A DNA stretch of 64,000 nucleotides, from assembly GCA_020431405.1 (NCBI GenBank), contig JAGQIK010000115.1, forward strand, positions 1 to 64,000. The letters are read 5' to 3'. This stretch comes from Myxococcales bacterium. GTDB lineage: Bacteria > Myxococcota_A > Polyangia > GCA-2747355. Numbering within the stretch: the stretch's first letter is position 1; each line of letters opens with the position of its first letter. The position numbers and the translations under genes are program-made. The notes under the pieces were generated by a model that was not told where the DNA came from, searched no databases, and was given only the letters and a program-made list of their open reading frames with translations. This document shows, one piece after another, positions 1 to 64,000 of the stretch.

Positions 1-346
1 CGGCGGCGGCGCGCGCGCGGCGCACCCGCGCGAGGCCGCGTCGGGCATCAGGTGAGCCGCCCGACAGCTTGGCGGCGCGCCGGTAGTGGCGCTCGGCGTC
101 GTCGAGCTCGCCGGCGCGCAGGTAGTGCCAGGCCAGCGAGAGCTGCAGCATGTAGTCCTGCGGATAGCGCGGCTCGATGGCGGCGAGGGCAGCGGCGGCT
201 GCGGCGCTGTCGCCGCCCTTGGCGAGCTTGGTGGCGCGCCGCAGCGCGAGGTCGTAAGCATCTACCGTCTCGGCGCGCGCGCTGGATGCCGCCAGCAGCG
301 CGACGATCGCGACGAGAAGGGCCTTGTGAGGGGTTTTGCGCGGCAT
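1..346 (-). CDS. TPR-like exported protein (3' end cut by window edge)
   Basis: The first 115 residues of a protein whose C-terminus lies outside the window. The start at 346 is preceded by GGAG six bases upstream. Residues 1-21 are a signal peptide (basic start, then LLVAIVALLAASS, cleavage near ARA-ET). The mature part shows helical-repeat spacing: AYDLALRRATKLAKGGD, then LQLSLAWHYLRAGELDDAERHYRRAAKL, typical of tetratricopeptide repeats. It is probably periplasmic, perhaps a protein-interaction scaffold. The control region upstream (347-434) carries a GTAAG-N6-GTAAA repeat like those in front of the CpxP/CpxR-like genes next door, so it may belong to the same stress regulon. The specific function is unknown. 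Confidence 0.75.
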   Translation of the reverse strand, partial: MPRKTPHKALLVAIVALLAASSARAETVDAYDLALRRATKLAKGGDSAAAAAALAAIEPRYPQDYMLQLSLAWHYLRAGELDDAERHYRRAAKLSGGSPDARRGLARVRRARAAA

Positions 347-411
347 CGCCAGCTCCGGTCAGGGGATGCTGTAGGTGTGACCGGGCTCTGTTAGGGCGAT
401 GCCCGCGCTTT

Positions 412-427
412 GTAAGCGGACGGTAAA
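412..427 (+). promoter_or_regulatory. CpxR-like direct-repeat box 1
   Basis: GTAAG at 412-416 and GTAAA at 423-427, 11 bp start to start, about 65 bp upstream of the TPR gene at 346. It shares TGTAAGCG and the repeat spacing with two boxes in the cpxP/cpxR-like control region. E. coli CpxR binds GTAAA-N5-GTAAA, so the site fits an OmpR-family direct repeat one base wider. Binding is inferred. Confidence 0.5.
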
Positions 428-434
428 GGTCCCG

Positions 435-881
435 CTAGGGGTGCGGCTTGCGAGGCGGGCGGCGCGCCGCGAGGGCCTTGAGCTGGGAGGCGCTGAGCAT
501 GGTGTGAAACTGCAGGCGCGCGTTGACCATCGCCTGCACGCGCTGATTCTCGAGCTGTGCGAGCTGTGCGGCGTAGACGCGCGCGGCGTTGGCGTCGGCC
601 GGGTAGAGCGTGAAGGCCTTGTCGAGGCCGCGGCGCGCGCGCTCGAAGCGTTTGCGCAGCGCCTGCATGCGTGCCCGCTCGCGCGTATCGAGCGTGCGCA
701 GCTGCGAGATCTGCGCGCTGGTGAGGCCGAGGCCGCGCGCCAGCACGGCGTCGCGCCAGATGCCCCAGGGCGGTGGTGGTGGGTGCGGCGGGCGCGCGGG
801 TTGCGCCGCAGCGGGGGGTGTCGGCAGCGCCAACAGCGCGAGCAGCAGGGCGAAGGGCAGAGATCGTCTTCTAAGCATCAT
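435..881 (-). CDS. CpxP/Spy-like periplasmic protein
   Basis: A 148-residue exported protein beginning with two consecutive Met codons after a GGAGG eight bases upstream. Residues 1-27 form a signal peptide ending in PPAAAQ. The mature protein is Pro-rich, then helical and basic, with the Spy/CpxP signature LTxxQ (LTSAQ) near residue 52 and a second, degenerate copy (LSASQ) near the C-terminus. In the CpxP family these motifs sit in a cradle-shaped dimer that binds misfolded envelope proteins and damps the cognate kinase. It is divergent from an OmpR-type regulator and a CpxA-like kinase, the same logic as cpxP-cpxRA in enterobacteria. Sequence identity is low, so a metal-resistance CnrX/ZraP-type role is an alternative. 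Confidence 0.75.
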   Translation of the reverse strand: MMLRRRSLPFALLLALLALPTPPAAAQPARPPHPPPPPWGIWRDAVLARGLGLTSAQISQLRTLDTRERARMQALRKRFERARRGLDKAFTLYPADANAARVYAAQLAQLENQRVQAMVNARLQFHTMLSASQLKALAARRPPRKPHP

Positions 882-924
882 CACGATACCTCCATCGGTG
901 ATGCGAAGAAGGTAGCGACGCGCT

Positions 925-941
925 GTAAGCGCCCTGCTAAG
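925..941 (+). promoter_or_regulatory. CpxR-like direct-repeat box 2
   Basis: GTAAG at 925-929 followed 11 bp later by GCTAA at 936-940, in the divergent region between the CpxP-like gene (start 881) and the response regulator (start 1017). Same TGTAAGCG core as boxes 1 and 3. It sits 33 bp, three helical turns, before box 3. Confidence 0.5.
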
Positions 942-957
942 GCTCGACGCGTGTTTT

Positions 958-973
958 GTAAGCGCCGTGTAAA
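958..973 (+). promoter_or_regulatory. CpxR-like direct-repeat box 3
   Basis: GTAAG at 958-962 and GTAAA at 969-973, 11 bp start to start, about 44 bp upstream of the GTG start of the response regulator. With box 2 it could serve both divergent promoters and autoregulate the system. This is pattern-based; binding is not shown. Confidence 0.5.
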
Positions 974-1016
974 TGTCGATCGTCGTGCGCTGCGGGCCAC
1001 TATTATCTAGAGGCAG

Positions 1017-1730
1017 GTGAGCTCGCAGAACATCCCCATCCTCGTTGTCGACGACGATCCAAAGCTGTGCCGGCTGCTCGCGGAGTACCTCGCACCCTTT
1101 GGCTACGCCGTCGAGGTAGCGCACGACGGCGCCGAAGGCTTGCGTCGCGCGCAGCAGGGGCGTTTCGCCGCGGTGATCCTCGACGTGATGATGCCGGTGA
1201 TGGATGGCACCGAGATGCTGCGCCAGCTGCGTCAGACCTCGGACGTGCCGGTGCTGATGCTCACGGCCCGCGCCGAGGAGACCGACCGCATCGTCGGGCT
1301 CGAGCTCGGCGCCGACGACTACCTGCCCAAGACCTTCTCGCATCGCGAGCTGCTGGCGCGCCTGCGCGCGGTGACGCGGCGCAGTCGGCAGCGACCGGCG
1401 GCGCGGCCGTCGATCCCCGAGCTGCCGTTGATCCTCGGCGAGCTAGCCATCGATCTGGCAGCCCACGAGGTGAGCCTCGCTGGCGAGCCGCTCGAGCTGA
1501 CGCCGGTGGAGTACGAGATCTTGTCCTGCCTGGCGCGCGCGACGGGACGCGTACAGTCGCGCGATCGACTGCTGCAGAAGGTCGCTGGACGTGACTACGA
1601 GTCTTTCGATCGCTCGGTGGACGTTCATATCTCGTCGCTGCGGCGCAAGCTGGGCGACGACCCGAAGCGGCCGCGCTTCATCAAGACCGTACGCTCGGCG
1701 GGCTACATGTTTCTCAAGCAAGGCGACTGA
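1017..1730 (+). CDS. OmpR/PhoB-type response regulator, CpxR-like
   Basis: A 237-residue regulator with a GTG start. The receiver domain (about 6-120) has acidic DDD near 12-14, phosphoacceptor Asp56 in LDVMMPVMDG, MLTAR and Lys105. The C-terminal winged helix (about 135-235) has SVDVHISSLRRKLGDDP and the YMF end typical of OmpR-family DNA binders. The stretch VLMLTARAEETDR-VGLELGADDYLPK closely resembles CpxR. One oddity: the Pro normally after the conserved receiver Lys is Thr106 (KTF instead of KPF). It lies nine bases before its kinase and divergent from a CpxP-like gene, so it probably controls envelope stress through the GTAAG repeats upstream. Confidence 0.88.
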   Translation: MSSQNIPILVVDDDPKLCRLLAEYLAPFGYAVEVAHDGAEGLRRAQQGRFAAVILDVMMPVMDGTEMLRQLRQTSDVPVLMLTARAEETDRIVGLELGADDYLPKTFSHRELLARLRAVTRRSRQRPAARPSIPELPLILGELAIDLAAHEVSLAGEPLELTPVEYEILSCLARATGRVQSRDRLLQKVAGRDYESFDRSVDVHISSLRRKLGDDPKRPRFIKTVRSAGYMFLKQGD

Positions 1731-1739
1731 GGCCTCGCG

Positions 1740-3266
1740 ATGTGGCGCCGACTGCCGCTCTTCGCGCGCATCTTGGTGTTCTTCTTCGCCAACCTGATCG
1801 TGGTGGGGCTGGTGGTGTTGGGCGCGCTGCGGCTGCGTTTCGCGCTGGGCCCCGATCCGATGGTCTCGCTGGCGCACCAGCTGGCGTTCGAGCTGGAGAG
1901 CGTCTCGCCAACCCGCTGGGACGCCGCGCTGGCCAAGCGCTCGCGCGTGGCCGGCGTGACGCTGCACCTCTACACGCCCCACGGCGAGCGCTTGGCCGGG
2001 CCGAAGATCGCGTTGCCCGAGCGCGTGCGCGCGCGGCTCGCCGGCCCGCGGCCCGCGGTAGGCCCGCCTGGCAAGCTTCCCGCGGCAGGCCCGCCTGGCA
2101 AGCGGCCACCGCCGCCGTGGGCCAAGGGCAAACATCCGCCGCCCAAGGGACCGCCGCTGCTGCCACCGCCGCCGCCGCTGGGGCCCGGTGCGGGCGCTGG
2201 TCAGCTGTTCTCGGTGCGAAGCGCGTCACCCACACGATATTGGGTCGGCGTGCCCGTGGTGCTGCATCCGACCGGTCAGGGGCCGCCCCGTGCGCCGGCC
2301 GTGGTGTTGGCCTCGTCGAGCTCGATCACCGGCGGCGGGTTGTTCTTCGATCCGTGGCCTTGGGTGCTCGTGGTGGCAATGATCGTCGCGCTGTCGACGC
2401 TGCTGTGGCTGCCGCTGGTGCGCAGCGTGACGCGACCGCTGCGGCGCATGACCGAGGTCACCGAGCAGATCGCCGCCGGCAAGTTCGACGCGCGGCTCGA
2501 CGAGCGGCGCGGCGACGAGATCGGACGGCTGTCGCGCGCGATCAACGAGATGTCGCAGCGTCTGGCGGGCCTCGTGGGCAGCCAGCGTCGCCTCATCGGC
2601 GACGTGGCGCACGAGCTCGGCTCGCCCATCGCGCGCATCGAGGTCGGCCTCGCCGTGCTCGGCCAGCGTCTCGAGCAGACACGCCAGGCGGCGCCCGGCG
2701 AAGCTGACGAGGACGACCGCGCGCGCGTCGAGGACCTCGCCGCCGACGTGAGCCACATGTCGCAGCTGGTCGAGGAGCTGCTCGCGTTCGCGCGCGCCGA
2801 GCTCGAGCCGTCGCGTGTCTCGCTCGAGCAGACGACCCTCGCCGAGCTGGTGCAGCGCGTGGTGGCGCGCGAGCAGCGCGGCCGCTGCGAGATCGAGGTC
2901 GACATCGACGCGTCGATCGAGATCATCGCCGACCCGCGGCTCGTCGCTCGTGCGGTGGGCAACCTGGTGCGCAACGCCGTGCGCTACGCGGGCGACGAAG
3001 GCGCCATCGAGGTCGCGGCGGAGCGCGCCGGCGAGCGCGTGCGGCTCGAGGTGCGCGATCGTGGGGCTGGTGTGCCGGAGGCGCACCTGGCCGATCTGTT
3101 CGAGCCGTTCTATCGCGTCGACGACGCGCGCAGCTCGCACAGCGGCGGCACCGGCCTGGGGCTGGCGATCGTCAAGCGCTGCGTGGAGGCCTGCGGCGGC
3201 AGCGTGGTGGCGCGCAACCGCGAGGGCGGCGGGTTGGTGGTGCAGCTCGAGCTCGACGGCTGCTAG
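1740..3266 (+). CDS. CpxA-like sensor histidine kinase
   Basis: A 508-residue inner-membrane kinase. A first membrane helix (about 10-35) is followed by a periplasmic sensor with a long Pro/Gly/Lys-rich stretch (about 104-153) holding an in-frame duplication of GPPGK. A second helix near 208-230 leads to HAMP, then the HisKA box with phosphoacceptor His291 in DVAHELGSP, the N box (NLVRNAVRYA), G1 (DRGAG) and G2 (GGTGLGLAIV). The H box has GSP where CpxA-type kinases usually have RTP. It follows the response regulator by nine bases, so the two are surely one operon and a cognate pair. Its stop codon overlaps the stop of the opposite gene in a shared CTAG. Confidence 0.88.
   Translation: MWRRLPLFARILVFFFANLIVVGLVVLGALRLRFALGPDPMVSLAHQLAFELESVSPTRWDAALAKRSRVAGVTLHLYTPHGERLAGPKIALPERVRARLAGPRPAVGPPGKLPAAGPPGKRPPPPWAKGKHPPPKGPPLLPPPPPLGPGAGAGQLFSVRSASPTRYWVGVPVVLHPTGQGPPRAPAVVLASSSSITGGGLFFDPWPWVLVVAMIVALSTLLWLPLVRSVTRPLRRMTEVTEQIAAGKFDARLDERRGDEIGRLSRAINEMSQRLAGLVGSQRRLIGDVAHELGSPIARIEVGLAVLGQRLEQTRQAAPGEADEDDRARVEDLAADVSHMSQLVEELLAFARAELEPSRVSLEQTTLAELVQRVVAREQRGRCEIEVDIDASIEIIADPRLVARAVGNLVRNAVRYAGDEGAIEVAAERAGERVRLEVRDRGAGVPEAHLADLFEPFYRVDDARSSHSGGTGLGLAIVKRCVEACGGSVVARNREGGGLVVQLELDGC
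2052..2102 (+). repeat. In-frame 27-bp tandem duplication in kinase sensor region
   Basis: A 24-bp core at 2052-2075 is repeated at 2079-2102 with one base changed, 27 bp start to start. It encodes two successive nine-residue units, PAVGPPGKL and PAAGPPGKR, in the periplasmic part of the CpxA-like kinase. Confidence 0.8.
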
Positions 3267-5869
3267 CGCTTGGCCCTGAGCGGCAGTGAGAGGTGCACGG
3301 TGGTGCCCTGGCCGTGCGTGCTCTCGATGCTGATGCGGCAGCCCATCTCTTCCATCGAGCGCTTGGCCAGCGGCAATCCGAGGCCGAGGCCGATGCGGCC
3401 GGGCCCTTTGGTGGTGAAGTCGAAGTCGAACAGCTTGGGCAAGCGTCTCTCCTCGATGCCCTTGCCGTCGTCGGCGATGTCGATGGTGATCTCGTCGTCA
3501 CGGCGCGAGACCGTGATCGTGATCGTGCCGCGGTCGCCGATCGCTTCGGTGGCATTCTGCAGCAGGTTGAGCAGCACCTGATTGAGGCGCGCGGGACGGC
3601 AGCGCACCGTTGGCTGCTCGGCGTAGTCGCGCGCGACGTCGATGCGCCCCTCGATGCGCGGGCCGAGCACGACCAGCGCGTTGTCGATGGCCTGGCACAG
3701 CGGTACGTCTTTTTGCGTGGCCTCGTCGAGCGCGACGAAGGACTGCAGGCTGCCCATGATCTGAGTGATGCGGTCGCTGCTGCCTTCGATGGTCTCGCTC
3801 GAGCTCTGAGCTACCGTCAACGCGCGGTCGACCCGCTTGGTCGCCGTGCTCGGCTCCTGCCACTGCGCCAGCTTGGCCAAGCTGGCGCGCATGGTCTGCG
3901 ATGCGGATCGCATGGCGCCCAGCGGCGAGTTGATCTCGTGCACGATGCCAGCGACGAGGCGGCCCAACATCGCCTCCTTCTGCGACTCGATGAGGTGTCC
4001 CTGCGCGTTCTTGAGGTACTCGAGGGCGTCGCGCAGCTCGCGCGTGCGCTCGGCCACCTGCACCTCGAGGCCGTCCTTTAGCTCCGCGATCTCGGCGAAG
4101 GCTTGCGCGCTGTCGATGGCCATCGCGGCTTGGTTTGCGAGGGTCTCGACCAGCGCCACGTCCTCGTCATCGAGGATCTGATCGTTGACCTTGGGGCCGA
4201 GACACAGCACGCCGGCGACGTCGTCGCCACCCGCGCCGCCCACCAGCGGCACCATCGTCTCGAGCCCGAAGCGCGACCAGAACGTCTCGTCTGGTCGCGT
4301 CGGCTGCTCGAGGTTGTCGAAGGCGGTCACGATCTCTTTGCTCGTCATGCAGCGCGTGATCGGCTCGTGCTGGCCTGCGACGAGCGCCTCGGGCAGGTCG
4401 GTGGGCGCCTGCTTTCGCGTGACGCCGCGCGGTGTGGGCAGTCGCAGCGTCACCAGCGCGTCAGGGCGGCGCGGATGGCGTACCGCCAGAAAGCCATGCG
4501 AGAGGCCCATGGCTTCGATCAACGCGCGCGACAGCGTGCTCGCCACGCGGTCGAGCGAGCGCGTGCGCGCCAGCTCGTTGCTCGCTGCGAGCACGGCCTG
4601 TTGGTAGATGTGGCGCGAGCGGAAGAAGAAGCGGTCGATGAAGCGCTGCAGGCGCAGCCGCAAAAGCCCCACCACGACCACCAGCGCCGCGACCGCGATG
4701 ACAGTCTGCGCGGCCGAGCTGGTACGCATGCCGATGGCGCGCAAGCCGAACACGCTGATCAGCAGGTACGCCAGCGCGAGGCCGAAGGAGAGCAGGCCAT
4801 AGGTCAGGCCCTTGCGCAGCACCACGCGCATGTCGAAGAGACGACGCCGCACGATGGCGATGGTGATCAGCAGCGGAAACAGCGCGAACGTGGCGAGGCT
4901 GATGTAGCGCACCCACGCCGCTGTGCCGAAAAGCACCTGCCACAGCACGTGCACCGTCGGGGGGACGAACGACAGCAGGGTGGCTGTCATGAACAGGCGC
5001 GCTCGCCGCCGGCGTCCAAGCGGCGTCGATTTGCGCAAGAAAGAGAGGCAGATGCCCGTGCTGACCAGCAGCGTGAGCAGCAGCAGCGCCGCACCCAGCG
5101 AGGCGGCGATGGCTTCGCCCGAGAGGCCGGGACGGTCGAGCAGCTGCAGCGAGAACGTCGTCAGCGCCAGCGCGACGCCGGCCAGCAGAAACGCGAGCTG
5201 CAGCCTGCGAGCCCAGCTCTGGCGATGGCAGCCGGTGAACGTGCAGGCCAGGTGCAACATGCCTGGCGCTACCAGCGGGAACGCGAGCACCAGCTTGATG
5301 CTCGCCACCACGTCGCCGAGGCGGTCGAACGGCGGCACCGCGGCGACGGGCACCGAGATGATGATGCCGAAGGCGAGCAGCGGCGTTGCCGCGGCGTCCT
5401 CGGGGCGCCGCAGCCAGACGAACACGCCCAGACCCAGATAGAACAGTCCGAGCAGGTGAAAGAGGTACAGGTCGTGAAAGACGCTGAAGTAGTCCTCGCC
5501 GCTCATGCGGCGTGTCGGGTGCTCGACGCGAAGAGCCTTGCCCGCCGTGTCGCGCAGCGACAACACGTTGCGCTCGCCGAGTGGCCGCACGGCGGCGCGC
5601 GCGCCCGCCAGGCGCTGGCCGTAGGGCAGCTCGGCTACGGGTCGGCCGTTGATCTCGACGAGGCGCAGCGGTACGCGCAGCGCCGCGACGCTGGCTAACG
5701 CCCGCGGCGAGGCCGGCACGGCGAAGACCTCGCCGCCGCTCGCCGTGTGCAGCAGAAAGCCCGGCGCGACACGACCGACAAAGCGCGTCGACGTGAAGAG
5801 CGCCCACAGGTGAAACAGCACCACCGCGGCGAGCAAGACCTTGGACCAGCGCGCGCGCATCGACGGCAT
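3263..5869 (-). CDS. Multi-transmembrane sensor histidine kinase with GAF domain
   Basis: An 868-residue kinase. Residues 8-26 form a membrane helix. An extracytoplasmic segment follows (about 30-130; it includes LRLVEINGRPVAEL, reminiscent of a PDZ fold), then about seven membrane helices (about 130-400). A GAF-like domain (about 430-590) and a coiled coil with ERTRELRDALEYL lead to a HisKA box with His644 in VHEINSPLG, then a HATPase_c domain with NLLQNATEA, ADDGKGI, FTTK and GLGLGL. The N/G boxes and INSPLG resemble the NtrB/HupT-like branch. No response regulator adjoins it, so the partner is unknown. The start could be Met 5869 or Met 5860; neither has a good ribosome site. It lies 85 bases after the DRE-TIM gene and may be cotranscribed. 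Confidence 0.82.
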   Translation of the reverse strand: MPSMRARWSKVLLAAVVLFHLWALFTSTRFVGRVAPGFLLHTASGGEVFAVPASPRALASVAALRVPLRLVEINGRPVAELPYGQRLAGARAAVRPLGERNVLSLRDTAGKALRVEHPTRRMSGEDYFSVFHDLYLFHLLGLFYLGLGVFVWLRRPEDAAATPLLAFGIIISVPVAAVPPFDRLGDVVASIKLVLAFPLVAPGMLHLACTFTGCHRQSWARRLQLAFLLAGVALALTTFSLQLLDRPGLSGEAIAASLGAALLLLTLLVSTGICLSFLRKSTPLGRRRRARLFMTATLLSFVPPTVHVLWQVLFGTAAWVRYISLATFALFPLLITIAIVRRRLFDMRVVLRKGLTYGLLSFGLALAYLLISVFGLRAIGMRTSSAAQTVIAVAALVVVVGLLRLRLQRFIDRFFFRSRHIYQQAVLAASNELARTRSLDRVASTLSRALIEAMGLSHGFLAVRHPRRPDALVTLRLPTPRGVTRKQAPTDLPEALVAGQHEPITRCMTSKEIVTAFDNLEQPTRPDETFWSRFGLETMVPLVGGAGGDDVAGVLCLGPKVNDQILDDEDVALVETLANQAAMAIDSAQAFAEIAELKDGLEVQVAERTRELRDALEYLKNAQGHLIESQKEAMLGRLVAGIVHEINSPLGAMRSASQTMRASLAKLAQWQEPSTATKRVDRALTVAQSSSETIEGSSDRITQIMGSLQSFVALDEATQKDVPLCQAIDNALVVLGPRIEGRIDVARDYAEQPTVRCRPARLNQVLLNLLQNATEAIGDRGTITITVSRRDDEITIDIADDGKGIEERRLPKLFDFDFTTKGPGRIGLGLGLPLAKRSMEEMGCRISIESTHGQGTTVHLSLPLRAKR

Positions 5870-5954
5870 CGTAGCATCGCGCCCGCACCGCGAGGGCCCG
5901 ACGACGGTGCTCGAGACCGCGAGAGAATGGTGCTCGGGAGGTAGCCGGCTAGCT

Positions 5955-7184
5955 CTAGCGACCGACCTCGAAGCGCGCCACCTCGTCTTCGATCTCGCGC
6001 TCCTCGAGCGTGCTCTTGGAGCGCTTGGCGCGCTCGAAGATCGCTTCGACCAGATCGGGGTCGGCCTCGCGGCCGCGCTGTTCGAGCCACCACACGACGT
6101 TGGAGCGGCCGCTCATCGGGCCGATCTCGATCACCTGGCGCCGGCCGATCAGGCTGGCGGGCACTGACGAGTAGATGCGGTCCGCCAGCCAGTCGTCACC
6201 CTTCGCGCGCGCCTTGACGATCGCCGCGGCGTGTACGCCCGTTCCGGTGCGAAAGGCGTCCTTGCCGATCACCGGATAGTTGTCGGGCAGCGTCGCGCCG
6301 GTGGTGCGTGCGACGAGCTCGCAGTAGGCGGGCAGCGTGCGCAGGTCCTGCTCGCGCCAGTCGAGCAGCGAGAGGTTGACCAGCAGCAGGTCGAGCGGCG
6401 TGTTGCCGACGCGCTCGCCGATGCCGAGCGCGGTGCCGTGCAGTCGATCGACGCCCGCCTCGGCGGCGGCGAGCGCGCAGATGACGGCCATGCCGCGATC
6501 GCGGTGGCCGTGCCAGTCGATGCCGATGTCTTCGCCGACCACTTCGCGCACGAAGCGCACCACGCGGCGCGCGCCGTTGGGTGTGGCGTGACCCACGGTG
6601 TCGGCGATGCAGACGCGGCTGGCCCCGGCGTCGATGGCGGTGCGGTACAGGCGCCGCAGATCGTCGGGCTGCGCGCGCGTGGTGTCTTCGGTGACGAACA
6701 TCGCGGGCAGCCCGCTTCCGACGGCGAAGCTGACGGCTCGTTCGGCGAGCGACAGCACGTGGTCGAGGTCCCAGCTCTCGGCGAAGTGTCGGATCGGCGA
6801 GGAGCCGACGAAGCAGGCCGCCTCGATGGCGATGCCGGTGCGCTGCGAGATGTCGGCGATGTGCTCGATGTCGCCCTCGACGGTGCGCGCGGCGCAGTTG
6901 GGCGTGATCGGCAGGTTCTGGTCGGCGATCTCTCGAGCGAGCCGCTCGACGTCGGCCACCACGTGCGCCCCCGCGCCCGGCAGGCCGAGGTTCACCGCGT
7001 CGATGCCGAGCTCGACCATGCAGTGCAGCATCTGGAGCTTCTCGTCGAGCGTTGGCGACTTGACCGACGGCGACTGCAGCCCGTCTCGCAAGGTCTCGTC
7101 GAGCACCTCGATGCGGCCGCGCGCGGGTTTGATCTCGCCTACCTGGTTCCAGTCGTAGATCAGGTCCGATTCGCGCAACGACAT
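5955..7184 (-). CDS. DRE-TIM metallolyase (HMGL/isopropylmalate synthase-like)
   Basis: A 409-residue TIM-barrel enzyme. Metal and catalytic signatures are clear: LDETLRDGLQSP near residue 28, the HxH metal motif in IDWHGHRDRG and GIGERVGNTPLD, as in 2-isopropylmalate, homocitrate and citramalate synthases. These enzymes join an acyl-CoA to an oxo acid (synthases) or cleave the product (HMG-CoA lyase). No LeuA-type C-terminal allosteric domain is visible, so feedback control by an amino acid is unlikely. The start at 7184 is two bases after the stop of the hydroxylase FAD subunit, which suggests one operon with the 4-hydroxybenzoyl-CoA reductase-like genes. The substrate cannot be read from sequence. 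Confidence 0.8.
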   Translation of the reverse strand: MSLRESDLIYDWNQVGEIKPARGRIEVLDETLRDGLQSPSVKSPTLDEKLQMLHCMVELGIDAVNLGLPGAGAHVVADVERLAREIADQNLPITPNCAARTVEGDIEHIADISQRTGIAIEAACFVGSSPIRHFAESWDLDHVLSLAERAVSFAVGSGLPAMFVTEDTTRAQPDDLRRLYRTAIDAGASRVCIADTVGHATPNGARRVVRFVREVVGEDIGIDWHGHRDRGMAVICALAAAEAGVDRLHGTALGIGERVGNTPLDLLLVNLSLLDWREQDLRTLPAYCELVARTTGATLPDNYPVIGKDAFRTGTGVHAAAIVKARAKGDDWLADRIYSSVPASLIGRRQVIEIGPMSGRSNVVWWLEQRGREADPDLVEAIFERAKRSKSTLEEREIEDEVARFEVGR

Positions 7185-7186
7185 GG

Positions 7187-8200
7187 CTACGCCCCGAGCT
7201 CGCGCAGAGCGGTCGCGATGGTGATCTGGCACATCTTCTTGCGCCAGCTCATGTGAAAGTCGGTGTTGTCGAGCGGCTTGGCCGGCCGCGCTGCGGCGCG
7301 AGCGAAGGCCTCGATGCGCGCGTCGTCGAGCTCGTGGCCGACGAGCTCGCTGGTGTCGACGCGCAGCGGGCGCGAGGCGACGGCGCCGAGCGCCAGCGCC
7401 GCCTTCACGACGCGGCCAGCGTCGTCGAGCGTTAGCGAGGCGCCGACGCCGAGCACGGGAAAGTCGAACGCGCCGCGGCGACGCACCTTGTGATACGTCG
7501 AGCGCTGACCGGCAGGGTAGGGCGGAAGGTGGATCGCGGCGACGATCTCGTCGCGCCGCTTGGTCAGGTAGGCCATGCCGTCGTCGGCGTAGAGCTCGGC
7601 GAGCGGGATGCGGCGCTTGCTATCGGCCGACGCCAGCGTGACCTCGGCGCCGAGCGCCAGCAGCGCCGGCGCGCAGTCGCTCGAGGAGACAGCCCAGCAG
7701 CGCGGGCTGCTCGTCGCGACCCAGCAGACGGGCGACGGCTCGGCGACCTTCTCGACGGCTTCGCCGCGCGGCGCCTTCATACAAAAGCCGATCGCCTGGC
7801 GCCACTCGTGGTTCTGGTTGTAGTAGTTGCAGCGCGTGTCGAGGCAGAGGTTGCCGCCGAGGGTGCCGACGTTGCGGATGTGCGGCGTGGCGACCTTGCT
7901 CGCGGCGAGCATCAGCGCGCGCTGACCTGCGGCGAGCTCGGCGAGCGCTGCAACGCGTGTCAGCGTCAGCCCCGCGCCGATGCTCAGCGTGCCGTCGGCG
8001 TCGCGCTCGACGCGTCGCAGCTCGTCGACGCGGCGCAGCGAGATCAGCACCGCGGGCGTCTGCTGGCGCCGCTTCATGTTGGGCACCAGGTCCGTGCCGC
8101 CGGCGATGACGCGCGCGGCAGGCCCGTGCTCGCGCAGCAGCTGCGCCGCCTCGTCGAGGCTGCGCGGGGCGTGATAGGCGAAGCTCGGCACGCGCATCAT
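7187..8200 (-). CDS. hcrB: 4-hydroxybenzoyl-CoA reductase beta subunit (FAD, [4Fe-4S])
   Basis: A 337-residue FAD-binding subunit of the xanthine-dehydrogenase family. FAD motifs: AGGTDL near 35-40 and TLGGNLCLDTRC near 108-119. Unlike ordinary xanthine dehydrogenase subunits it has an inserted loop after LGGN that starts TRCNYYNQNHEWR and carries further Cys residues (FCMK, VCWV, RCW, SDC). In the 4-hydroxybenzoyl-CoA reductase beta subunit this loop holds an extra [4Fe-4S] cluster that feeds electrons backwards from ferredoxin. The first of two ATG codons is preceded by a strong GGAGGTG and overlaps the alpha-subunit stop (ATGA). The enzyme should remove the para-hydroxyl from 4-hydroxybenzoyl-CoA to give benzoyl-CoA. 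Confidence 0.85.
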   Translation of the reverse strand: MMRVPSFAYHAPRSLDEAAQLLREHGPAARVIAGGTDLVPNMKRRQQTPAVLISLRRVDELRRVERDADGTLSIGAGLTLTRVAALAELAAGQRALMLAASKVATPHIRNVGTLGGNLCLDTRCNYYNQNHEWRQAIGFCMKAPRGEAVEKVAEPSPVCWVATSSPRCWAVSSSDCAPALLALGAEVTLASADSKRRIPLAELYADDGMAYLTKRRDEIVAAIHLPPYPAGQRSTYHKVRRRGAFDFPVLGVGASLTLDDAGRVVKAALALGAVASRPLRVDTSELVGHELDDARIEAFARAAARPAKPLDNTDFHMSWRKKMCQITIATALRELGA

Positions 8201-10608
8201 CGCGGCACCTCCTTGCCATCGCCGCCTTCCCACGGAGGCGCCACGTTGACCGGCTCGGGCCAGTCGATCTCGGGGAAGCGCGCGGGCCCGACGCGCGGCG
8301 CCTCGCCTTTGTGCTTGGCGGCCAGCGCAGCGACGATCTTCTCGGGCGTGATCGGGGTCTCGTCGATGCGTACGCCGACCGCGTCGAACACCGCGTTGGC
8401 CACGGCCGGCATGATCGGCAGCAGCGGGCCCTGGCCCGCCTCTTTGGCGCCGAAAGGACCGCGCGGATCGGGGTCTTCGACGAGGTAGGTCACCACGTCG
8501 GGCATCTCGAGCGTCGTCGGGCTCTTGTACTCGAGCATCGAGGGCTGCTTGTGCACTGCCGCCGAGGAGAGCTTCTCGGGCAGGCGGCGGAAGCGCTGCT
8601 CTTCCATCAGCGCCTCGCCGAGGCCCATGTAGACCGAGCCCTCGACTTGGCCGCGCACCAGCGTGGGGTTGAGCGCGCGACCGACGTCGTGGCCGATCCA
8701 GACCTTGGGCACGGTGATCCAGCCGGTCTCGGGATCGACCTCGACCTCGACGACGGCCGCCGTGTACGAGTACGTCGGCGACGGGCCAACGCCGCCGCCC
8801 TTGAAGCGCGCCGGCGAGCGCGGCGGCGTGTAGCTGCCGACGGTGCCGAGCGTGCCGAAGGCGACCTCGGCGAGCACGCACGCCTCGGCGAAGTCGACGC
8901 CGCTTTCGGGATCCTCGACGTCGAAGACGCGGCGATCGGCGAAGCTGATACGCGTGGCGGGGATCTCGAGCTTGGCGGCGACGGCCTTGGCGAGCAGCTC
9001 GCGCGCGCGTTCGGCGGCCTCGATGGCGGCGTTGCCCATCATCAGCGTCACGCGCGACGAGTAGGAGCCGAGGTCCACTGGCGTGATGTCGGTGGCGCCG
9101 GTGACGAGGTGTATGTCGGCGGGCGCGATGCCGAGCACCTCGGCGACGCAGGCGGCGAGCACGTCATCGGAGCCCTGGCCGACCTCGGTGGCGCCGCAGA
9201 AGGCGGTCACCGCGCCGAGGCGATCGAGGCGCAGCTGCACGCCCGAGTGCGGCATCTTGTTCCAATAGATCGGCAGCCCGGCGCCGGTGAGATAGCTCGA
9301 GCAGGCCAAGCCGAGACCGCGCCCCTCGGGCAGCTTGCCGTAGCGCTCGCGCCAGCCAGAGCCAGCGACGACCTTCTCGATGCACTGGCGCAGGCCGATG
9401 GTGCCGATGGTCAGAAAGTTGGCCGTCAGGCTCTCGGCCTTGACGATCTGCTGCAGCCGCAGGTCGGCGGGGTCCTTGCCGAGGGCCTGCGCGATCTTGT
9501 CGAGCTGCACCTCCTGGCCGAAGCGCGGCTGCGGCGTGCCGTGACCGCGCTTGGGACCGCAGGCGGGCTTGTTGGTGAACGTGCGGCAGCCGCGAAAGCG
9601 ATAGCGCGGGATGTCGTAGGTCACCGTCTGCAGCGCCCCGGTGTAGAAGGTCGACGCCACGCCGTAGCTGCCGTAGGCGCCGCCGTCGAGCAGCGTCTCG
9701 AGGTCCATGCCGACGATGTAGCCGTCGGCGTCGACGCCGGTGCGAAAGCGCATCAGCACCGGGTGGCGGCCGCGGTGGCAGTAGAAGACCTCTTCGCGGT
9801 TGAGGCAGATCTTCACCGGGCGCCCGAGCAGCAGCGCCGCCTTGGCGACGACGATCTCGTGGTTGAAGGGGTCGGTCTTGCCGCCGAAGCCGCCGCCGTT
9901 GGGGCAGGCGATGACGCGGATTTCGTGCGCCGGCATGTCGAGCGCGCGCGCGGCGGCGCGGTGTACGTAGTGCGGCGTTTGCGTCGCCGACCACAGCACG
10001 AGCTTGCCGTTCTCGTCGACGGCAGCGAGCGCTGCGTGCTGCTCGATGGGCAGGTGTGTGTTGCCTTGAAAGAAGAACACGTCCTCGAAGACGTGCGCGG
10101 CGTCTTGCAGCGCGGCGTCGACGTCGCCGAAGGCGAGGGCCACGCGCTTGTGCTGGTTGCCGCACTGGGCGTAGTCGTGGATGCGCGGCGTGTCGATGGC
10201 GAGCGCTTCTTCGGGCGAGCTGATGGTGGTCAGCGGCTCGTAGTCGACGTCGATCAACGCCAGCGCGGCGGCGGCCTGCTCCTCGCTGTCGGCGATGACG
10301 GCGGCGACGGGATCGCCGACGTGGCGCACCTTGTCGGGCTGAAGCGGGTGCTCGTCCTGGCTGACGGGCAGGATGCCGTAGGCGATGGGGAAGTGCGCGC
10401 CGGTGAGGACCAGCTTGACGCCAGGCGCGGCCTCGGCGCGCGCCGTCTGCACCGCGCGGATCGCGGCGTGCGGATGCGGCGAGCGCAGCAGGCGGCAGTG
10501 CAGCATGCGCGGCAGGAAGAGATCGTCGGCGAAACGCGTCTGGCCGGTGACCTTGGCGCGCCCGTCGACGCGGCGGCGCGGCTTGCCGATGATGCGTAGG
10601 TCGCTCAT
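8197..10608 (-). CDS. hcrA: 4-hydroxybenzoyl-CoA reductase alpha subunit (molybdopterin)
   Basis: An 803-residue large subunit of the molybdenum hydroxylase family. It opens with IGKPRRRVDGRAKVTGQTRFADD, the usual aldehyde oxidase/xanthine dehydrogenase a/b hammerhead, followed by cofactor-binding regions with PNGGGFGGKTD, EVFYCHRGRHP, DGGAYGSYGV and CGPKRGHGTPQPRF. The block around HRGRHP, the YTGALQTVTY stretch and CGPKRGHGTPQP match what I know of 4-hydroxybenzoyl-CoA reductase alpha chains rather than xanthine or CO dehydrogenases. C-terminal FGAKEAGQGP contains the conserved Glu region of the active site. Start and stop both overlap their neighbours by ATGA, so the three subunits are translated in a coupled way. 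A related aromatic-acid hydroxylase remains possible. Confidence 0.85.
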   Translation of the reverse strand: MSDLRIIGKPRRRVDGRAKVTGQTRFADDLFLPRMLHCRLLRSPHPHAAIRAVQTARAEAAPGVKLVLTGAHFPIAYGILPVSQDEHPLQPDKVRHVGDPVAAVIADSEEQAAAALALIDVDYEPLTTISSPEEALAIDTPRIHDYAQCGNQHKRVALAFGDVDAALQDAAHVFEDVFFFQGNTHLPIEQHAALAAVDENGKLVLWSATQTPHYVHRAAARALDMPAHEIRVIACPNGGGFGGKTDPFNHEIVVAKAALLLGRPVKICLNREEVFYCHRGRHPVLMRFRTGVDADGYIVGMDLETLLDGGAYGSYGVASTFYTGALQTVTYDIPRYRFRGCRTFTNKPACGPKRGHGTPQPRFGQEVQLDKIAQALGKDPADLRLQQIVKAESLTANFLTIGTIGLRQCIEKVVAGSGWRERYGKLPEGRGLGLACSSYLTGAGLPIYWNKMPHSGVQLRLDRLGAVTAFCGATEVGQGSDDVLAACVAEVLGIAPADIHLVTGATDITPVDLGSYSSRVTLMMGNAAIEAAERARELLAKAVAAKLEIPATRISFADRRVFDVEDPESGVDFAEACVLAEVAFGTLGTVGSYTPPRSPARFKGGGVGPSPTYSYTAAVVEVEVDPETGWITVPKVWIGHDVGRALNPTLVRGQVEGSVYMGLGEALMEEQRFRRLPEKLSSAAVHKQPSMLEYKSPTTLEMPDVVTYLVEDPDPRGPFGAKEAGQGPLLPIMPAVANAVFDAVGVRIDETPITPEKIVAALAAKHKGEAPRVGPARFPEIDWPEPVNVAPPWEGGDGKEVPR

Positions 10609-11099
10609 CGCTCGCCCCCCGCGTCGCGCTCGCGCAGGCGCGCGGCCGCGGCCTCGACGGCCTCGAAGATCTGCAGGTATCCGGTGCAGCGGCAGAGGTT
10701 GCCCGAGAGCGCCTCCTTGATCTCGTCGCGCGTCGGCGCCGGATTGCGCTCGACCAACGCCTTGGCGGTGAGCAGGATGCCAGGCGTGCAGTAGCCGCAC
10801 TGCGCGGCGCCGAGCTCGGCGAAAGCGTCTTGCAGCGGGTGCAGCTGTGGCCCCTCGGCGAGCCCTTCGACGGTCTCGACGCGCGCGCCTTCGCACTCGA
10901 GGGCCAAAAGCAGGCAGCTGAGCAGCGGCTCGCCGTCGACGAGCACGGCGCAGGCACCACACTCGCCGAGCTCGCAGCCATGCTTGGTGCCCGTGAGGCC
11001 GAGGTCCTCGCGCAGCACGCCGAGCAAGGTCTTGTGTGGCGCGACGGCCACCTGCAGCGACTCCCCATTGACCGTCATCGACAGCAGGACCTTGTCCAT
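10605..11099 (-). CDS. hcrC: 4-hydroxybenzoyl-CoA reductase gamma subunit (2x[2Fe-2S])
   Basis: A 164-residue iron-sulfur subunit. The N-terminal plant-ferredoxin-like fold has CELGECGAC and a later Cys in LLSCLLLA (first [2Fe-2S]). The C-terminal helical domain has QCGYCTPG and NLCRCTGY (second [2Fe-2S]). The length and motif order are those of the small subunit of xanthine dehydrogenase-type enzymes. It is the first gene of the hcrC-hcrA-hcrB order and its stop overlaps the hcrA start (ATGA). The ribosome site is weak. Together the subunits carry electrons to the molybdenum centre in the cytoplasm. Confidence 0.88.
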   Translation of the reverse strand: MDKVLLSMTVNGESLQVAVAPHKTLLGVLREDLGLTGTKHGCELGECGACAVLVDGEPLLSCLLLALECEGARVETVEGLAEGPQLHPLQDAFAELGAAQCGYCTPGILLTAKALVERNPAPTRDEIKEALSGNLCRCTGYLQIFEAVEAAAARLRERDAGGER

Positions 11100-11159
11100 G
11101 GCCGCGACAATAACACCGCGCTGCGTGCAGCGATCGCGTCGTCGACCTGTCTTGTCCGC

Positions 11160-11318
11160 ATGATGACTAACAGGTCTCGCGCCGCGGCGGTGGCTTTCGC
11201 CATCGCCGCGATATCACTGGTGGGCCTCTACGCGTGCGGCGGTGTGCAGCCGGCGTCGGCGCCGCACACGACGCGCGCCGCGGCCAGCACGGGCGCGCTG
11301 TTCGGCTCGTCGGCGCGG
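11160..11318 (+). pseudogene. Possible lipoprotein N-terminus remnant
   Basis: Between two minus-strand genes, a plus-strand frame beginning ATGATG at 11160 encodes MMTNRSRAAAVAFAIAAISL and then VGLYACGG: a convincing lipoprotein signal with a lipobox-like LYAC. The reading frame stays open to 12023, but everything after about 11318 is antisense to an oxidoreductase and looks like shadow sequence. There is no ribosome site. This may be the surviving 5' end of a deleted lipoprotein gene, or chance. The rest of 11100-11318 shows no other gene. Confidence 0.25.
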
Positions 11319-11999
11319 CTACGTGCCCTGAGCGAGCGCGGCGCGCTGCTTGGCGGCGAGCTGGTTGATGTGCTTGCTGGTCAGCCGCTTGTCGCTGCAC
11401 AGCCCCGCGGCGGCGGCGAGCATCGCGTCGCCGATCTCGGTGTTGGTGGTGCCGCCGCCGAGTGGCCGCATCAGCGGATAGAGCATCGCGATCAGCACGC
11501 GCGTGAAGAAGCCGAAGCGGTTCTCCCCGCGCGTGCTCTTGATCATCGCCGGGCGAAAGTGAAACACATGCGGGAAGCCGAGCTCGTCGAGCGCGTTCTC
11601 GGCGCGCCCCTTGACGCGCGACCACATCATGCGCGAGCGGCCGGTCTCGTCGGTTCCCGAGCCGGAGACGAAGCAAAAGCAAAGCGCCGGGCAGCGTGCG
11701 CGCAGCACCTTGGCAGCGGCCATCGTGTAGTCGACCGTCACGCGCGCGTAGTCGGCTTCTTTCATGCCCGCCGACGAGACGCCGAGACACCAGAAGCAGG
11801 CGTCGAAGCCGGCGAGCTCACCGGCGACGGGCTCGAAGTCCTCGAAGTCGTCGTGCACGAGCTGCTGCAGCTTGTGGTGCTCGAGCGGCAGCGCGCGTCG
11901 ACCGACGCTGAGGACTCGGTCTACGGCAGGATGGTCGAGGCTCTGAAGCAGAACGCCCTGTCCGATGTAGCCGCTGGCGCCGAAGATGATGACGTTCAT
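11319..11999 (-). CDS. NAD(P)-binding atypical short-chain oxidoreductase
   Basis: A 226-residue Rossmann protein with N-terminal MNVIIFGASGYIGQGV, the GxxGxxG dinucleotide-binding motif of extended/atypical SDR (NmrA/HTATIP2-like) proteins. Later it has CFWCLGVSSAGMKEADYARV, FVSGSGTDETG and FHFRPAMIKSTRG, the last in the place where extended SDRs carry an RPxxI turn. The catalytic Tyr-x-x-x-Lys is not obvious, so it may bind NAD(P) without classic dehydrogenase chemistry. Cytoplasmic. It follows the MDR gene (12020) by 20 bases on the same strand, so the two are probably cotranscribed. The substrate is unknown. Confidence 0.78.
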   Translation of the reverse strand: MNVIIFGASGYIGQGVLLQSLDHPAVDRVLSVGRRALPLEHHKLQQLVHDDFEDFEPVAGELAGFDACFWCLGVSSAGMKEADYARVTVDYTMAAAKVLRARCPALCFCFVSGSGTDETGRSRMMWSRVKGRAENALDELGFPHVFHFRPAMIKSTRGENRFGFFTRVLIAMLYPLMRPLGGGTTNTEIGDAMLAAAAGLCSDKRLTSKHINQLAAKQRAALAQGT

Positions 12000-12019
12000 G
12001 GGGCGACCATATCGCAGCG

Positions 12020-13156
12020 CTAGATGGCGATCACCACGTTGCCGCGCGCGCGGTGCGTGAGCATGCGTGCCACAGCGGCGGGGGCGTGCTCGAAGGGGTA
12101 GACGTCGTCGATGACGGCGTTGACCTTGCCCGAGGCGAGCAGCTCGGCGAGGTCTGTCAGGGTGCGCTGGTTGACCTCGCAGCGCACGAAGCGCACGTCA
12201 GTGCCGCCGAGGCGCATCACGGCGGCGCGCAGCACGCGCAAGAGACCGGCGAAGAAGCCGCCGCTGTTGCCGACGCTGTTGGGGATCAGGATCCCATCGG
12301 GTTGCAGCGCGCGCGCGACGGCGGTGGGACGGTGGTTCATGACGTTGTCGAGGATCACGTCGTAGCGCTGCCAGCCGCGCGTGAAGTCCTCGTCGGCGTA
12401 GTCGATGACGTGGTCGGCGCCGAGCGATCGCACCAGCTCGACGTTGCTCGCACTGCACACGCCGGTGACCTCGGCGCCGAGCGCCTTGGCGATCTGCACG
12501 GCGAAGGTGCCTACGCCGCCCGACGCGCCGTTGATCAGCACGCGCGTGCCCGGGCGGACCTCGGCGACGTCGCGCATGGCGATCAGCGCGGTGAGGCCCG
12601 ACATCACGGATGCGCCGGCCTCCTCGAATGTGAGCGCGGCGGGTTTTCTGATGAGCTGGCTCGCCGGGGCGACCGTCATCTCCGCGAAGGTGCCGGGGCT
12701 TCGCGGCGAGCCGTTCCAGGAGGAGCCAAAGACCTCGTCACCCGGCAGCAGCCCCTCTACGCGCTCTCCGATGGCCTCGACGATGCCGGCGATGTCGGTG
12801 CCGCGCACCGGTGACGGCGGACGGCGCAGACCGAAGCGCAGCCGCAGGATCCCCGGCACGCCGGTGACGAAGATCCAGTCGGGCGTGTTGACGCTGGTGG
12901 CGCACAGGCGCACCAGCACGTCGTCGGGACCGACGGGCGGCGCGGCCACGGCGCCGGTGCTGAGCACCTCTTCGGGTGGGCCATAGCCGCGCTGCACCAC
13001 CGCGCGGATGGTGCTGGCGGCGGTGATGATGCCGAAGCAGGCGGCGAGCAGCAGCACGTCGGCGAGCGAGATCGACAGGTCGGCGAAGGCTGCGAGGATC
13101 GGGAGCGCGACGTTCATCATGATCGCCATGATGAGCAGCGGTCGGCCGCGCCACAT
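12020..13156 (-). CDS. Quinone oxidoreductase-like MDR with N-terminal membrane anchor
   Basis: The catalytic part starts at TIRAVVQRGYGPPEEVL, the usual N-terminus of zinc-free medium-chain reductases. It continues with GTDIAGIVEAIGERV, GDEVFGSSW and NGASGGVGTFAVQIAKALGA (NADP-binding) and ends VNAVIDDVYPFEHA. In front of it are about 50 residues with two hydrophobic helices (LLIMAIMMNVALPILAAF and LADVLLLAACFGIITAAS), so the enzyme seems tethered to the membrane. The start is uncertain. A GTG at 13240 would leave only two bases to the opposite gene's GTG at 13243, so I prefer ATG 13156 (MWRGRPLL). There is no ATG, GTG or TTG codon exactly at the usual MDR start. Substrate unknown. Confidence 0.72.
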   Translation of the reverse strand: MWRGRPLLIMAIMMNVALPILAAFADLSISLADVLLLAACFGIITAASTIRAVVQRGYGPPEEVLSTGAVAAPPVGPDDVLVRLCATSVNTPDWIFVTGVPGILRLRFGLRRPPSPVRGTDIAGIVEAIGERVEGLLPGDEVFGSSWNGSPRSPGTFAEMTVAPASQLIRKPAALTFEEAGASVMSGLTALIAMRDVAEVRPGTRVLINGASGGVGTFAVQIAKALGAEVTGVCSASNVELVRSLGADHVIDYADEDFTRGWQRYDVILDNVMNHRPTAVARALQPDGILIPNSVGNSGGFFAGLLRVLRAAVMRLGGTDVRFVRCEVNQRTLTDLAELLASGKVNAVIDDVYPFEHAPAAVARMLTHRARGNVVIAI

Positions 13157-13242
13157 CGGCAGGACGGCCCTATTTGCCCCCGCCGAACAGATGATCGGCG
13201 TCTCGTACTTTTGGCCGAGCAGCGCCGTCGTAATATCCACTC

Positions 13243-13926
13243 GTGGACGAAGCGCGAATCGCCACCGTGACGACGCTCGAGCCGCTGCGAACCTTGCGTG
13301 GCGTCAAAGAGGGAGACCTCGTCGCCGTCGCTGGCGTCGCGACCGCCAGCGAATACACGCGGGCACCCACCAGCGAGCAGGCGGCGGTGGGCTGGCGGCT
13401 GATGGTGGAGCGACAACCCGGCCCGATCACCGGAGGCCTGGGGGCGCCGTGGGAGCTGATCGAGGACAGCAACCACGTGGTGCCGTTCGAGGTGGATCTC
13501 GGCGAGTGGCCGGTGCGTGTCGAGCCGCGCGGCAACAGCGCCATCATCGTCGCGCGCCCGCGGCGCTTCGACTACTCGCGGCCGCAGCGCGCGGCACCCG
13601 CTTGGGTCACAGGGGTGCTCGCGCCGTACTCGGCGCAGCAGCGCGTGCTGCGCGACCGCTGGTGTTGGCGCGAGGTCGTGATCAAGGCGGGCGAGTGGGT
13701 CTTCGTCGTCGGACGGGTCACCTTCGGCGGCGAGATCCCGGCCGATGGCGACGTCTATCGCGGCAGCGTGCGGCGGCAGGTGGTGCTCGAGCCGCCGGTG
13801 CCGTTTCCCTTGATCGTCGCCGACCGCTTCGGGCGCCGCCTGGCGCGTGCGCTGCGCAGCCAGCCCGAGCATCACGCGGCGTGGCGTGTGCACGGCTCGC
13901 CTCGGCGCGGGCTCAGGGGCCGCTAA
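13243..13926 (+). CDS. Hypothetical protein, beta-rich, possibly GIDE-like
   Basis: A 227-residue protein with a GTG start and no convincing signal peptide. It opens with LRTLRGVKEGDLVAVAGVAT and has repeated beta-strand-like segments such as NHVVPFEVDLGEWPVRVEP and EWVFVVGRVTFGGEIPADGD. This layout (a 'G-x-V' barrel-like strand, then a linker, then a second barrel) recalls the GIDE domain of bacterial MULAN-like proteins, but no zinc motif or membrane segment is present and the resemblance is weak. It overlaps the 3' end of the opposite lipoprotein gene by 14 bases. Function unknown. Confidence 0.55.
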   Translation: MDEARIATVTTLEPLRTLRGVKEGDLVAVAGVATASEYTRAPTSEQAAVGWRLMVERQPGPITGGLGAPWELIEDSNHVVPFEVDLGEWPVRVEPRGNSAIIVARPRRFDYSRPQRAAPAWVTGVLAPYSAQQRVLRDRWCWREVVIKAGEWVFVVGRVTFGGEIPADGDVYRGSVRRQVVLEPPVPFPLIVADRFGRRLARALRSQPEHHAAWRVHGSPRRGLRGR

Positions 13927-14230
13927 CGCAGCTCGCGAAGCCGTCGCAATCCGATGCGGCGCGCTGGCAGTCGATGATCGACTTGGAGTTGGCGCGACAG
14001 CCCGCGTTGCAGCCGGCGTAGGCCTGCGCGATCGCGCTGTCGCTGCAGTCTTGTGCGCCGAAGGTTTGCCCGTGCTGGGCGTCGCCTTGGCAGAGCGTCA
14101 CGCCGTTTTCGCAGGCCGCCTTGAACTCGGCGTCGCTCACGGGCAGCGCGCCCGAGTCGTCGCCGCAGGCCAGCAGCCACGGCGCCGCGAAGACACACAA
14201 CACCACCAACATCCATCGCGCCAGTCTCAT
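13913..14230 (-). CDS. Small Cys-rich lipoprotein
   Basis: A 105-residue protein with signal MRLARWMLVVLCVFAAPWLL and lipobox LLAC. The mature part has Cys in pairs (ACENGVTLC, CSDS, CNAGCRANS, IDCQRA, SDCDGFASC), suggesting several disulfides in an extracytoplasmic helical domain. Such small Cys-rich lipoproteins are common in myxobacteria and mostly uncharacterised. It faces the hypothetical gene at 13243 tail to tail with a short overlap. Function unknown. Confidence 0.72.
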   Translation of the reverse strand: MRLARWMLVVLCVFAAPWLLACGDDSGALPVSDAEFKAACENGVTLCQGDAQHGQTFGAQDCSDSAIAQAYAGCNAGCRANSKSIIDCQRAASDCDGFASCVSGP

Positions 14231-14272
14231 CCTTCGCCTCCCACTAGCTCGCGATCGATCGGTACCGCGACG

Positions 14273-14980
14273 TCAGGTCTCGTCGCTGCGTCGCAGCTCG
14301 CGGTCGAGCTGCTCTTCGTACTTGCGCATCTGCTCGGCGTGGCTGCCGTCGAGGCGCGCCACCACGCTGGCGCGCGCGACGCCGGCGTTTGACTCGTTCC
14401 AGTAGGGGATCGACTCGAGGAACGCTCGCCCGACCTTCAAGCGTGCCTGCTCGTTGTCGATTCGCGTCGGCCGTACCACCTGCGCCATGATGATGCCGAC
14501 GACGATCATCGCGAAGCCGATCAGCATGCCGGCGGCGATGACGGCCCCCATGCGCCGCGCGATGAACGGCGTGGCGATCATCACCACGGGGCCGAGCAGG
14601 CCGATGATGATCGCGGTGCGACGCCGAGCGCGGTGCGTCGGGCACAGCCCTACGTGCAGCACCGCCTTCTTGCGCACGATCACGGCGACGATGGCGTAGA
14701 GCAGGATGCCGATGAGGGCCAACACGTAATAGCCCGCTGGGTGCCAGTAGAGCACGCGCTTGAGGCGGTAGCCCTCGGCGTCGGCGTTGCAGACGACGCA
14801 GCGGTCGGGCAGCGGCGGCGACACGTTCTCGACGACGAAGTCTTCGCCTTCGCGCCAGTAGGACGTGCGCCCTTGGCCCGTCGACCCATCCAGACCCGCA
14901 GCGCCGGGGGCTCTCGAGTCGAGCGCCCCCGCGGGCGGCGCGTATGGGTTGACCTTCGACACGTTGGTCGAGCCTACCAT
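14273..14980 (-). CDS. Membrane protein with NPYAPP start and Cys pair
   Basis: A 235-residue integral membrane protein. The N-terminus has VNPYAPPAGALDS, a motif seen at the start of many small bacterial membrane proteins. A soluble segment with DRCVVCNADAEGYRLKR follows, then helices GYYVLALIGILLYAIVAVIV, TAIIIGLLGPVVMIATPFI and VIAAGMLIGFAMIVVGIIMA. Between helices one and two is VGLCPTHRARRR, so Cys and His could pair with CxxC as a small metal knuckle on the cytoplasmic side; that is inference. The C-terminal 60 residues are soluble. The start at 14980 has GAGG upstream. It lies downstream of a two-component pair on the same strand (gap 29). Confidence 0.6.
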   Translation of the reverse strand: MVGSTNVSKVNPYAPPAGALDSRAPGAAGLDGSTGQGRTSYWREGEDFVVENVSPPLPDRCVVCNADAEGYRLKRVLYWHPAGYYVLALIGILLYAIVAVIVRKKAVLHVGLCPTHRARRRTAIIIGLLGPVVMIATPFIARRMGAVIAAGMLIGFAMIVVGIIMAQVVRPTRIDNEQARLKVGRAFLESIPYWNESNAGVARASVVARLDGSHAEQMRKYEEQLDRELRRSDET

Positions 14981-15009
14981 CGCTCGCCTCGCGGCGAGCG
15001 TCTGTATCG

Positions 15010-15663
15010 CTACGCGCGCGCCGTCTCGTAGGCCCACATCGCCAGCTCGACGCGGTTTCGGGCGCCCAGCTTGCTCATCAGGCTCGCCAGGTGTGTCTTC
15101 ACCGTGCTCAAGCTGATGTGCAGCTCGTCGGCGATCTCGGCGTTGGTGCGGCCACGCGCGACGGTGACGAGCACCTGCTCCTCGCGCTCCGTGAGCGGCT
15201 CGAGCGCGGGCTGCGGCGCGGCCTTGCCGGGGCGCGCGCGCGCGAAGGTCTCGAGCAGGCGCGCGGTGATGCTCGGCGCGATGAGCGCGTCTCCGTTGGC
15301 GGCGGCGTGGATCGCCTGCACGAGCAGCTCGGGGCCGGCGTCTTTGAGCAGAAAGCCGCGCGCTCCCGCTTCGAGGGCGCCGTAGACGTATTCGTCGAGG
15401 TCGAAGGTGGTGATGACGACGACGGCGATGGGATTGTCGACGTCGGGGCCGGCGAGGCGGCGAGTGGCTTCGATGCCGTCCATCTCGGGCATGCGGATGT
15501 CGAAGAGGCACACGTCGGGGCGCAGCTCGCGCGCGAGCCGAATGGCCTGGCGTCCGTCGCGTGCTTGGCCGACAACCTCGATGCCGTCCTGCGCCTCGAG
15601 GATCATGGCCAGGCCGGTGCGCACGAGATCTTGGTCGTCGGCGATGAGCACGCGGATCGGCAT
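15010..15663 (-). CDS. NarL/FixJ-type response regulator
   Basis: A 217-residue regulator. The receiver domain has IADDQDL at the N-terminus, phosphoacceptor Asp near 54 in LFDIRMPEMDG, VITTF and Lys in FLLKDAG. The C-terminal LuxR-type helix-turn-helix (about 150-210) reads LTEREEQVLVTVARGRTNAEIA and ISLSTVKTHLASLMSKLGA. It begins six bases after its kinase stops, so the pair is one operon (kinase first). It should bind DNA as a phosphorylated dimer. Targets are unknown. Confidence 0.92.
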   Translation of the reverse strand: MPIRVLIADDQDLVRTGLAMILEAQDGIEVVGQARDGRQAIRLARELRPDVCLFDIRMPEMDGIEATRRLAGPDVDNPIAVVVITTFDLDEYVYGALEAGARGFLLKDAGPELLVQAIHAAANGDALIAPSITARLLETFARARPGKAAPQPALEPLTEREEQVLVTVARGRTNAEIADELHISLSTVKTHLASLMSKLGARNRVELAMWAYETARA

Positions 15664-15669
15664 CGTCGG

Positions 15670-16827
15670 CTACTCGCTGTGTCTCGGCAGCATCGCGCTG
15701 ACCGTGAAGTGGCGCTCGGGCGGCTGTGGGCCGGCGCTGAACGTGCCGCCGAGCAACGCGACGCGCTCGGCCATTCCGACCAGACCGTAGCCGTTGCTCT
15801 CGGTGGGCTCGCCGACGGGCGCGCCGTTATCTCGCACCGTGAGGCGCACGCAGTCGGCGTCACCCGCGACGCGCACCGTCACGCGCGTCGCGCCGCGAGC
15901 GTGTTTGACGGCGTTGGTGATCGACTCCTGCGCCAGCCGATACAGCGCAGCGCCGACAGAAGCAGGCAGGTCGTCGAGATCGCCCTCGGTCTCGACGTCC
16001 ACGCGCAGCCGCGCCCCGGCGGCGGCGCCGGCGAGCCGTTCGATCGCCTCGATGCCTTGTTGCTGTGGTGCGAGCTCGGCCGCTTCGTCGTCACGGCGCA
16101 GGGCGCGCACGATGCCGCGCAGCTCGGCGAGGCTGCGGCCAGCCGCCTCCTCGATGATCTTCAGCGCGTCGAGCGCGGCCTCGGGCTTCTTGTCGCTCAG
16201 CGCGCGCGCGGCTTGCGCCTGGATCGCGATGGCCGAGACGTGGTGCGCGACGGTGTCGTGAAGCTCGCGCGCGAGCTGCTCGCGCTCGAGCAGCTTGACG
16301 CGCTCGAGCTCGCGCACGCGCCCCGCGGCCCGAAAGCGCACCGCCGCGCCGAGCACCGCGGGAAAGAACATCACGATCGCCGCGGCGACGTACTCGCCAG
16401 GATGTTTGGCGTGTCCGCCCACGATCATCATCGCGTAGCCGAACAGCATCGGCAGCATGCCGACGATCGCCTCCCACGCGGCCGCCCAACGAAACAGCGA
16501 GTAGGGCAGCAGCAGGAGGCAGGCCATCATGTGCAGGCCTTCCCAACGGTGCCCGGCGAGCGTGGCCGCGAGGTGCGCGACCTGCAGCGGGAGCACCGCG
16601 ACGAGCGCGGCGAGCAACGGGCGCTCGCGGCGAATCGCGATCGCCAACGCTGCGACCACGCCGAGCACGATGCTCAGTGGGCGCCACATCACATCAGGTC
16701 GCAACAGCCCCTCGAGCAGCGCGGCGGGCACCAGCAGCGCGGCCAGCGCCCAGTCCCACCATGCTGCCGTGGTGGGGCGCGGTGGGCGGGGGTCGAGCCA
16801 CAGGTCGCGTAGCGTTTGGGCGATCAC
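15670..16827 (-). CDS. DesK/NarX-type sensor histidine kinase
   Basis: A 385-residue kinase. The N-terminal half is a set of four to six membrane helices (from about residue 24 to 162) without a large external domain. Then comes a coiled-coil linker (GRVRELERVKLLEREQLA) into the HisKA_3 box ARELHDTVAHHVSAIAIQAQ with His190. The ATPase has ESITNAVKHA, RDNGAP and NGYGLVGMAERVALLGG, typical of the DesK/UhpB/LiaS group. No ATG lies nearby in frame; GTG 16827 is the best start. A TATACT sits only ten bases upstream, so the message may be nearly leaderless. It pairs with the NarL-type regulator that follows. Confidence 0.85.
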   Translation of the reverse strand: MIAQTLRDLWLDPRPPRPTTAAWWDWALAALLVPAALLEGLLRPDVMWRPLSIVLGVVAALAIAIRRERPLLAALVAVLPLQVAHLAATLAGHRWEGLHMMACLLLLPYSLFRWAAAWEAIVGMLPMLFGYAMMIVGGHAKHPGEYVAAAIVMFFPAVLGAAVRFRAAGRVRELERVKLLEREQLARELHDTVAHHVSAIAIQAQAARALSDKKPEAALDALKIIEEAAGRSLAELRGIVRALRRDDEAAELAPQQQGIEAIERLAGAAAGARLRVDVETEGDLDDLPASVGAALYRLAQESITNAVKHARGATRVTVRVAGDADCVRLTVRDNGAPVGEPTESNGYGLVGMAERVALLGGTFSAGPQPPERHFTVSAMLPRHSE

Positions 16828-16866
16828 GTCGTCGACAAGTATAGAAAACCAACGAGGCCGCGGGGA
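16828..16866 (-). promoter_or_regulatory. Putative sigma-70-like -10 for a near-leaderless transcript
   Basis: TATACT on the minus strand at 16843-16838, with a weak -35 region. Transcription would start near 16831, only a few bases before the kinase GTG at 16827, and no ribosome site is present between them. Confidence 0.3.
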
Positions 16867-16972
16867 TCGGCCGAAAGCACGCTTTCGCCTCGTCCGATCG
16901 GCCGATGCCTCGCAAATACTGTCCGTCCATTTTGTGTACTGGACCCCACAAGATTCTGGAGGGGGCTTATTC

Positions 16973-17815
16973 ATGATGGATCGTCTTGCAGTATTGACGT
17001 GCGGGGTGCTGCTCGCGCTGGGCGCAGCGCGCTGTACCAGCGACAACCCGAGCTTCACGGGTGGGCAGCCGTGCTCGGTGGGAGGAGCTCAGTGTGAAGG
17101 TGGCACCGTGTGCGACACGGCCAGTCGGCGCTGCGTCTGTCCAGCCGGCTCCGAGCTGTGCGGCACGCGCTGCGTGGACATCGACACCGACGCGCAGAAC
17201 TGCGGCGGCTGCGAGCTCGCGTGCCCCGCGGGCGACAGCTGCTCGGCTGGTCGCTGCAGCTCGGGCGCTTGCGCGGGCAGCGCCATCGAGTGCGACGGCG
17301 CGTGCATCGATCCGCAGACCAACCCACAGCACTGCGGCGGCTGCCGCGGCGCCGGCGGCCAGCGCTGCGGCGGCGGTCAAGACTGCGTCGCCGGCAGCTG
17401 CACGCGGCCGCGCTGCGCGCTCGACCAGACCGACTGCGGCGGACAGTGCGTCGACATCGCGTCGTCACCGCAGCACTGCGGCGGCTGCAACCAACCGTGC
17501 GGGGCCAACGCGGTGTGCAGCGAGGGCCGCTGCGTCGCCGGATGCGCTGCCGGCCTGACCCTCTGCGGGCAGTCGTGCGTCGACCTCGCGCGCGATCGCG
17601 ATCACTGCGGCAAGTGCAACGAAGCGTGCGGCGCCGACGAGGTCTGCGCGCGCGTCGAGAACAAGCCGACCTGTCGCGGCTTTCAGCTCGCGGGCTGCAA
17701 CCACTGCCCCTGCAAGGGGTGTGGCGAGCGTACGTGCTGCGTGCTCGCCAACGCCAAGGGCGCGCTGGTGGCGGTCTGCATCGAAGGACGCTGCCCCGCG
17801 GACGCCGCACCCTAA
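16973..17815 (+). CDS. Stig1-like Cys-rich secreted protein
   Basis: A 280-residue exported protein with GGAGGGGG upstream of the first of two ATGs. The signal peptide (residues 1-21) ends LLALGAARCTS, so it may be a lipoprotein with an unusual Arg before the Cys. The rest is about five copies of a 30-40-residue Cys unit, each of the form CGxxCVDIxxDxxNCGGC-x-xC-x-xG-xxC-x-xG-xC, close to the Stig1 repeat found in many myxobacterial surface proteins. At the end a different block, GCNHCPCKGCGERTCC, carries a dense Cys cluster. It is probably a disulfide-rich surface or matrix protein. Function unknown. Confidence 0.8.
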   Translation: MMDRLAVLTCGVLLALGAARCTSDNPSFTGGQPCSVGGAQCEGGTVCDTASRRCVCPAGSELCGTRCVDIDTDAQNCGGCELACPAGDSCSAGRCSSGACAGSAIECDGACIDPQTNPQHCGGCRGAGGQRCGGGQDCVAGSCTRPRCALDQTDCGGQCVDIASSPQHCGGCNQPCGANAVCSEGRCVAGCAAGLTLCGQSCVDLARDRDHCGKCNEACGADEVCARVENKPTCRGFQLAGCNHCPCKGCGERTCCVLANAKGALVAVCIEGRCPADAAP

Positions 17816-17874
17816 GCGCGCCGAGCGCGCCGAGCGCGCGGCAGCCGGCACTGCTTGGGACTTACGTCACCACT

Positions 17875-17890
17875 GGGGGACACGTCCCCC
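17875..17890 (+). terminator. Hairpin after Stig1-like gene
   Basis: GGGGGA and TCCCCC with a CACG loop, 60 bases after the Stig1-like stop and 80 before the next gene. No T-run follows, so termination is uncertain. Just before it, three tandem copies of a GCGCGCCGA-like 9-mer follow the stop codon (17816-17842). Confidence 0.35.
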
Positions 17891-17968
17891 TGAGCTGGCG
17901 CGGCGCCGCACAGTTCTCGCCAGCTTGCCCGCGGCCCGAGACTTGCTGTAACGCTTCTCAGGGGAGCG

Positions 17969-18946
17969 ATGAGCAAAAGTCCAAACACGCGCCGCATCGG
18001 CGCGATGGTGTTGATGCTGGCGCTGGCGGGCTGTCCCGTGGGCGCCGACGTGACGCGAGACGCTCGCGCGCCGAGCGGCGATGGCGTCGTCGATCGCGGC
18101 ATCGTCGGCGCCGACGCGCCGCGCGCCGGCGACAGCGACAGCGCGGCGCCGACGGGGGACGGCGCAACGCCGCAGCCCGACGCGACGAGCCCCGACAAGA
18201 GCGCGGCGCCACCAGCCACCACCAACTTCGCCGCCGCCGGCCCCTTCAAGTCGGCGAGCGAGGCCAACGTTGGCCCTGGCAATGACTTCAGCGTTACCTA
18301 CCCCACGCCGCTCGGTCAGGGCGGCGTCAAGCACCCGATCATCACCTGGGGCAACGGCACGGGCACGCCGACGTTCGTCTACGGCGCGCTGCTCGCGCAC
18401 CTGGCGACGCACGGCTTCGTCGTGGTCGCCACCAACAGCGTGCAGACCGGCTCGGGCAAAGAGATGCTCGACGGCGTCTCGTGGCTCATCAGCGAAGCTT
18501 CCAAGCCCACGAGCAAGTACTACGGCAAGCTCGACGCGAGCGCCGTATGCGCCACGGGCCACTCGCAGGGCGGCGGCGGCGCGGTCAACGCAGGCAACGA
18601 CGCGCGCGTCAAATGCACGGCACCGATCCAGCCTTCGCCGGGCAATGCGCCCGGGCTGAAAGGGCCGATGTTTGTCATCGCCGGCGGCAAGGACACCATC
18701 GTCGTGCCGCAGCTCGTCGAAGGTCTGACCTACAATCCTGCCAAGGTGCCGAGCGTCTACGGCGAGCTCATCGCCGCCGATCACTTCACGCCCATCGGCA
18801 ACGCCGGCGACGAGATCCGCGGCTATCTGACCGCGTGGCTTCGCGCCCAGCTGTACGGCGAAGCGGGCGCCAAGGCGCTCTTCTACGGCGCCAACTGCGG
18901 CATCTGCGGCGACGCCAAGTGGCGCGTGAAGCGCAAGAACCTGTAG
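17969..18946 (+). CDS. Lipoprotein alpha/beta hydrolase, cutinase/chlorophyllase-like
   Basis: A 325-residue secreted serine hydrolase. A signal with lipobox LAGC (Cys22) is followed by a long Asp/Ala/Pro-rich linker (about 25-85), which would hold the enzyme off the outer membrane. The catalytic domain shows nucleophile Ser199 in ATGHSQGGGG, likely Asp242 in GGKDTIVVP and His272 in AADHFTP, plus HGFVVVATNS near the oxyanion region. This order and motif set is that of the bacterial chlorophyllase/cutinase/PET-hydrolase-like group, which attacks lipid, cutin or polyester ester bonds. C-terminal CGICGDAKW has a Cys pair that may form a disulfide. AGGGGAG precedes the ATG. Actual substrate unknown. 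Confidence 0.78.
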   Translation: MSKSPNTRRIGAMVLMLALAGCPVGADVTRDARAPSGDGVVDRGIVGADAPRAGDSDSAAPTGDGATPQPDATSPDKSAAPPATTNFAAAGPFKSASEANVGPGNDFSVTYPTPLGQGGVKHPIITWGNGTGTPTFVYGALLAHLATHGFVVVATNSVQTGSGKEMLDGVSWLISEASKPTSKYYGKLDASAVCATGHSQGGGGAVNAGNDARVKCTAPIQPSPGNAPGLKGPMFVIAGGKDTIVVPQLVEGLTYNPAKVPSVYGELIAADHFTPIGNAGDEIRGYLTAWLRAQLYGEAGAKALFYGANCGICGDAKWRVKRKNL

Positions 18947-18997
18947 CGACGTCGCCGCTCGCGCTGCCCTAGCGCGCGCACCCCACAGCGTGTCATC

Positions 18998-19018
18998 CGC
19001 GGCTAAAGGTCAGCCGCG
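18998..19018 (+). terminator. Hairpin between hydrolase and cheA1
   Basis: CGCGGCT and AGCCGCG, 7-bp stem with AAAGGTC loop, 55 bases before the cheA1 start. No T-run follows. It could end the hydrolase transcript or be a leader structure of the chemosensory operon. Confidence 0.35.
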
Positions 19019-19072
19019 TGCAGCCGTTGATCCCTGCGAAGACAGCAGGCGCGGCGGCTGCGGACGGTTGAT

Positions 19073-21274
19073 ATGTGGGCGGATGACCTACCGGTGAAAC
19101 AACAGCTCGACAGGCTAGCGACACTCCTCGCTGCGCGAGACGGCAGCACGGCCGACGTCAGCGGCTTGCTCGGACCACTCGCCGAGCTGCGCCTGGCGGC
19201 GTTCGACGCGGGCGCTAGCGACGAGGTGGCGCGCGTCGAGCAGCTGATGGAGATGGTCGCGGGTGCGGCCGACGAGCCGGCAGCGGCCGCGGCGGTGCAG
19301 GCCATCGCGGCGCTGCTGGCCGATCTCGGTGTGAACGTTGTGCTCGCTGCGGACGAGCCCAGCGCGATAGCGGCGGCCGAGCCCGAGCCCGAGCCGGACG
19401 CGGACATCGAGACGATCCCACTTCCCGCCGCGCTCGAGGACGAGGAGCTGCTCGTCGAGTTCCTCGTCGAGGCCGACGAGCACCTCACCGCCGCCGACAC
19501 GCTGCTCCTGCATCTCGAGCGCGACCACGACGACATCGAGTCGCTGCACGCGCTCTTCCGCGGGCTGCACACCATCAAGGGCCTCGCTGGTTTTCTCGAG
19601 CTCGAGGCCATCGGCACCCTCGCTCACGCCGCCGAGTCGCTGCTCGACGCCGTGCGCCGCAACGAGCGCGTGCTCGACGGGATCGCCATCGACGCGATCT
19701 TCACCGCCGTCGACAAGCTGCGCGCGATGGTGGTCGCCGTCGAGCGCGCGGCAAAGGGCAAGACGCCGCTGCCCGTCGACCGCAGCGCGATCGCGCACGC
19801 CGAGCACCTGCGCAAGCTCACCGCCCTCGACAAGAAGGCGCGCCTCGGCGAGATCCTCGTCGCCGCCGGCGCTGTCGACGAACAGACGATCGACGCCAGC
19901 ATCGAGCAGCAGAAGGCCGGTGACGCGCGCCCGCTCGGCACACTGCTCATCGAAAAGGGCGTCGCGGCCAAGCAGGTGGCGCAGGGCCTGCGCGCGCAGC
20001 GGCTCGCCGCCGAAAGAAAGCAGGACGAGCCCGCGCCGAGCAGCTCGACGACGAGCAACACCATTCGCGTCCCGGTGGATCGGCTCGACCTTTTGGTCGA
20101 CGCCATCGGCGAGCTGGCCATCGCGCAGTCGATGCTCTCCGAGCTGGCGCGCAGCGGCCTCAACGCGCGCTCCTCGCGCTTGCAGCGCACGCTGGCGCAC
20201 GTCGAACGCACGACGCGAGAGCTTCACAGCCTCGCTTCGTCGATGCGTATGGTCCCGCTGCGCCGCGCGTTCGACAAGCTCGCGCGTGTCGCGCGCGACG
20301 CCGCCCGCCGCACCGGCAAAGAGATCGACTTCTGCTGTCACGGCGAGGAGACCGAGCTCGACAAGAAGCTCGTCGAGGCCATCGGCGATCCGCTGCTGCA
20401 CATCGTGCGCAACGCCGTGGGGCACGGCATCGAGCCCGAGGTCGAGCAGCGTCGCACCGCCGGCAAGCCCGACGCCGGCAAGGTGACGCTCACGGCGTTC
20501 CATCGCGGCGGCAGCGTGTTCATCGAGGTCAGCGACGACGGCCGCGGGCTGTCGCGCGAGCGTATCCTCAAGAAGGCACGCAGCCAGGGGATCGTCGACG
20601 AGAACGCGAACCTCAGCGAAGACGAGATCTATCAGCTGATCCTGCGTCCAGGTTTCTCCACGGCGCCCAAGGTCACCGACCTCTCCGGGCGCGGCGTGGG
20701 GCTCGACGTGGTCAAGCGCACCGTCGACAGCCTCGGCGGCGCGCTGACGATCCGTTCGACCGAGGGCAAGGGCTCGACGTTCTCGCTGCGGCTGCCGCTG
20801 ACACTGGCCGTGATGGACGGCATGGTGGTGCGCATCGGCAACCAGCGCTACGCGATCCCGCTGCTGTCGATGGTGCGCTCGGTGCGGCCCGCGCGCGAAG
20901 ACGTGCACCAGGTGGTGGGCTGCGGCGAGCTGGTTTCGATCCGCGGCCAGCTGGTGCCGTTGGTGCGCCTGGCGCAGCTGTTCAATATCCGCGGCGCGGC
21001 AGGCCTGCACGAGGGCTTCGTCGTGCAGGTCGAAGACGACGGCCAACAGGCGGGGCTGCTCGTCGACGAGCTGCTCGGCCAGCAACAGATCGTCGTCAAG
21101 ACGCTCGGCGATGGGCTCGGCTGCATCGACGCCTTCGCCGGCGGCGCGATCCTGCCCGACGGTCGCGTGGGGCTGATCCTCGAGGTCGGCGCGATCATCC
21201 GCGCTAGCCGCGGCTACCGCCGCGCGGTCACCAATAGCAACTGCGACACGAGAACCAGCGAGCTGTCCAACTAG
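19073..21274 (+). CDS. cheA: Chemotaxis-type histidine kinase CheA (first copy)
   Basis: A 733-residue kinase. An unusual helical N-terminus (1-115, acidic linker at the end) precedes the HPt domain with phosphoacceptor His166 in LHTIKGLAGF. In place of a recognisable P2 domain, residues 257-310 hold two repeats of the T2SS-E/MshEN pattern: RLGEILVAAGAVDEQTIDAS then PLGTLLIEKGVAAKQVAQGL. Dimerisation (about 335-395), HATPase (IVRNAVGHGIEP, SDDGRGLS, DLSGRGVGLDVVK) and a CheW-like regulatory domain (GQLVPLVRL) follow. It heads a twelve-gene operon with cheW 22 bases behind. The start has no clear ribosome site; a GTG seven codons in is an alternative. It should phosphorylate CheB and the REC proteins nearby. 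Confidence 0.92.
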   Translation: MWADDLPVKQQLDRLATLLAARDGSTADVSGLLGPLAELRLAAFDAGASDEVARVEQLMEMVAGAADEPAAAAAVQAIAALLADLGVNVVLAADEPSAIAAAEPEPEPDADIETIPLPAALEDEELLVEFLVEADEHLTAADTLLLHLERDHDDIESLHALFRGLHTIKGLAGFLELEAIGTLAHAAESLLDAVRRNERVLDGIAIDAIFTAVDKLRAMVVAVERAAKGKTPLPVDRSAIAHAEHLRKLTALDKKARLGEILVAAGAVDEQTIDASIEQQKAGDARPLGTLLIEKGVAAKQVAQGLRAQRLAAERKQDEPAPSSSTTSNTIRVPVDRLDLLVDAIGELAIAQSMLSELARSGLNARSSRLQRTLAHVERTTRELHSLASSMRMVPLRRAFDKLARVARDAARRTGKEIDFCCHGEETELDKKLVEAIGDPLLHIVRNAVGHGIEPEVEQRRTAGKPDAGKVTLTAFHRGGSVFIEVSDDGRGLSRERILKKARSQGIVDENANLSEDEIYQLILRPGFSTAPKVTDLSGRGVGLDVVKRTVDSLGGALTIRSTEGKGSTFSLRLPLTLAVMDGMVVRIGNQRYAIPLLSMVRSVRPAREDVHQVVGCGELVSIRGQLVPLVRLAQLFNIRGAAGLHEGFVVQVEDDGQQAGLLVDELLGQQQIVVKTLGDGLGCIDAFAGGAILPDGRVGLILEVGAIIRASRGYRRAVTNSNCDTRTSELSN

Positions 21275-21296
21275 GACGGCGACAAAGGGAGGGTCT

Positions 21297-21848
21297 GTGG
21301 AAAGACAAGAGAGCCAACCAGCAGCCGGCGGCGCGCGTGTCGCTGGAGCTGGCAAGTACCTCACTTTCCGCTTGGGCGAGGAGGAGTACGGTCTCGAGAT
21401 TCTCAAGGTGCGCGAGCTGATCGGCCTGATGGAGATCACGCCCGTGCCGATGACGCCCGAGTACATCCGCGGCGTCATCAACCTGCGAGGCAAGGTCATC
21501 CCGGTGGTTGATCTGCGGCTCAAGTTCGGCCTGCAGCCGACGCCAGACAACGACCGCAAGACGATCATCGTCGTCGACGTCAAGAAGCCCAAAGGGCTGG
21601 TGCAGATGGGCGTGCTCGTCGACCTCGTCTCGGAGGTCGCGTTCATCGCCGCCGACGATATCGAGGCACCACCGAGCTTCGGCGACGACTACGCCACCAG
21701 CTTCATCCTCGGCATGGGCAAGAGCAAAGGCGTGCTCAAGGTGCTGCTCGACATCGACGTCGTGCTCGGTTCGTCCGACGTCATCTCGGCAGCGGTGCAC
21801 GCGCCCGCACAACCCAACGCGAACGCTGCGGCGAGCAGCCTTCAATAG
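21297..21848 (+). CDS. cheW: CheW coupling protein
   Basis: A 183-residue scaffold protein with GTG start and AGGGAGGG upstream. A 20-residue Gly/Ala-rich lead is followed by the CheW fold: YLTFRLGEEEYGLEILKVRE, TPVPMTPEYIRGVINLRGKV, IPVVDLRLKFG and VGVLVDLVSEV-like strands. It links the chemoreceptor to CheA in the cytoplasmic array. It is the only stand-alone cheW in a cluster that has two CheA kinases, so both may share it. The C-terminal 20 residues are an Ala/Pro/Asn tail. Confidence 0.93.
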   Translation: MERQESQPAAGGARVAGAGKYLTFRLGEEEYGLEILKVRELIGLMEITPVPMTPEYIRGVINLRGKVIPVVDLRLKFGLQPTPDNDRKTIIVVDVKKPKGLVQMGVLVDLVSEVAFIAADDIEAPPSFGDDYATSFILGMGKSKGVLKVLLDIDVVLGSSDVISAAVHAPAQPNANAAASSLQ

Positions 21849-21862
21849 CGCAACGAACACCC

Positions 21863-21874
21863 TTCGAATTCGAA
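21863..21874. repeat. Perfect 12-bp palindrome TTCGAATTCGAA before the receptor gene
   Basis: TTCGAATTCGAA lies in the 45-base gap between cheW and the receptor gene, just upstream of the ribosome site (GGAG). A related palindrome sits at the receptor's stop codon. Together they flank the receptor cistron. Confidence 0.5.
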
Positions 21875-21893
21875 CGAAACGGAGCCAGCAACA

Positions 21894-24049
<2,156 letters not shown>

Positions 24050-24050
<1 letters not shown>

Positions 24051-24061
24051 CGTTCGAACGC
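24050..24061. repeat. Palindrome GCGTTCGAACGC at receptor stop codon
   Basis: A 12-bp perfect palindrome starting at the last base of the receptor stop. It shares the TTCGAA core with the palindrome upstream of the gene. It could form a small mRNA hairpin that protects or separates the receptor cistron. Confidence 0.45.
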
Positions 24062-24089
24062 AGAGCCGCAGAGCTCCGGGGCGCCCATC

Positions 24090-24899
24090 ATGAAGAAGAC
24101 GACCTTCAACGCCATCCGCCAGCTGGTCTACTCGGCGAGCGGCATCTCGTTGGCCGACAGCAAGGAGGCGTTGGTCCAGTCGCGCATCGCCAACCGCACG
24201 CGCGAGCTCGACCTCGATGTCGAAGGTTACCTGGCGCTGCTCGGGCGCGACGAGCGAGAGGTCGATGTCCTGATCGATGCGATCTCGACCAACGTGACCA
24301 GCTTCTTTCGCGAGAATGCGCACTACCCGCTCTTTCAGGCCTTGATCGAGCAGCGCGTCAAGTCGGGTGCGCCGCGCATCCGCGTCTGGTCAGCGGGCTG
24401 CTCCACCGGAGAGGAGCCCTACAGCCTGGTGATGAGCGCGCTGCAGGTGCCCGGCACCGCGAAGGTCGACTTCAAGCTGCTCGGCACCGACATCTGCAGG
24501 CCAGCCCTGCAGAAGGCGATGGAGGGCGTCTACGAGAAGCGGCTGCTCGAGAAGGTCCCCAAGGGCACACTCGAGCGCTTCTTCAAGCCGCTCGCCGATG
24601 GACGCTGGCAGGCGCGCGACGAGCTGCGCTCGCGCGTGATGTTTCGCTACCTCAACCTCAACGAGCCGATCCCGCTGCGTGGTCCCCTCGACGCCGTGTT
24701 CTGCCGCAACGTGATGATCTATTTCGAGCAGCCGATGCGCCGCCGTCTGGTGCAGTCGTTTCTCGACGCGCTGGCCCCCGATGGGCTGCTGTTCATCGGC
24801 CACAGCGAGAGCCTGACGGGGCTGGACGTGGGCGTGCGCGCGGTGGGGCCATCGGCCTACCAGAAGCTCGAGCGCGTCGAGGTCAAGGGAGCTGCCTGA
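24090..24899 (+). CDS. cheR: CheR chemoreceptor methyltransferase
   Basis: A 269-residue enzyme that transfers methyl from S-adenosylmethionine to receptor glutamates. An N-terminal helical domain with FNAIRQLVYSASGISLADSK and NVTSFFREN is followed by a Rossmann domain with RVWSAGCSTGEEPYSL (SAM binding), LGTDI and VFCRNVMIYFEQPMRRRL. GHSESLTG lies near the C-terminus. The length is normal. It follows the receptor by 39 bases and its stop overlaps the cheB start (TGATG). No TPR extension. Confidence 0.94.
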   Translation: MKKTTFNAIRQLVYSASGISLADSKEALVQSRIANRTRELDLDVEGYLALLGRDEREVDVLIDAISTNVTSFFRENAHYPLFQALIEQRVKSGAPRIRVWSAGCSTGEEPYSLVMSALQVPGTAKVDFKLLGTDICRPALQKAMEGVYEKRLLEKVPKGTLERFFKPLADGRWQARDELRSRVMFRYLNLNEPIPLRGPLDAVFCRNVMIYFEQPMRRRLVQSFLDALAPDGLLFIGHSESLTGLDVGVRAVGPSAYQKLERVEVKGAA

Positions 24900-25984
24900 T
24901 GACTGTCCGGGTTCTGGTCGTCGACGACAGCGCGGTGATCCGCCGCATGCTGTCCAAGGCGCTCGCGACGGCGCCGGGCATCGAGGTCGTCGGCACGGCG
25001 CCCGACCCGTTTGTCGCTCGCGACAAGCTCGTGCGGCTCAAGCCTGACGTGATGACCCTCGACATCGAGATGCCGCGCATGGATGGCATCTCCTTTCTGC
25101 GGCGCGTGATGGCCTTCAGCCCGATGCCGGTGCTGATCCTGTCGTCGCTGACGCCGGCGGGAAGTGACCTGGCGCTCGAGGCGCTGCAGGCGGGCGCGCT
25201 CGAGGTGATCAGCAAGCCCAACGCGGCCTACAGTCTTGGCGAGGTGACGGCCGACCTGATCGAGAAGGTGCGAGCGGCGGCGGGAGCGCGCGTCGACCAT
25301 CTCGTCAAGAAGGCCAAGTCGCAGGTCACGACAGTGAAGGCCCCGCTGGCGATGACCGCGACGACCAATCAGATCGTCGCCATCGGCGCGTCTACCGGCG
25401 GCACCCGCGCACTGGAAGAGATCCTGCCGCTGCTCCCGCCCACCGCGCCAGGCACGCTCGTCGTGCAGCATATGCCTGAAGGCTTCACCCGATCGTTCGC
25501 AGAGCGCCTGGACAGCATCAGCCGCGTGCGGGTCAAAGAAGCCGAGACCGGTGACCGTGTCGTGCCCGGGACGGTGCTCATCGCGCCCGGCAACTTCCAC
25601 ATGCGGCTGCGCCGCACCGGCGCCGCCTACCACGTGGTGGTGGACCAGCAGGAGCGCGTCAACCGCCACCGGCCCTCGGTGGACGCACTGTTTCACTCCG
25701 TGGCGCAGTACGGCGGTCGCAACGCCGTGGGCGTGATCCTCACCGGCATGGGAGCCGACGGCGCCGAAGGCCTGCTCGCCATGCGCAACGCGGGTGCGCG
25801 CACCATCGGTCAGGACGAGGCGTCCTGCATCGTCTACGGCATGCCGCAGGCGGCCGCGCGCCTTGGCGGGGTAGAGCACGTCGTCTCGCTGTCCGACGTG
25901 GCGCGGGCCATCGTCGAGCAGGCCGAGCGCGGCCCAGGCGCCGGCACGGCCGCGCCGGGCGCCAAGGAAAGGGCGAGCGCCTGA
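24899..25984 (+). CDS. cheB: CheB methylesterase
   Basis: A 361-residue protein-glutamate methylesterase/deamidase. The receiver domain has phosphoacceptor Asp55 in LDIEMPRMDGISFL and Lys in VISKPN. A linker (about 115-155) joins it to the CheB_methylest domain with catalytic Ser165 (GASTGGT), His191 (QHMPEGF) and Asp287 (GMGADGAEG). Phosphorylation by CheA should activate removal of receptor methyl groups. Start overlaps cheR stop by one base and its stop overlaps the next start (TGATG), so translation is coupled through three genes. Confidence 0.95.
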   Translation: MTVRVLVVDDSAVIRRMLSKALATAPGIEVVGTAPDPFVARDKLVRLKPDVMTLDIEMPRMDGISFLRRVMAFSPMPVLILSSLTPAGSDLALEALQAGALEVISKPNAAYSLGEVTADLIEKVRAAAGARVDHLVKKAKSQVTTVKAPLAMTATTNQIVAIGASTGGTRALEEILPLLPPTAPGTLVVQHMPEGFTRSFAERLDSISRVRVKEAETGDRVVPGTVLIAPGNFHMRLRRTGAAYHVVVDQQERVNRHRPSVDALFHSVAQYGGRNAVGVILTGMGADGAEGLLAMRNAGARTIGQDEASCIVYGMPQAAARLGGVEHVVSLSDVARAIVEQAERGPGAGTAAPGAKERASA

Positions 25985-27150
25985 TGCACGCCCTGGTAGT
26001 CGACGATGACCCCACCACGCGCACGCAGCTGCGCGCGCTGCTCGGCAGCTGGGGATACGACGTGCTCGAGGCCGGCGACGCCGCGCAGGCCGAGAGCGCG
26101 CTCGCGCGGCGCGATGCGCCGCTGCTGATGATCGTCGACTGGGTGATGCCCGAGACCAATGGCGTCGAGCTGCTGCGTAGGGCGCGCTCGCTGCCGGAGG
26201 CCTCGCCACTGTACGTGATCATGGTCAGCGGCAAGCACGAGAGCGCGGCGGCGGCCTATGCGCTGGAGTCCGGCGCCGACGACTTTGTCAGCAAGCCGCT
26301 CGATCCCGTGGCGCTGCGCGCGCGTGTCGGTGTGGGGGCGCGCATGCTCGCCAAGTCGGAAGCGCTGCAGCGATACGCCGAGGAGATGTCGCGGCTCGCC
26401 GAGGCGCGCGCCGCCGAGATTCTGCACGCCGACCGGCTCGCCACCCTGGGGCAGCTCGCTGCCGGTGTCGCGCACGAGATCAACAACCCGACGACGTTTA
26501 TCGCCGGCAACGCTGAGCTGCTCGAGCGCGTCTGGCCCGACCTCGAGCGCGCGCTGGCGCAGGCCGGCGACGCGCGCTTGGTGGCGATCAGCGCCGAGGT
26601 CCCTGCGATGCTCGCCGCCGTTCGCGGCGGCGCGGAGCGCGTGCGCCGCATCGTGGCCGACCTCAAGTCCTACGCGCGCAAGGGCAGCAGCGATCCGAGG
26701 GAACGCGAGCTGGCCAACGTCAACGAATCCGTCGAGCGCGCGGCGCGTCTGCTCGGCTCGCGATTCAAGCACGACGTGCGTCTCGAGCTCGATTTAGGCG
26801 ACATCTCGGCCTGCCGTATCGATCCGCCGACGTTCGAGCAGGCGCTGGTGAACCTGCTCAACAACGCCTGTGACGCCGTGCAGGGCGTCGCGGGCGCGAC
26901 GGTGGCCGTTCGCAGCAGGCAGCGCGATGACGGCATTGAAGTGGTGGTCGAGGACAACGGAGCGGGCATTCCAGACGCGGTGATGCGCGAGATCTGGAAC
27001 CCGTTCTTCACGACGAAGCCGCCGGGCAAGGGCACGGGCCTGGGTCTTTGCATCAGCCAGCGCATCATCGCCGAGCACGGCGGCGCGCTGCGCGCGAGCA
27101 ATCGGCGCGAGGGTGGCGCCCGCTTCGTCATTTCGGGGGTGGGGTCATGA
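25984..27150 (+). CDS. REC-histidine kinase (receiver at N-terminus)
   Basis: A 388-residue soluble hybrid with reversed order. The receiver (1-120) has Asp52 in IVDWVMPETNG and Lys in FVSKPLDP. A coiled-coil helix leads to HisKA with His164 in LGQLAAGVAHEINNPTTFI, then HATPase with NLLNNACDAV, EDNGAGIP, FFTTKPPGKGTGLGL. The catalytic part resembles NtrB/HupT-like soluble kinases. It lies inside the che operon between cheB and a REC gene (ATGA overlap), so CheA probably phosphorylates its receiver and thereby gates a second phosphorelay. That connection is inference. Confidence 0.9.
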   Translation: MHALVVDDDPTTRTQLRALLGSWGYDVLEAGDAAQAESALARRDAPLLMIVDWVMPETNGVELLRRARSLPEASPLYVIMVSGKHESAAAAYALESGADDFVSKPLDPVALRARVGVGARMLAKSEALQRYAEEMSRLAEARAAEILHADRLATLGQLAAGVAHEINNPTTFIAGNAELLERVWPDLERALAQAGDARLVAISAEVPAMLAAVRGGAERVRRIVADLKSYARKGSSDPRERELANVNESVERAARLLGSRFKHDVRLELDLGDISACRIDPPTFEQALVNLLNNACDAVQGVAGATVAVRSRQRDDGIEVVVEDNGAGIPDAVMREIWNPFFTTKPPGKGTGLGLCISQRIIAEHGGALRASNRREGGARFVISGVGS

Positions 27151-27590
27151 CAGCGCACAGCGCGACGATCCTCGTCGTAGACGACGAGGTCGAGATCCAG
27201 CAGCTGCTGCGGCGGCATTTCACGTTCGCGGGTCACGTCGTGCACCTAGCGGGCAACGGCATGGAGGCGCTCGAGCTGCTCGGCCGCCATCGTGTCGACG
27301 TGGTGGTCAGCGACATCGTGATGCCCGAGATGGGTGGCGTGGAGCTGCTCGAGCACATGCGAGCAGCACACCCGCTGGTGCGCGCTGTGATGATGACGGG
27401 CTACGTGACGCAGCAGAACATCCTCGCCTGCATGCGGCTTGGGGCCGACAGCTGCGTCTTCAAGCCCTTCGAGACGCTCGACAAGCTCGACGAGGCGCTC
27501 GACCGCTCGTTGCGCATGATCGCGCACTGGCTCGAAGTGCTGCGCCAGCGAACCAACATCCCTGCCCTCGATACAAAGGCGGTGGGCTGA
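27147..27590 (+). CDS. Single-domain response regulator (REC)
   Basis: A 147-residue receiver with a short C-terminal tail. Key residues are DDE at the N-terminus, phosphoacceptor Asp in VVVSDIVMPEMGG, Thr in MMTGYV and Lys in CVFKPFE. The tail (about 120-147) is helical and basic with no known output. The ATG overlaps the stop of the REC-kinase. It is likely the partner of that kinase or of CheA2, which starts two bases later. Confidence 0.9.
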   Translation: MTAHSATILVVDDEVEIQQLLRRHFTFAGHVVHLAGNGMEALELLGRHRVDVVVSDIVMPEMGGVELLEHMRAAHPLVRAVMMTGYVTQQNILACMRLGADSCVFKPFETLDKLDEALDRSLRMIAHWLEVLRQRTNIPALDTKAVG

Positions 27591-27592
27591 CT

Positions 27593-29785
27593 ATGAGCAC
27601 GCTGGGCGCTATCGATCGCGAGATCCTCGAGGCCTTCATCGACGAGTCGCAGGAGGACCTTTCTGCCTGCGGGCCGCTGTTGGTGACGCTCGAGGAGCGT
27701 GCAGATCGCGGCGCCATCGACCGCATCTTTCGCGCCTATCACAGCATCAAGGGCAACGCGTCGTTCTTCGGGCTGATGGTGCTCAGTCACCTCGCGCACA
27801 AGCTCGAGGATGTGCTCGACCTGGCACGCCAAGGGCAGCTTTCGCCCGACGGCGCTGTGGTGGACGTGCTGCTGCGCGGAAACGACGTGCTCGAGCTTTT
27901 GCTCGCGCGCGCGCGCGCCGGGGCCGAGCCGGACGACGAGCTGGTCGGTCGTGCGCGGGAGCTCGAGCAAGAGCTCGCTGGCGTGGTCGTGCGCGCGGCA
28001 CCCGACGAGGGGCAGCGTTGGGCGCGTGTCTTCGAAGCGCTCGCGGCCGTCGAGCAGTGCGCTGGCGGTGGCGACGGGGGCGGCGCCGCGCTGGCCGAGC
28101 GCGTGGCGCAGCTTCGCGGGCACATCGATGCGGTTTGCCCCGACAACATGCGGCCCGAAGCCAGCGAAGAGGAGCGCTTCGCGTTCGCCATCGAGGCGGT
28201 ACGCGCGCTGATCGAGCGCGGCCCGTCGGTCGACGCGCGCGAGCTGCAGGCAGCGGTGGAGCAGCTGGCCAAGGTCGGCCCCGAGGCGAGCCGAGAGCTG
28301 GCGGCGCGCGCGGCCGCCGAGGTGATCTCCATCGTCTCGCAGGTCGGGGTCGATACGATGCTGATCGAGTCGCTGGCGGGGCAGCTCGATGCGATCGAGT
28401 CCGCGTCAACCGCTGTGGCCCCCGCCGATACGCGCTCTGCCGATCTGGCGACGGACGAGGCTCGGGCGCCACGCCGCGAGGCGCGCGCCGCCAGCGGCGA
28501 GACGGACGCGGCCGCTGCGGGCGACGGCGGCGGCGACAACCGCACCATGCGCGTTCAGGAGGCGCGCGTCGACGAGTTCCTGGCCTTCGTCGGCGAGCTG
28601 ATCGTCGTGCGCGAGATGTTCCGCAACCTGGGCAAGAAGCTGCGGACCAAGAAGGTCGGTCGGCTGCAGCGCGAGTTTCAGTGGTCGATGGACGCCTTCG
28701 AGACGCTCTCGCACTCGCTGCAGCACAGCATCATGGAGGTGCGTAAGGTCTCGGTGCGCACGCTGCTGTCCAAGTCGCCGCGCATCATTCGCGACGTGGC
28801 GCGCGTGGCCGGCAAGGAGGTGCGGGTAGAGACGTCGGGCGATGACCTGCGCATCGACAAGAGCCTCGTCGAGCTGCTCGAGGCGCCGCTGGTGCATCTG
28901 GCGCGCAACGCCGCCGACCACGGCATCGAGTCGCCGGGGCAGCGCGAGGCGAGCGGCAAGCCGGCGGCGGGCATGGTGGCGCTGTCGATCTGCGAGACGT
29001 CCGACAGCATCGTGGTCGAGGTGCGCGATGACGGCGCCGGCATCGACTGCGAGCGCGTGCGCGCCAAGGCCGTCGCGCGCGGCATCGTCGACGCGGAGAC
29101 GGCGGCACGGCTGAGCCACGCCGAGACCTACGCGTTGCTGATGCGACCCGGCTTCAGCACCGCCGAGAAGGTCACCGACGTCTCGGGCCGGGGTGTGGGC
29201 ATGGACGTGGTGCGCAGCGAGGTGGAGCGTATCGGCGGGCGCATCGAGATCGCCAGCCAGCTCGGCGCCGGGACGACGTTCACGCTCTCGATCCCCAAGA
29301 GCGTCAGCGTGCAGATCGTCGACGGCTTCGTGGTGCGCGTCGGAGAGGCGCGCTACGTGCTGCCGCTGCTCTCGGTGCGCGAGTCTTTCCGCCCACGCTG
29401 CGAAGACATCCAGACCACCCTGGGCGGGCGCAAGCGCTGCGTCGCGCGCCGTGGTCAGGTCATCGAGCTCTTCAGCGTCGCGCAGGTGCTGTCGAGGCGC
29501 GCCGAGCACGAGATCTCCCCCGAGGCGATCGTCGTGACGGTCGAGGTGCGCCCGGGAGGCGGCGTGGTCGGCCTGCTGGTCGACGAGGTGGTCGGTGTAC
29601 AGCAAGTGGTCGTGCGCGACATCGGCGGCCTCGAGGAGTTCGAGACGCCGTTCGCCGGGGGCGCCGTGCTCGGCGACGGGGGGATCGCGATGGTGGTCGA
29701 GCTCGACGGCATGCGCGAGCACATCCGCGCCACGTCGTGGCCGCCACTGCCGACCGCGACCGCAACGTGCATGGGAGGGGCGTGA
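27593..29785 (+). CDS. cheA: Chemotaxis-type histidine kinase CheA (second copy)
   Basis: A 730-residue kinase distinct from the first CheA. The HPt domain is at the very N-terminus with His in AYHSIKGNASFFGL (about residue 48). A long Ala/Glu-rich helical region (about 110-310) replaces a classic P2. Dimerisation and HATPase follow with RMVxL-equivalent IMEVRKVSVRTLL, LVHLARNAADHGIESP, RDDGAGID and DVSGRGVGMDVVR, then a CheW-like domain (RRGQVIELFSVAQVL). It ends in a short Pro/Thr/Ala tail. It sits after a REC gene and its stop overlaps the CheD-REC start. Two CheA proteins in one operon imply two phosphate inputs into the same REC pool. Confidence 0.92.
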   Translation: MSTLGAIDREILEAFIDESQEDLSACGPLLVTLEERADRGAIDRIFRAYHSIKGNASFFGLMVLSHLAHKLEDVLDLARQGQLSPDGAVVDVLLRGNDVLELLLARARAGAEPDDELVGRARELEQELAGVVVRAAPDEGQRWARVFEALAAVEQCAGGGDGGGAALAERVAQLRGHIDAVCPDNMRPEASEEERFAFAIEAVRALIERGPSVDARELQAAVEQLAKVGPEASRELAARAAAEVISIVSQVGVDTMLIESLAGQLDAIESASTAVAPADTRSADLATDEARAPRREARAASGETDAAAAGDGGGDNRTMRVQEARVDEFLAFVGELIVVREMFRNLGKKLRTKKVGRLQREFQWSMDAFETLSHSLQHSIMEVRKVSVRTLLSKSPRIIRDVARVAGKEVRVETSGDDLRIDKSLVELLEAPLVHLARNAADHGIESPGQREASGKPAAGMVALSICETSDSIVVEVRDDGAGIDCERVRAKAVARGIVDAETAARLSHAETYALLMRPGFSTAEKVTDVSGRGVGMDVVRSEVERIGGRIEIASQLGAGTTFTLSIPKSVSVQIVDGFVVRVGEARYVLPLLSVRESFRPRCEDIQTTLGGRKRCVARRGQVIELFSVAQVLSRRAEHEISPEAIVVTVEVRPGGGVVGLLVDEVVGVQQVVVRDIGGLEEFETPFAGGAVLGDGGIAMVVELDGMREHIRATSWPPLPTATATCMGGA

Positions 29786-30693
29786 TGGAAAAGAGAGCGT
29801 TTCTACTTCCTGGCGACATGGTGACCACCGCGCACCCTATGCAGCTGGCGACGTTGCTCGGGTCGTGCGTCTCGGTCTGTCTCTACAACCTGCAGCGCGA
29901 TCTCGCCGCGATGAATCACTTCATGCTGCCGCTGGCCGAGGGCAACCCCGATGTCGGTCGCTTCGGCGACACGTCCACCGAGAAGATCATCGTCACGCTG
30001 CTCGCCCGCGACGGCAACCCGGACCACTACCAGGCCAAGGTCTTTGGCGGTGGCCACGTCGTGGGCGCCATCGGCGGCACGATGCGCATCGGCGAGCGCA
30101 ATATCGCTGCCGCGCGCTCGATTCTGGGGCGCTACCGCATCCGTGTGGTCGACGAGGACGTGGGCGGCAAGCACGGGCGGCGTGTGGCGTTCGATACGGG
30201 CGCGCGCGAGACGGTTTGCGCTCCGATCCCGTCGTCGGCGATGGGCAGCGCCTGCGCTCGACCGGGGAAAACACGCGTGCTGATCGTCGACGACTCGGAG
30301 ACGGTGAGGCGCCTCCTGCGACACGCGCTCACCGACGTGGAGGGGTTCGAGGTCGCCGGCGAAGCGCGCGACGCTTTCGAGGCGCGCGAGAAGATCCTGA
30401 GCCTCGAGCCGGACATGCTCACGCTCGACATCGAGATGCCCAAGCTCGACGGGCTCTCATTTCTGCAACGCCTGACGCAGTACCTGCCGACAAGGGTGGT
30501 GGTGATCTCGTCGAAGGCTCGTTCCGACTCGCCGATCCCGGCGCGCGCACGCCAGCTCGGCGCCGCAGACGTGATCGACAAGGCTGACCTCGAGCTTTTT
30601 AAGGGGGTGGACAGGTTGCGTGCCTCGCTGTTGCCGCGATTAACGGCAGCGGCGCGCACGGCGGCGCCGGTGCGCAGCTTCTCTGGAGGATGA
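29785..30693 (+). CDS. CheD-receiver fusion protein
   Basis: A 302-residue fusion. Residues 1-150 are CheD, a receptor glutamine deamidase: LATLLGSCVSVCLYN with catalytic Cys28, AAMNHFMLPL with His45 and Thr23, then KVFGGGHVVGAIGGTMRIGERN. Residues about 162-285 are a receiver most like the CheB receiver (LTLDIEMPKLDGLSFLQRLT, Asp215; VVISSKA; VIDKAD), but no methylesterase domain follows. In other bacteria CheD is free and partners CheC/CheX. Here deamidation could be gated directly by phosphorylation from CheA. GGGAGGGG precedes the ATG, which overlaps the cheA2 stop; the end overlaps the next gene region. Confidence 0.85.
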   Translation: MEKRAFLLPGDMVTTAHPMQLATLLGSCVSVCLYNLQRDLAAMNHFMLPLAEGNPDVGRFGDTSTEKIIVTLLARDGNPDHYQAKVFGGGHVVGAIGGTMRIGERNIAAARSILGRYRIRVVDEDVGGKHGRRVAFDTGARETVCAPIPSSAMGSACARPGKTRVLIVDDSETVRRLLRHALTDVEGFEVAGEARDAFEAREKILSLEPDMLTLDIEMPKLDGLSFLQRLTQYLPTRVVVISSKARSDSPIPARARQLGAADVIDKADLELFKGVDRLRASLLPRLTAAARTAAPVRSFSGG

Positions 30694-30695
30694 CC

Positions 30696-31094
30696 ATGAA
30701 GATCCTGCTCGTCGACGACGACCCCGTTAGCCTCGAGAGGCTGCGCGCGTTGATGCGGCCCTACGGCAGCTGTAGCGCTGCCAAGTGCGTCGAGTGCGCC
30801 GTCGACGCATTCACCGCGGCGCTCGAGGATGGCGAGGCGTTCGACCTGGTGAGCCTCGACCTGACGTTGCCCGACGGGCGCGGTGACGAGGCCATCGAGC
30901 GGCTGCGCGCTCTCGAGCGGCGCTACGGCCTGCACCCTTCGGACGGGGCGCGGGTGGTGGTGGTCACGGGCAGCAGCCAGGCGCGCGACGTGATGCGCAG
31001 CTTCCGCGGCGGTGCGTCGGGGTATCTGGTCAAGCCGGTCACGTCGGACAAGCTCGCCGAGGTAATGCAGGCGATCGAGCGCGACGCTGCTTAA
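30696..31094 (+). CDS. Single-domain response regulator (REC)
   Basis: A 132-residue receiver: LLVDDDP at the start, phosphoacceptor Asp in LVSLDLTLPDGRG, VVVTGSS and Lys in YLVKPV. I chose ATG 30696 because GGAGG at 30685-30689 is six bases before it; the ATG at 30690 touches that site. Single-domain form, so it could be a phosphate sink or a CheY-like effector. It is followed 68 bases later by a CheX-like phosphatase gene, which is a natural partner for dephosphorylation. Confidence 0.88.
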   Translation: MKILLVDDDPVSLERLRALMRPYGSCSAAKCVECAVDAFTAALEDGEAFDLVSLDLTLPDGRGDEAIERLRALERRYGLHPSDGARVVVVTGSSQARDVMRSFRGGASGYLVKPVTSDKLAEVMQAIERDAA

Positions 31095-31162
31095 TCGAGC
31101 CGGCGATCCGCCGAATGGAACAGTGGGGCGCCTGCGAGCGCCTCGCAGGACAAGGACGACCC

Positions 31163-31663
31163 ATGGATGCTATCGACCCGGCCGCGAGACACTGGCTAGA
31201 TGCCGCCGTTAGCGGCTTCGACGAGCTGGCGGTGAGCATGCTCGAGGCGAACGGGGTGGAAAAGGGGGAGGACACGGAGGCGCTTTCCAACGACCAGTGC
31301 GGCGCGGTGATCGCGCTCGTGCCGGAGCAAGGCGATTCCATCGAGCTCGGTCTGTTTTCCAACCGCGAGGGCGTCACGCGCCTGTCGCGCGCGTTGCTCG
31401 GCATGGAGGAGGGGGACGAGCTGTCGGAGGACGAAGTCGCCGACTGCGTGGGAGAGCTGATCAACATCGTCGCGGGCAACGCCAAGGGCGCCAACGGAAA
31501 CAGCACGTACAGGCTCGGCATGCCGGTCTACGTCGCGGGTCCGCTGCGCCCTGGCAGCCGCGCCAAGTTCTCCGGCTGCGGCGTGCGCATGGACGACATC
31601 GAGGTGACGTTGTGCGTGCTCAGCCCGTCGTTCGCCTCCACAAAACCACGCCAGGACAGATAG
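31163..31663 (+). CDS. cheX: CheX-type phosphatase
   Basis: A 166-residue protein of the CheC/CheX/FliY family. The signature ExxN is present in CVGELINIVAGNAKG, where CheX uses Glu and Asn to help hydrolyse the aspartyl phosphate of CheY. Also typical are CGAVIALVPEQ, IELGLFSN and the MPVYVAGP strand. I chose ATG 31163 (after AAGGACG) over 31115. As a phosphatase it would end signals from the REC proteins in the operon. It stops 15 bases before the next gene. Confidence 0.82.
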   Translation: MDAIDPAARHWLDAAVSGFDELAVSMLEANGVEKGEDTEALSNDQCGAVIALVPEQGDSIELGLFSNREGVTRLSRALLGMEEGDELSEDEVADCVGELINIVAGNAKGANGNSTYRLGMPVYVAGPLRPGSRAKFSGCGVRMDDIEVTLCVLSPSFASTKPRQDR

Positions 31664-31678
31664 CGCAGGAGTGATGCG

Positions 31679-32533
31679 ATGAGAGTGCTGATCGTCGATG
31701 ACAGTAAAGCGATGCGCATGATCGTCAAAAGGACGCTGCGGTCGGCCGGTTTTACCGGGCTCGACGTTTCCGAGGCTGGCGACGGCGCGGAGGCTTTGAG
31801 CGCGATCCAGAAGAGCCCACCCGATGTGGTGCTGACCGACTGGAACATGCCCAACCTCAACGGCATCGAGCTGGTGCGCAAGCTCAAGGAGCAGAACTCG
31901 CCGGTGACCATCGGCGTCGTGACGAGCGAGTCATCCGCGGAGATGCGCGACGAGGCCGTCGCCGCGGGCGCGGCGTTCTTCATCACCAAGCCCTTCACCG
32001 CAGAGACCTTCGGCCAGGCCCTCGACGGGCTGCTTGGCCAGGCTGGCGCAGGCAGCAGCGATGGCGCGACCACGCAGGCGCAATCTGCGGTGCCCGACGT
32101 GAGCGGCCTGCGCACTGCGCTCGCCAGGCTGGTGCCGCGCAACGTCGACGTGGCGCAGGCCAAGAGCAAGGCGAGCGAGAAGGGCACGGTGGTGGCGCGC
32201 TATCACGACGCGGACGGCGCGCTGGGGGCGGTGGCCTTTGCCGACCTGAGCTCTACGGCCTGCTTCGGCGCGGCGCTGACGCTGATCCCTGCCGGCGCGG
32301 TCAAGGACGCGGTGCGCGGCGGTGAGCTGCCGCAGAACATGCGCGACAACGCCAACGAGGTCTTCAACGTCATCGGCAGCCTGATGAGCGGCGTGAAGCT
32401 CGCGGAGGTGATCTTCGAGGGCGGCGACGTGCAGGGCGACGTGAAGGGCAAGATCTCGAGCGCTGCGCATCGTCTAGACGTGCAGGTGGAGATCACTGGC
32501 TATCCGCCCGGCACCCTCTCGATCGTGCGCTGA
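31679..32533 (+). CDS. Receiver-CheX fusion
   Basis: A 284-residue protein. Residues 1-120 form a CheY-like receiver (VDDSKAMR, phosphoacceptor Asp in LTDWNMPNLNG, VVTSESS, Lys in FFITKPF). A short Ala/Gly/Thr linker leads to a CheX/CheC-like domain (about 150-284) with NANEVFNVIGSLM, an ExxN-type phosphatase motif, and a final HRLDVQVEITGYPPGTLSIV strand. The fusion puts a phosphatase and its substrate-like receiver in one chain, so it may regulate itself or other receivers. GCAGGAG precedes the ATG. It is the last gene of the operon; a hairpin lies about 100 bases further on. Confidence 0.82.
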   Translation: MRVLIVDDSKAMRMIVKRTLRSAGFTGLDVSEAGDGAEALSAIQKSPPDVVLTDWNMPNLNGIELVRKLKEQNSPVTIGVVTSESSAEMRDEAVAAGAAFFITKPFTAETFGQALDGLLGQAGAGSSDGATTQAQSAVPDVSGLRTALARLVPRNVDVAQAKSKASEKGTVVARYHDADGALGAVAFADLSSTACFGAALTLIPAGAVKDAVRGGELPQNMRDNANEVFNVIGSLMSGVKLAEVIFEGGDVQGDVKGKISSAAHRLDVQVEITGYPPGTLSIVR

Positions 32534-32630
32534 GCCCCCGCTGAGCCGGCGCCGCCTGCAGCCAACAGGCAGGCCGCGCAGTAACCGGCTTGTTATCGCA
32601 CCGCTGCAGATATGCAACGTAACGCACAAA

Positions 32631-32650
32631 AGGCGCCCACGTAGGCGCCT
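32631..32650 (+). terminator. Hairpin after the chemosensory operon
   Basis: AGGCGCC and GGCGCCT with a CACGTA loop, preceded by AAAA and followed by GTGTGTT. Stem of 7 bp. It is placed as expected for the end of the che transcript and lies before the small gene at 32723. Confidence 0.5.
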
Positions 32651-32722
32651 GTGTGTTCCCCACGATTTCGCCAACAACGGGATCGCCGGTTTTCGGCACG
32701 CGGCGTGCTTCGCTGGGAGCCG

Positions 32723-32944
32723 ATGCACACCTATCACCAGACGCTCGATGAGCTCGACAATCTCGAGACGATCCCCTTCGCGCCCCTCGACGAGCTAGAG
32801 AAGGCGCGGCGCCGCATGCAGTCGCATGCGCCCCGCGCCCTCGGCTGGTTCGTCGCCCGACGACACCGCATCGTCGCGCTGGGGCTGACCCTCGGCGTCG
32901 GCGCTGGCATCGGGCTGCCGATGCTGCTCTCGCGCCTGTTCTAA
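32723..32944 (+). CDS. Small tail-anchored membrane protein
   Basis: A 73-residue protein with GGGAG five bases before the ATG. The N-terminal part is acidic and helical (TLDELDNLETIPFAPLDELE). A basic stretch follows, and the C-terminus is one membrane helix (IVALGLTLGVGAGIGLPMLL) ending SRLF, so it is likely anchored with its N-terminus in the cytoplasm. An in-frame ATG at 32651 would add 24 residues but has no ribosome site. I do not recognise the family. It sits between two hairpins, as a single cistron. Confidence 0.55.
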   Translation: MHTYHQTLDELDNLETIPFAPLDELEKARRRMQSHAPRALGWFVARRHRIVALGLTLGVGAGIGLPMLLSRLF

Positions 32945-33002
32945 CTTTCCCGCTGGGTACCAATCCCCCACACCACGCGCGCTAGGTCTACGCGATCACT
33001 TG

Positions 33003-33031
33003 GCGGCATCGCGGTATGCCGCTTGCTTTGT
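33003..33031 (+). terminator. Hairpin with T-rich tail before the protease gene
   Basis: GCGGCAT and ATGCCGC, loop CGCGGT, then TTGCTTTGT. It ends 14 bases before the protease ATG, so it would terminate the small membrane gene transcript, or lie in the protease leader. Confidence 0.45.
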
Positions 33032-33044
33032 CAGGTCGCGCGCG

Positions 33045-34676
33045 ATGCGAATACGCCCGCTGACTCTCATTGTCCTGCAGCTCTGCGCGGCCTGCGCGTT
33101 CGTGCGCAGCGCCGCCAGCGCCCCTCGCGCCACCGCCGGCGCTGCGCGCGGCGAGCTGATCGTCAAGTTCCGCCGCTCGGCGACGCGCGCCGTCGCCGCG
33201 CTGCAGCGCGTGGGCAGAACCCGCGTGGTCGACGAGCGCCTGCTCACCGAGCAGGTGCGCGTGGTGCGCCTCGCCGACGACAGCGACGCCACGATGCAGC
33301 GCGCGCTGGCAACGCTTCGCGCGCGCGCCGATGTGATCTACGCCGAGCCCAACCGCCTGCGCCGCGCCTACCTGCAGCCCAACGACGAGCTCTACTGGCT
33401 GCAGTGGAACCTGCGCGCCGTCGAGGCCGAGCGCGCCTGGGACATCACCGTCGGCAGCAGCGACATCGTTGTCGCCGTCGTCGACTCGGGCATCAAGCAC
33501 GGTCACCCCGATCTCGCCGGGCGCCTCGTGCCTGGCTACGACTTCGTCGCCAATGATCTGACCTCGGGTGACGGCGATGGTTGGGATCCCAACCCAGACG
33601 ATCCGAGCCGCTCGATCTATCACGGCACCCACGTGGCGGGCATCATCGCCGCCAGCGCGCACAATGGTCGCGGCGTCGCCGGCATCGACTGGCGCTGCAT
33701 GATCCAGCCCGTGCGCGTGCTCGGCACGCTTCGCTCCGGCACCGACGCCGACGTGGCGGCCGGCATCCGCTGGGCCGCAGGTCTTCCCGTCAAGAACGTG
33801 CCGCCCAACCCCACGCCCGCCCGCGTGATCAATCTCAGCCTCGGCAACCCCAACTCGAGCACGACGCTCACCGACGCCGTGCGCGCCGCCATCGAGCGCG
33901 GCGTGATCGTCATCGCAGCCGCGGGCAATGACGGCATCAGCACCGACAACATCTATCCAGCCAACATCCCCGGCGTGATCACCGTCGGCGCGCTCGAGCA
34001 CTCGGGCCGTCGCGCCGCGTACTCCAACTGGGGCCGCGCTGTCGACGTGATGGCGCCCGGCGGCAACATCAAGCAGTGGCTGCCCGACTGCGACCAGAGC
34101 CAGCACGGCGACTTATGCCGCGCCGGCGTGGTCTCGACGATGTTCATCTACGGCCAGGATGGCGGCTACGCCTACCAGGCGCTCGACGGCACGTCGCAGG
34201 CGACGCCGCTGGTGAGCGGTATCGTCAGCCTGATGCTCTCGGTCAATCGTGCGCTGACGCCGCGCGACGCGCTGCTCGTGCTGCGCGGCTCCACCGACTC
34301 GCGTGCGCAGTGTCCCGAGGGCTGCGGCTCGGGGCTCATTCGCGCCGACGCCGCCGTGCGCAACGCGCGCTCCTCGAGCTCGCAGTCGGTCGGGCCCGGC
34401 AGCACGGTGCCCGGCGCGACGACGACGGTCTATGGCGGCTGCAGCGCAGGCGGCGGCGGCGGCTCGGGCGACGCGATGCCGCTCGGGTGGCTGCTGCTGG
34501 CAGTGGCGCTGGGGCTACGCGCTAGTAGTAGAAGTAGCGCACGGGGCGCGGGGGCGGGACCTGGGCCTTGCAGATGTTCTGATACGAGCAGTGGCTGCGC
34601 CCGTAGCGGTAGGTGCAGACCTTCTGATAGCAGCTGCGGCGCGGCGGATGGTACGGGCGGCAGATGCGGCGCGTAG
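33045..34676 (+). CDS. Subtilisin-like (S8) secreted protease, end likely frameshifted
   Basis: 543 residues as read. A signal peptide (about 1-27) and an inhibitor-like prodomain (GELIVKFRRS to IYAEPNRLRRAY) precede the S8 catalytic domain: Asp147 (VAVVDSGIKHGHPDL), His196 (HGTHVAGIIA), Asn in AAAGNDG and Ser384 (LDGTSQATP). The C-terminus has GGCSAGGGGGSG, then a hydrophobic PLGWLLLAVALGLR, matching a MYXO-CTERM sorting tail that should end right there with basic residues. Instead the frame runs 52 more codons of low-complexity sequence over the opposite gene. One extra base before 34521 would read GLR-R-stop at 34523. I take this as a deletion or assembly error. Confidence 0.85.
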   Translation: MRIRPLTLIVLQLCAACAFVRSAASAPRATAGAARGELIVKFRRSATRAVAALQRVGRTRVVDERLLTEQVRVVRLADDSDATMQRALATLRARADVIYAEPNRLRRAYLQPNDELYWLQWNLRAVEAERAWDITVGSSDIVVAVVDSGIKHGHPDLAGRLVPGYDFVANDLTSGDGDGWDPNPDDPSRSIYHGTHVAGIIAASAHNGRGVAGIDWRCMIQPVRVLGTLRSGTDADVAAGIRWAAGLPVKNVPPNPTPARVINLSLGNPNSSTTLTDAVRAAIERGVIVIAAAGNDGISTDNIYPANIPGVITVGALEHSGRRAAYSNWGRAVDVMAPGGNIKQWLPDCDQSQHGDLCRAGVVSTMFIYGQDGGYAYQALDGTSQATPLVSGIVSLMLSVNRALTPRDALLVLRGSTDSRAQCPEGCGSGLIRADAAVRNARSSSSQSVGPGSTVPGATTTVYGGCSAGGGGGSGDAMPLGWLLLAVALGLRASSRSSARGAGAGPGPCRCSDTSSGCARSGRCRPSDSSCGAADGTGGRCGA

Positions 34677-34836
34677 AGCAACGCACCTGCTGCTGGCCGA
34701 CGCTGTAGCAGAAGCGCTGCACGCGGCAGCGCTGTGGACGATAGGGCATGCAGGCTTGGGCGGGGGTGGAGGCGGTGGCCAGGACCAGGAGGGCGAGAGC
34801 GCTGGCTGCGGCGAACAGCGAGGTGCGTTTGGTCAT
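34522..34836 (-). CDS. Small Cys-rich secreted protein
   Basis: A 104-residue exported protein. ATG 34836 follows AAGGAGC. The signal peptide (1-29) ends STPAQA-C. The mature part is basic and rich in Arg, Tyr, Gln and Cys, with regularly spaced Cys (QRCRVQRFCY, VRCSTRRIC, SCYQKVCTY, SHCSYQNIC), four repeats of roughly x7-x9 spacing, then a PVRYFYY end. It probably forms a disulfide-knotted cell-surface protein. If the protease frame is corrected, the two stop codons share a CTAG. Function unknown. Confidence 0.65.
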   Translation of the reverse strand: MTKRTSLFAAASALALLVLATASTPAQACMPYRPQRCRVQRFCYSVGQQQVRCSTRRICRPYHPPRRSCYQKVCTYRYGRSHCSYQNICKAQVPPPRPVRYFYY

Positions 34837-34914
34837 GGCGGGCTCCTTCAGCGGGTGATGAGTGGTTCTACGCACCGCGCCGAAGGAAGTTCTGAGAATT
34901 TTTCCTCTGTATTG

Positions 34915-35472
34915 TCAGATGCCTAGGCCGCTGCAGACCCCGAACTGGGGGTCGCAGTTGATGCGGCGGCACTCGCGGCAGCCGAAGGCCTGCGGATCGG
35001 CAGCGCACTGCGCCAGGCAGCGCGCCACGGCGCAGCTGATGGCTTCTGCGAAGCAGGAGGCGCACGCGATGCTGAGGCCGAGCTCTTTGCGCACGCAGTC
35101 GCGCGCGCAGAATTGGTCTGGATTGCCCAGACAGCCGAGGCCGCAGCTGCCGGCGCGGTTTTCGGCGTCCTCGCGTTTGGCGTCGGTGTCGAGGCGCGAA
35201 AAGTCCTGCGGGCTGAGGCACGCGCCCATCAGCCCGCGATCAACCGACACGTCGCGAAGCGGTGCCGCGTCGGGGAAGACGTCGATGTAGACGTCGAGGT
35301 AGATGCGCGGCCCGTTGTCCAGCGGCGGCGGGTTCGGCACGATGCCGCCGCCGTCGTCGCGCCAGGCGCCGGACTTGGAGCGCGCTCCGCAGGCTGGGCC
35401 GAGCAGCAGCGCCGCGGCGGCGAGCGCGATGATGGTTGTGCTGTGTCGCGCATTTCGTAAAGTCCGCCCCAT
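34915..35472 (-). CDS. Cys-rich lipoprotein
   Basis: A 185-residue lipoprotein: signal with ALLLGPAC as the lipobox (GPAC), then a Gly/Pro-rich linker and a C-terminal Cys-rich domain (SCGLGCLGN, CARDCVRKE, CASCFAEAISCAVARCLAQC, CRECRRINC). The Cys count and spacing suggest several disulfides. The ATG at 35472 overlaps, in the palindrome CATG, the ATG of the divergent VWA gene. No ribosome site is visible for either. Small myxobacterial lipoproteins of this type have no known function. Confidence 0.65.
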   Translation of the reverse strand: MGRTLRNARHSTTIIALAAAALLLGPACGARSKSGAWRDDGGGIVPNPPPLDNGPRIYLDVYIDVFPDAAPLRDVSVDRGLMGACLSPQDFSRLDTDAKREDAENRAGSCGLGCLGNPDQFCARDCVRKELGLSIACASCFAEAISCAVARCLAQCAADPQAFGCRECRRINCDPQFGVCSGLGI

Positions 35473-36457
35473 GTCCGCAGTATACCGCTTTGCCCGAGTG
35501 ACCTCCCTGATCGTCGTCGCCTCGCTCGCCGCGGGCGGCTGCGTCGGGGACCCCTTCACCAGCGCCGATGGCGCGGCGACGCAGGACGGCGCGCCGCCCG
35601 ACAGCTACGTGGCGCCCGATCTGTCGGACCTCGGCAGCTCCAGCGGCGACGTCGGTCGCTGCACGGAGGTCATCGATCTCGTCTTCGTGCTCGACGTCTC
35701 GAGCTCGATGAGCTTCGTGCTCGATACCCTCGAGCAGGAGATCGACCGCGTCGTCTCTGCCGCCAACAAGCTCAAGCCCGATGCCCATTTCGGCCTCGTC
35801 GCCTTCGTCGACAATCACCGCGTGGACAGCACCGGCGCCGAGTCGGGCGGCGTCGTGCACGTGGCGGCGCCCACGCTGCAAGCTGCCTTCCGCAACTACA
35901 AGAACGTCTACACCGCGCACAATCGCAACCCTGGCGACGGGCCCAACGGGCCGGACACGCAGAACCCGATCTGCGAGGAGAACGCCCTCGACGCGATCTA
36001 CGCCGCCGCCGAGGAGTTTCCGTGGCGGCAGCACGCCACGCGCATCATCATCGTCGCCACCGACGACACGTTCCTCGAGCGCCCCGACAACTACGGCGAT
36101 CGCGACGGCGACGGCAAGACCGACAAGCTCGACTTCCCGCGCGAGGGCGACTACCCCGCCAAGCGCACGCTCGGCGAGACCGTGGCGCTGCTCAAGAAGC
36201 AGCAGGTGCGCGTGTTCTCGTTCACGCACCTGGCGCCGCCGGGCCTCTTCGACCTCGGACGCTGCGGCACGGGCCGGCGCTTGCCTTGGAGCGCGGTGTC
36301 AGCCGGCTGGAGCACGACCTACAACGGCGCGGCGCCGATCCCCGATCAGAGCGGCGGCAAGAACTTCGACCTCAAGCAGGTGCAGGGCAACCTGATCTCG
36401 CTGACCAGCACCATCAACGGCGTGGTGCTCGACAGCCACTGCAAGCCGATCCTCTAG
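35471..36457 (+). CDS. VWA-domain lipoprotein
   Basis: A 328-residue secreted protein with lipobox AAGGC (Cys near 24) and an Asp/Ser/Gly-rich spacer. The von Willebrand A domain starts at CTEVIDLVFVLDVSSSM, whose DxSxS is the metal-ion adhesion site; GLVAFVDNH, ARIIIVATDDTF and VRVFSFTHLAPP follow. VWA domains bind protein ligands through Mg2+, so this may be an adhesion protein or chaperone-like partner on the cell surface. The C-terminus ends SHCKPIL with a Cys, perhaps paired with CTEV or GRCGTG. The start is uncertain (an internal GTG at 35500 is possible) because the ATG is shared with the opposite gene. Confidence 0.78.
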   Translation: MSAVYRFARVTSLIVVASLAAGGCVGDPFTSADGAATQDGAPPDSYVAPDLSDLGSSSGDVGRCTEVIDLVFVLDVSSSMSFVLDTLEQEIDRVVSAANKLKPDAHFGLVAFVDNHRVDSTGAESGGVVHVAAPTLQAAFRNYKNVYTAHNRNPGDGPNGPDTQNPICEENALDAIYAAAEEFPWRQHATRIIIVATDDTFLERPDNYGDRDGDGKTDKLDFPREGDYPAKRTLGETVALLKKQQVRVFSFTHLAPPGLFDLGRCGTGRRLPWSAVSAGWSTTYNGAAPIPDQSGGKNFDLKQVQGNLISLTSTINGVVLDSHCKPIL

Positions 36458-36467
36458 CTTTCGCCGG

Positions 36468-39332
36468 CTACGGGCGCTGCGGGATCGTGGTCGGCCCAGG
36501 CAGCTCGAGCGCGTCACCGAACGAGATGCGGTTGTCTGCGTTGCCCACGAAGCGGTTGCTCGCGTCGATACGTGGCGACGCGCCCTTGCTGAGATAGACC
36601 GCCACGCCACTGTCGTGCACCTCGGAGCGCGCCAGCGACCCGCCGGTGCGTACGTAGCCGATGCCGACGAAGGCTGCGTGCTCGATGCGTAGCCGATCGA
36701 CCTCGAGGCTGCCGGCGCTGCTGGCAGGCTTGCCGCCCTCGAACGACTGATCGTCGGCGCCGACGGCGAGGCCGTAGCGACCGTCCGCTGTCGTGGTGAT
36801 GTCGCGCACCAGTACCCGTGTCAGCTGCGTCGATGAAGCGCGCGAGACGATACCGATGCCCGCCGCGCCGGCCACGGCGCTGTCCTGCATGATCAGCGTG
36901 CCGGGGTGCTCTTCGTTGGGGTAGACGAACACCGCGCGCGCCATGTCGGTGGCTTCGATAGCGCGCACCTCGCTGCCGGTCATCACCAGCCGTGACCCCG
37001 ACACCTCGATACCGGTGTGCATGCAGCGGCGGACGGTGCTCTCGTCGATTGCCAGCGACGTGTCGTTGTGACCGACGAGGCGCATGCAGTAGCCGGCCTG
37101 CGCCGTCGACGCAGCCGTGTCCATGTCCTCGATCGCGCTGCGTCGGATCGTCATGTTGGCGCGCTGGATGTCGACGCCGCTCTGACTGCGAGCCACCAGG
37201 GTCTCGTCGAGCTCTACTGACGGCACCAGGTCTTCGGCTCCGTAGGCCGCGAGGGCGATGCCGGCGTAGACGTCAGCGTAGGCCTGCGCGTCGCGCAGCA
37301 CCGTGCGCGCGATGGACGCGTCGCTGCGCGAGGCGAGGAACGCCTGATAGTGGCCGCCGCTGACGAGGCAGTCCTCGACAACCGCCTTGCTCTTGGTGCG
37401 GCCGACGGGGTAGACGCGCACGCCGTTGAGCTCGCTGCCGATCACCGCCGAGCGCGACAGGCGCCCGCGCGCGCCGCGCAGCTCGAAGCCGACGGGGTTG
37501 TCGCGCAGCAGGCTGTCGCGCACATCGATGTCGGTCTCAGTCGAGCTGGTCAGGGCGGTCCCCTGGCGCCACGTCTGCACACCGTAGGCCCCCCGATAGC
37601 GACCGTTGGGTGCGCGCGTGCCCTCGATCAGCGCGCGCGTCACCGTCACCATGGCGTCGCCCGTGTAGAGGCCGCGGTTGCCGTTGCCGCGCGAGGTGAT
37701 GTCCACGAGCGTGGAGCGGCCGCCGATCAGCAACAGCCCTTCGCCACTGTACGTGCCGGGCAGCGTGCGGGTGTCGCGCACAACGATCCGCGCGCCGTCG
37801 AGCGATCCGAGCACCCACACACCGACTTCGTGGTTGCGCGCGATGACGCTGTCGCGCAGGACGAGCGTGTTGCGCACGCGCCCGCGCGGGTCGCCGGCGT
37901 TGATGCCCTGACCGTTGGATCCGTCGACGTGAGGCGCCGTGCCGGCGATGACGACGCGCTCGACGAGCGTCTTGTAGCCCCCGGCGACGAGACCTGCGCC
38001 GCGATTGAAGAGCACGCTGCTGTCACGCACCGCGGCCTGCTCGACGAACTGGTCGCGGTTGGCGATGTAGATGCCCCAGCCGTGGTAGCGGTCGACGGCT
38101 TGCTCGCGCGTGCCGGAGACGATGCTCTGCTCGAGCAGCAGCTTGCCGTCCTCGAACGCGACGCCTACCGCTCGGTTGCGCGCGATCAAACAGCGCCGCA
38201 CCGTCAGCGTCGGCGGGCCGCGCTTGTCCCAGGCGAACGCCGCGATGCCCGCGCCCCACTCGCGCGTCGGCAGCTCGGCGCGCGTGTCGCGCACCGTGCA
38301 GCGCTCGACGAGCAGGGTGCCGCTGCGCGTGACGAGGCCAAAGCCGCGGTTGCTTCGCAGCAGGCTGTCTCGCACGGTGGCCTCGCCGCGCTGCTCGACA
38401 GCGACACCTTCGCCTTCGCAGTCGCGCACCACGATCGCGTGCAGCGCGGCGTGGGCGCGCTCGTGCAGGTGAACGCCGCCCGCTCGGCCGGTGATGGTGA
38501 CGCCGCTTATTGCCACGTCGCGCGCGCTGATCTCGAACGCCGCCCTGTCGACGGCGGTCCCGACGATGGTGACCTGCGCGGCGCAGCGGCCCTCGATCTG
38601 CACGGGGCGATCGATGACGAGCGACTCGGCGTAGCGCCCGGCGGCGACGACGATGTGTCCGCGCCCCGGGCGCGGTGCGGCCTGCAGCGCGCGCGCGATG
38701 CTGCGAAAGGGGGCCGCGGCGCTGCCGTCTTCGAGACCGACATGCGCCGCGTCGACGTGGATCGTCTCGCTCGTGACGGACGCGTTGCCCCAGCGGCTGC
38801 TGCCGCAGTCACCCACCGGCTGACAGCTGGCGTGACCGATCATCGCCATGGCGGCGGGGCCGCAGTCGGTGGCGTGCGCCGGTGGCTCACACCAGCCGTC
38901 GGCGCCTACGCGCCAGCCGGGCAAGCACGGCAGCGGGGCACCGATCGCCTTGCAGCCCCAGTCGGGGGCGGCCTTGATGCCGGGGCCGCCGGCGCTGGTG
39001 CTGCACTCGTGGGCGCCGACGCGCGTGCACTTCCAGTCGGGTGGCGCCTCGATGCACGGTAGGCCGGCGTCGTCCTGGCGGACGCGCACGCCGACGCGCT
39101 TGCAGCCGCCGCCGGGCAGCGGGACCTCGTCGTCGCCGCTGCAGTCGGAGAAGGTCGGCACGCAGGCGGGCCCCACCGCGTGGAGGTTGGGGCCGCAGCC
39201 TTCGAAGTCGAGCGTGGGGGCCGCGTCGGCGCTGCGCGCGTCCGCGTCGCCATCGCCCGGGTGAACGTCGCCGCAGCCGGCGGCGAGCGCCGCGGCGAGC
39301 GCGAGCAGCGGCACGACGCGCGAGCCTGGCAC
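36468..39332 (-). CDS. Parallel beta-helix lipoprotein, DUF1565-like
   Basis: A 954-residue lipoprotein with GTG start and lipobox AAGC. The mature N-terminus (about 20-185) is Asp/Ala-rich with a run of Cys units (APPDWKCTRVGAHEC, AAPDWGCKAIGAPLPC). The rest is a right-handed beta-helix of about twenty coils: DUF1565-like SAAPFRSIARALQAA, then repeats such as ISGVTITGRAGGVHLH, LRSNRGFGLV, VRDTR and SVLFNRGAGLV. Beta-helix domains bind polysaccharide or act as adhesins or lyases. It is the last gene of the operon that carries a TonB-dependent receptor (60-base gap), so it may deliver or cut a surface glycan. That is inference. Confidence 0.78.
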   Translation of the reverse strand: MPGSRVVPLLALAAALAAGCGDVHPGDGDADARSADAAPTLDFEGCGPNLHAVGPACVPTFSDCSGDDEVPLPGGGCKRVGVRVRQDDAGLPCIEAPPDWKCTRVGAHECSTSAGGPGIKAAPDWGCKAIGAPLPCLPGWRVGADGWCEPPAHATDCGPAAMAMIGHASCQPVGDCGSSRWGNASVTSETIHVDAAHVGLEDGSAAAPFRSIARALQAAPRPGRGHIVVAAGRYAESLVIDRPVQIEGRCAAQVTIVGTAVDRAAFEISARDVAISGVTITGRAGGVHLHERAHAALHAIVVRDCEGEGVAVEQRGEATVRDSLLRSNRGFGLVTRSGTLLVERCTVRDTRAELPTREWGAGIAAFAWDKRGPPTLTVRRCLIARNRAVGVAFEDGKLLLEQSIVSGTREQAVDRYHGWGIYIANRDQFVEQAAVRDSSVLFNRGAGLVAGGYKTLVERVVIAGTAPHVDGSNGQGINAGDPRGRVRNTLVLRDSVIARNHEVGVWVLGSLDGARIVVRDTRTLPGTYSGEGLLLIGGRSTLVDITSRGNGNRGLYTGDAMVTVTRALIEGTRAPNGRYRGAYGVQTWRQGTALTSSTETDIDVRDSLLRDNPVGFELRGARGRLSRSAVIGSELNGVRVYPVGRTKSKAVVEDCLVSGGHYQAFLASRSDASIARTVLRDAQAYADVYAGIALAAYGAEDLVPSVELDETLVARSQSGVDIQRANMTIRRSAIEDMDTAASTAQAGYCMRLVGHNDTSLAIDESTVRRCMHTGIEVSGSRLVMTGSEVRAIEATDMARAVFVYPNEEHPGTLIMQDSAVAGAAGIGIVSRASSTQLTRVLVRDITTTADGRYGLAVGADDQSFEGGKPASSAGSLEVDRLRIEHAAFVGIGYVRTGGSLARSEVHDSGVAVYLSKGASPRIDASNRFVGNADNRISFGDALELPGPTTIPQRP

Positions 39333-39392
39333 GTCGTCGATGCTAGCGTTGGCGCAGGGCGGCGCGCATGAGGTATGTCAGTCTGCGCAGCG

Positions 39393-42089
39393 CTAGAAGC
39401 GTCCGCGCACGCCGAGCGTGGGGATGATGTAGCGAATCTTCTGACCCGGCGCGAGCTCTTCGGGCAGCAACGCGAAGTTGAGCAGGTCGACGTAGAAATC
39501 GAGCAGCCAGCCGCGCCACACGGCGCGCTTGTCGACGCGCAGATCGATGCGCAGGTAGCCGTCGCGCCGCGCCGCGTTGTAGCCGCGCGTGGTGGTCGCG
39601 GGCTTGCCGCTCTGGTACTGCAGGCGCAGCCCGAGGTCCCAGCGCCGCGGCAGCGCGATGCCGACCACCAGGTTGAGCAGGTGCGTGCGGTCGAAGTCGT
39701 AAGCGACCCAGCTGTTGTCGCGCCGGCGCTCGGCGCGCGAGAGGGTGTACGAGAGCCAGCCGTAGACGCCATCTGGCGAGCGGCGGCGGATCAGAAGCTC
39801 GAGGCCGTAGGCGCGGCCGGTGCCCGCCTCGGTGAGGCGCTTGACGATGTCCTCGGCGTTGGTGAGCGTGGGATCGATGGCGATCAGCGAGCCGTTGGCT
39901 GCGTTGTTGACGTCATCGACGTTGACGGTGAGGTCGAAGAGGGTCGGATCGAGGTACGAGAAGTAGCCCTCGGCGCCGAGCGAGAAGCCCTTGGCGAAGG
40001 GGACCTCGACGCCGACGCTCGACTGCACGGCGCGCAGCAGGCCGTACTTGAGCGGCATGGTGTCGAGGCCGGGCAGCGGAATGACGAAGCGCGGCGGTTG
40101 ATGGTGGATGCCGACGGCGGCCTTGAGCCAGATCGCGCTGTCGTCGCTTTCGCGCGGCACGCCCTCGATGTCGCGCGTGAGCAGCCGAAAGCGAGCGGTG
40201 AGGCGCGGGTCGACGCCGACCACGGTGTCTTTGAGGTCGTGCAGCACGTCGACGCGCACGCCGGGCCGCAGCATCCAGCGCGGCGAGGGGCGCCAGATCG
40301 CTTCGAGCACGGCAGAGCCGACATAGAGCTGGTCGAGCGTGCCGATGAGGTCGCCGATGTTGAAGTCGGCGGGCGTATCGCCGCTGGCGGGCTCGCCGAG
40401 CGAGTAGAACTGGATGCGGTTTTCGATCTGGGCGAGCACCTGCAGCGTGGGCGTCGGCTTGAACACCAGCTGCGCGTTGGGCTTGAGCAGCCAGCTGGTG
40501 ACGTTGGCTTGTGCGCCGAGGCTGTGGTTGTAGCCCAGCACCACACGGTAGAGGCCTTCGAGGCGCGCGGAGCGATGGTAGGCGCGCGCCTCGATGCGGT
40601 GAAAGTGCGCCGTCAGCGCGGGCACCAACGGCGGGTTGGGGTCGCCGGGCAGCGCGTTGGGCGCCACGGTGCGCAGGGCGTCGCGCGCGCCGTAGGCGAA
40701 GACGGTGAAGCCGGCGCTGCGATTGCCGCCGTCGACGCGCAGCTGGTAGTCCCAGTAGGAGAGCGAGATCTCGTTGGTGGCGAGGCTCAGCACGAGGCCC
40801 GGATAGCCGTAGCGGCCGGCGGCGCTGACGGTGATGCCGGCGTCGGGGAACGGCCAGCGTACGAAGGCGCCGGCCTGCGTCAGGTTGACGTCGATGTCGA
40901 TGAGCCGGTCGGTGCGGCGCGTGTTGTGCGTGCGGCCGTTGACGATGCCGCCGGTGTAGCCGCCGAAGATCGCCGGCGCGCCGCCCGGGTAGAAGTCGAC
41001 GCCGTCGATAAATTCGGGGTGGATCACGCTCGGACCGGCGAGCAGATGGTAGAGCAACGGAACGCGCGTGCCGTCGAGCAGGAAGCCGGTAGAGCTCGGG
41101 GTGGCGCCGCGCACGACGGGGAAGGGCAGCAGCGAGATCACCGAGGCCGTGCCGGGCAGCGTCTGGATCACGCGGAAGGGATCACCGAAGGTGCCCGCGA
41201 TCTGCTTGACCTCGCGGCCGCGCAGGCTCACGCGCGAGACCTCCATGCGGCGGCGGTCGCGCACGATGGTCTCGTAGAGGCTGTAGCGCTTGCGCTCGAC
41301 GTAGTACTTGACCTCGAGCTTCTGTTGCGCGACGAGCTTTTCTTTTTGCACGAAGAGCTTGTGCGCCCAGCTGTGCACGGTGACGCGCGCGCTGCCGGCG
41401 GGCAGGCGCAGCAGGAAGCGGCCGGCGCTGTCGGACTTGGTCGAGACGATCTGTTCGCCGACCACCGCCGAGACCGTCGCCCCTTCGAGGGGGCGGCGTG
41501 TGCCGAGCTCGAGCAGTCGGCCGGCGAGCTGCGAGTCGCGCGCCGGTTGGCTGGCGGGCGGCGTCTTTTTCGTGGGCGCCGACGCGGGCGGCGGCATGAA
41601 GGTCTGCTTGTAGGTGAGGTTCACCGGCACGGCCTTGCCGTTGTAGCGCGCCGGCGTGAAGCGGAAGCGCCGCGCCGCTTCGACGACGGCCTTGTCGAAG
41701 GCGGCGATGCCGGGCGCCAGCAGCTCGACCTTGGTCACCTGGCCGCGCGCGTCGACGAAGATCTCGACGCGCACGACGACGGGGTCCTTCTGGCGCGGCG
41801 CGCCCTTGGGGTACGGGATCGCCGTCGAGCCGATGGGCTTGGGCGGCACGAGACCGGCGGCCACGGGGCGCGAGGCGGGTTGCGAGGCCGCCGCGCGCGA
41901 TGTCGGCTGCGATGCGGGCTGCGATGCGGGCTGTGACGCGGGCTGCGACGCGGGCCGTGACGCGGGGCGTGTCGCCGGCGGCGTGCGAGGCTGCGCTGCG
42001 GCGATGTCAGCCGACAGCACCACGCAGGCGCCAGGCGACAGCATCACGCAAGCGACGTACAGCAGGCTATGGCCGAAGGCCCGTCGCAC
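39393..42089 (-). CDS. TonB-dependent receptor with N-terminal TonB C-domain
   Basis: An 898-residue outer-membrane protein. A signal peptide (about 1-32) is followed by a PASQPASQ-type spacer. Then a TonB C-terminal domain lies at about 100-165 (VEIFVDARGQVTKVELLAPG with FRFTPARYNGKAVPV). A carboxypeptidase regulatory-like beta-sandwich (about 185-250), a plug domain (about 270-400, IAGTFGDPFRVIQTLPG) and a 22-strand-type barrel follow, ending GVRGRF with a C-terminal Phe. Receptors that carry their own TonB domain are known in myxobacteria. The cargo is not evident. The gene is six bases after the barrel protein gene and 60 before the beta-helix gene, all in one operon. Confidence 0.85.
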   Translation of the reverse strand: MRRAFGHSLLYVACVMLSPGACVVLSADIAAAQPRTPPATRPASRPASQPASQPASQPASQPTSRAAASQPASRPVAAGLVPPKPIGSTAIPYPKGAPRQKDPVVVRVEIFVDARGQVTKVELLAPGIAAFDKAVVEAARRFRFTPARYNGKAVPVNLTYKQTFMPPPASAPTKKTPPASQPARDSQLAGRLLELGTRRPLEGATVSAVVGEQIVSTKSDSAGRFLLRLPAGSARVTVHSWAHKLFVQKEKLVAQQKLEVKYYVERKRYSLYETIVRDRRRMEVSRVSLRGREVKQIAGTFGDPFRVIQTLPGTASVISLLPFPVVRGATPSSTGFLLDGTRVPLLYHLLAGPSVIHPEFIDGVDFYPGGAPAIFGGYTGGIVNGRTHNTRRTDRLIDIDVNLTQAGAFVRWPFPDAGITVSAAGRYGYPGLVLSLATNEISLSYWDYQLRVDGGNRSAGFTVFAYGARDALRTVAPNALPGDPNPPLVPALTAHFHRIEARAYHRSARLEGLYRVVLGYNHSLGAQANVTSWLLKPNAQLVFKPTPTLQVLAQIENRIQFYSLGEPASGDTPADFNIGDLIGTLDQLYVGSAVLEAIWRPSPRWMLRPGVRVDVLHDLKDTVVGVDPRLTARFRLLTRDIEGVPRESDDSAIWLKAAVGIHHQPPRFVIPLPGLDTMPLKYGLLRAVQSSVGVEVPFAKGFSLGAEGYFSYLDPTLFDLTVNVDDVNNAANGSLIAIDPTLTNAEDIVKRLTEAGTGRAYGLELLIRRRSPDGVYGWLSYTLSRAERRRDNSWVAYDFDRTHLLNLVVGIALPRRWDLGLRLQYQSGKPATTTRGYNAARRDGYLRIDLRVDKRAVWRGWLLDFYVDLLNFALLPEELAPGQKIRYIIPTLGVRGRF
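41905..41970. repeat. 12-bp repeat encoding PASQ spacer
   Basis: About five imperfect copies of a 12-bp unit (GGCTGCGATGCG on the plus strand) encode the PASQ/PASR units between the signal peptide and the TonB domain of the receptor. In-frame copy-number change would alter only spacer length. Confidence 0.7.
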
Positions 42090-42095
42090 TGCGTG

Positions 42096-42809
42096 CTATC
42101 GCCAGACCACGATCCAGGAGAACGACGCGCCGATGTGCGGCCACCACTGGCGGCGAACGATCGGCTCGGCGGTGTCAGGCTCCTCGTTGCCGGTCTCCAC
42201 CGCGCAGCCGGTCCATTGGCCGGTCAGCTCGACGGCCGGTCCCGTCGACGACTGACGCCCGAGCTGAAAGCGATACTCGGCGCGCACCACGGCGGCCAGA
42301 CCCACGCCGCTGCAGCGCGACAGCGGCGTGCTGGCGTCGGGGAACGTGTATGACGTGTCGATCTCGTTGGCCAGCGGTGTGGCGTCGGCTCTGCCCGTGC
42401 TGGCCTCGACGATGCCGCCAAAGCCGAGGCCGACGGAGAGGCTCAGGCCGCGCCACACGTGCCACGTCGGCTCGAGCGTGCCGCTGTAGCGCAGTCCGGA
42501 AAGGCCGCCCGACGAGAGCGCGACCTGATAGTTGAACGAGGCGTAGAGCGACCAGCGCGCGTCGAGGCGCACGCCGATGCGCAGGTTGCCGCCGACGAGG
42601 TGGCCGCCAGGGGCGCCGTCGAGGCCGATGAAGCCGCCATAGCTGGCGGCGAGCCCGATGCGCAGGCCGAGCGACTGCCAGTCTTGCTCGCGCGTGGTGG
42701 TGGGCAGCGACGCGCGCGCGTGCTCCTTGGCGTCGGCGCGCGCCGCGGGCAGCAGCGCGATGACGAGCGCCAGCGCGGCCGCGGCTATGGTTGCTGGCTG
42801 GCGGGGCAT
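42096..42809 (-). CDS. Outer-membrane beta-barrel protein
   Basis: A 237-residue exported protein (signal peptide 1-25, ALPAARA-D). The mature part is alternating beta-strand with Gly/Tyr/Trp pattern: LGLRIGLAASYGGFIGL, LVGGNLRIGVRLDARWSLYASFNYQVAL, YSGTLEPTWHVWRGLSLSVGLGFGG, LAAVVRAEYRFQLG, HIGASFSWIVVWR, ending in an aromatic strand. This looks like a small OmpA/OmpW-type barrel of about eight to ten strands. The start overlaps the previous lipoprotein gene by 25 bases. Two barrel genes, a lipoprotein and the TonB receptor form one operon. Confidence 0.72.
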   Translation of the reverse strand: MPRQPATIAAAALALVIALLPAARADAKEHARASLPTTTREQDWQSLGLRIGLAASYGGFIGLDGAPGGHLVGGNLRIGVRLDARWSLYASFNYQVALSSGGLSGLRYSGTLEPTWHVWRGLSLSVGLGFGGIVEASTGRADATPLANEIDTSYTFPDASTPLSRCSGVGLAAVVRAEYRFQLGRQSSTGPAVELTGQWTGCAVETGNEEPDTAEPIVRRQWWPHIGASFSWIVVWR

Positions 42810-43957
42810 GGCCACCACGAGGGCGCGTTCTTGGTGAGGTCCCAATCGGGCACGTCGCAGCTGGCGTCGCGACGACAGCCGCGCAGCGTGTAGTGGATCA
42901 CGTCGCGACAGGGCTCGCCGGGCGGCGTGGCGACGACGAGCTGCACCTGCGGCAGCGGCTTGGGACCGATGCCGATCCACGGCATCGCGACGCAGGCCCA
43001 TTGGAGCCCGTCGAGCACGAGCCCGGCGGCCGGGGGCGCGCGATAGCGCGTCTGACCACCCGAGCGCGCGCGGCATCGGATGCCCTGCAGCTGCTCGGGC
43101 GGCCGCACGCGCAGTACCACGACCCCTTCGGCGAGGCTCGCCTCGGTGCAGCTCTCGGCCGCTTGCTGCGGCAGCTTGCCCTGCGCCGCGGCGACGAGGG
43201 CGTCAGCGGCCGAGAAGCCGCCCGCGCCGAGCAGTGAAAAGCCCGGCGGAGGTGCGGCGCAGCCGTTGCGCGGGTAGTAGGCGGCCGCGTCGTTGAACTT
43301 GCCTTCGCGAAAGGCGAGGCGCTGGTCGGGCTCCGTCATCGAGACGAAGCTCGCCGCGTAGACCACGTCGCGCTGCCCTGGCAGGCGCGGCTCGAAGGGG
43401 ATCTCCGGGCCGTCGACGGCGGGGCCGGCGTCGCTGGGCGTCGCCGTCGCGCTGGCGTCGTCGCCGCCGCTGGGGCTCGTGTCGTCGACGCGGCGCGGCG
43501 AGCGATCGAGCGCCAGCGCGCCGTCGCCGTCGCGATCGTCGTAGAGCACCAGCGAGCCGTAGACCACGCGCGAGGTGATGTCGCCGATCATCACGTCCGC
43601 CGAGGGCACGGTGAAAAGCTCGATGCGCGCCTCGTCGGTGCTGGTGTCGAGCGCCGCGTTGGCCGCGACCCGCTCGGGCACGAATCGAAACAGGTCAGGG
43701 CAGCCGGTGGCGAGCACCTTCGCCGCTTGCTCGGACTCGGGGGGCAGGATGCACAGGGGCGTGGGCACGATCTGCGCGCCCCACAGCAGCGCCACGCGCA
43801 GCCGGGGCGGCGTATCGGTCACGTCGGGCCCGATGCGCTGTCGGCCCTCGACCCGCAGGCGGATCACCACCAGCGGCTGGGGCTGCCCCTCGGTGCCGAG
43901 CAGCGTGTCGCAGCCGGCGAGCGTCGCGAGCGCGATCAGCGGCGCGGCGCGCTTCAT
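42785..43957 (-). CDS. Lipoprotein of unknown family
   Basis: A 390-residue lipoprotein with lipobox LAGC (Cys16). The mature chain has beta-rich segments (LVVIRLRVEGRQ, RLRVALLWGAQIVP, VVYGSLVLYDDRDGDGALAL, the last like a Ca-binding DxDGDG turn), an Asp/Ser/Thr-rich middle and a Cys-containing C-terminal part (SCTEAS, IRCRAR, PCRDVIHYTLRGCRRDASC). I do not recognise the family. It overlaps both neighbours (ATGA before, 25 bases after), so it is translated with the two barrel genes and may be a periplasm-facing partner of them. Confidence 0.65.
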   Translation of the reverse strand: MKRAAPLIALATLAGCDTLLGTEGQPQPLVVIRLRVEGRQRIGPDVTDTPPRLRVALLWGAQIVPTPLCILPPESEQAAKVLATGCPDLFRFVPERVAANAALDTSTDEARIELFTVPSADVMIGDITSRVVYGSLVLYDDRDGDGALALDRSPRRVDDTSPSGGDDASATATPSDAGPAVDGPEIPFEPRLPGQRDVVYAASFVSMTEPDQRLAFREGKFNDAAAYYPRNGCAAPPPGFSLLGAGGFSAADALVAAAQGKLPQQAAESCTEASLAEGVVVLRVRPPEQLQGIRCRARSGGQTRYRAPPAAGLVLDGLQWACVAMPWIGIGPKPLPQVQLVVATPPGEPCRDVIHYTLRGCRRDASCDVPDWDLTKNAPSWWPCPASQQP

Positions 43958-44547
43958 GGTTGCCACGTCACACCGACCGTGGCGGCCCAGCCGATGTTCA
44001 CGCCGCCGGTGTCGATGTGAAGCGTCGGCCCGCCGGAGAGCCCCACGCCCCAGCCGGCGAACACGCGCAGCAGCACGAGCGCTTGTAGGTCGGCCGCCGG
44101 CAGCAAGCGCCAAGCAGTGCGGCTGAGCGCCTCGCCGGGCAGCTGCGCCTTCTCGCCTTGGCTCAGCTCCCCGTGCTCGTGAACGAGCGTCGCGCCGAGA
44201 CCGAGCGCGAGGCCGAGGCTGCCGCGGCCAAGGCGCGCGATCAGCGCGCCCACGGCGCGCAGCCGCAGGTCGTCGTTTCGCACGGTGTCGCGGGAGTTGA
44301 ACTCGGTGTTGGCCGACCACGACGCCTGCACGCCCCAGACGAGCGCGCGGCGACCGCGCAGAAAGCCGAGCGCGATGCCGGTGCTGGTGCCGGGCTGCGC
44401 GACGTTGGCGGGGCGCGCGAGCAGCAGGCCGCCAGACAGCAGCCACGGCGAGGTCTGCGGGGCGCGCTCGAGCGTAGGGCTGGCGTGCGCCTCGAATCCC
44501 CAGAGGCCGGTCGCCAGCGCGGCGAGAGCTAGTGCTCGGACCAGCAA
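43954..44547 (-). CDS. Outer-membrane-type protein (start in inverted-repeat element)
   Basis: A 197-residue exported protein. The signal peptide LVRALALAALATGLWGFEAHA is clear. The mature part has strand-like segments with Gly and aromatic residues (WLLSGGLLLARP, ALVWGVQASWSANTEF, LGLALGLGATLVHEH, VGLSGGPTLHIDTGG, IGWAATVGVTWQP), again a small barrel. The only start near the signal is TTG 44547, and it lies inside the left arm of a 28-bp inverted repeat, so the element may have replaced the original start and promoter. It is the first gene of the operon. Function unknown. Confidence 0.6.
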   Translation of the reverse strand: MLVRALALAALATGLWGFEAHASPTLERAPQTSPWLLSGGLLLARPANVAQPGTSTGIALGFLRGRRALVWGVQASWSANTEFNSRDTVRNDDLRLRAVGALIARLGRGSLGLALGLGATLVHEHGELSQGEKAQLPGEALSRTAWRLLPAADLQALVLLRVFAGWGVGLSGGPTLHIDTGGVNIGWAATVGVTWQP

Positions 44548-44692
44548 ATTCCGAACGCCCTCGCTCGCCCTCGCGCCCGCTCGCGTCGTTGCTCGTCGGC
44601 GCCGTACAACCAGTATGGCTTCTCCTCGCGCCTAGCGAGCGAACGCGATCGCTTCGCGATCATCGTTCGCAATTTCCCGGTCCGAGCACTAG
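44529..44692. repeat. MITE-like element with 28-bp inverted ends
   Basis: Left arm 44529-44556 and right arm 44665-44692 are inverted copies matching at 25 of 28 positions; the shared outer sequence is CTAGTGCTCGGACC. The 108-base interior contains a second hairpin (GCGAAC..GATCGC-TTC-GCGATC..GTTCGC, 44639-44670). There is no open reading frame for a transposase. Its left arm covers the start of the barrel-protein gene and its right end lies 57 bases past the OmpA-like gene's stop. Confidence 0.75.
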
Positions 44693-44749
44693 TAGAGACG
44701 CTCGCCGAAACATCGCCGTTAGTGTAGCCGCCGGCGGCGAGCGACGCCG

Positions 44750-45685
44750 CTAGTGCGCCTTCTTGAGGACGATCTCGACGCGGCGGTTGTTGGCGCGGCC
44801 CTCGGCGGTGCGGTTGGTCGCCACCGGCTCGCTCGCGCCTTTGCCGACGGCGGTGATGCGGTTAGCGTCAAGCCCCTGCTCGATGAGGAAGTCGCGCACG
44901 GCTTCGGCGCGCAGGCGCGACAGCTCGCGGTTGCGTGACTTCGAGCCGCGCGAGTCGGTGTGGCCCTTGATCAACATCTTACGGCTCTTCTGCTGCGCCT
45001 TGAGCGCGATGACCACTTGCTTGAGCTTCTGGCGCGCGACGGGCAGCAGCGCCGACTTGCCGCTGGTAAACAGCACCGAGCCGGAGAGCGTGATGATCGT
45101 CTCTTCCTGCGCTTCTTTGATCTTGGCGATCTCCTGCAGCTTGCCGAGCGCCGCGGCGGCCTTCTGCTCGGCAGCCTGGCGCGCCTTGCGCTCGGCCTCG
45201 AGCGACTTCTGCAGGTTGGCCTTCTTCTTCTCGAGCTCCTCGCGCAGCTTGGCGAGCTTCTTGTTGTTGCCCTTGGCGGCCTTGAGGCGCGACTCGAGAT
45301 CCTCGAGCTCCTTGCGGCGCCGCCGAAGCTCCGCCTTCTGCTGGCGGCGCGCGGCGTCTTGGCTGTCCATGTACGACGACAGCGCGTTCTCTTGCATCTT
45401 GCGGGCGGCGCGCAGCGAGGCGTGCGCCTCGGCCAGCTCGGCGAGGCGCATCGCCAGGTAGGCGCTGTGCTTCTCCTTCTTCGAGCCGGGCTCGTCCTTG
45501 AAGGCTTGCTCGGCCTCTTCGAGCTTCTTTTCGGCGGTCAGCACGCGCGCTGGCGCGAGCTTGTTGGCCTTGCCGGACTTGGCGCGCTGGATCGCCGCGC
45601 GCGCGTCGACGAGCGCCTGCGTCGGTTTGGGGGTAGCGCAGGCGGGCAGCAGGGCGAGAAGGGCAAAGGTGAGGGCGCGTCGCAT
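44750..45685 (-). CDS. OmpA-family lipoprotein with coiled coil
   Basis: A 311-residue lipoprotein (ALLPAC lipobox). The first half after the signal is a DUF4398-like helical domain (LVDARAAIQRAKSGKANKLAPARVLTAEKKLEEAEQAF) followed by a very long Lys/Glu/Arg-rich coiled coil (about 95-185). The C-terminal 110 residues are OmpA-like and bind peptidoglycan: SGSVLFTSGKSALLPVARQKL, LIKGHTDSRGSKSRNRELSRLRAEAV and TNRTAEGRANNRRVEIVL. It probably ties the outer membrane to the cell wall. It follows a smaller DUF4398-like lipoprotein gene by two bases, so they are one operon. Confidence 0.85.
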   Translation of the reverse strand: MRRALTFALLALLPACATPKPTQALVDARAAIQRAKSGKANKLAPARVLTAEKKLEEAEQAFKDEPGSKKEKHSAYLAMRLAELAEAHASLRAARKMQENALSSYMDSQDAARRQQKAELRRRRKELEDLESRLKAAKGNNKKLAKLREELEKKKANLQKSLEAERKARQAAEQKAAAALGKLQEIAKIKEAQEETIITLSGSVLFTSGKSALLPVARQKLKQVVIALKAQQKSRKMLIKGHTDSRGSKSRNRELSRLRAEAVRDFLIEQGLDANRITAVGKGASEPVATNRTAEGRANNRRVEIVLKKAH

Positions 45686-45687
45686 GG

Positions 45688-46041
45688 CTACATCCCTTTC
45701 TTGAGGCGCTCGACGCGCTTCATCGCACGCTTGGCCTTGGCGCGCTCTTGCGCCGCTTGCGAGAGCACCATCGCGACCTCGGCGTCGACGGCGGCGCGCT
45801 CTGCCAGACGCTGCGCGTCCTCTTTGTCGCCTTCGGCGATCTTCTTCTTGGCCTCGGCGATCTGGTCAGTGGCGCGCTTGAGATAGAGCTCGGCCTTGGG
45901 ATTGTCTTTTGCGCCCGCGGTCTCGGCGGCGCGCACGTTCGCCATCGCGGTGGTCAGCGTGTCGCGTGGGTTGACCGCTGCGCCACAGCTCGCGGTGAGC
46001 AGGGCTAGCGCTGCTGTCAGAAAAAGGAATCGCTTCATCAT
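45688..46041 (-). CDS. DUF4398-like lipoprotein
   Basis: A 117-residue lipoprotein. Two ATGs follow GGAGGTT; the first (46041) is chosen. The signal MMKRFLFLTAALALLTASC has lipobox TASC. The mature chain is a helical, Ala/Lys/Glu-rich DUF4398-like hairpin (AMANVRAAETAGAKDNPKAELYLKRATDQIAEA) with a basic end. These proteins are usually encoded next to OmpA-like lipoproteins, as here, and may form a coiled-coil partner to them. The stop is two bases before the next start. Confidence 0.78.
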   Translation of the reverse strand: MMKRFLFLTAALALLTASCGAAVNPRDTLTTAMANVRAAETAGAKDNPKAELYLKRATDQIAEAKKKIAEGDKEDAQRLAERAAVDAEVAMVLSQAAQERAKAKRAMKRVERLKKGM

Positions 46042-46125
46042 CGCAACCTCCGCGGCCATCCTAGCGCAGAGCGCGAGTCTTTAGCAGCCCTCGGAGACGT
46101 CGTGATACCGTGAGCTTGCAGGCCT

Positions 46126-47001
<876 letters not shown>

Positions 47002-47019
47002 CGGCGAAGGGAGGATGCG

Positions 47020-47040
47020 ACGTCGCGCGACGGTCGCGCG
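47020..47040. promoter_or_regulatory. Two tandem GTCGCGCGAC palindromes
   Basis: Perfect 10-bp palindromes at 47020-47029 and 47031-47040, 11 bp apart, in the 160-base gap between the kinase gene and the beta-helix lipoprotein gene. One helical turn between them fits a dimer-dimer operator. No regulator is known; chance is possible in such GC-rich DNA. Confidence 0.3.
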
Positions 47041-47161
47041 ACAGCATGCGACGGCGGCTCTTTTGGGGGGCGTGTTGGTGCGACGATCCGCGCGGATGGC
47101 CGTGGCACGCGGCGTGCTTTAGCCCTCGACGGACTTCGAGACCGCGACCGCTGGAGGCGTG

Positions 47162-48679
47162 ATGCAGGGCAGGGCACAAACGCGCGCGATAACAGCATTG
47201 GCGCTGCTGTTGGCGGCGACCGGTGTCTCGTGTAGCGATGATGTCGATCCGACCTGCTCGGCGCCCCTCGCCGACGGAACCTGTGTCGGAGTGACCCGTG
47301 CTGTTGTTTGCGACGGCTCCTACTGCCTCGGCGACGCCGCCTGCGCCACGACTTACTTCGTGCGTGCTGGCAGCAGCGGCGATGGCAGCCAGGCCTCGCC
47401 GTTCGGCCGCCTCGACGACGCGGCAAAGCGCGCTACGGCGGGCGACTGCATCGCGCTGGCCGCGGGCAGCTACGAGGGCGGCGTCATCCCCGCCGGAGTG
47501 AGCCTGCTTGGCGCTGGTGCTGACCACGTCACGATCAGCGGCGGCGCGTCCGGGGCGGCCCTCTCCGAAAGCGGTGGCAGTGGTGCTCTGCTGCGCGGCT
47601 TCACCGTGCAGTCGGCGGTGGCGGGTATCGCGCTGGACAACACGCAGGACACGCGCGTCGAGCAGGTCACCATCGCCGCGGCCAAGGGCGTTGGCATCGA
47701 CGCGCGCGGCGCGAGCAGGCTCGTGCTGCGCAATGTCAGCATCGCCAACGTCGAGCTCGGTGCGGGGGCCTCGGCGACGCACGGCATCGCGCTGCTCGTC
47801 GGCGCGGGGAGCACGGCAACCATCGAGGCCTGCGACATCGACGGTGCGAAGACGCAGGGGCTCTTGGTTCATGGATCGAGCGCGACGATCTCGCGCGTTC
47901 GCGTGCGGCACAGCGGCGTCTACGGCGTCGTCATCGACTGCCACGAAGGTTGTCCCGCTGGCGGGTCGCGCGTCGAAAGGAGCCACATCGTCGACAACGA
48001 CGCCATCGGTCTGCTCGCAATCGATGGCGAGGTCGTGCTCGCAGACAACGAGATCGCCGGCACACGCTACGGCAGCGGCTTCGCGCGCAACGTCCAGCTG
48101 CAGGGCGTCAAGCTCGACGTGCGTGGCAACACGGTGCGTGACAGCCTCGGGCAGGGCATCGTCGTGCACCAGTGCAGCGGCACGATCGACAAGAACAAGG
48201 TGACCGCCAATCAGGATCGCGGCATGGTCGTGCAGCGCGTCACCGCCGAGCTGCTGCTCAGCGACAACCGCATCGAGCGCAACGAGCGCTCGGGCCTCAC
48301 GCTCATCGAGAGCGCCGCCGTGAAGATCAAAGGCGGCATTATCGCGGAGACCAAGAAGCGGCTGGTGCTGGTCGGCAGCAAGGGCGTGCAGGTTGGTGAC
48401 GGCGTGCAGCTTCTTCGCAGCAGCGACACGCTGATCGACGGGGTGACCTTGCGCGACAACGAGCGCGTGGCGGTGCTGGCCGATGACTCGACATTCAACG
48501 CGCTCCACAACACCTTCGAGGGCGGCGAGGCGCAGCTGGTCGTACAGAGCGGAGCGACTGGCACCTACTCCGGCAACAAGGACGACAGCGGCAAGCCCGT
48601 CGCGTCCAACACACCGGTGATGCCCTTCGAGAACGATCCCAGCGAGCTGATCAGCACGCTGCCGCTGCCGATTCCCTGA
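47162..48679 (+). CDS. Parallel beta-helix lipoprotein
   Basis: A 505-residue lipoprotein. ATG 47162 is preferred to GTG 47159 because GGAGG is four bases before it. The lipobox is GVSC. A Cys-containing N-terminal part (CSAPLADGTCVGV, VCDGSYCLGDAACATTYFV) leads to SSGDGSQASPFGRLDDA, the DUF1565-like start of a beta-helix, then about fifteen coils with repeated Ile/Val-Asp-Asn-Gly ladders (VQSAVAGIALDNTQDTRVEQV, IVDNDAIGLLAIDGEVVLADNEI). It is probably displayed on the surface and binds or cuts polysaccharide. Its 3' end overlaps the opposite kinase gene by 29 bases. Confidence 0.78.
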   Translation: MQGRAQTRAITALALLLAATGVSCSDDVDPTCSAPLADGTCVGVTRAVVCDGSYCLGDAACATTYFVRAGSSGDGSQASPFGRLDDAAKRATAGDCIALAAGSYEGGVIPAGVSLLGAGADHVTISGGASGAALSESGGSGALLRGFTVQSAVAGIALDNTQDTRVEQVTIAAAKGVGIDARGASRLVLRNVSIANVELGAGASATHGIALLVGAGSTATIEACDIDGAKTQGLLVHGSSATISRVRVRHSGVYGVVIDCHEGCPAGGSRVERSHIVDNDAIGLLAIDGEVVLADNEIAGTRYGSGFARNVQLQGVKLDVRGNTVRDSLGQGIVVHQCSGTIDKNKVTANQDRGMVVQRVTAELLLSDNRIERNERSGLTLIESAAVKIKGGIIAETKKRLVLVGSKGVQVGDGVQLLRSSDTLIDGVTLRDNERVAVLADDSTFNALHNTFEGGEAQLVVQSGATGTYSGNKDDSGKPVASNTPVMPFENDPSELISTLPLPIP

Positions 48680-51600
48680 GCAGCGCCATCACGCGCGCGT
48701 TGTGCGGCACGCGCTCGACGAAGCTTCGCCGCAGCTGCGTGTCGCTGATCTTCTTGGCGCGGCGCTGCACGCAAGCGCCGGCGCGCGACAGCAGGGCGGC
48801 GGCCGCTTCGGCGTCGCCGGCGAGCGCGAGCGCCTGGCGAGCCACGAGCAGGATCTCGATCTCGTAGCGCTCCTGTCCGCCGATCTGGTCGAGCAGCTCC
48901 ACCGCGGCGCTGGCGTGGTCGAGCGCGCGTGTGATGTCGTGCTCGGCGAGCCGAACTTCGGCCTGCGCCAGTCGCGCTTCGGCGAGCGACGGCGGCGCGT
49001 GCGAGCCGGCGAGCTCGGCCGCGCGATCGGCGGCGGCGCCGGCACGCGCGAGGTCGCGCGCCTCGCCGGGCAGCGCCAGCGCGCGTGCTTCACCCGAGAG
49101 CGTGCCGACCAGCGTTCGATGGCTGTCGATGCGCTCGGCGAGCGCTGTGCCGTGCCGGTAGCGCGTGATCGCCTCGCTTTGTTGTCCGCACAACATCATC
49201 AGCCGCGCGCGTCCGGCTTCGACTGTCGCTTGGTGATAGGTCGTCTTGAGCCGTTCGGCGAGCTTCGCGGCATGCTCGAGCGCCGCCTGCGCCTCGTCAT
49301 AGAGACCGACGAGCTCCTGCAGCGACGCGAGCAGCACCAGGCAGTCGACCTCGCGATAGAGGTGCCCGATAGCGCGCGCGTGTTCGGCAGCTTCGGCGGA
49401 GAGACTCACCGAGGCGGATAGATCGCCGCTCACCGTGTGCGCGTACGACTCGGCGAGCTTGGCCGAGCAGAGCTGGTCTTCGCGCTTCGAGGCGTTGGCC
49501 TGAGCCACCATCTCGCGCGCCACGCGCGCCGCGTCGTCATAGCGGCCTTGCGCCCAGATCACCGAAAAGAGCGTGTGTCGCGCCAAAAACGACGTGTCAC
49601 TGCCGGCGAGGGCCGCTAGCGCGCCTTCGAGCGTCTCTTCGGCACCAGCGTAGTCACCGCGCCCGAAGCGGATGCGCCCGCGAAGAAAGAGCAGCTCGCC
49701 TTCGCCTGCGCGGTCGTGTGGCTGGGCGTGATCGAGCGCCATGCTTGCCTGGCCGTAGTCGCCGAGCAGGATGCACGCGCGCGCCAGGCCCATGGTGCGG
49801 CGCGTTTGCTCGACGCTCGACAGCCGCTCGCTGGCCAGCGAGAGCGAAGCCAAGAAGTGCTCGACGGCCTGGTCGAGGTCGCCGCCGCGCAGCGCGCGCT
49901 CGCCTGCGGCCTCGCGGTAATGCGCCGCGCGCGCGCCGTCGCCGCCGCGTTCGAAGTGATGGGCGAGCACCACAGGGTCGCTCTCGCCGGCAGCCTCGAG
50001 CCAGCTCCCAGCGGCGGCGTGCAGCAGCAGCCGCTGCGGAGCAGGGTTCATGCCGGCGGCAACTTGGTGCACGAAGGCGTGGCGATAGGTCCACTCGCCG
50101 CTGCCCGCGAAGCGCGAGCGCGGCCGTCTCACGACCAGCTGGCGCGCCTCGAGCGCGCGCAGCTGCTCGTCGGCTTGCTCGAAGCCGAGCGCGTGGCAGG
50201 CAGCCGTCCAGAAGACCTCGCCGAAGACTGCCACCGAGCGCAGCAGCTCCTTGTCACGCCGGTCGAGCTGGTCGAGGCGCGCCTGGACCGCCGCCTCGAC
50301 GCTGGTCGGGAGCTCGAGCTCGGTAGGGGTGATGTCGAGCCGCCACGACTCGCCGTGACGCACCAGCGCGGCGCGGCTGGCGAGCCAAGCGAGCAGCTCC
50401 TCGGCGAAGTAGGGCGAGCCATCGCTCCAGTCGGCGACCAGCGCGTCGAGCTCGGGGGAGGGATCGACACGCGCTGCGCGCAGCAGGCGGCGCAGCGCGC
50501 GGCGCGAGAGCGGCGCTAGGCCGATGGTGGTTGGCTCGGCCGCCCGCAGCGTCTCGCGCGCCTCGTCGCCGAGGCTCGGTCGCGCGGCGAGCAGCACGAG
50601 CAGCGGCGTGCGCGGAAGCCGCGCTGGAAGGGCGGCGAGCAGGTGAACGCTCTCCATGTCGGCCCACTGCAGGTCGTCAACAAGCAGCAGCAGCGGGCTC
50701 TGCTCGCCCGCCGCCTCGAGCAGCTCGGCGAGCGCGCTGAGCGTGCGCTCGCGCATCACTTCGCGCGCCTGGCGTGCCACCTGCAACGCGGCATCGTGCT
50801 CGGCCCGCGCGTCTGTGACGCCGAGAAGCTCGTGCAGAAATAGCAGGGAGATGTCAGAAATCGTGCGCGTACAGCACGATGCCAGAAACGCGTCGAGGGC
50901 GGCGCGCTTATGCTCGGCGGTGGTGGCGGCGTCGCTGCCGCAGGCGCGTCCGAGCAGCCGCCGCAGCGTGGCGTAGGGAGCGTGCGCCTGCAGCGCCTCG
51001 GCGCCGCCCTCGAGCAGCACGCGCAGCCGCTCTGACGTGGCACTGGCGAGCTCCTGGCAGAGGCGGCTCTTTCCAATGCCGGCGGCGCCTTCGACGAGCA
51101 CGAGCTCGGGCTCGCCATACTCCATCGCGCGGTCGACGGCCGCGTTGAGGGACGCGAGCTCCGTCTCGCGGCCGACGAGCGGTGTCTCGACGCCGAGCAG
51201 CTCGCGACGGTTGCGGGTGTGCAGCGCCTGCACGACGTCGCGGCCCGAGAGACGCGCGATCTCGAGCTGCGAGCCGAGCAGCTCGCGCGTGGCGCGGTCG
51301 CAGCAGAGCTGGCCGGCGGGGAGCGAGCGCATGTCTCCGATGCTGCGCTCGAGCGCCTGCGCGTCGAAGCGGGTGTCGTCGCCGATGCTGATGTGTAGGC
51401 CAGCGACGAGCAGTTGCGCCCTCTGCGAGGCGTGCTCGCGCAGGCGCAGCCCGGCGCCTACGGCGCGCCGCGCTTCGTCTCCGGCAGAGCTTTCCGCGCC
51501 AAAGAGCCCCACGGTCTGCGAGCCGAGCAGCTCGACGCAGGTGCCGCCGGCTTCGATGATTTGCTGGCGTGCCAGCTCGGCGAGCGCGCTATCGCGGGCG

Positions 51601-52556
51601 TCGGTGGCGCGCGCGCAGAGCAGCCACACGAGGCGCGTCTCCACCGAGCTCGAGCTCTGGGCGGGGTCGGCTTCGGTGTTCGCCGCGTCGCTCTCGTCGT
51701 GGTGGGTGGCTGTTGACGTGCGCGCGCCGAGCTCGAGGGCGTCGAGCATCTCGTTGGCGCTGGCGAAGCGGGCCTCGCGTTCGCGTGCCATCGCGCGCAT
51801 CACGAGCTGGTCGAGCCACGCTGGCAGGTCGCGTCGCAGCGCCCTTAGTCGCGGCGGCCGCTCGGTGACGATGCGCAGCAGCAGCGCGGCGGGGCCTTCC
51901 CCCGAGAACGGCAGCTGTCCCGAGCACAGCTCGTAGAGCACGACGCCGAGGGCGTAAATGTCCGCGCGCCCATCGATGTCGCGCTGCCCGTGGGCCTGCT
52001 CGGGCGCCAGATAGTGCAGCGTGCCGACGATAGCGCCGGTGGTGGTGAGGTGGGCGCTCTCGTCGTCGAGGCGTCGCGCGAGGCCAAAGTCGAGCACCTT
52101 GACGCGCACGCCCGCGTCGCGCAGCAGAAACAGATTGGCCGGCTTGATGTCCCGGTGCACGAGCCCTGCCTCGTGGCAGGCGGCCAGGCCGCGCAGCGTC
52201 TGGCGCGCCACCTCGACGATCTCGTCGACGCTAAGCGGGGCGCGGCGGCGCCGCCGCGCCAGGTCCTCGCCGTCGAGCCATTCGAGCACCAGGTAGGGCT
52301 GCTCGTCGTGGTCGATCCCCGCATCGAGGCAGCGCACGATGTTGTCGTGGGCTAGCGCCTCGAAGGCGCGCACCTCGCGCAGCAGGCGCTGGCGCAGCGT
52401 CAGCGGCAGCGAGCGGGCGCCCTCGTAGCGTATGCGCTTGACAGCCACCACCGTGCCGTCGCGCGTGTCGCGAGCACGCCAGATCTCGCCCATTCCGCCG
52501 CGCGCGACTTGCGCTTCGAGGCGGTAGGGGCCCAGCTGCTGAGGCTCGCTCGTCAT
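48651..52556 (-). CDS. PknK-like kinase with ATPase and TPR regions
   Basis: A 1301-residue signalling protein. The kinase domain (1-280) has ARGGMGEIW, Lys40, HRDIKPAN (about 134) and DFG at 156-158. Residues about 300-460 resemble a nucleotide-cyclase-like fold (LVWLLCARATDAR, VGLFG, GLHISIGDD) but no clear catalytic metal Asp pair is seen. Residues about 470-850 are an AAA/STAND-type NTPase with Walker A EGAAGIGKS near 489-497 and LLLLVDDLQWADMES (Walker B). The last 450 residues are TPR-like helical repeats (ALDHAQPHDRAGEGELLFLRGRI and so on). This layout occurs in myxobacterial PknK-type proteins that couple ATP-driven oligomerisation to phosphorylation. Cytoplasmic. Confidence 0.85.
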   Translation of the reverse strand: MTSEPQQLGPYRLEAQVARGGMGEIWRARDTRDGTVVAVKRIRYEGARSLPLTLRQRLLREVRAFEALAHDNIVRCLDAGIDHDEQPYLVLEWLDGEDLARRRRRAPLSVDEIVEVARQTLRGLAACHEAGLVHRDIKPANLFLLRDAGVRVKVLDFGLARRLDDESAHLTTTGAIVGTLHYLAPEQAHGQRDIDGRADIYALGVVLYELCSGQLPFSGEGPAALLLRIVTERPPRLRALRRDLPAWLDQLVMRAMAREREARFASANEMLDALELGARTSTATHHDESDAANTEADPAQSSSSVETRLVWLLCARATDARDSALAELARQQIIEAGGTCVELLGSQTVGLFGAESSAGDEARRAVGAGLRLREHASQRAQLLVAGLHISIGDDTRFDAQALERSIGDMRSLPAGQLCCDRATRELLGSQLEIARLSGRDVVQALHTRNRRELLGVETPLVGRETELASLNAAVDRAMEYGEPELVLVEGAAGIGKSRLCQELASATSERLRVLLEGGAEALQAHAPYATLRRLLGRACGSDAATTAEHKRAALDAFLASCCTRTISDISLLFLHELLGVTDARAEHDAALQVARQAREVMRERTLSALAELLEAAGEQSPLLLLVDDLQWADMESVHLLAALPARLPRTPLLVLLAARPSLGDEARETLRAAEPTTIGLAPLSRRALRRLLRAARVDPSPELDALVADWSDGSPYFAEELLAWLASRAALVRHGESWRLDITPTELELPTSVEAAVQARLDQLDRRDKELLRSVAVFGEVFWTAACHALGFEQADEQLRALEARQLVVRRPRSRFAGSGEWTYRHAFVHQVAAGMNPAPQRLLLHAAAGSWLEAAGESDPVVLAHHFERGGDGARAAHYREAAGERALRGGDLDQAVEHFLASLSLASERLSSVEQTRRTMGLARACILLGDYGQASMALDHAQPHDRAGEGELLFLRGRIRFGRGDYAGAEETLEGALAALAGSDTSFLARHTLFSVIWAQGRYDDAARVAREMVAQANASKREDQLCSAKLAESYAHTVSGDLSASVSLSAEAAEHARAIGHLYREVDCLVLLASLQELVGLYDEAQAALEHAAKLAERLKTTYHQATVEAGRARLMMLCGQQSEAITRYRHGTALAERIDSHRTLVGTLSGEARALALPGEARDLARAGAAADRAAELAGSHAPPSLAEARLAQAEVRLAEHDITRALDHASAAVELLDQIGGQERYEIEILLVARQALALAGDAEAAAALLSRAGACVQRRAKKISDTQLRRSFVERVPHNARVMALLRESAAAAC

Positions 52557-52625
52557 CGCGGGGGCGATTCTACTGTGCTAGTCGGGTCAGCACGACCCGC
52601 TCCGTAATGGGCGGAATCGGCTAGC

Positions 52626-54017
<1,392 letters not shown>

Positions 54018-54038
54018 GCTACTGGCGAGACTGAGCTG

Positions 54039-54602
54039 CTACTGGGGCAGCGGTCCGACGGCGTTGTGTGCGGCGTTCTTGAGCGCCCCCACAGTGCCCA
54101 CGCCCATGACCGTCATTCCGGCGGCCGACTGCAGCGCCGACGACGGATTGGCCTGCACGATCTCGTAGCCCTTGCCGGCGAGCCCGGCGCCGAGCGTCGA
54201 CCACGCCGTACGTCGCAAGCCGAACTTCATGCGCTCGGGCGTGCTGGCGGTCGCGCCGTTGACGATCAGGTTCGAGCCGAGGGCGATCTGCGACATGGTC
54301 AAGGTCGGGTCGCCGCCTTGTGCTGCTTGCATCACGCCGTGCAGCACGAGGGTGCTGCCGCCCACCATCTGCGCCGTGCGGCCGAGCTTGGTGGCGCCGA
54401 ATCGCGCGACCGGATCGACAACCCGCCCGACGAAGCGCTGCGCACGGGCGATGTGTTTGCTCAACGCGGCGCGCACGCCAGGGCGCGGCCGCATCTTTCG
54501 TTTGAGCGCCTGCTGCGGCGCGGCCTCGGCGGAGGCGCACAGCGATAGCGCGAGAGCGCCGACGGTTATGGTGCTGCTGACGATCGTGAACATGCGTTTC
54601 AT
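54039..54602 (-). CDS. Exported protein of unknown function
   Basis: A 187-residue protein. ATG 54602 follows GGGAGGTCC eight bases earlier. The signal peptide (about 1-28, TVGALALSLCASAEAA) is clear. The mature chain is basic then Ala/Gly/Thr-rich and helical (AQRFVGRVVDPVARFGATK, GGSTLVLHGVMQAAQGG, GLRRTAWSTLGAGLAGKGYEIVQ, GMTVMGVGTVGALKNAAHNA), with hydrophobic helices that could insert in a membrane. I do not recognise the family. It is convergent with the sigma-54 activator gene. Confidence 0.6.
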   Translation of the reverse strand: MKRMFTIVSSTITVGALALSLCASAEAAPQQALKRKMRPRPGVRAALSKHIARAQRFVGRVVDPVARFGATKLGRTAQMVGGSTLVLHGVMQAAQGGDPTLTMSQIALGSNLIVNGATASTPERMKFGLRRTAWSTLGAGLAGKGYEIVQANPSSALQSAAGMTVMGVGTVGALKNAAHNAVGPLPQ

Positions 54603-54895
54603 CGGTGGACCTCCCAGTCTTGCACGCCGCCGGAGCAGCGCCCGTGCCAGGTACGTCGCGCGTGCAAAGACGTGAGGTTCGCGTGCGCTGCAAACGGCCG
54701 TCGGCTTCGAGTCGGCACAAGGCGCGCAGCGTTTTCGATGCGGATCGTCGTGGGCGGCGAAGGGCGCTCGCTGCAGGCGCCACTGCCCACGCCCGGTTGC
54801 ACACCGGCCGCCCGCTCGCGGCGCGGCGGCGGCGCAAGCACGCGATCCCAAAGGACGGGCGGTGATGGCACTGGCCCTGCATCGTCGCGACGCCG
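54603..54895. other. Intergenic region, nothing recognised
   Basis: 293 bases between divergent genes. Several short frames cross it, but none has a ribosome site or a recognisable product, and I see no clear repeat or hairpin. It should hold both promoters. Confidence 0.6.
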
Positions 54896-56341
54896 ATGAA
54901 ACACGCAGCACTGTTTGCCGCCGTCGCGCTGGCGGCCTGTTCACCCGCACCGCAGGTCACCGTGACGCCCGCGCGCAGCGCGCTCTTCGGTCAGGTGCGG
55001 GTCAAGCTTCACGCTGCCGACGTCGACCTCGCGGAGCTGGTGCGCGCCGGCGATCTGACGCTGCGTTTTGGCGACGCGGCGGCCGTGGAGCTCGCTGTCG
55101 ACGATGACGACGGCGGCGTCTGGGCTTCGGTGCAGGGGCAGGCACGACCCGGCCGCGTCGATATCGTCGCGCGCTGGAGCGGCGGCGAACGACGCTGGCA
55201 GCAAGCCTTCGAGCTCGAGGCGCGCGGCGCCTTCGCGCGCGCGCGCTGGATGGCCATCGGCGCCAGCTGGACGCAGGGCGTGCAGGCCAACGGCATCTCG
55301 CCCGCCTCGCAGCGCATGGGGCCCGCGGCGCAGATCGCGCGCGCCGCGGGGGCATACATCGGCCTGCCGCTGATCTCACCCACGCTGCTGCGCGTGCTCG
55401 GCCCCGACGACGTCGCGGATGACTGCTCGCTGCCTGGCCCGAAGCTCGACCCGAGCATCCTCGAAGGCCTCATCGATCCCAAGACCAACACCATCGAGCT
55501 CGCTCGTGCGCGCCTCGATCCCGACATGACGCCGCAGAATGTCGCCGTCGGCGGCTTTCACCTGCACGACCTAGTCTATGGGCCCGACGGCTTCCTCGTG
55601 GTGATGGCCAACCTCGTCTCGCACCCGCGCGCCGCCGGCCCCCAGATCCTCCAGTCGCCGCCCGACACGCAGATCGACCTCGTCGAGCAGAACAAGCCCG
55701 ACATCGTCGTCTCCACCGACTTGTTCCTCAACGACATCGGTCGCGCGGTCATCGGCGCGGCAGACGACCTCGACTTCGACGCGCTGCCCAAGCTGCAAGA
55801 CTTCGAACGCGACGCCGGCGCGCTCGCCAAGCGCCTCTCCGTCGCCGCTGGTCACGTCTTCATCGGCAACGCGCCCAGCGTAGACGCGTTGCCCGCCCTG
55901 GCGCAGCTGCGCCAGCGCCGCATCGCCAAGGGCGAGGCGCCCGCCGACTTCGACGCCAAGGTCGTGCGCTTCAACCAGCGCATCGCCGAGCTCAACGCCG
56001 CCATGCAGCGCGCCGCCGGCGCGTACGCCAACATCCACATCGTCGACCTCGCCAGCGAAGTCGAGAAGGTCCGACGCGAGGGCAAGCAGGTCGGCGACAG
56101 CAAGCTCGGCGTCGCGCCCTACGGCGGCCTCTTCGGACTCGACCAGCTGCACCTCAGCAACACCGGTTACGCGTTGATCGCCAACGTCTTCATCGACGCC
56201 ATCAATGCCGAGCTCGCTGCCACCTACGGCGAGAAGCTCCCCAGCGTCGATCTCGCCACCGTCAACGCCGACGACCCAGAGTCCCCGCGCGCTTTGCGCG
56301 AGCACGCGCGCACGAAGGGCTGTGTGCCCGCGGAGCTGTAG
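54896..56341 (+). CDS. Lipoprotein SGNH/GDSL hydrolase
   Basis: A 481-residue secreted protein with lipobox LAAC (Cys15). An N-terminal beta-sandwich (about 20-110, VRVKLHAADVDLAEL, WASVQGQARPGRVDIVARWSG) resembles an Ig-like/IPT domain. The hydrolase part has the GDSL block I as MAIGASWTQG (Ser near 123; Ala replaces the usual Asp), block II Gly in VAVGGFHLHD, block III Asn in STDLFLNDI, and block V DQLHLSNTGY with the Asp-x-x-His pair. So the Ser-Asn-Asp-His set is present and it is likely an esterase or acetylhydrolase acting outside the cell. Substrate unknown. A palindrome follows the stop. Confidence 0.78.
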   Translation: MKHAALFAAVALAACSPAPQVTVTPARSALFGQVRVKLHAADVDLAELVRAGDLTLRFGDAAAVELAVDDDDGGVWASVQGQARPGRVDIVARWSGGERRWQQAFELEARGAFARARWMAIGASWTQGVQANGISPASQRMGPAAQIARAAGAYIGLPLISPTLLRVLGPDDVADDCSLPGPKLDPSILEGLIDPKTNTIELARARLDPDMTPQNVAVGGFHLHDLVYGPDGFLVVMANLVSHPRAAGPQILQSPPDTQIDLVEQNKPDIVVSTDLFLNDIGRAVIGAADDLDFDALPKLQDFERDAGALAKRLSVAAGHVFIGNAPSVDALPALAQLRQRRIAKGEAPADFDAKVVRFNQRIAELNAAMQRAAGAYANIHIVDLASEVEKVRREGKQVGDSKLGVAPYGGLFGLDQLHLSNTGYALIANVFIDAINAELAATYGEKLPSVDLATVNADDPESPRALREHARTKGCVPAEL

Positions 56342-56349
56342 ACGAGCGG

Positions 56350-56361
56350 TGTTCTAGAACA
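56350..56361. terminator. Palindrome TGTTCTAGAACA between convergent genes
   Basis: A 12-bp perfect palindrome in the 25-base gap between the convergent stops of the SGNH hydrolase and the next kinase. It could act as a two-way weak terminator; no T-run follows. Confidence 0.35.
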
Positions 56362-56366
56362 GAAGC

Positions 56367-57839
<1,473 letters not shown>

Positions 57840-57843
57840 GCGA

Positions 57844-59670
57844 TCACATCGTAACCCGTGCCCACGAGTCGTCCATGATCAGCCTGTAGCGCAGGGTCAC
57901 GCCGATGGTGCCCTCCGTCACGGGCCGTTTTGGCAGCTGACCGCTGGCTTGGATCACGATGCGGACGAAGCACGTCAGCAGCTTTGGCGTGAGTGGGATC
58001 GTGCGCGCTGGCGTGATGCGTACTCTGCGGCGTATTGCCGCTGGGCTCGACGCCACGCGCCCGAAGGGGTCGACGCGGAAGCGCAGGCTGCCGGCGACGC
58101 GGTTGCTGCGCACGTGGCCAAACGGGCGCTTGTCGCGCCACATCTCGTGCTCGAGGCAGTAGCGAATGCGGTGGATAAAGCGCGCGCGCACCTGCGTGCG
58201 AAAGCTCTTGTCGCACTTGCAGCTGATCGTCGGTTCGGGCAGCAGCCGCTGCATGAGGTTGGATGGGGGATCGGCGTCGGTGGGCAGCGAGTTGCTCTTC
58301 GTGTCCGCGGTGGAGGGCGAGGCCGGCCGCTTCTTTGTCTCGCCTCGCGGCATGAAGATTCTCGGTACCTTCAGGCCCGGCGTGCCCTTGGCCTTGCGCG
58401 CGAAGGGGTTGGCGAGCTTTCGCAGCCGCAGGCCCTTGTTCTTGGCGGGCGCGGGATCCGACGGCGCGTGTCGTTCGGGCTCGTCGCGTACGCCGCCAGA
58501 CCCCGCAGAGGCGCTGTCCACGCGCGCCCGCGCGGCGTCTGCGGGCGCGGCAGCAGCCGTGGAAAGCGCGCTACCAAGCCCCTGCGTGTCGTCGGCGCCC
58601 ACGCGCGCCCGCGTCAGCACCAACGTCACCGCGACGGCCGTCGCCGCGATGGCGGCGCCGACTGCGAGCAACCCACCGCGGCCAAGCCCCGACCCTCGCG
58701 CGGGCGCAGTCGATGCGCTGGCCGCGCGTCCAGACTGCTCGCGCGTGACGGCCAGGGCGCGCTCCGAGATCGCCACCGCTTGCTCGGTGCGCCCGTCCAC
58801 CGCCGCCGCGAAGGCGTCGTAGAACGCGCGTGCCGACTGCGGCCGCGCCGCCGGCGCTTTTGCCAAGCAGGCATCGACCAGCTTGCAGATTCCCACCGGC
58901 AGCGTCGGCGCTCGCTCGGAGAGCGGCACGGGCGCGCTGCGCGCAGTCATGATCATGATCGCCAGCGGATTGGCCGCCTCGTCGACATCGAAGGGCAGCG
59001 CGCCGCTGAGCATGCGGTAGACCGTCACGCCGAGCGCGTAGATGTCGGTGTGTGGGCCAACCTCGAAGGGCGATTCGTGATCGATCTGCTCGGGCGCTGC
59101 GAACAGCGGGCTGCCCACCGCACCGACGGTCACGCCGCTGTCTGCGGCGGCGAGGTGTTTTGCGATGCCGAAGTCGATGAGCTTGACGCGCGGCGCGCCG
59201 GCGACGTCCGGCTCGCGCGCCACGAACACGTTCGCAGGCTTGAGGTCGCGATGAACCACACCGGCCTGGTGTGCCGTATGCAGCGCCGCGCTGACCTGAT
59301 CGAGGTACGGCAGCGCCTCGGCGGGCGTCATCGTCCCGCGTCGCGCCAGCACGTCGGCGAGGTCTTCGCCGTCGAGGTGCTCCATCACGTAGTACAGCGC
59401 GCCGCCGTCGAGCTGGCCGAAATCGTAGACCCGCACGATGTGCGGGCTGTCGATGTTGACCAGCAGCTTGGCCTCGTTGATGAAGCGCGCCACCGAGCGC
59501 TCGGCGCGCGTCGCATCGCCCGGGTCCCCGCGACGCAGCACCTTGACGGCTACCGGGTGTCCCAGCACGACATGCTCGCCGCGATAGACCTCACCCATGC
59601 CACCCGCTCCGATGAGCTCGGTGACCTTGAAGTTGCCGATCTGTGTTCCGATGATCTTGGGCGGCGTCAA
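57844..59670 (-). CDS. Membrane Ser/Thr kinase with AgmX/PglI-like C-domain
   Basis: A 608-residue kinase. GAGGMGEVYR (21-30), Lys43, HRDLKPAN (140-147) and DFG (166-168) are intact. One membrane helix lies near 337-360 (GGLLAVGAAIAATAVAVTLVL). The external part begins with a spacer (VGADDTQGLGS), has RKLANPFARKA and ends in a Cys-containing domain (SCKCDKSFRTQ, RYCLEHEMWRD, LRFRVDPFGRVAS, TCFVRIVIQASGQ) resembling the AgmX/PglI C-terminal, TonB-like fold. The kinase would sense the periplasm through it. No ATG is in place; TTG 59670 is the only start before the kinase, and it has no ribosome site. It precedes the 490-residue kinase gene by four bases. Confidence 0.82.
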   Translation of the reverse strand: MTPPKIIGTQIGNFKVTELIGAGGMGEVYRGEHVVLGHPVAVKVLRRGDPGDATRAERSVARFINEAKLLVNIDSPHIVRVYDFGQLDGGALYYVMEHLDGEDLADVLARRGTMTPAEALPYLDQVSAALHTAHQAGVVHRDLKPANVFVAREPDVAGAPRVKLIDFGIAKHLAAADSGVTVGAVGSPLFAAPEQIDHESPFEVGPHTDIYALGVTVYRMLSGALPFDVDEAANPLAIMIMTARSAPVPLSERAPTLPVGICKLVDACLAKAPAARPQSARAFYDAFAAAVDGRTEQAVAISERALAVTREQSGRAASASTAPARGSGLGRGGLLAVGAAIAATAVAVTLVLTRARVGADDTQGLGSALSTAAAAPADAARARVDSASAGSGGVRDEPERHAPSDPAPAKNKGLRLRKLANPFARKAKGTPGLKVPRIFMPRGETKKRPASPSTADTKSNSLPTDADPPSNLMQRLLPEPTISCKCDKSFRTQVRARFIHRIRYCLEHEMWRDKRPFGHVRSNRVAGSLRFRVDPFGRVASSPAAIRRRVRITPARTIPLTPKLLTCFVRIVIQASGQLPKRPVTEGTIGVTLRYRLIMDDSWARVTM

Positions 59671-59731
59671 CGAATGTCGATTGTATCTGCCGCCCGGGTC
59701 GTGCTGCAAAGCCGTGATACGATGGCGCGCG

Positions 59732-61396
59732 ATGAGCGCCGAGGCCGCCAAGCGAGCACTCGATGACGGCGACACAGACCAGGCGCTCGCAGCAGCGCTC
59801 GCCGCGTGGCGCGAGACGCGCTCTGCCGTCATCGCCGAGGTGATCGAGGCCGTCGACAGCGCCGACCCGGCGCCGCAGCCCAAGGGGCGCACCAAAGAGG
59901 ATTTTCAGCGTGCATGGATCGCGCTGGCGCGCTCCGAGCAGTGCACGCCGCGCGAGGTCGGCGCGCTGGCGCGTGCGCTGCGCAAGAAGGTACCGATCGC
60001 AGCCGACTACTTCGGCATCCTGCGACCCGAATACACCCGCGAGAAGTACGCCGCGCCGCTCGCCCGGCTCGAGGCGTTGGCGCAGCTCGGCCCCGATCCG
60101 CGCCTCGCCGCCGCCGTCGCTGAGCTGCTGCGAGCCGCGCCGTTCAGCGCCTACGACGCCGCTGGCGCGGAGACGGTCTACGGCACCATGCTGCGTGCGC
60201 TCGTGGCACTAGGCGATCCGCGCCAGCTCGTCGCCATGCGGGAGCTCGCCGCCTCTCCGCGCGCGCGCCGCGCCACCGTTCGCGACTACCTCGCGCGCGC
60301 CCTGCCCAACGCCATCGCGCAGCTCGAAGCCGTCAGCGTCTCGTCTATCGACGACGAGCAACGGTGGCGCGCGCTGCTGCCGGCGCGCGATGACGCCGCG
60401 CGCGATGGGCGCAGCGCCAGCGAGCTGCTGGCGGCGATCTATCAAGACCCCGACGACGATGACTCGCGCCGGGTTTACGCCGACCTGCTGCAGGAGGCCG
60501 GCGACCCGCGCGGCGAGCTGATCGGCCTGCAGCTGCAGCAAGCGCGCGGCGCGGCGAGCAGCAAAGAGGAGCGCCGCGTTCGCGCGCTGCTGCGCGCTCA
60601 TCGCGGCCAGTGGATCGGTGAAGATCTGGAACGCGTGCTCAACAAGGTCGTCTTCGAACGGGGCTTTCTGTTCGCTGCCGAGCTGGCGCAGAACGCGGTG
60701 GCCACCGACGAGATCTGGCAGCGCGCCGCCGCGGACGAGCGGCTCGCCACGTTGCGCGAGCTGCACAAGGGGCGCGGCAGCGCGCGCCGACTGCAGCTCT
60801 TCGTCGAGGGCGCCGCGCGCAACCTGACGTCGCTCGAGGTGCCCAGCAACACGATCCTCGACGTGCTGGTGGGCTTGCCGGGACCACGCGCGCTGCAGGC
60901 GCTCTCGCTGCCGCGGCCGCCGAGCCGAAAGAAGCTCGCGGCGATGGTCGAGGCGAGCTCGCTCGCCAACCTGCGGCGGCTAACGCTGACTATCGATCCC
61001 GGCGACATCGAGCGCGTGCTCGGTGATCTACGCCGCTACCGCCTGCTCGAGCGGCTGCAAGCGCTCACGCTGCAGCCGAGCGGCTATCAGGTCGAAGACG
61101 GCCCCGCGGTGATGCGGCTGTGGGCCGAGCTGCCCGTCAAGCTGAGCTACCTGGCTTACGGCCACGAGCACGCGCGCTTCGTTATCGAGCGGCGCGCCGA
61201 CGGCCGATGTATCGCGCGCTGCGTGGGCTGGGCGGCAGACTTTGCAGCGGCCTTCGCCTCCGCGCTGCCCGGCGAGGTGCGCGAGCTGGTCTTCACGCCG
61301 TGCAAGCACGGGGGGCCGACCCCCGAAAAGCAGGCCATCGCCGCCGCCACGCGCGGCCGCGTCGAGCCCCTGGAAGTGCGCTTCGAGGGCTACTAG
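59732..61396 (+). CDS. TIGR02996-type repeat protein
   Basis: A 554-residue cytoplasmic protein with no signal or membrane segment. A helical N-terminal half has ARALRKKVPIAADYFGILRPEY. The middle carries the TIGR02996 motif LLAAIYQDPDDDDSRRVYADLLQEAGDPRGELIGLQ (about 228-263), common in Myxococcota and Planctomycetes next to leucine-rich or HEAT-like repeats. C-terminal stretches (LTSLEVPSNTILDVLVGLPG, LRRLTLTIDPGDIERVL) have a leucine-rich-repeat look. Its role is unknown. It is divergent from the membrane kinase, 61 bases apart. Its stop and the next stop lie inside the palindrome CTAGAGCCTCTAG (61393-61405). Confidence 0.68.
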   Translation: MSAEAAKRALDDGDTDQALAAALAAWRETRSAVIAEVIEAVDSADPAPQPKGRTKEDFQRAWIALARSEQCTPREVGALARALRKKVPIAADYFGILRPEYTREKYAAPLARLEALAQLGPDPRLAAAVAELLRAAPFSAYDAAGAETVYGTMLRALVALGDPRQLVAMRELAASPRARRATVRDYLARALPNAIAQLEAVSVSSIDDEQRWRALLPARDDAARDGRSASELLAAIYQDPDDDDSRRVYADLLQEAGDPRGELIGLQLQQARGAASSKEERRVRALLRAHRGQWIGEDLERVLNKVVFERGFLFAAELAQNAVATDEIWQRAAADERLATLRELHKGRGSARRLQLFVEGAARNLTSLEVPSNTILDVLVGLPGPRALQALSLPRPPSRKKLAAMVEASSLANLRRLTLTIDPGDIERVLGDLRRYRLLERLQALTLQPSGYQVEDGPAVMRLWAELPVKLSYLAYGHEHARFVIERRADGRCIARCVGWAADFAAAFASALPGEVRELVFTPCKHGGPTPEKQAIAAATRGRVEPLEVRFEGY

Positions 61397-61401
61397 AGCC
61401 T

Positions 61402-62202
61402 CTAGCGCGAAAGTCCTGCGGCTTTCATTTTGGCCGTCTGGTAGGAGTCGGCTCGCTCCGCCGGCGCGCGTCGCTTCTGCGCGGTCATCGCCACTTTGCC
61501 CTCGATCGCGAGCTCGCGCTGACTGCCGCGCACCTTGGCGCGAAAGACCTTCGAGCCGCCTTTGTCGGCCACCGAGCACTCGCCGGGCACGATTTTCAGC
61601 TCATCGCGAAACATCGAACGCTTCCACAGCGCGCACTTTCCGGCCCGCAGCGTGAAGGTCTGACCGCCCAGGCAGGCGACCCAGGCGCCGTCGGTGCCGG
61701 CGATCGCTGCGCCGCCGAGCCCAGCGTAGAGCGTGTCGCCATCGAAGGCCACCACCGTGATCGTGCTCGTGGTGCCGCCGCCGAGCTGGCGAGAGAGCTT
61801 GATCGCGCAGGGCGAGAGCACGCTCAGCTCGAAGCGCTTCTCTCTCGCACCATCGTAAACAGCCACCGAGCGCCCGCGCACGTTCCACGCGTGAGCTCGC
61901 GCGAGGGTCGCGCCGCGTACGAGCCACGCACCTTGCAGCCGCGCGAGCAGCTTCTCCATGCCGAAGCCCGAGAAGCCGGCGGGCACCACGACCTCGAGGT
62001 CGGCGGCAGACGCCGTCGCCGCGCCACTCGCCTTGGCGCCACCAGAGCCTGCGCCGCTGCCGCCTTTGTTCGTCGCCTGCGCCGCCGAGCCTGCGCCGGC
62101 GCTGCTCCCGGCGGCGCCGCCGCTCGACTGCTTCTTCGAACAAGCCGCCAGCGAGAGCCCCGCTGCCAGCACCAGCGCGCTGCAGATCACCGTGGTGCGC
62201 AT
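61402..62202 (-). CDS. Hypothetical lipoprotein
   Basis: A 266-residue lipoprotein with lipobox LAAC (Cys21). The first 70 residues of the mature part are a Ser/Gly/Ala-rich tether (SSGGAAGSSAGAGSAAQAT). The remaining 180 form a beta-rich domain: AWLVRGATLARAHAWNVRGRSVAVYD, RFELSVLSPCAIKL, TTSTITVVAFDGDTLYAGL and FRAKVRGSQRELAIEGKVAM, with Cys pairs (SPC, VACLGG, GKC, GEC). It resembles none of the families I recognise. It overlaps nothing but shares a palindromic stop region with the opposite gene. Confidence 0.62.
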   Translation of the reverse strand: MRTTVICSALVLAAGLSLAACSKKQSSGGAAGSSAGAGSAAQATNKGGSGAGSGGAKASGAATASAADLEVVVPAGFSGFGMEKLLARLQGAWLVRGATLARAHAWNVRGRSVAVYDGAREKRFELSVLSPCAIKLSRQLGGGTTSTITVVAFDGDTLYAGLGGAAIAGTDGAWVACLGGQTFTLRAGKCALWKRSMFRDELKIVPGECSVADKGGSKVFRAKVRGSQRELAIEGKVAMTAQKRRAPAERADSYQTAKMKAAGLSR

Positions 62203-62263
62203 CTGTCGACGGTAGCACGCGCCGCGTGCGCTGGCGGCGCGCTTGCCGCATCCTATCGGTGCA

Positions 62264-63547
62264 ATGCCCCGCCGCCACCCGCTCTCGGTCGCCGCCGTAC
62301 TGATCCTCGCCTTCGCGCCGTGCGCCTGTAGCAGCGCCAGCGAGCCGTTGCCCGAGCTGCCGGCCGTCTCCGAGTTGCCGCGGCGCGACGAGCTGCCCGA
62401 CGCGCTGACCACGTTCATTGGCGCGCGCAGCATCGACAGCCCCGACGCGTGGCGCGACGTGCGAGCTCCCGAGCTGCGCCGACTCTTTCAGCACTACGTC
62501 TACGGTTTTTGGCCGACCACAGCCGAGGTGCGCTCCGAGGTGATCAAGGACGTCACCATCGCCGGCGGCAAGGTGCGGTACAAGCACGTGCGTTTGACCC
62601 ACGGCGACGGCAGCGCGCCGCCGATCAACGTCGCGTTGTTTCTGCCGCCCGCGGCCACGCGTGCGCCGCCCGTCTTCCTCGCGCTCGACCCGTGCGGCAA
62701 CCACACGTTGATCGCCGACCCCGAGGTGGCGCTCTCGAGCGCGTGGGTCGACGGGCTGTGTCCGGGCGCCGTCGATAACAAGGCCACCGAGGCGGGCCGC
62801 GGCGGGCGCGCGGAGCGCTGGCCCATCGCGCTGATCGTCGAGCGCGGCTTCGCGCTCGCCGCGGTTCACGAGAGCGACATCGATCCCGACAACCGCGACG
62901 ACACCAGCTTCGCCGATGGTGTGCACCCGCACTACCAGGTCGACGTTGCCCCGGCGCAGCGCTGGGGCACGATCGCCGCCTGGACCTTCGGCGTGCAACG
63001 CGTCGTCGACCATCTCGTCGCCGACTCCGACGTCGACGGCAAGCGCATCATCACCGTCGGGCACTCGCGCCGCGGCAAGGTCGCGCTGCTCGCGGCCGCC
63101 TTCGACGAGCGCATCGCGATGGCGATCCCGCACCAGTCGGGCACCGGCGGCGCGACGCTCAGCCGCAGCAGCCTGGGCGAATCGCTGTTTGCCATCAATG
63201 GCCTCTTTCCACACTGGTTCAACGACACCTTCCCGCTGTTCAACAACAAGGAGGTCTTTTTGCCGGTGGACCAGCACCTGCTGATCGCGCTGGTTGCGCC
63301 GCGGCCGCTGCTCGCGACCAACGGCGACGACGACAGCTGGGCCGATCCGCCCGGCGCGCTGCGCGCTGTCGAAGCCGCCTCGCCGGTCTACGAGCTGCTC
63401 GGAAGCTCCGGTCTGCAGAAGAACGGCAACGACGTCCTGCTCGAAGCCGACCTTTCGTGGCACAGCCGACCCGGCGGCCACAGCCTCGGGCTCGAGGACT
63501 GGCAGACCTTCCTGCGATTCGCGGAGCACCATTTCGGCGCGCAGTAG
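62264..63547 (+). CDS. CE15-like glucuronoyl esterase
   Basis: A 427-residue secreted hydrolase. The signal has PCACSS (lipobox-like) near 21-25. The alpha/beta-hydrolase domain has YVYGFWPTTAEVRSEV, FLALDPCGNHTL, then the nucleophile elbow ITVGHSRRGKVAL with Ser268 followed by AAFDERIAMAIPHQSGTGGATLS, and His406 in RPGGHSLGLEDW. GHSRxGK and the IPHQSGTGG block are typical of the CE15 glucuronoyl methylesterase family, which splits ester links between lignin and glucuronoxylan. The catalytic acid is not certain. It implies plant-biomass contact but could act on other uronate esters. ATG 62264 is chosen. Confidence 0.78.
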   Translation: MPRRHPLSVAAVLILAFAPCACSSASEPLPELPAVSELPRRDELPDALTTFIGARSIDSPDAWRDVRAPELRRLFQHYVYGFWPTTAEVRSEVIKDVTIAGGKVRYKHVRLTHGDGSAPPINVALFLPPAATRAPPVFLALDPCGNHTLIADPEVALSSAWVDGLCPGAVDNKATEAGRGGRAERWPIALIVERGFALAAVHESDIDPDNRDDTSFADGVHPHYQVDVAPAQRWGTIAAWTFGVQRVVDHLVADSDVDGKRIITVGHSRRGKVALLAAAFDERIAMAIPHQSGTGGATLSRSSLGESLFAINGLFPHWFNDTFPLFNNKEVFLPVDQHLLIALVAPRPLLATNGDDDSWADPPGALRAVEAASPVYELLGSSGLQKNGNDVLLEADLSWHSRPGGHSLGLEDWQTFLRFAEHHFGAQ

Positions 63548-63584
63548 GTCCTGATGCACGTGCCGGAACATCGGCTGCGCGCCG

Positions 63585-64000
63585 GTGTCGGCAAGCTATG
63601 TGTTGTTGACCAGCCTCGCGCTCGCCATCCCCACCGCCGCGCTGCTGACCTACCGCCTGCTCTGGCGCCGCCGCTACGCAGGGCCGCGCGTGCGCGGCGA
63701 GCACCGCTGCGTGCGCGGCCGCGTGGTGGGGCCCGGTGACGCGGGCGCCACTGTGCTCGCGGCGCGCCGCGGCTGCGTGCTCGCGGAAGCCTGGTTCGAC
63801 ATCGAGCGCGACGTCGATGCCGCGGCCGCCGCGGCCGCCGACCGACCCACGCGTCAAACCGTGCACGTCGGCGGAGGCTACGTCGTCGCGCGCCTGTCGA
63901 CGCTGTGCGTCGGCGATCGCGTCACGCTGCACGCCGTCGACCTGCCGTTGCTCGCCGACAACCACTACCGGGCGCTGCCGCTGCGCTGGGGGCTGTCGGC
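63585..64000 (+). CDS. Membrane protein, 3' end cut by window edge
   Basis: About 138 residues of a protein that continues past the window. A GTG at 63585 is the first possible start after an in-frame stop at 63552; GTG 63600 is another. The N-terminus is one membrane helix (YVLLTSLALAIPTAALLTY) followed by LLWRRRY. Then comes a beta-rich part: EHRCVRGRVVGPGDAGATVL, WFDIERDVDAA, TVHVGGGYVVARLSTLCVGDRVTLHAVDL. It may be another GIDE-like or OB-like barrel, comparable in style to the protein at 13243. Without the rest the function cannot be called. Confidence 0.5.
   Translation, partial: MSASYVLLTSLALAIPTAALLTYRLLWRRRYAGPRVRGEHRCVRGRVVGPGDAGATVLAARRGCVLAEAWFDIERDVDAAAAAAADRPTRQTVHVGGGYVVARLSTLCVGDRVTLHAVDLPLLADNHYRALPLRWGLS

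Follow-up and report, generated by a model that had tools for sequence, protein, structure and literature searches.

In Escherichia coli, the LTXXQ-family gene cpxP is divergent from the genes of the response regulator CpxR and of the kinase CpxA, and the gap that they share holds one box, a direct repeat of GTAAA half-sites with a 10-bp spacing (GTAAAACAACGTAAA). Tandem half-sites 11 bp apart are found in operators of the WalR/PhoB type, as in the WalR consensus TGTWAH-N5-TGTWAH. Within the OmpR-type family, activator sites usually replace the -35 element or lie just upstream of it. The mutation-tested site of CpxR in mexA of Pseudomonas aeruginosa, GTAAACCTAATGTAAA, is an 11-bp repeat as well (PMC5063474). 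There, the gene of a small periplasmic LTXXQ protein adjoins cpxR, and efflux pumps at distant loci are also controlled (mexA, muxA and cpxP promoters; PMC5063474).

The window analysed here is a stretch of 64 kb, beginning with the first base of contig C587, in a GC-rich genome of 11.2 Mb. Its first genes, and the elements that lie between them, are as follows:

2..346, minus strand: TPR-repeat protein with an N-terminal hydrophobic segment (Pfam TPR_16, 37.4 bits)
411..429, plus strand: box 1, TGTAAGCGGACGGTAAAGG, an 11-bp direct repeat, flanked by the stop codon of the LTXXQ gene and the start codon of the TPR gene
435..881, minus strand: secreted LTXXQ/Metal_resist protein of 148 aa (CpxP/ZraP/CnrX-like; Pfam)
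909..914, minus strand: TACCTT, the predicted -10 element for the LTXXQ gene, at 11 bp from box 2
924..942, plus strand: box 2 (distal), TGTAAGCGCCCTGCTAAGG, in the divergent gap, with a strong left and a degenerate right half-site
957..975, plus strand: box 3 (proximal), TGTAAGCGCCGTGTAAATG, an 11-bp direct repeat in the divergent gap
1001..1006, plus strand: TATTAT, the predicted -10 element for the regulator-kinase operon, at +43 relative to the GT of box 3
1017..1730, plus strand: OmpR-family response regulator with a GTG start (Pfam Response_reg and Trans_reg_C; tree)
1740..3266, plus strand: membrane sensor histidine kinase (HAMP, HisKA, HATPase_c; Pfam) with a proline-rich sensor region

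The TPR gene, truncated by the contig end, and the LTXXQ gene are read leftward, the regulator and kinase genes rightward, and the divergent gap measures 135 bp. An earlier note on this DNA had called the genes CpxP-like and CpxRA-like. The layout, in which the LTXXQ gene diverges from the genes of an OmpR-family regulator and its kinase, is indeed Cpx-like. The LTXXQ protein exceeds the Pfam cut-offs of both PF07813 (LTXXQ; 35.3 bits for a cut-off of 24.3) and Metal_resist (34.0 bits for 29.2); its N-terminus is hydrophobic and signal-like, and its gene has a GGAGG ribosome-binding site at 889-893. The regulator joins a receiver domain (PF00072, 102 bits) to a winged-helix Trans_reg_C domain (PF00486, 94 bits), which assigns it to the OmpR/PhoB family. 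In the sensor region of the kinase, a proline-rich insert at 2040-2190 of the window contains a near-perfect repeat (GPPGKLPAAGPPGK). Elsewhere in the window, at least six receiver-domain stretches are clustered on the plus strand at 24908-32008, with an internal TAA in the stretch at 30699-31121.

The likeness to E. coli extends to the shared gap, which holds a GTAAA direct-repeat box of the same polarity, and to the recognition helix of the regulator, RSVDVHISSLRRKL, which is close to the RAIDMHISNLRRKL of CpxR. Unlike the single 10-bp box of E. coli, the window has three boxes, two of them separated by 33 bp, and the spacing is 11 bp. The earlier note was thus correct in giving a spacing one base wider than that of the E. 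coli cpxP/cpxR box, a width that is not unique since it recurs in P. aeruginosa mexA.

All copies of the motif TGTAAGCG in the window are at 411, 924 and 957. Three copies compare with 0.78 expected, and 6 of 100 shuffles reach that count. The positions given previously, 412, 925 and 958, are those of the GTAA, one base inside boxes that begin at 411, 924 and 957; the sites themselves are real. A second half-site at 11 bp is present as claimed in boxes 1 and 3, where GTAA follows GTAA at that distance, but not in box 2, where CTAA follows at 12 bp and the 11-bp register is matched only by the degenerate half TGCTAAGG. The 33 bp between boxes 2 and 3 and the placement of the boxes, the first before the TPR gene and the other two between the LTXXQ gene and the regulator-kinase pair, were as reported. 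Longer patterns are far rarer: GTAAGCG-N3..5-STAA is seen three times in the window for 0.01 expected and GTAA-N7-GTAA twice for 0.05 expected, and the two matches of TGTAAGN6GTAA in the 11.2-Mb genome are both at boxes of the present locus. The genome search proposed earlier, TGTAAGCG-N3-GTAA, returns no match genome-wide because the pattern is one base too short, the correct gap being N4. These patterns were all picked after the sequence had been inspected, so that a matrix trained on other phyla was taken as the independent test.

When the regulator was used as a protein query, 56 close relatives were retrieved (L033-L088; 52-66% identity), most of them from Verrucomicrobiota and the others from Desulfobacterota and Acidobacteriota. 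The matrix was built from 46 of their proximal sites, none of them from the window. Among the 127,958 positions of the window, it ranks box 3 first (19.2) and box 1 second (17.1), and the next-best position scores 4.9. A proximal box is found upstream of the regulator orthologues in 47 of 55 loci, the window included, almost always with an 11-bp spacing and in one orientation; by phylum, it is present in 4/4 loci of Thermodesulfobacteriota, 6/6 of Acidobacteriota and 34/40 of Verrucomicrobiota/PVC. Its consensus is approximately AAATTGTWAAG-N4-KGTAAA, from an alignment that presupposed the 11-bp spacing; two pair counts are unbiased on this point. When GTAA/CTAA pairs with spacings of 7-15 were counted on both strands upstream of the regulators, exact GTAA-N7-GTAA stood at 11 bp and on the regulator's strand in 18 of 18 loci (window included), other spacings being nearly absent. 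The best GTAAA pair in a relaxed count (spacings 8-14) was at 11 bp on the plus strand in about 46 of 55 loci, and coding sequences, used as a control of this count, showed no spacing preference. The same box, at the same place and beside the same regulator in distant bacteria, strongly suggests that the boxes are landing sites of this regulator. The open literature, a scope that took in few subscription papers, yielded nothing relevant on this regulator clade or on CpxR-type sites in Verrucomicrobia or Acidobacteria.

The distal site calls for separate treatment. Counting the window, 26 of 47 loci have a GTNA half-site 32-33 bp further upstream than the proximal box, and with the stricter GT[AT]A[AG], 22 of the 34 occurrences over 92 offsets fall at -32/-33. 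In loci outside the window (for example L051, L049 and L069), the distal box has its own asymmetric consensus, GTWAAG-N5-RTGTG, and does not consist of two equal halves. Box 2 shares the position and the left half without the RTGTG-type right half. It is weak against both the proximal and the distal matrices and ranks 547th with the latter, so that the arguments for it are the left half-site and the 33-bp position. On these grounds, box 2 is a probable operator.

The regulator was placed in a tree with its 56 relatives, six E. coli paralogues and regulators from the same bacterial class. The window regulator and the relatives form one clade (support 99/90), which is sister to the E. coli CpxR clade (93/88) and not within it; the deep order is less sure, with long branches. 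Besides E. coli CpxR, the CpxR clade contains a gammaproteobacterial relative and two regulators of the window's class. The 11-bp tandem half-sites recall WalR/PhoB-type operators, but the window regulator groups with CpxR and not with E. coli PhoB (WalR was outside the tree). The box is absent upstream of 15 other same-class regulators, about 52-55% identical and of a different clade (best same-class score 4.2), and upstream of the three best CpxR-like paralogues of the genome itself. The box thus follows the clade. Same-class CpxR-clade regulators (L132, L136, L157-L166) resemble the window in having GTAAA-type tandem boxes upstream, but with a 10-bp spacing: such boxes were seen in eight distinct loci and not in several others. 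With 11 bp here and 10 bp both in those loci and in E. coli, operator spacing appears to separate the two sister clades. The 11-bp site of P. aeruginosa CpxR, a protein that was outside the tree, is a caveat to this conclusion. In four of the same-class loci (L157, L158, L159 and L161), two oppositely oriented 10-bp boxes lie about 34 bp apart upstream of the regulator, a layout unlike that of the window.

These comparisons bear on whether the boxes are operators at all, and of which protein. That they are chance repeats in GC-rich intergenic DNA is extremely unlikely. Such a reading can point to patterns picked by eye and to the shuffles in which TGTAAGCG alone reaches three copies, but it is countered by the genome-wide rarity of the boxes, by their ranking with an independent matrix and by position, strand and spacing that are conserved across phyla. 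The coherent operator set put forward in the earlier note is supported; for boxes 1 and 3, a chance origin is refuted as far as sequence can refute it, and both are very probably real operators. An assignment of the boxes to a different regulator encoded in the genome, one that would control the present two-component system as well, is also improbable. Many OmpR-family regulators are encoded in this genome; however, the box tracks the orthologues of the adjacent regulator through several phyla, is missing upstream of paralogues, and no further genomic site stands out. The adjacent regulator is the likely binder.

Taking the model as a whole, we consider it highly probable that the adjacent OmpR-family regulator (1017-1730) uses the boxes as its operators in a compact, local, autoregulated circuit. 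The kinase would phosphorylate the regulator, which may then occupy, as a head-to-tail dimer, TGTAA half-sites that are separated by one turn of DNA (11 bp). Promoter elements can be deduced from their positions. In the orthologous loci, the TAnnnT motifs read in the direction of the divergent gene are commonest at a distance of 11 bp from the distal half-site, the modal position that the predicted -10 of the LTXXQ gene also occupies. Those on the regulator's strand peak between +43 and +45, counted from the proximal box (17 of 32 occurrences over 57 offsets), and the TATTAT of the window falls within this peak. A scan found no consensus sigma-70 promoter. Autoregulation would come from box 3, which would be placed immediately before the -35 region of the regulator-kinase operon. 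Box 2, three turns upstream and 11 bp from the -10 of the LTXXQ gene, could stand in for a -35 element and drive expression of the secreted protein. Both placements suggest activation rather than repression. It should be noted that the predicted regulator promoter leaves a leader of only a few bases, and that an almost leaderless mRNA is odd and counts against the model. Box 1 perhaps places the TPR gene, which follows the LTXXQ gene, under the same control; it has no convincing -10 at the expected distance and no counterpart in most relatives. Additional boxes of the same type were observed in some relatives (L044, +2730 and +4418 from the regulator start; L056, +2346; L047, +2116; L072, -958). 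They precede genes for ECF-sigma-like, EF-hand-like, YHYH-like and other secreted proteins, several of these assignments having been made by eye, and like boxes 1 and 2 they are on the strand opposite to that of their presumed target.

The wider Cpx-like regulon suggested in the earlier note did not find support. With at most one mismatch, the genome contains seven matches elsewhere, compared with five for a reversed-pattern control; the search covered an assembly that is about 96% complete, and weaker sites of the box 2 kind escape at this stringency. Two of the best-scoring one-mismatch loci, inspected individually (L116 and L121), have no envelope genes of the relevant type alongside, and a scan of the four other LTXXQ loci of the genome revealed a convincing box in none. 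At one-mismatch stringency, control thus appears to be local. Upstream of another LTXXQ-family locus of the same genome (L149, around position 2162), there is a palindromic GGTAACAGTCTGTTAACC-type site with a score of 9.3. It probably belongs to another factor and may be its operator.

How far the system can be called Cpx, and what it senses, are related questions. A true CpxRA-CpxP envelope-stress system, with the regulator as CpxR orthologue and the LTXXQ protein as CpxP, the inhibitor of the kinase, would account for the E. coli-like divergent layout, for the identical box polarity and for the position of the regulator in the sister clade of CpxR. It would also fit the kinase, for which CpxA models give the best NCBIfam scores, yet these are far below the cut-off. 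However, the regulator reaches only 196 bits with the CpxR model NF008199 (cut-off 341), models of OmpR, RpaB and MtrA scoring higher; CpxA_peri has no match in the kinase, whereas E. coli CpxA, used as a control, gives 44 bits; the regulator clade is separate, the spacing is 11 bp instead of 10 bp and, unlike in E. coli, no wider regulon was detected. Several of the features that define Cpx are therefore lacking, and we hold a true Cpx system to be unlikely. The description of the pair as CpxRA-like is supported for the regulator, by its sister clade; the kinase has no recognisable CpxA periplasmic domain. The system is Cpx-like by its layout and operator logic and is not Cpx in the strict sense; it is a local variant of the known Cpx circuit and not a new kind of system.

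The LTXXQ protein raises the possibility that the operator logic is the same but that metal is sensed, as with ZraP or CnrX, and not misfolded protein, the targets being secreted metal-binding proteins. Its model is a helical hairpin whose closest solved folds are the metal sensors CnrX and ZraP, and not CpxP; this match is weak, with E-values that are not significant, and the sequence compared with solved structures gave no relevant match. Its score above the Metal_resist cut-off points in the same direction. So do the divergent genes of the relatives: in 32 scanned, some of them selected by a crude signal-peptide rule, they encode EF-hand proteins in ten cases, LTXXQ proteins in five and YHYH proteins in five. 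Against this, the EF-hand and YHYH genes belong to other phyla, and neither a metal-binding motif nor a metal transporter could be identified next to the genes of the locus. A metal signal is therefore a tentative proposal, though one to be kept in view, and the outcome of the circuit preferred here would be a compact, locally autoregulated response to envelope or metal stress.

Beyond this locus, a CpxR-sister lineage spread over several phyla may combine an 11-bp operator, a two-box layout at 32-33 bp with the asymmetric distal GTWAAG-N5-RTGTG, and secreted LTXXQ, EF-hand or YHYH targets. In our judgement, the arguments are evenly balanced as to whether this combination forms an exchangeable module distinct from Cpx. 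If it does, a change of one base in operator spacing would set the lineage apart from its 10-bp sister clade. The present locus makes a regulator and its operator predictable from sequence in groups on which there is little regulatory work: Verrucomicrobiota, Acidobacteriota and Desulfobacterota, together with a GC-rich bacterium of large genome. Sister clades with similar recognition helices also offer a natural comparison of 10-bp and 11-bp operators, by which the basis of the choice of spacing may be tested.

Follow-up and report, generated by a model that had tools for sequence, protein, structure and literature searches.

A free-standing MshEN_N domain in a CheA kinase of a Myxococcales bacterium, a candidate c-di-GMP-sensing input

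MshEN-type domains bind the messenger c-di-GMP in pilus motors. In MshE of Vibrio cholerae, the c-di-GMP-binding half of the domain, MshEN_N (PDB 5htl), is a 53-residue four-helix bundle with two RLG...L...L..Q motifs of 24 residues each, joined by a spacer of 5 residues (PMC5013675). The contacts with c-di-GMP described in that paper are R9, L10, G11, L25, L29 and Q32 in one motif and R38, L39, G40, L54, L58 and Q61 in the other, with Gln61 forming hydrogen bonds to the ribose and phosphate of the ligand, and MshEN_N alone (residues 1-62) is reported to bind c-di-GMP at 0.35 uM (Wang et al. 2016, PMC5013675). CheA was named among the partners of MshEN by the same authors (Wang et al. 2016, PMC5013675), so that the MshEN-CheA fusion is already known as an architecture. 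In the literature searched on MshEN, CheA, c-di-GMP and chemotaxis, we found no test of any CheA MshEN, c-di-GMP binding included.

Departures from the MshE pattern have been described in the pilus ATPase PilF of T. thermophilus. Motif II of its GSPII-B domain is one residue short (the equivalent of MshE Q53 is missing) and starts with Leu, with a KD of 6 nM, and motif II of GSPII-C begins with Pro (P335), with a KD of 324-460 nM assigned to this domain (both as given in PMC11731258). Since these two domains break the strict consensus (24-5-24 residues, Arg in both first places and at least 38 bits) yet bind c-di-GMP, that consensus does not define the MshEN_N family. Replacing Leu by Ile at two of the positions that stack on the bases is reported to cost only about 2.4-fold in affinity (PMC12002112). 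In GSPII-A, Ser at the Arg position of motif II abolished binding in an otherwise permissive (repaired) construct (PMC12002112). According to the published account, binding by GSPII-A still failed in the full domain when the consensus was fully restored, and near-consensus motifs are therefore not sufficient for binding.

The window analysed here is a 64,000-nucleotide stretch of contig JAGQIK010000115.1 from a Myxococcales bacterium. It contains a chemotaxis cluster that begins with a CheA, here CheA1, and also includes CheW, a receptor, CheR, CheB, a REC-histidine kinase, a second CheA (CheA2), a CheD-REC fusion, CheX and a REC protein. The features discussed below are the following, with residues numbered as in CheA1.

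19073..21274, + strand: CheA1 coding sequence, 733 residues plus stop (open reading frame; Pfam Hpt, H-kinase_dim, HATPase_c and CheW)
19073..19342, + strand: residues 1-90, predicted extra four-helix bundle N-terminal of P1 (AlphaFold helices 6-21, 29-45, 49-64 and 68-84)
19445..19726, + strand: residues 125-218, P1 (Hpt) with the HTIKG site at H166 (Pfam PF01627, E 1.9e-12)
19841..19999, + strand: residues 257-309, MshEN_N domain (NF053729, PDB phmmer, AlphaFold, fold search)
19841..19912, + strand: residues 257-280, motif I, 24 residues, R-L-G...I...I...Q (sequence against the consensus described in PMC5013675)
19913..19930, + strand: residues 281-286, spacer KAGDAR, 6 residues (sequence)
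19931..19999, + strand: residues 287-309, motif II, 23 residues, P-L-G...V...L...Q, lacking one residue between G296 and V302 (sequence; PilF GSPII-B is equally short)
20054..20242, + strand: residues 328-390, P3 dimerisation domain (H-kinase_dim; Pfam PF02895, E 1.1e-12)
20387..20803, + strand: residues 439-577, P4 kinase domain (HATPase_c; Pfam PF02518, E 8e-18)
20819..21205, + strand: residues 583-711, P5 CheW-like domain (Pfam PF01584, E 6.5e-23)
21297..21848, + strand: CheW (Pfam PF01584)
21894..24050, + strand: chemoreceptor with protoglobin, HAMP and MCP signal domains (Pfam)
27113-29785: CheA2 (Pfam)
29737-30693: CheD-REC fusion, adjoining CheA2 (Pfam)
31115-31663: CheX (Pfam)
31679-32533: REC protein

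CheA1 possessed the Hpt, H-kinase_dim, HATPase_c and CheW-like domains of a CheA, all above the Pfam cut-off, and its P1 site H166 was invariant across 41 full-length CheAs. These domains are common to CheA1 and E. coli-type CheA (P1-P2-P3-P4-P5). Unlike the latter, CheA1 matched no P2 model in the Pfam search of the whole protein, and is thus not a P2-type CheA; it has MshEN_N there instead, between Hpt (125-218) and H-kinase_dim (328-390), and an extra helical bundle at the N-terminus. The bundle (residues 1-90) had no Pfam match and no PDB sequence match; going by the model, a degenerate phosphotransfer domain or dimerisation domain is one possibility. The protoglobin domain of the neighbouring receptor suggests that gas or redox sensing may lie upstream of CheA1. 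No MshEN was found in CheA2, either among the 25 of 37 NCBIfam matches listed or in the genome scan.

The first-pass annotation had noticed two RLGxxL-type motifs at residues 257-310 of CheA1 and likened them to MshEN and T2SS-E proteins, and both observations were borne out, the pair occupying residues 257-309. The key residues are R257, L258, G259, G266, I273, I277 and Q280 in motif I and P287, L288, G289, G296, V302, L306 and Q309 in motif II. NF053729 ('cyclic di-GMP-binding, MshE-related'), an NCBIfam profile of 53 positions for the MshE-related c-di-GMP motif pair, matched residues 257-307; the E-value was 2.1e-6 when the whole protein was searched and 2.8e-8 for an isolated region of 82 aa. 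The score of 27-33 bits (32.9-33.4 at the upper end) was below the curated cut-off of 38 bits. A phmmer search of the PDB recovered T. thermophilus PilF as the best match (E 3.8e-10; best single stretch i-Evalue 9.2e-5), followed by PilB and MshE, and the strongest matching stretch of PilF was 298-368, the start of GSPII-C. Weak unrelated rows such as 2few_A (E 0.073) can also turn up. Judged by the NF053729 and PilF matches, the RLG-type motif pair of CheA1 is, at the sequence level, well beyond chance.

The domain of CheA1 has the same total length as that of MshE, 53 residues, but it is arranged as 24-6-23, the spacer having 6 residues rather than 5 and motif II 23 rather than 24. From start to start the motifs are 30 residues apart (R257 to P287), compared to 29 in MshE (R9 to R38), and the earlier impression that the pair stood closer together than in MshEN proper was therefore mistaken. 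In addition, CheA1 has Pro (P287) for Arg38, Ile for both Leu25 and Leu29 and Val for Leu54. It thus departs from the strict consensus in spacing, first residue of motif II and score. Under a consensus widened by published binders, in which Pro is allowed at the first position following GSPII-C and a shortening by one residue following GSPII-B, tandem RLGxxhhxxGhhxxxxLxxxLxxQ-type motifs are present in CheA1 and 12 of 12 contact positions are acceptable. By analogy with PilF as published, both deviations, the Pro opening and the short motif II, have precedents in domains that bind c-di-GMP. The short motif II is shared with GSPII-B, which was also the best fold match, and the Pro with GSPII-C, which was the best sequence stretch. 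In the pilus ATPase, however, GSPII-B and GSPII-C are each accompanied by a C-terminal subdomain, whereas MshEN_N of CheA1 precedes P3. It likewise differs from MshE in lacking MshEN_C and in residing in a histidine kinase rather than in an ATPase.

A profile search had been proposed as a check of the likeness, and its outcome was divided between the two models. NF053729 was matched, as described above. Pfam PF05157 (MshEN) had no match in CheA1, which does not possess a complete MshEN (MshEN_N plus MshEN_C). In two further MshEN proteins encoded by this genome PF05157 matched directly after the motif pair only; in one of them, L001, it was located at 58-139 and the motif pair at 5-57. PF05157 thus models MshEN_C, downstream of the motif pair, and it failed to match CheA1 because MshEN_C is lacking there. 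The miss is for this reason not evidence against MshEN_N in CheA1. In the full-length AlphaFold model of CheA1 (pLDDT 84.3), MshEN_N was confident and a low-confidence linker (316-329) connected it to P3.

The AlphaFold prediction for residues 253-314, made with 57 CheA rows, consisted of four helices (258-265, 270-281, 288-294 and 299-313) and had a mean pLDDT of 95.2 and a pTM of 0.77. The first 11 Foldseek rows were all c-di-GMP-bound PilF GSPII-B or MshE, with rmsd between 0.8 and 2.8. Foldseek probability was 1.00 to 8pfa, 8pdk and 5htl_B, and no E-value reached 0.001, which is perhaps unsurprising in a domain of this small size. VIA-align placed five GSPII-B entries at Z-scores of 10.4-11.0 and MshE at 9.7 (rmsd 1.9 over 59), with the fumarate lyase 3oce as the best unrelated row (Z 5.7); helical bundles may reach such Z-scores by chance, and here the sequence agrees with the fold on the family. 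AlphaFold, Foldseek and VIA-align thus all returned the four-helix bundle of MshEN_N. The relationship of CheA1 to MshEN/GspE-N is well supported by the profile, the match to solved MshEN domains and the predicted fold, and CheA1 is a new, slightly divergent instance of the known MshEN-CheA fusion.

The domain was also found in other CheAs. Named genomes were scanned with a CheA alignment, using a pattern in P3 rather than in MshEN, and 80 loci were recovered. In 60 of these 80 loci MshEN_N was readable and stood immediately before P3, though the tblastn ranking favoured the MshEN_N domain and the rows are therefore not a random sample. One locus (L154) retained about one motif, 16 of the 80 were without MshEN_N in the frame read (L157 looks misread), and L100, L122 and L132 were set aside because they were in the wrong reading frame. 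L118, L133, L137 and L146 were excluded from the alignment for long inserts, leaving 56 loci and CheA1 (57 rows). L041 was excluded from segment comparisons as its P3 start was misplaced. The CheAs with MshEN_N belonged to 12 named phyla by their tree labels and were mostly from metagenome assemblies, with Geomonas silvestris Red330 and Solidesulfovibrio aerotolerans DSM 16695 (L107, L117) among the named strains. A 1-residue motif spacer, shorter than that of MshE by roughly one turn of helix, occurred in 31 of the 57 rows (including L106, L107, L111 and L117) and not in CheA1. Sub-threshold matches of Pfam DUF4388 were observed in the MshEN_N segments of L091, L094, L108 and L111, hinting that part of DUF4388 may be related to the MshEN motif.

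NF053729 matched all 57 aligned rows at E<=0.001. The positions of Gly11, Gly40 and Gln61 were invariant (57/57), and that of Leu54 was V, I or L throughout (57/57). The Gln32 position was Gln in 44 of the 57 rows and the Arg9 position Lys or Arg in 42; at the Arg38 position, 30 rows had Lys or Arg and 15, like CheA1, had Pro. Over the 57 rows, mean entropy was 1.11 bits at the contact positions, 1.59 at core and turn positions and 2.62 at the rest. Random sets of 12 domain positions were as low in entropy as the contact positions in only 0.0003 of draws. When the sets were drawn from contact and core positions only, however, 0.09 of draws were as low, which is not significant, and part of the conservation may thus be structural.

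In a rapid tree built from the cores of 114 CheAs, the presence of MshEN required 12 changes, at least 6 of them forced by starred branches, compared to a mean of 36.9 after shuffling. The count may be 11, as L127 was labelled 'none' despite an NF053729 match. MshEN_N has thus been gained or lost several times among CheAs. The nearest row to CheA1 by identity, L063 (51%), lacked MshEN_N and had a low-complexity linker there, as did L062, L064, L069, L070 and L076, while the linker could not be delimited in L073 and L038. In CheA1, MshEN_N therefore takes the place of such a linker. The first-pass annotation had put the motifs in the place of P2, which is true of CheA1 but, judging from the other sequences, is not a rule for CheAs with MshEN: Pfam P2 matched 1 of the 41 full-length MshEN CheAs, and in their majority consensus Hpt and MshEN_N were separated by an additional conserved stretch.

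The genome (11.2 Mb) contained 24 GGDEF and 56 PilZ matches, flagellin genes and 12 T2SSE-family matches. A scan for the MshEN motif gave 31 matches at E<=1, of which 12 were above the family cut-off, CheA1 not being among those 12. On contig C462, a GGDEF match and a PilZ match were located a few kilobases or less from flagellin genes.

From the residues that it retains, MshEN_N of CheA1 is likely to bind c-di-GMP, and with somewhat less assurance we suggest that CheA1 carries this free-standing domain as a c-di-GMP-sensing input. Whether the ligand would then alter the kinase activity of CheA1 is an even call. Control of CheA1 by c-di-GMP is plausible on the contact positions, as judged under the widened consensus, and the messenger machinery (GGDEF, PilZ), the MshEN-motif matches and the flagellin genes of the genome support it; the NF053729 score below the cut-off, the insignificant contrast between contacts and core (0.09) and the choice of rows partly by similarity in the domain itself count against it. 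In such a mechanism, each protomer would clamp one c-di-GMP between the half-sites of its four-helix bundle, which would stiffen or re-orient the hinge that connects P1 and P3. The altered connection would change how easily P4 phosphorylates P1 within the complex of CheA, CheW and receptor, and the output of the array would thereby depend on the cellular level of c-di-GMP.

Some of the same observations could be read differently. The fold may have been kept in CheA1 while binding was lost, leaving a rigid spacer between P1 and P3. Degenerate MshEN domains do exist (XpsE and PilF GSPII-A, in the published descriptions), the CheA1 copy has two indels as well as Pro for Arg38, a residue that could hurt binding given the effect of Ser at this position in GSPII-A, and the low-complexity linkers of its relatives indicate that the place tolerates a passive linker. 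Such a loss would also fit contact positions that are not clearly more conserved than the core. A spacer, however, would not need the Gln61, Gly11 and Gly40 positions, which are retained in every row, and as far as published both oddities of CheA1 occur in c-di-GMP binders. We therefore consider this reading unlikely.

Alternatively, MshEN_N might be a docking site that does the job of P2, recruiting a response regulator or a PilZ protein with or without c-di-GMP. The position of the domain in a CheA with no matched P2 model agrees with this, as do the abundance of PilZ matches in the genome (56) and the N-terminal MshEN-type domain of Xanthomonas PilB, which was solved with PilZ (7lkm and 7lkn, both among the fold matches). 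Docking alone does not explain the invariant ligand-contact Gln and Gly, however, and the conserved stretch between Hpt and MshEN_N in the consensus of the 41 CheAs argues that MshEN_N is not a general replacement of P2; this makes a docking role rather improbable. That an amphipathic helical linker resembles the MshEN pattern by chance, a risk of which weak unrelated rows such as 2few_A and 3oce are a reminder, is hardly credible: two kinds of search were significant, the profile matched all 57 rows and the confidently predicted fold was a matching one. Chance resemblance of residues 257-309 to MshEN is refuted by the profile, phmmer, 57-row and fold results together.

The choice between swimming and settling is governed by c-di-GMP, and the direction of swimming by chemotaxis arrays. 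Both controls would be united in one protein if a kinase had a c-di-GMP domain of its own. The chances are about equal for and against a widespread subtype of CheA, spanning about a dozen named phyla, that has a c-di-GMP sensor of its own immediately N-terminal to the dimerisation domain. MshEN_N is a small and portable domain that many CheAs have conserved, which makes this idea directly testable. If true, the chemotaxis kinase itself, beyond receptors, methyltransferases or motors, would read the messenger of the motile-to-sessile transition.
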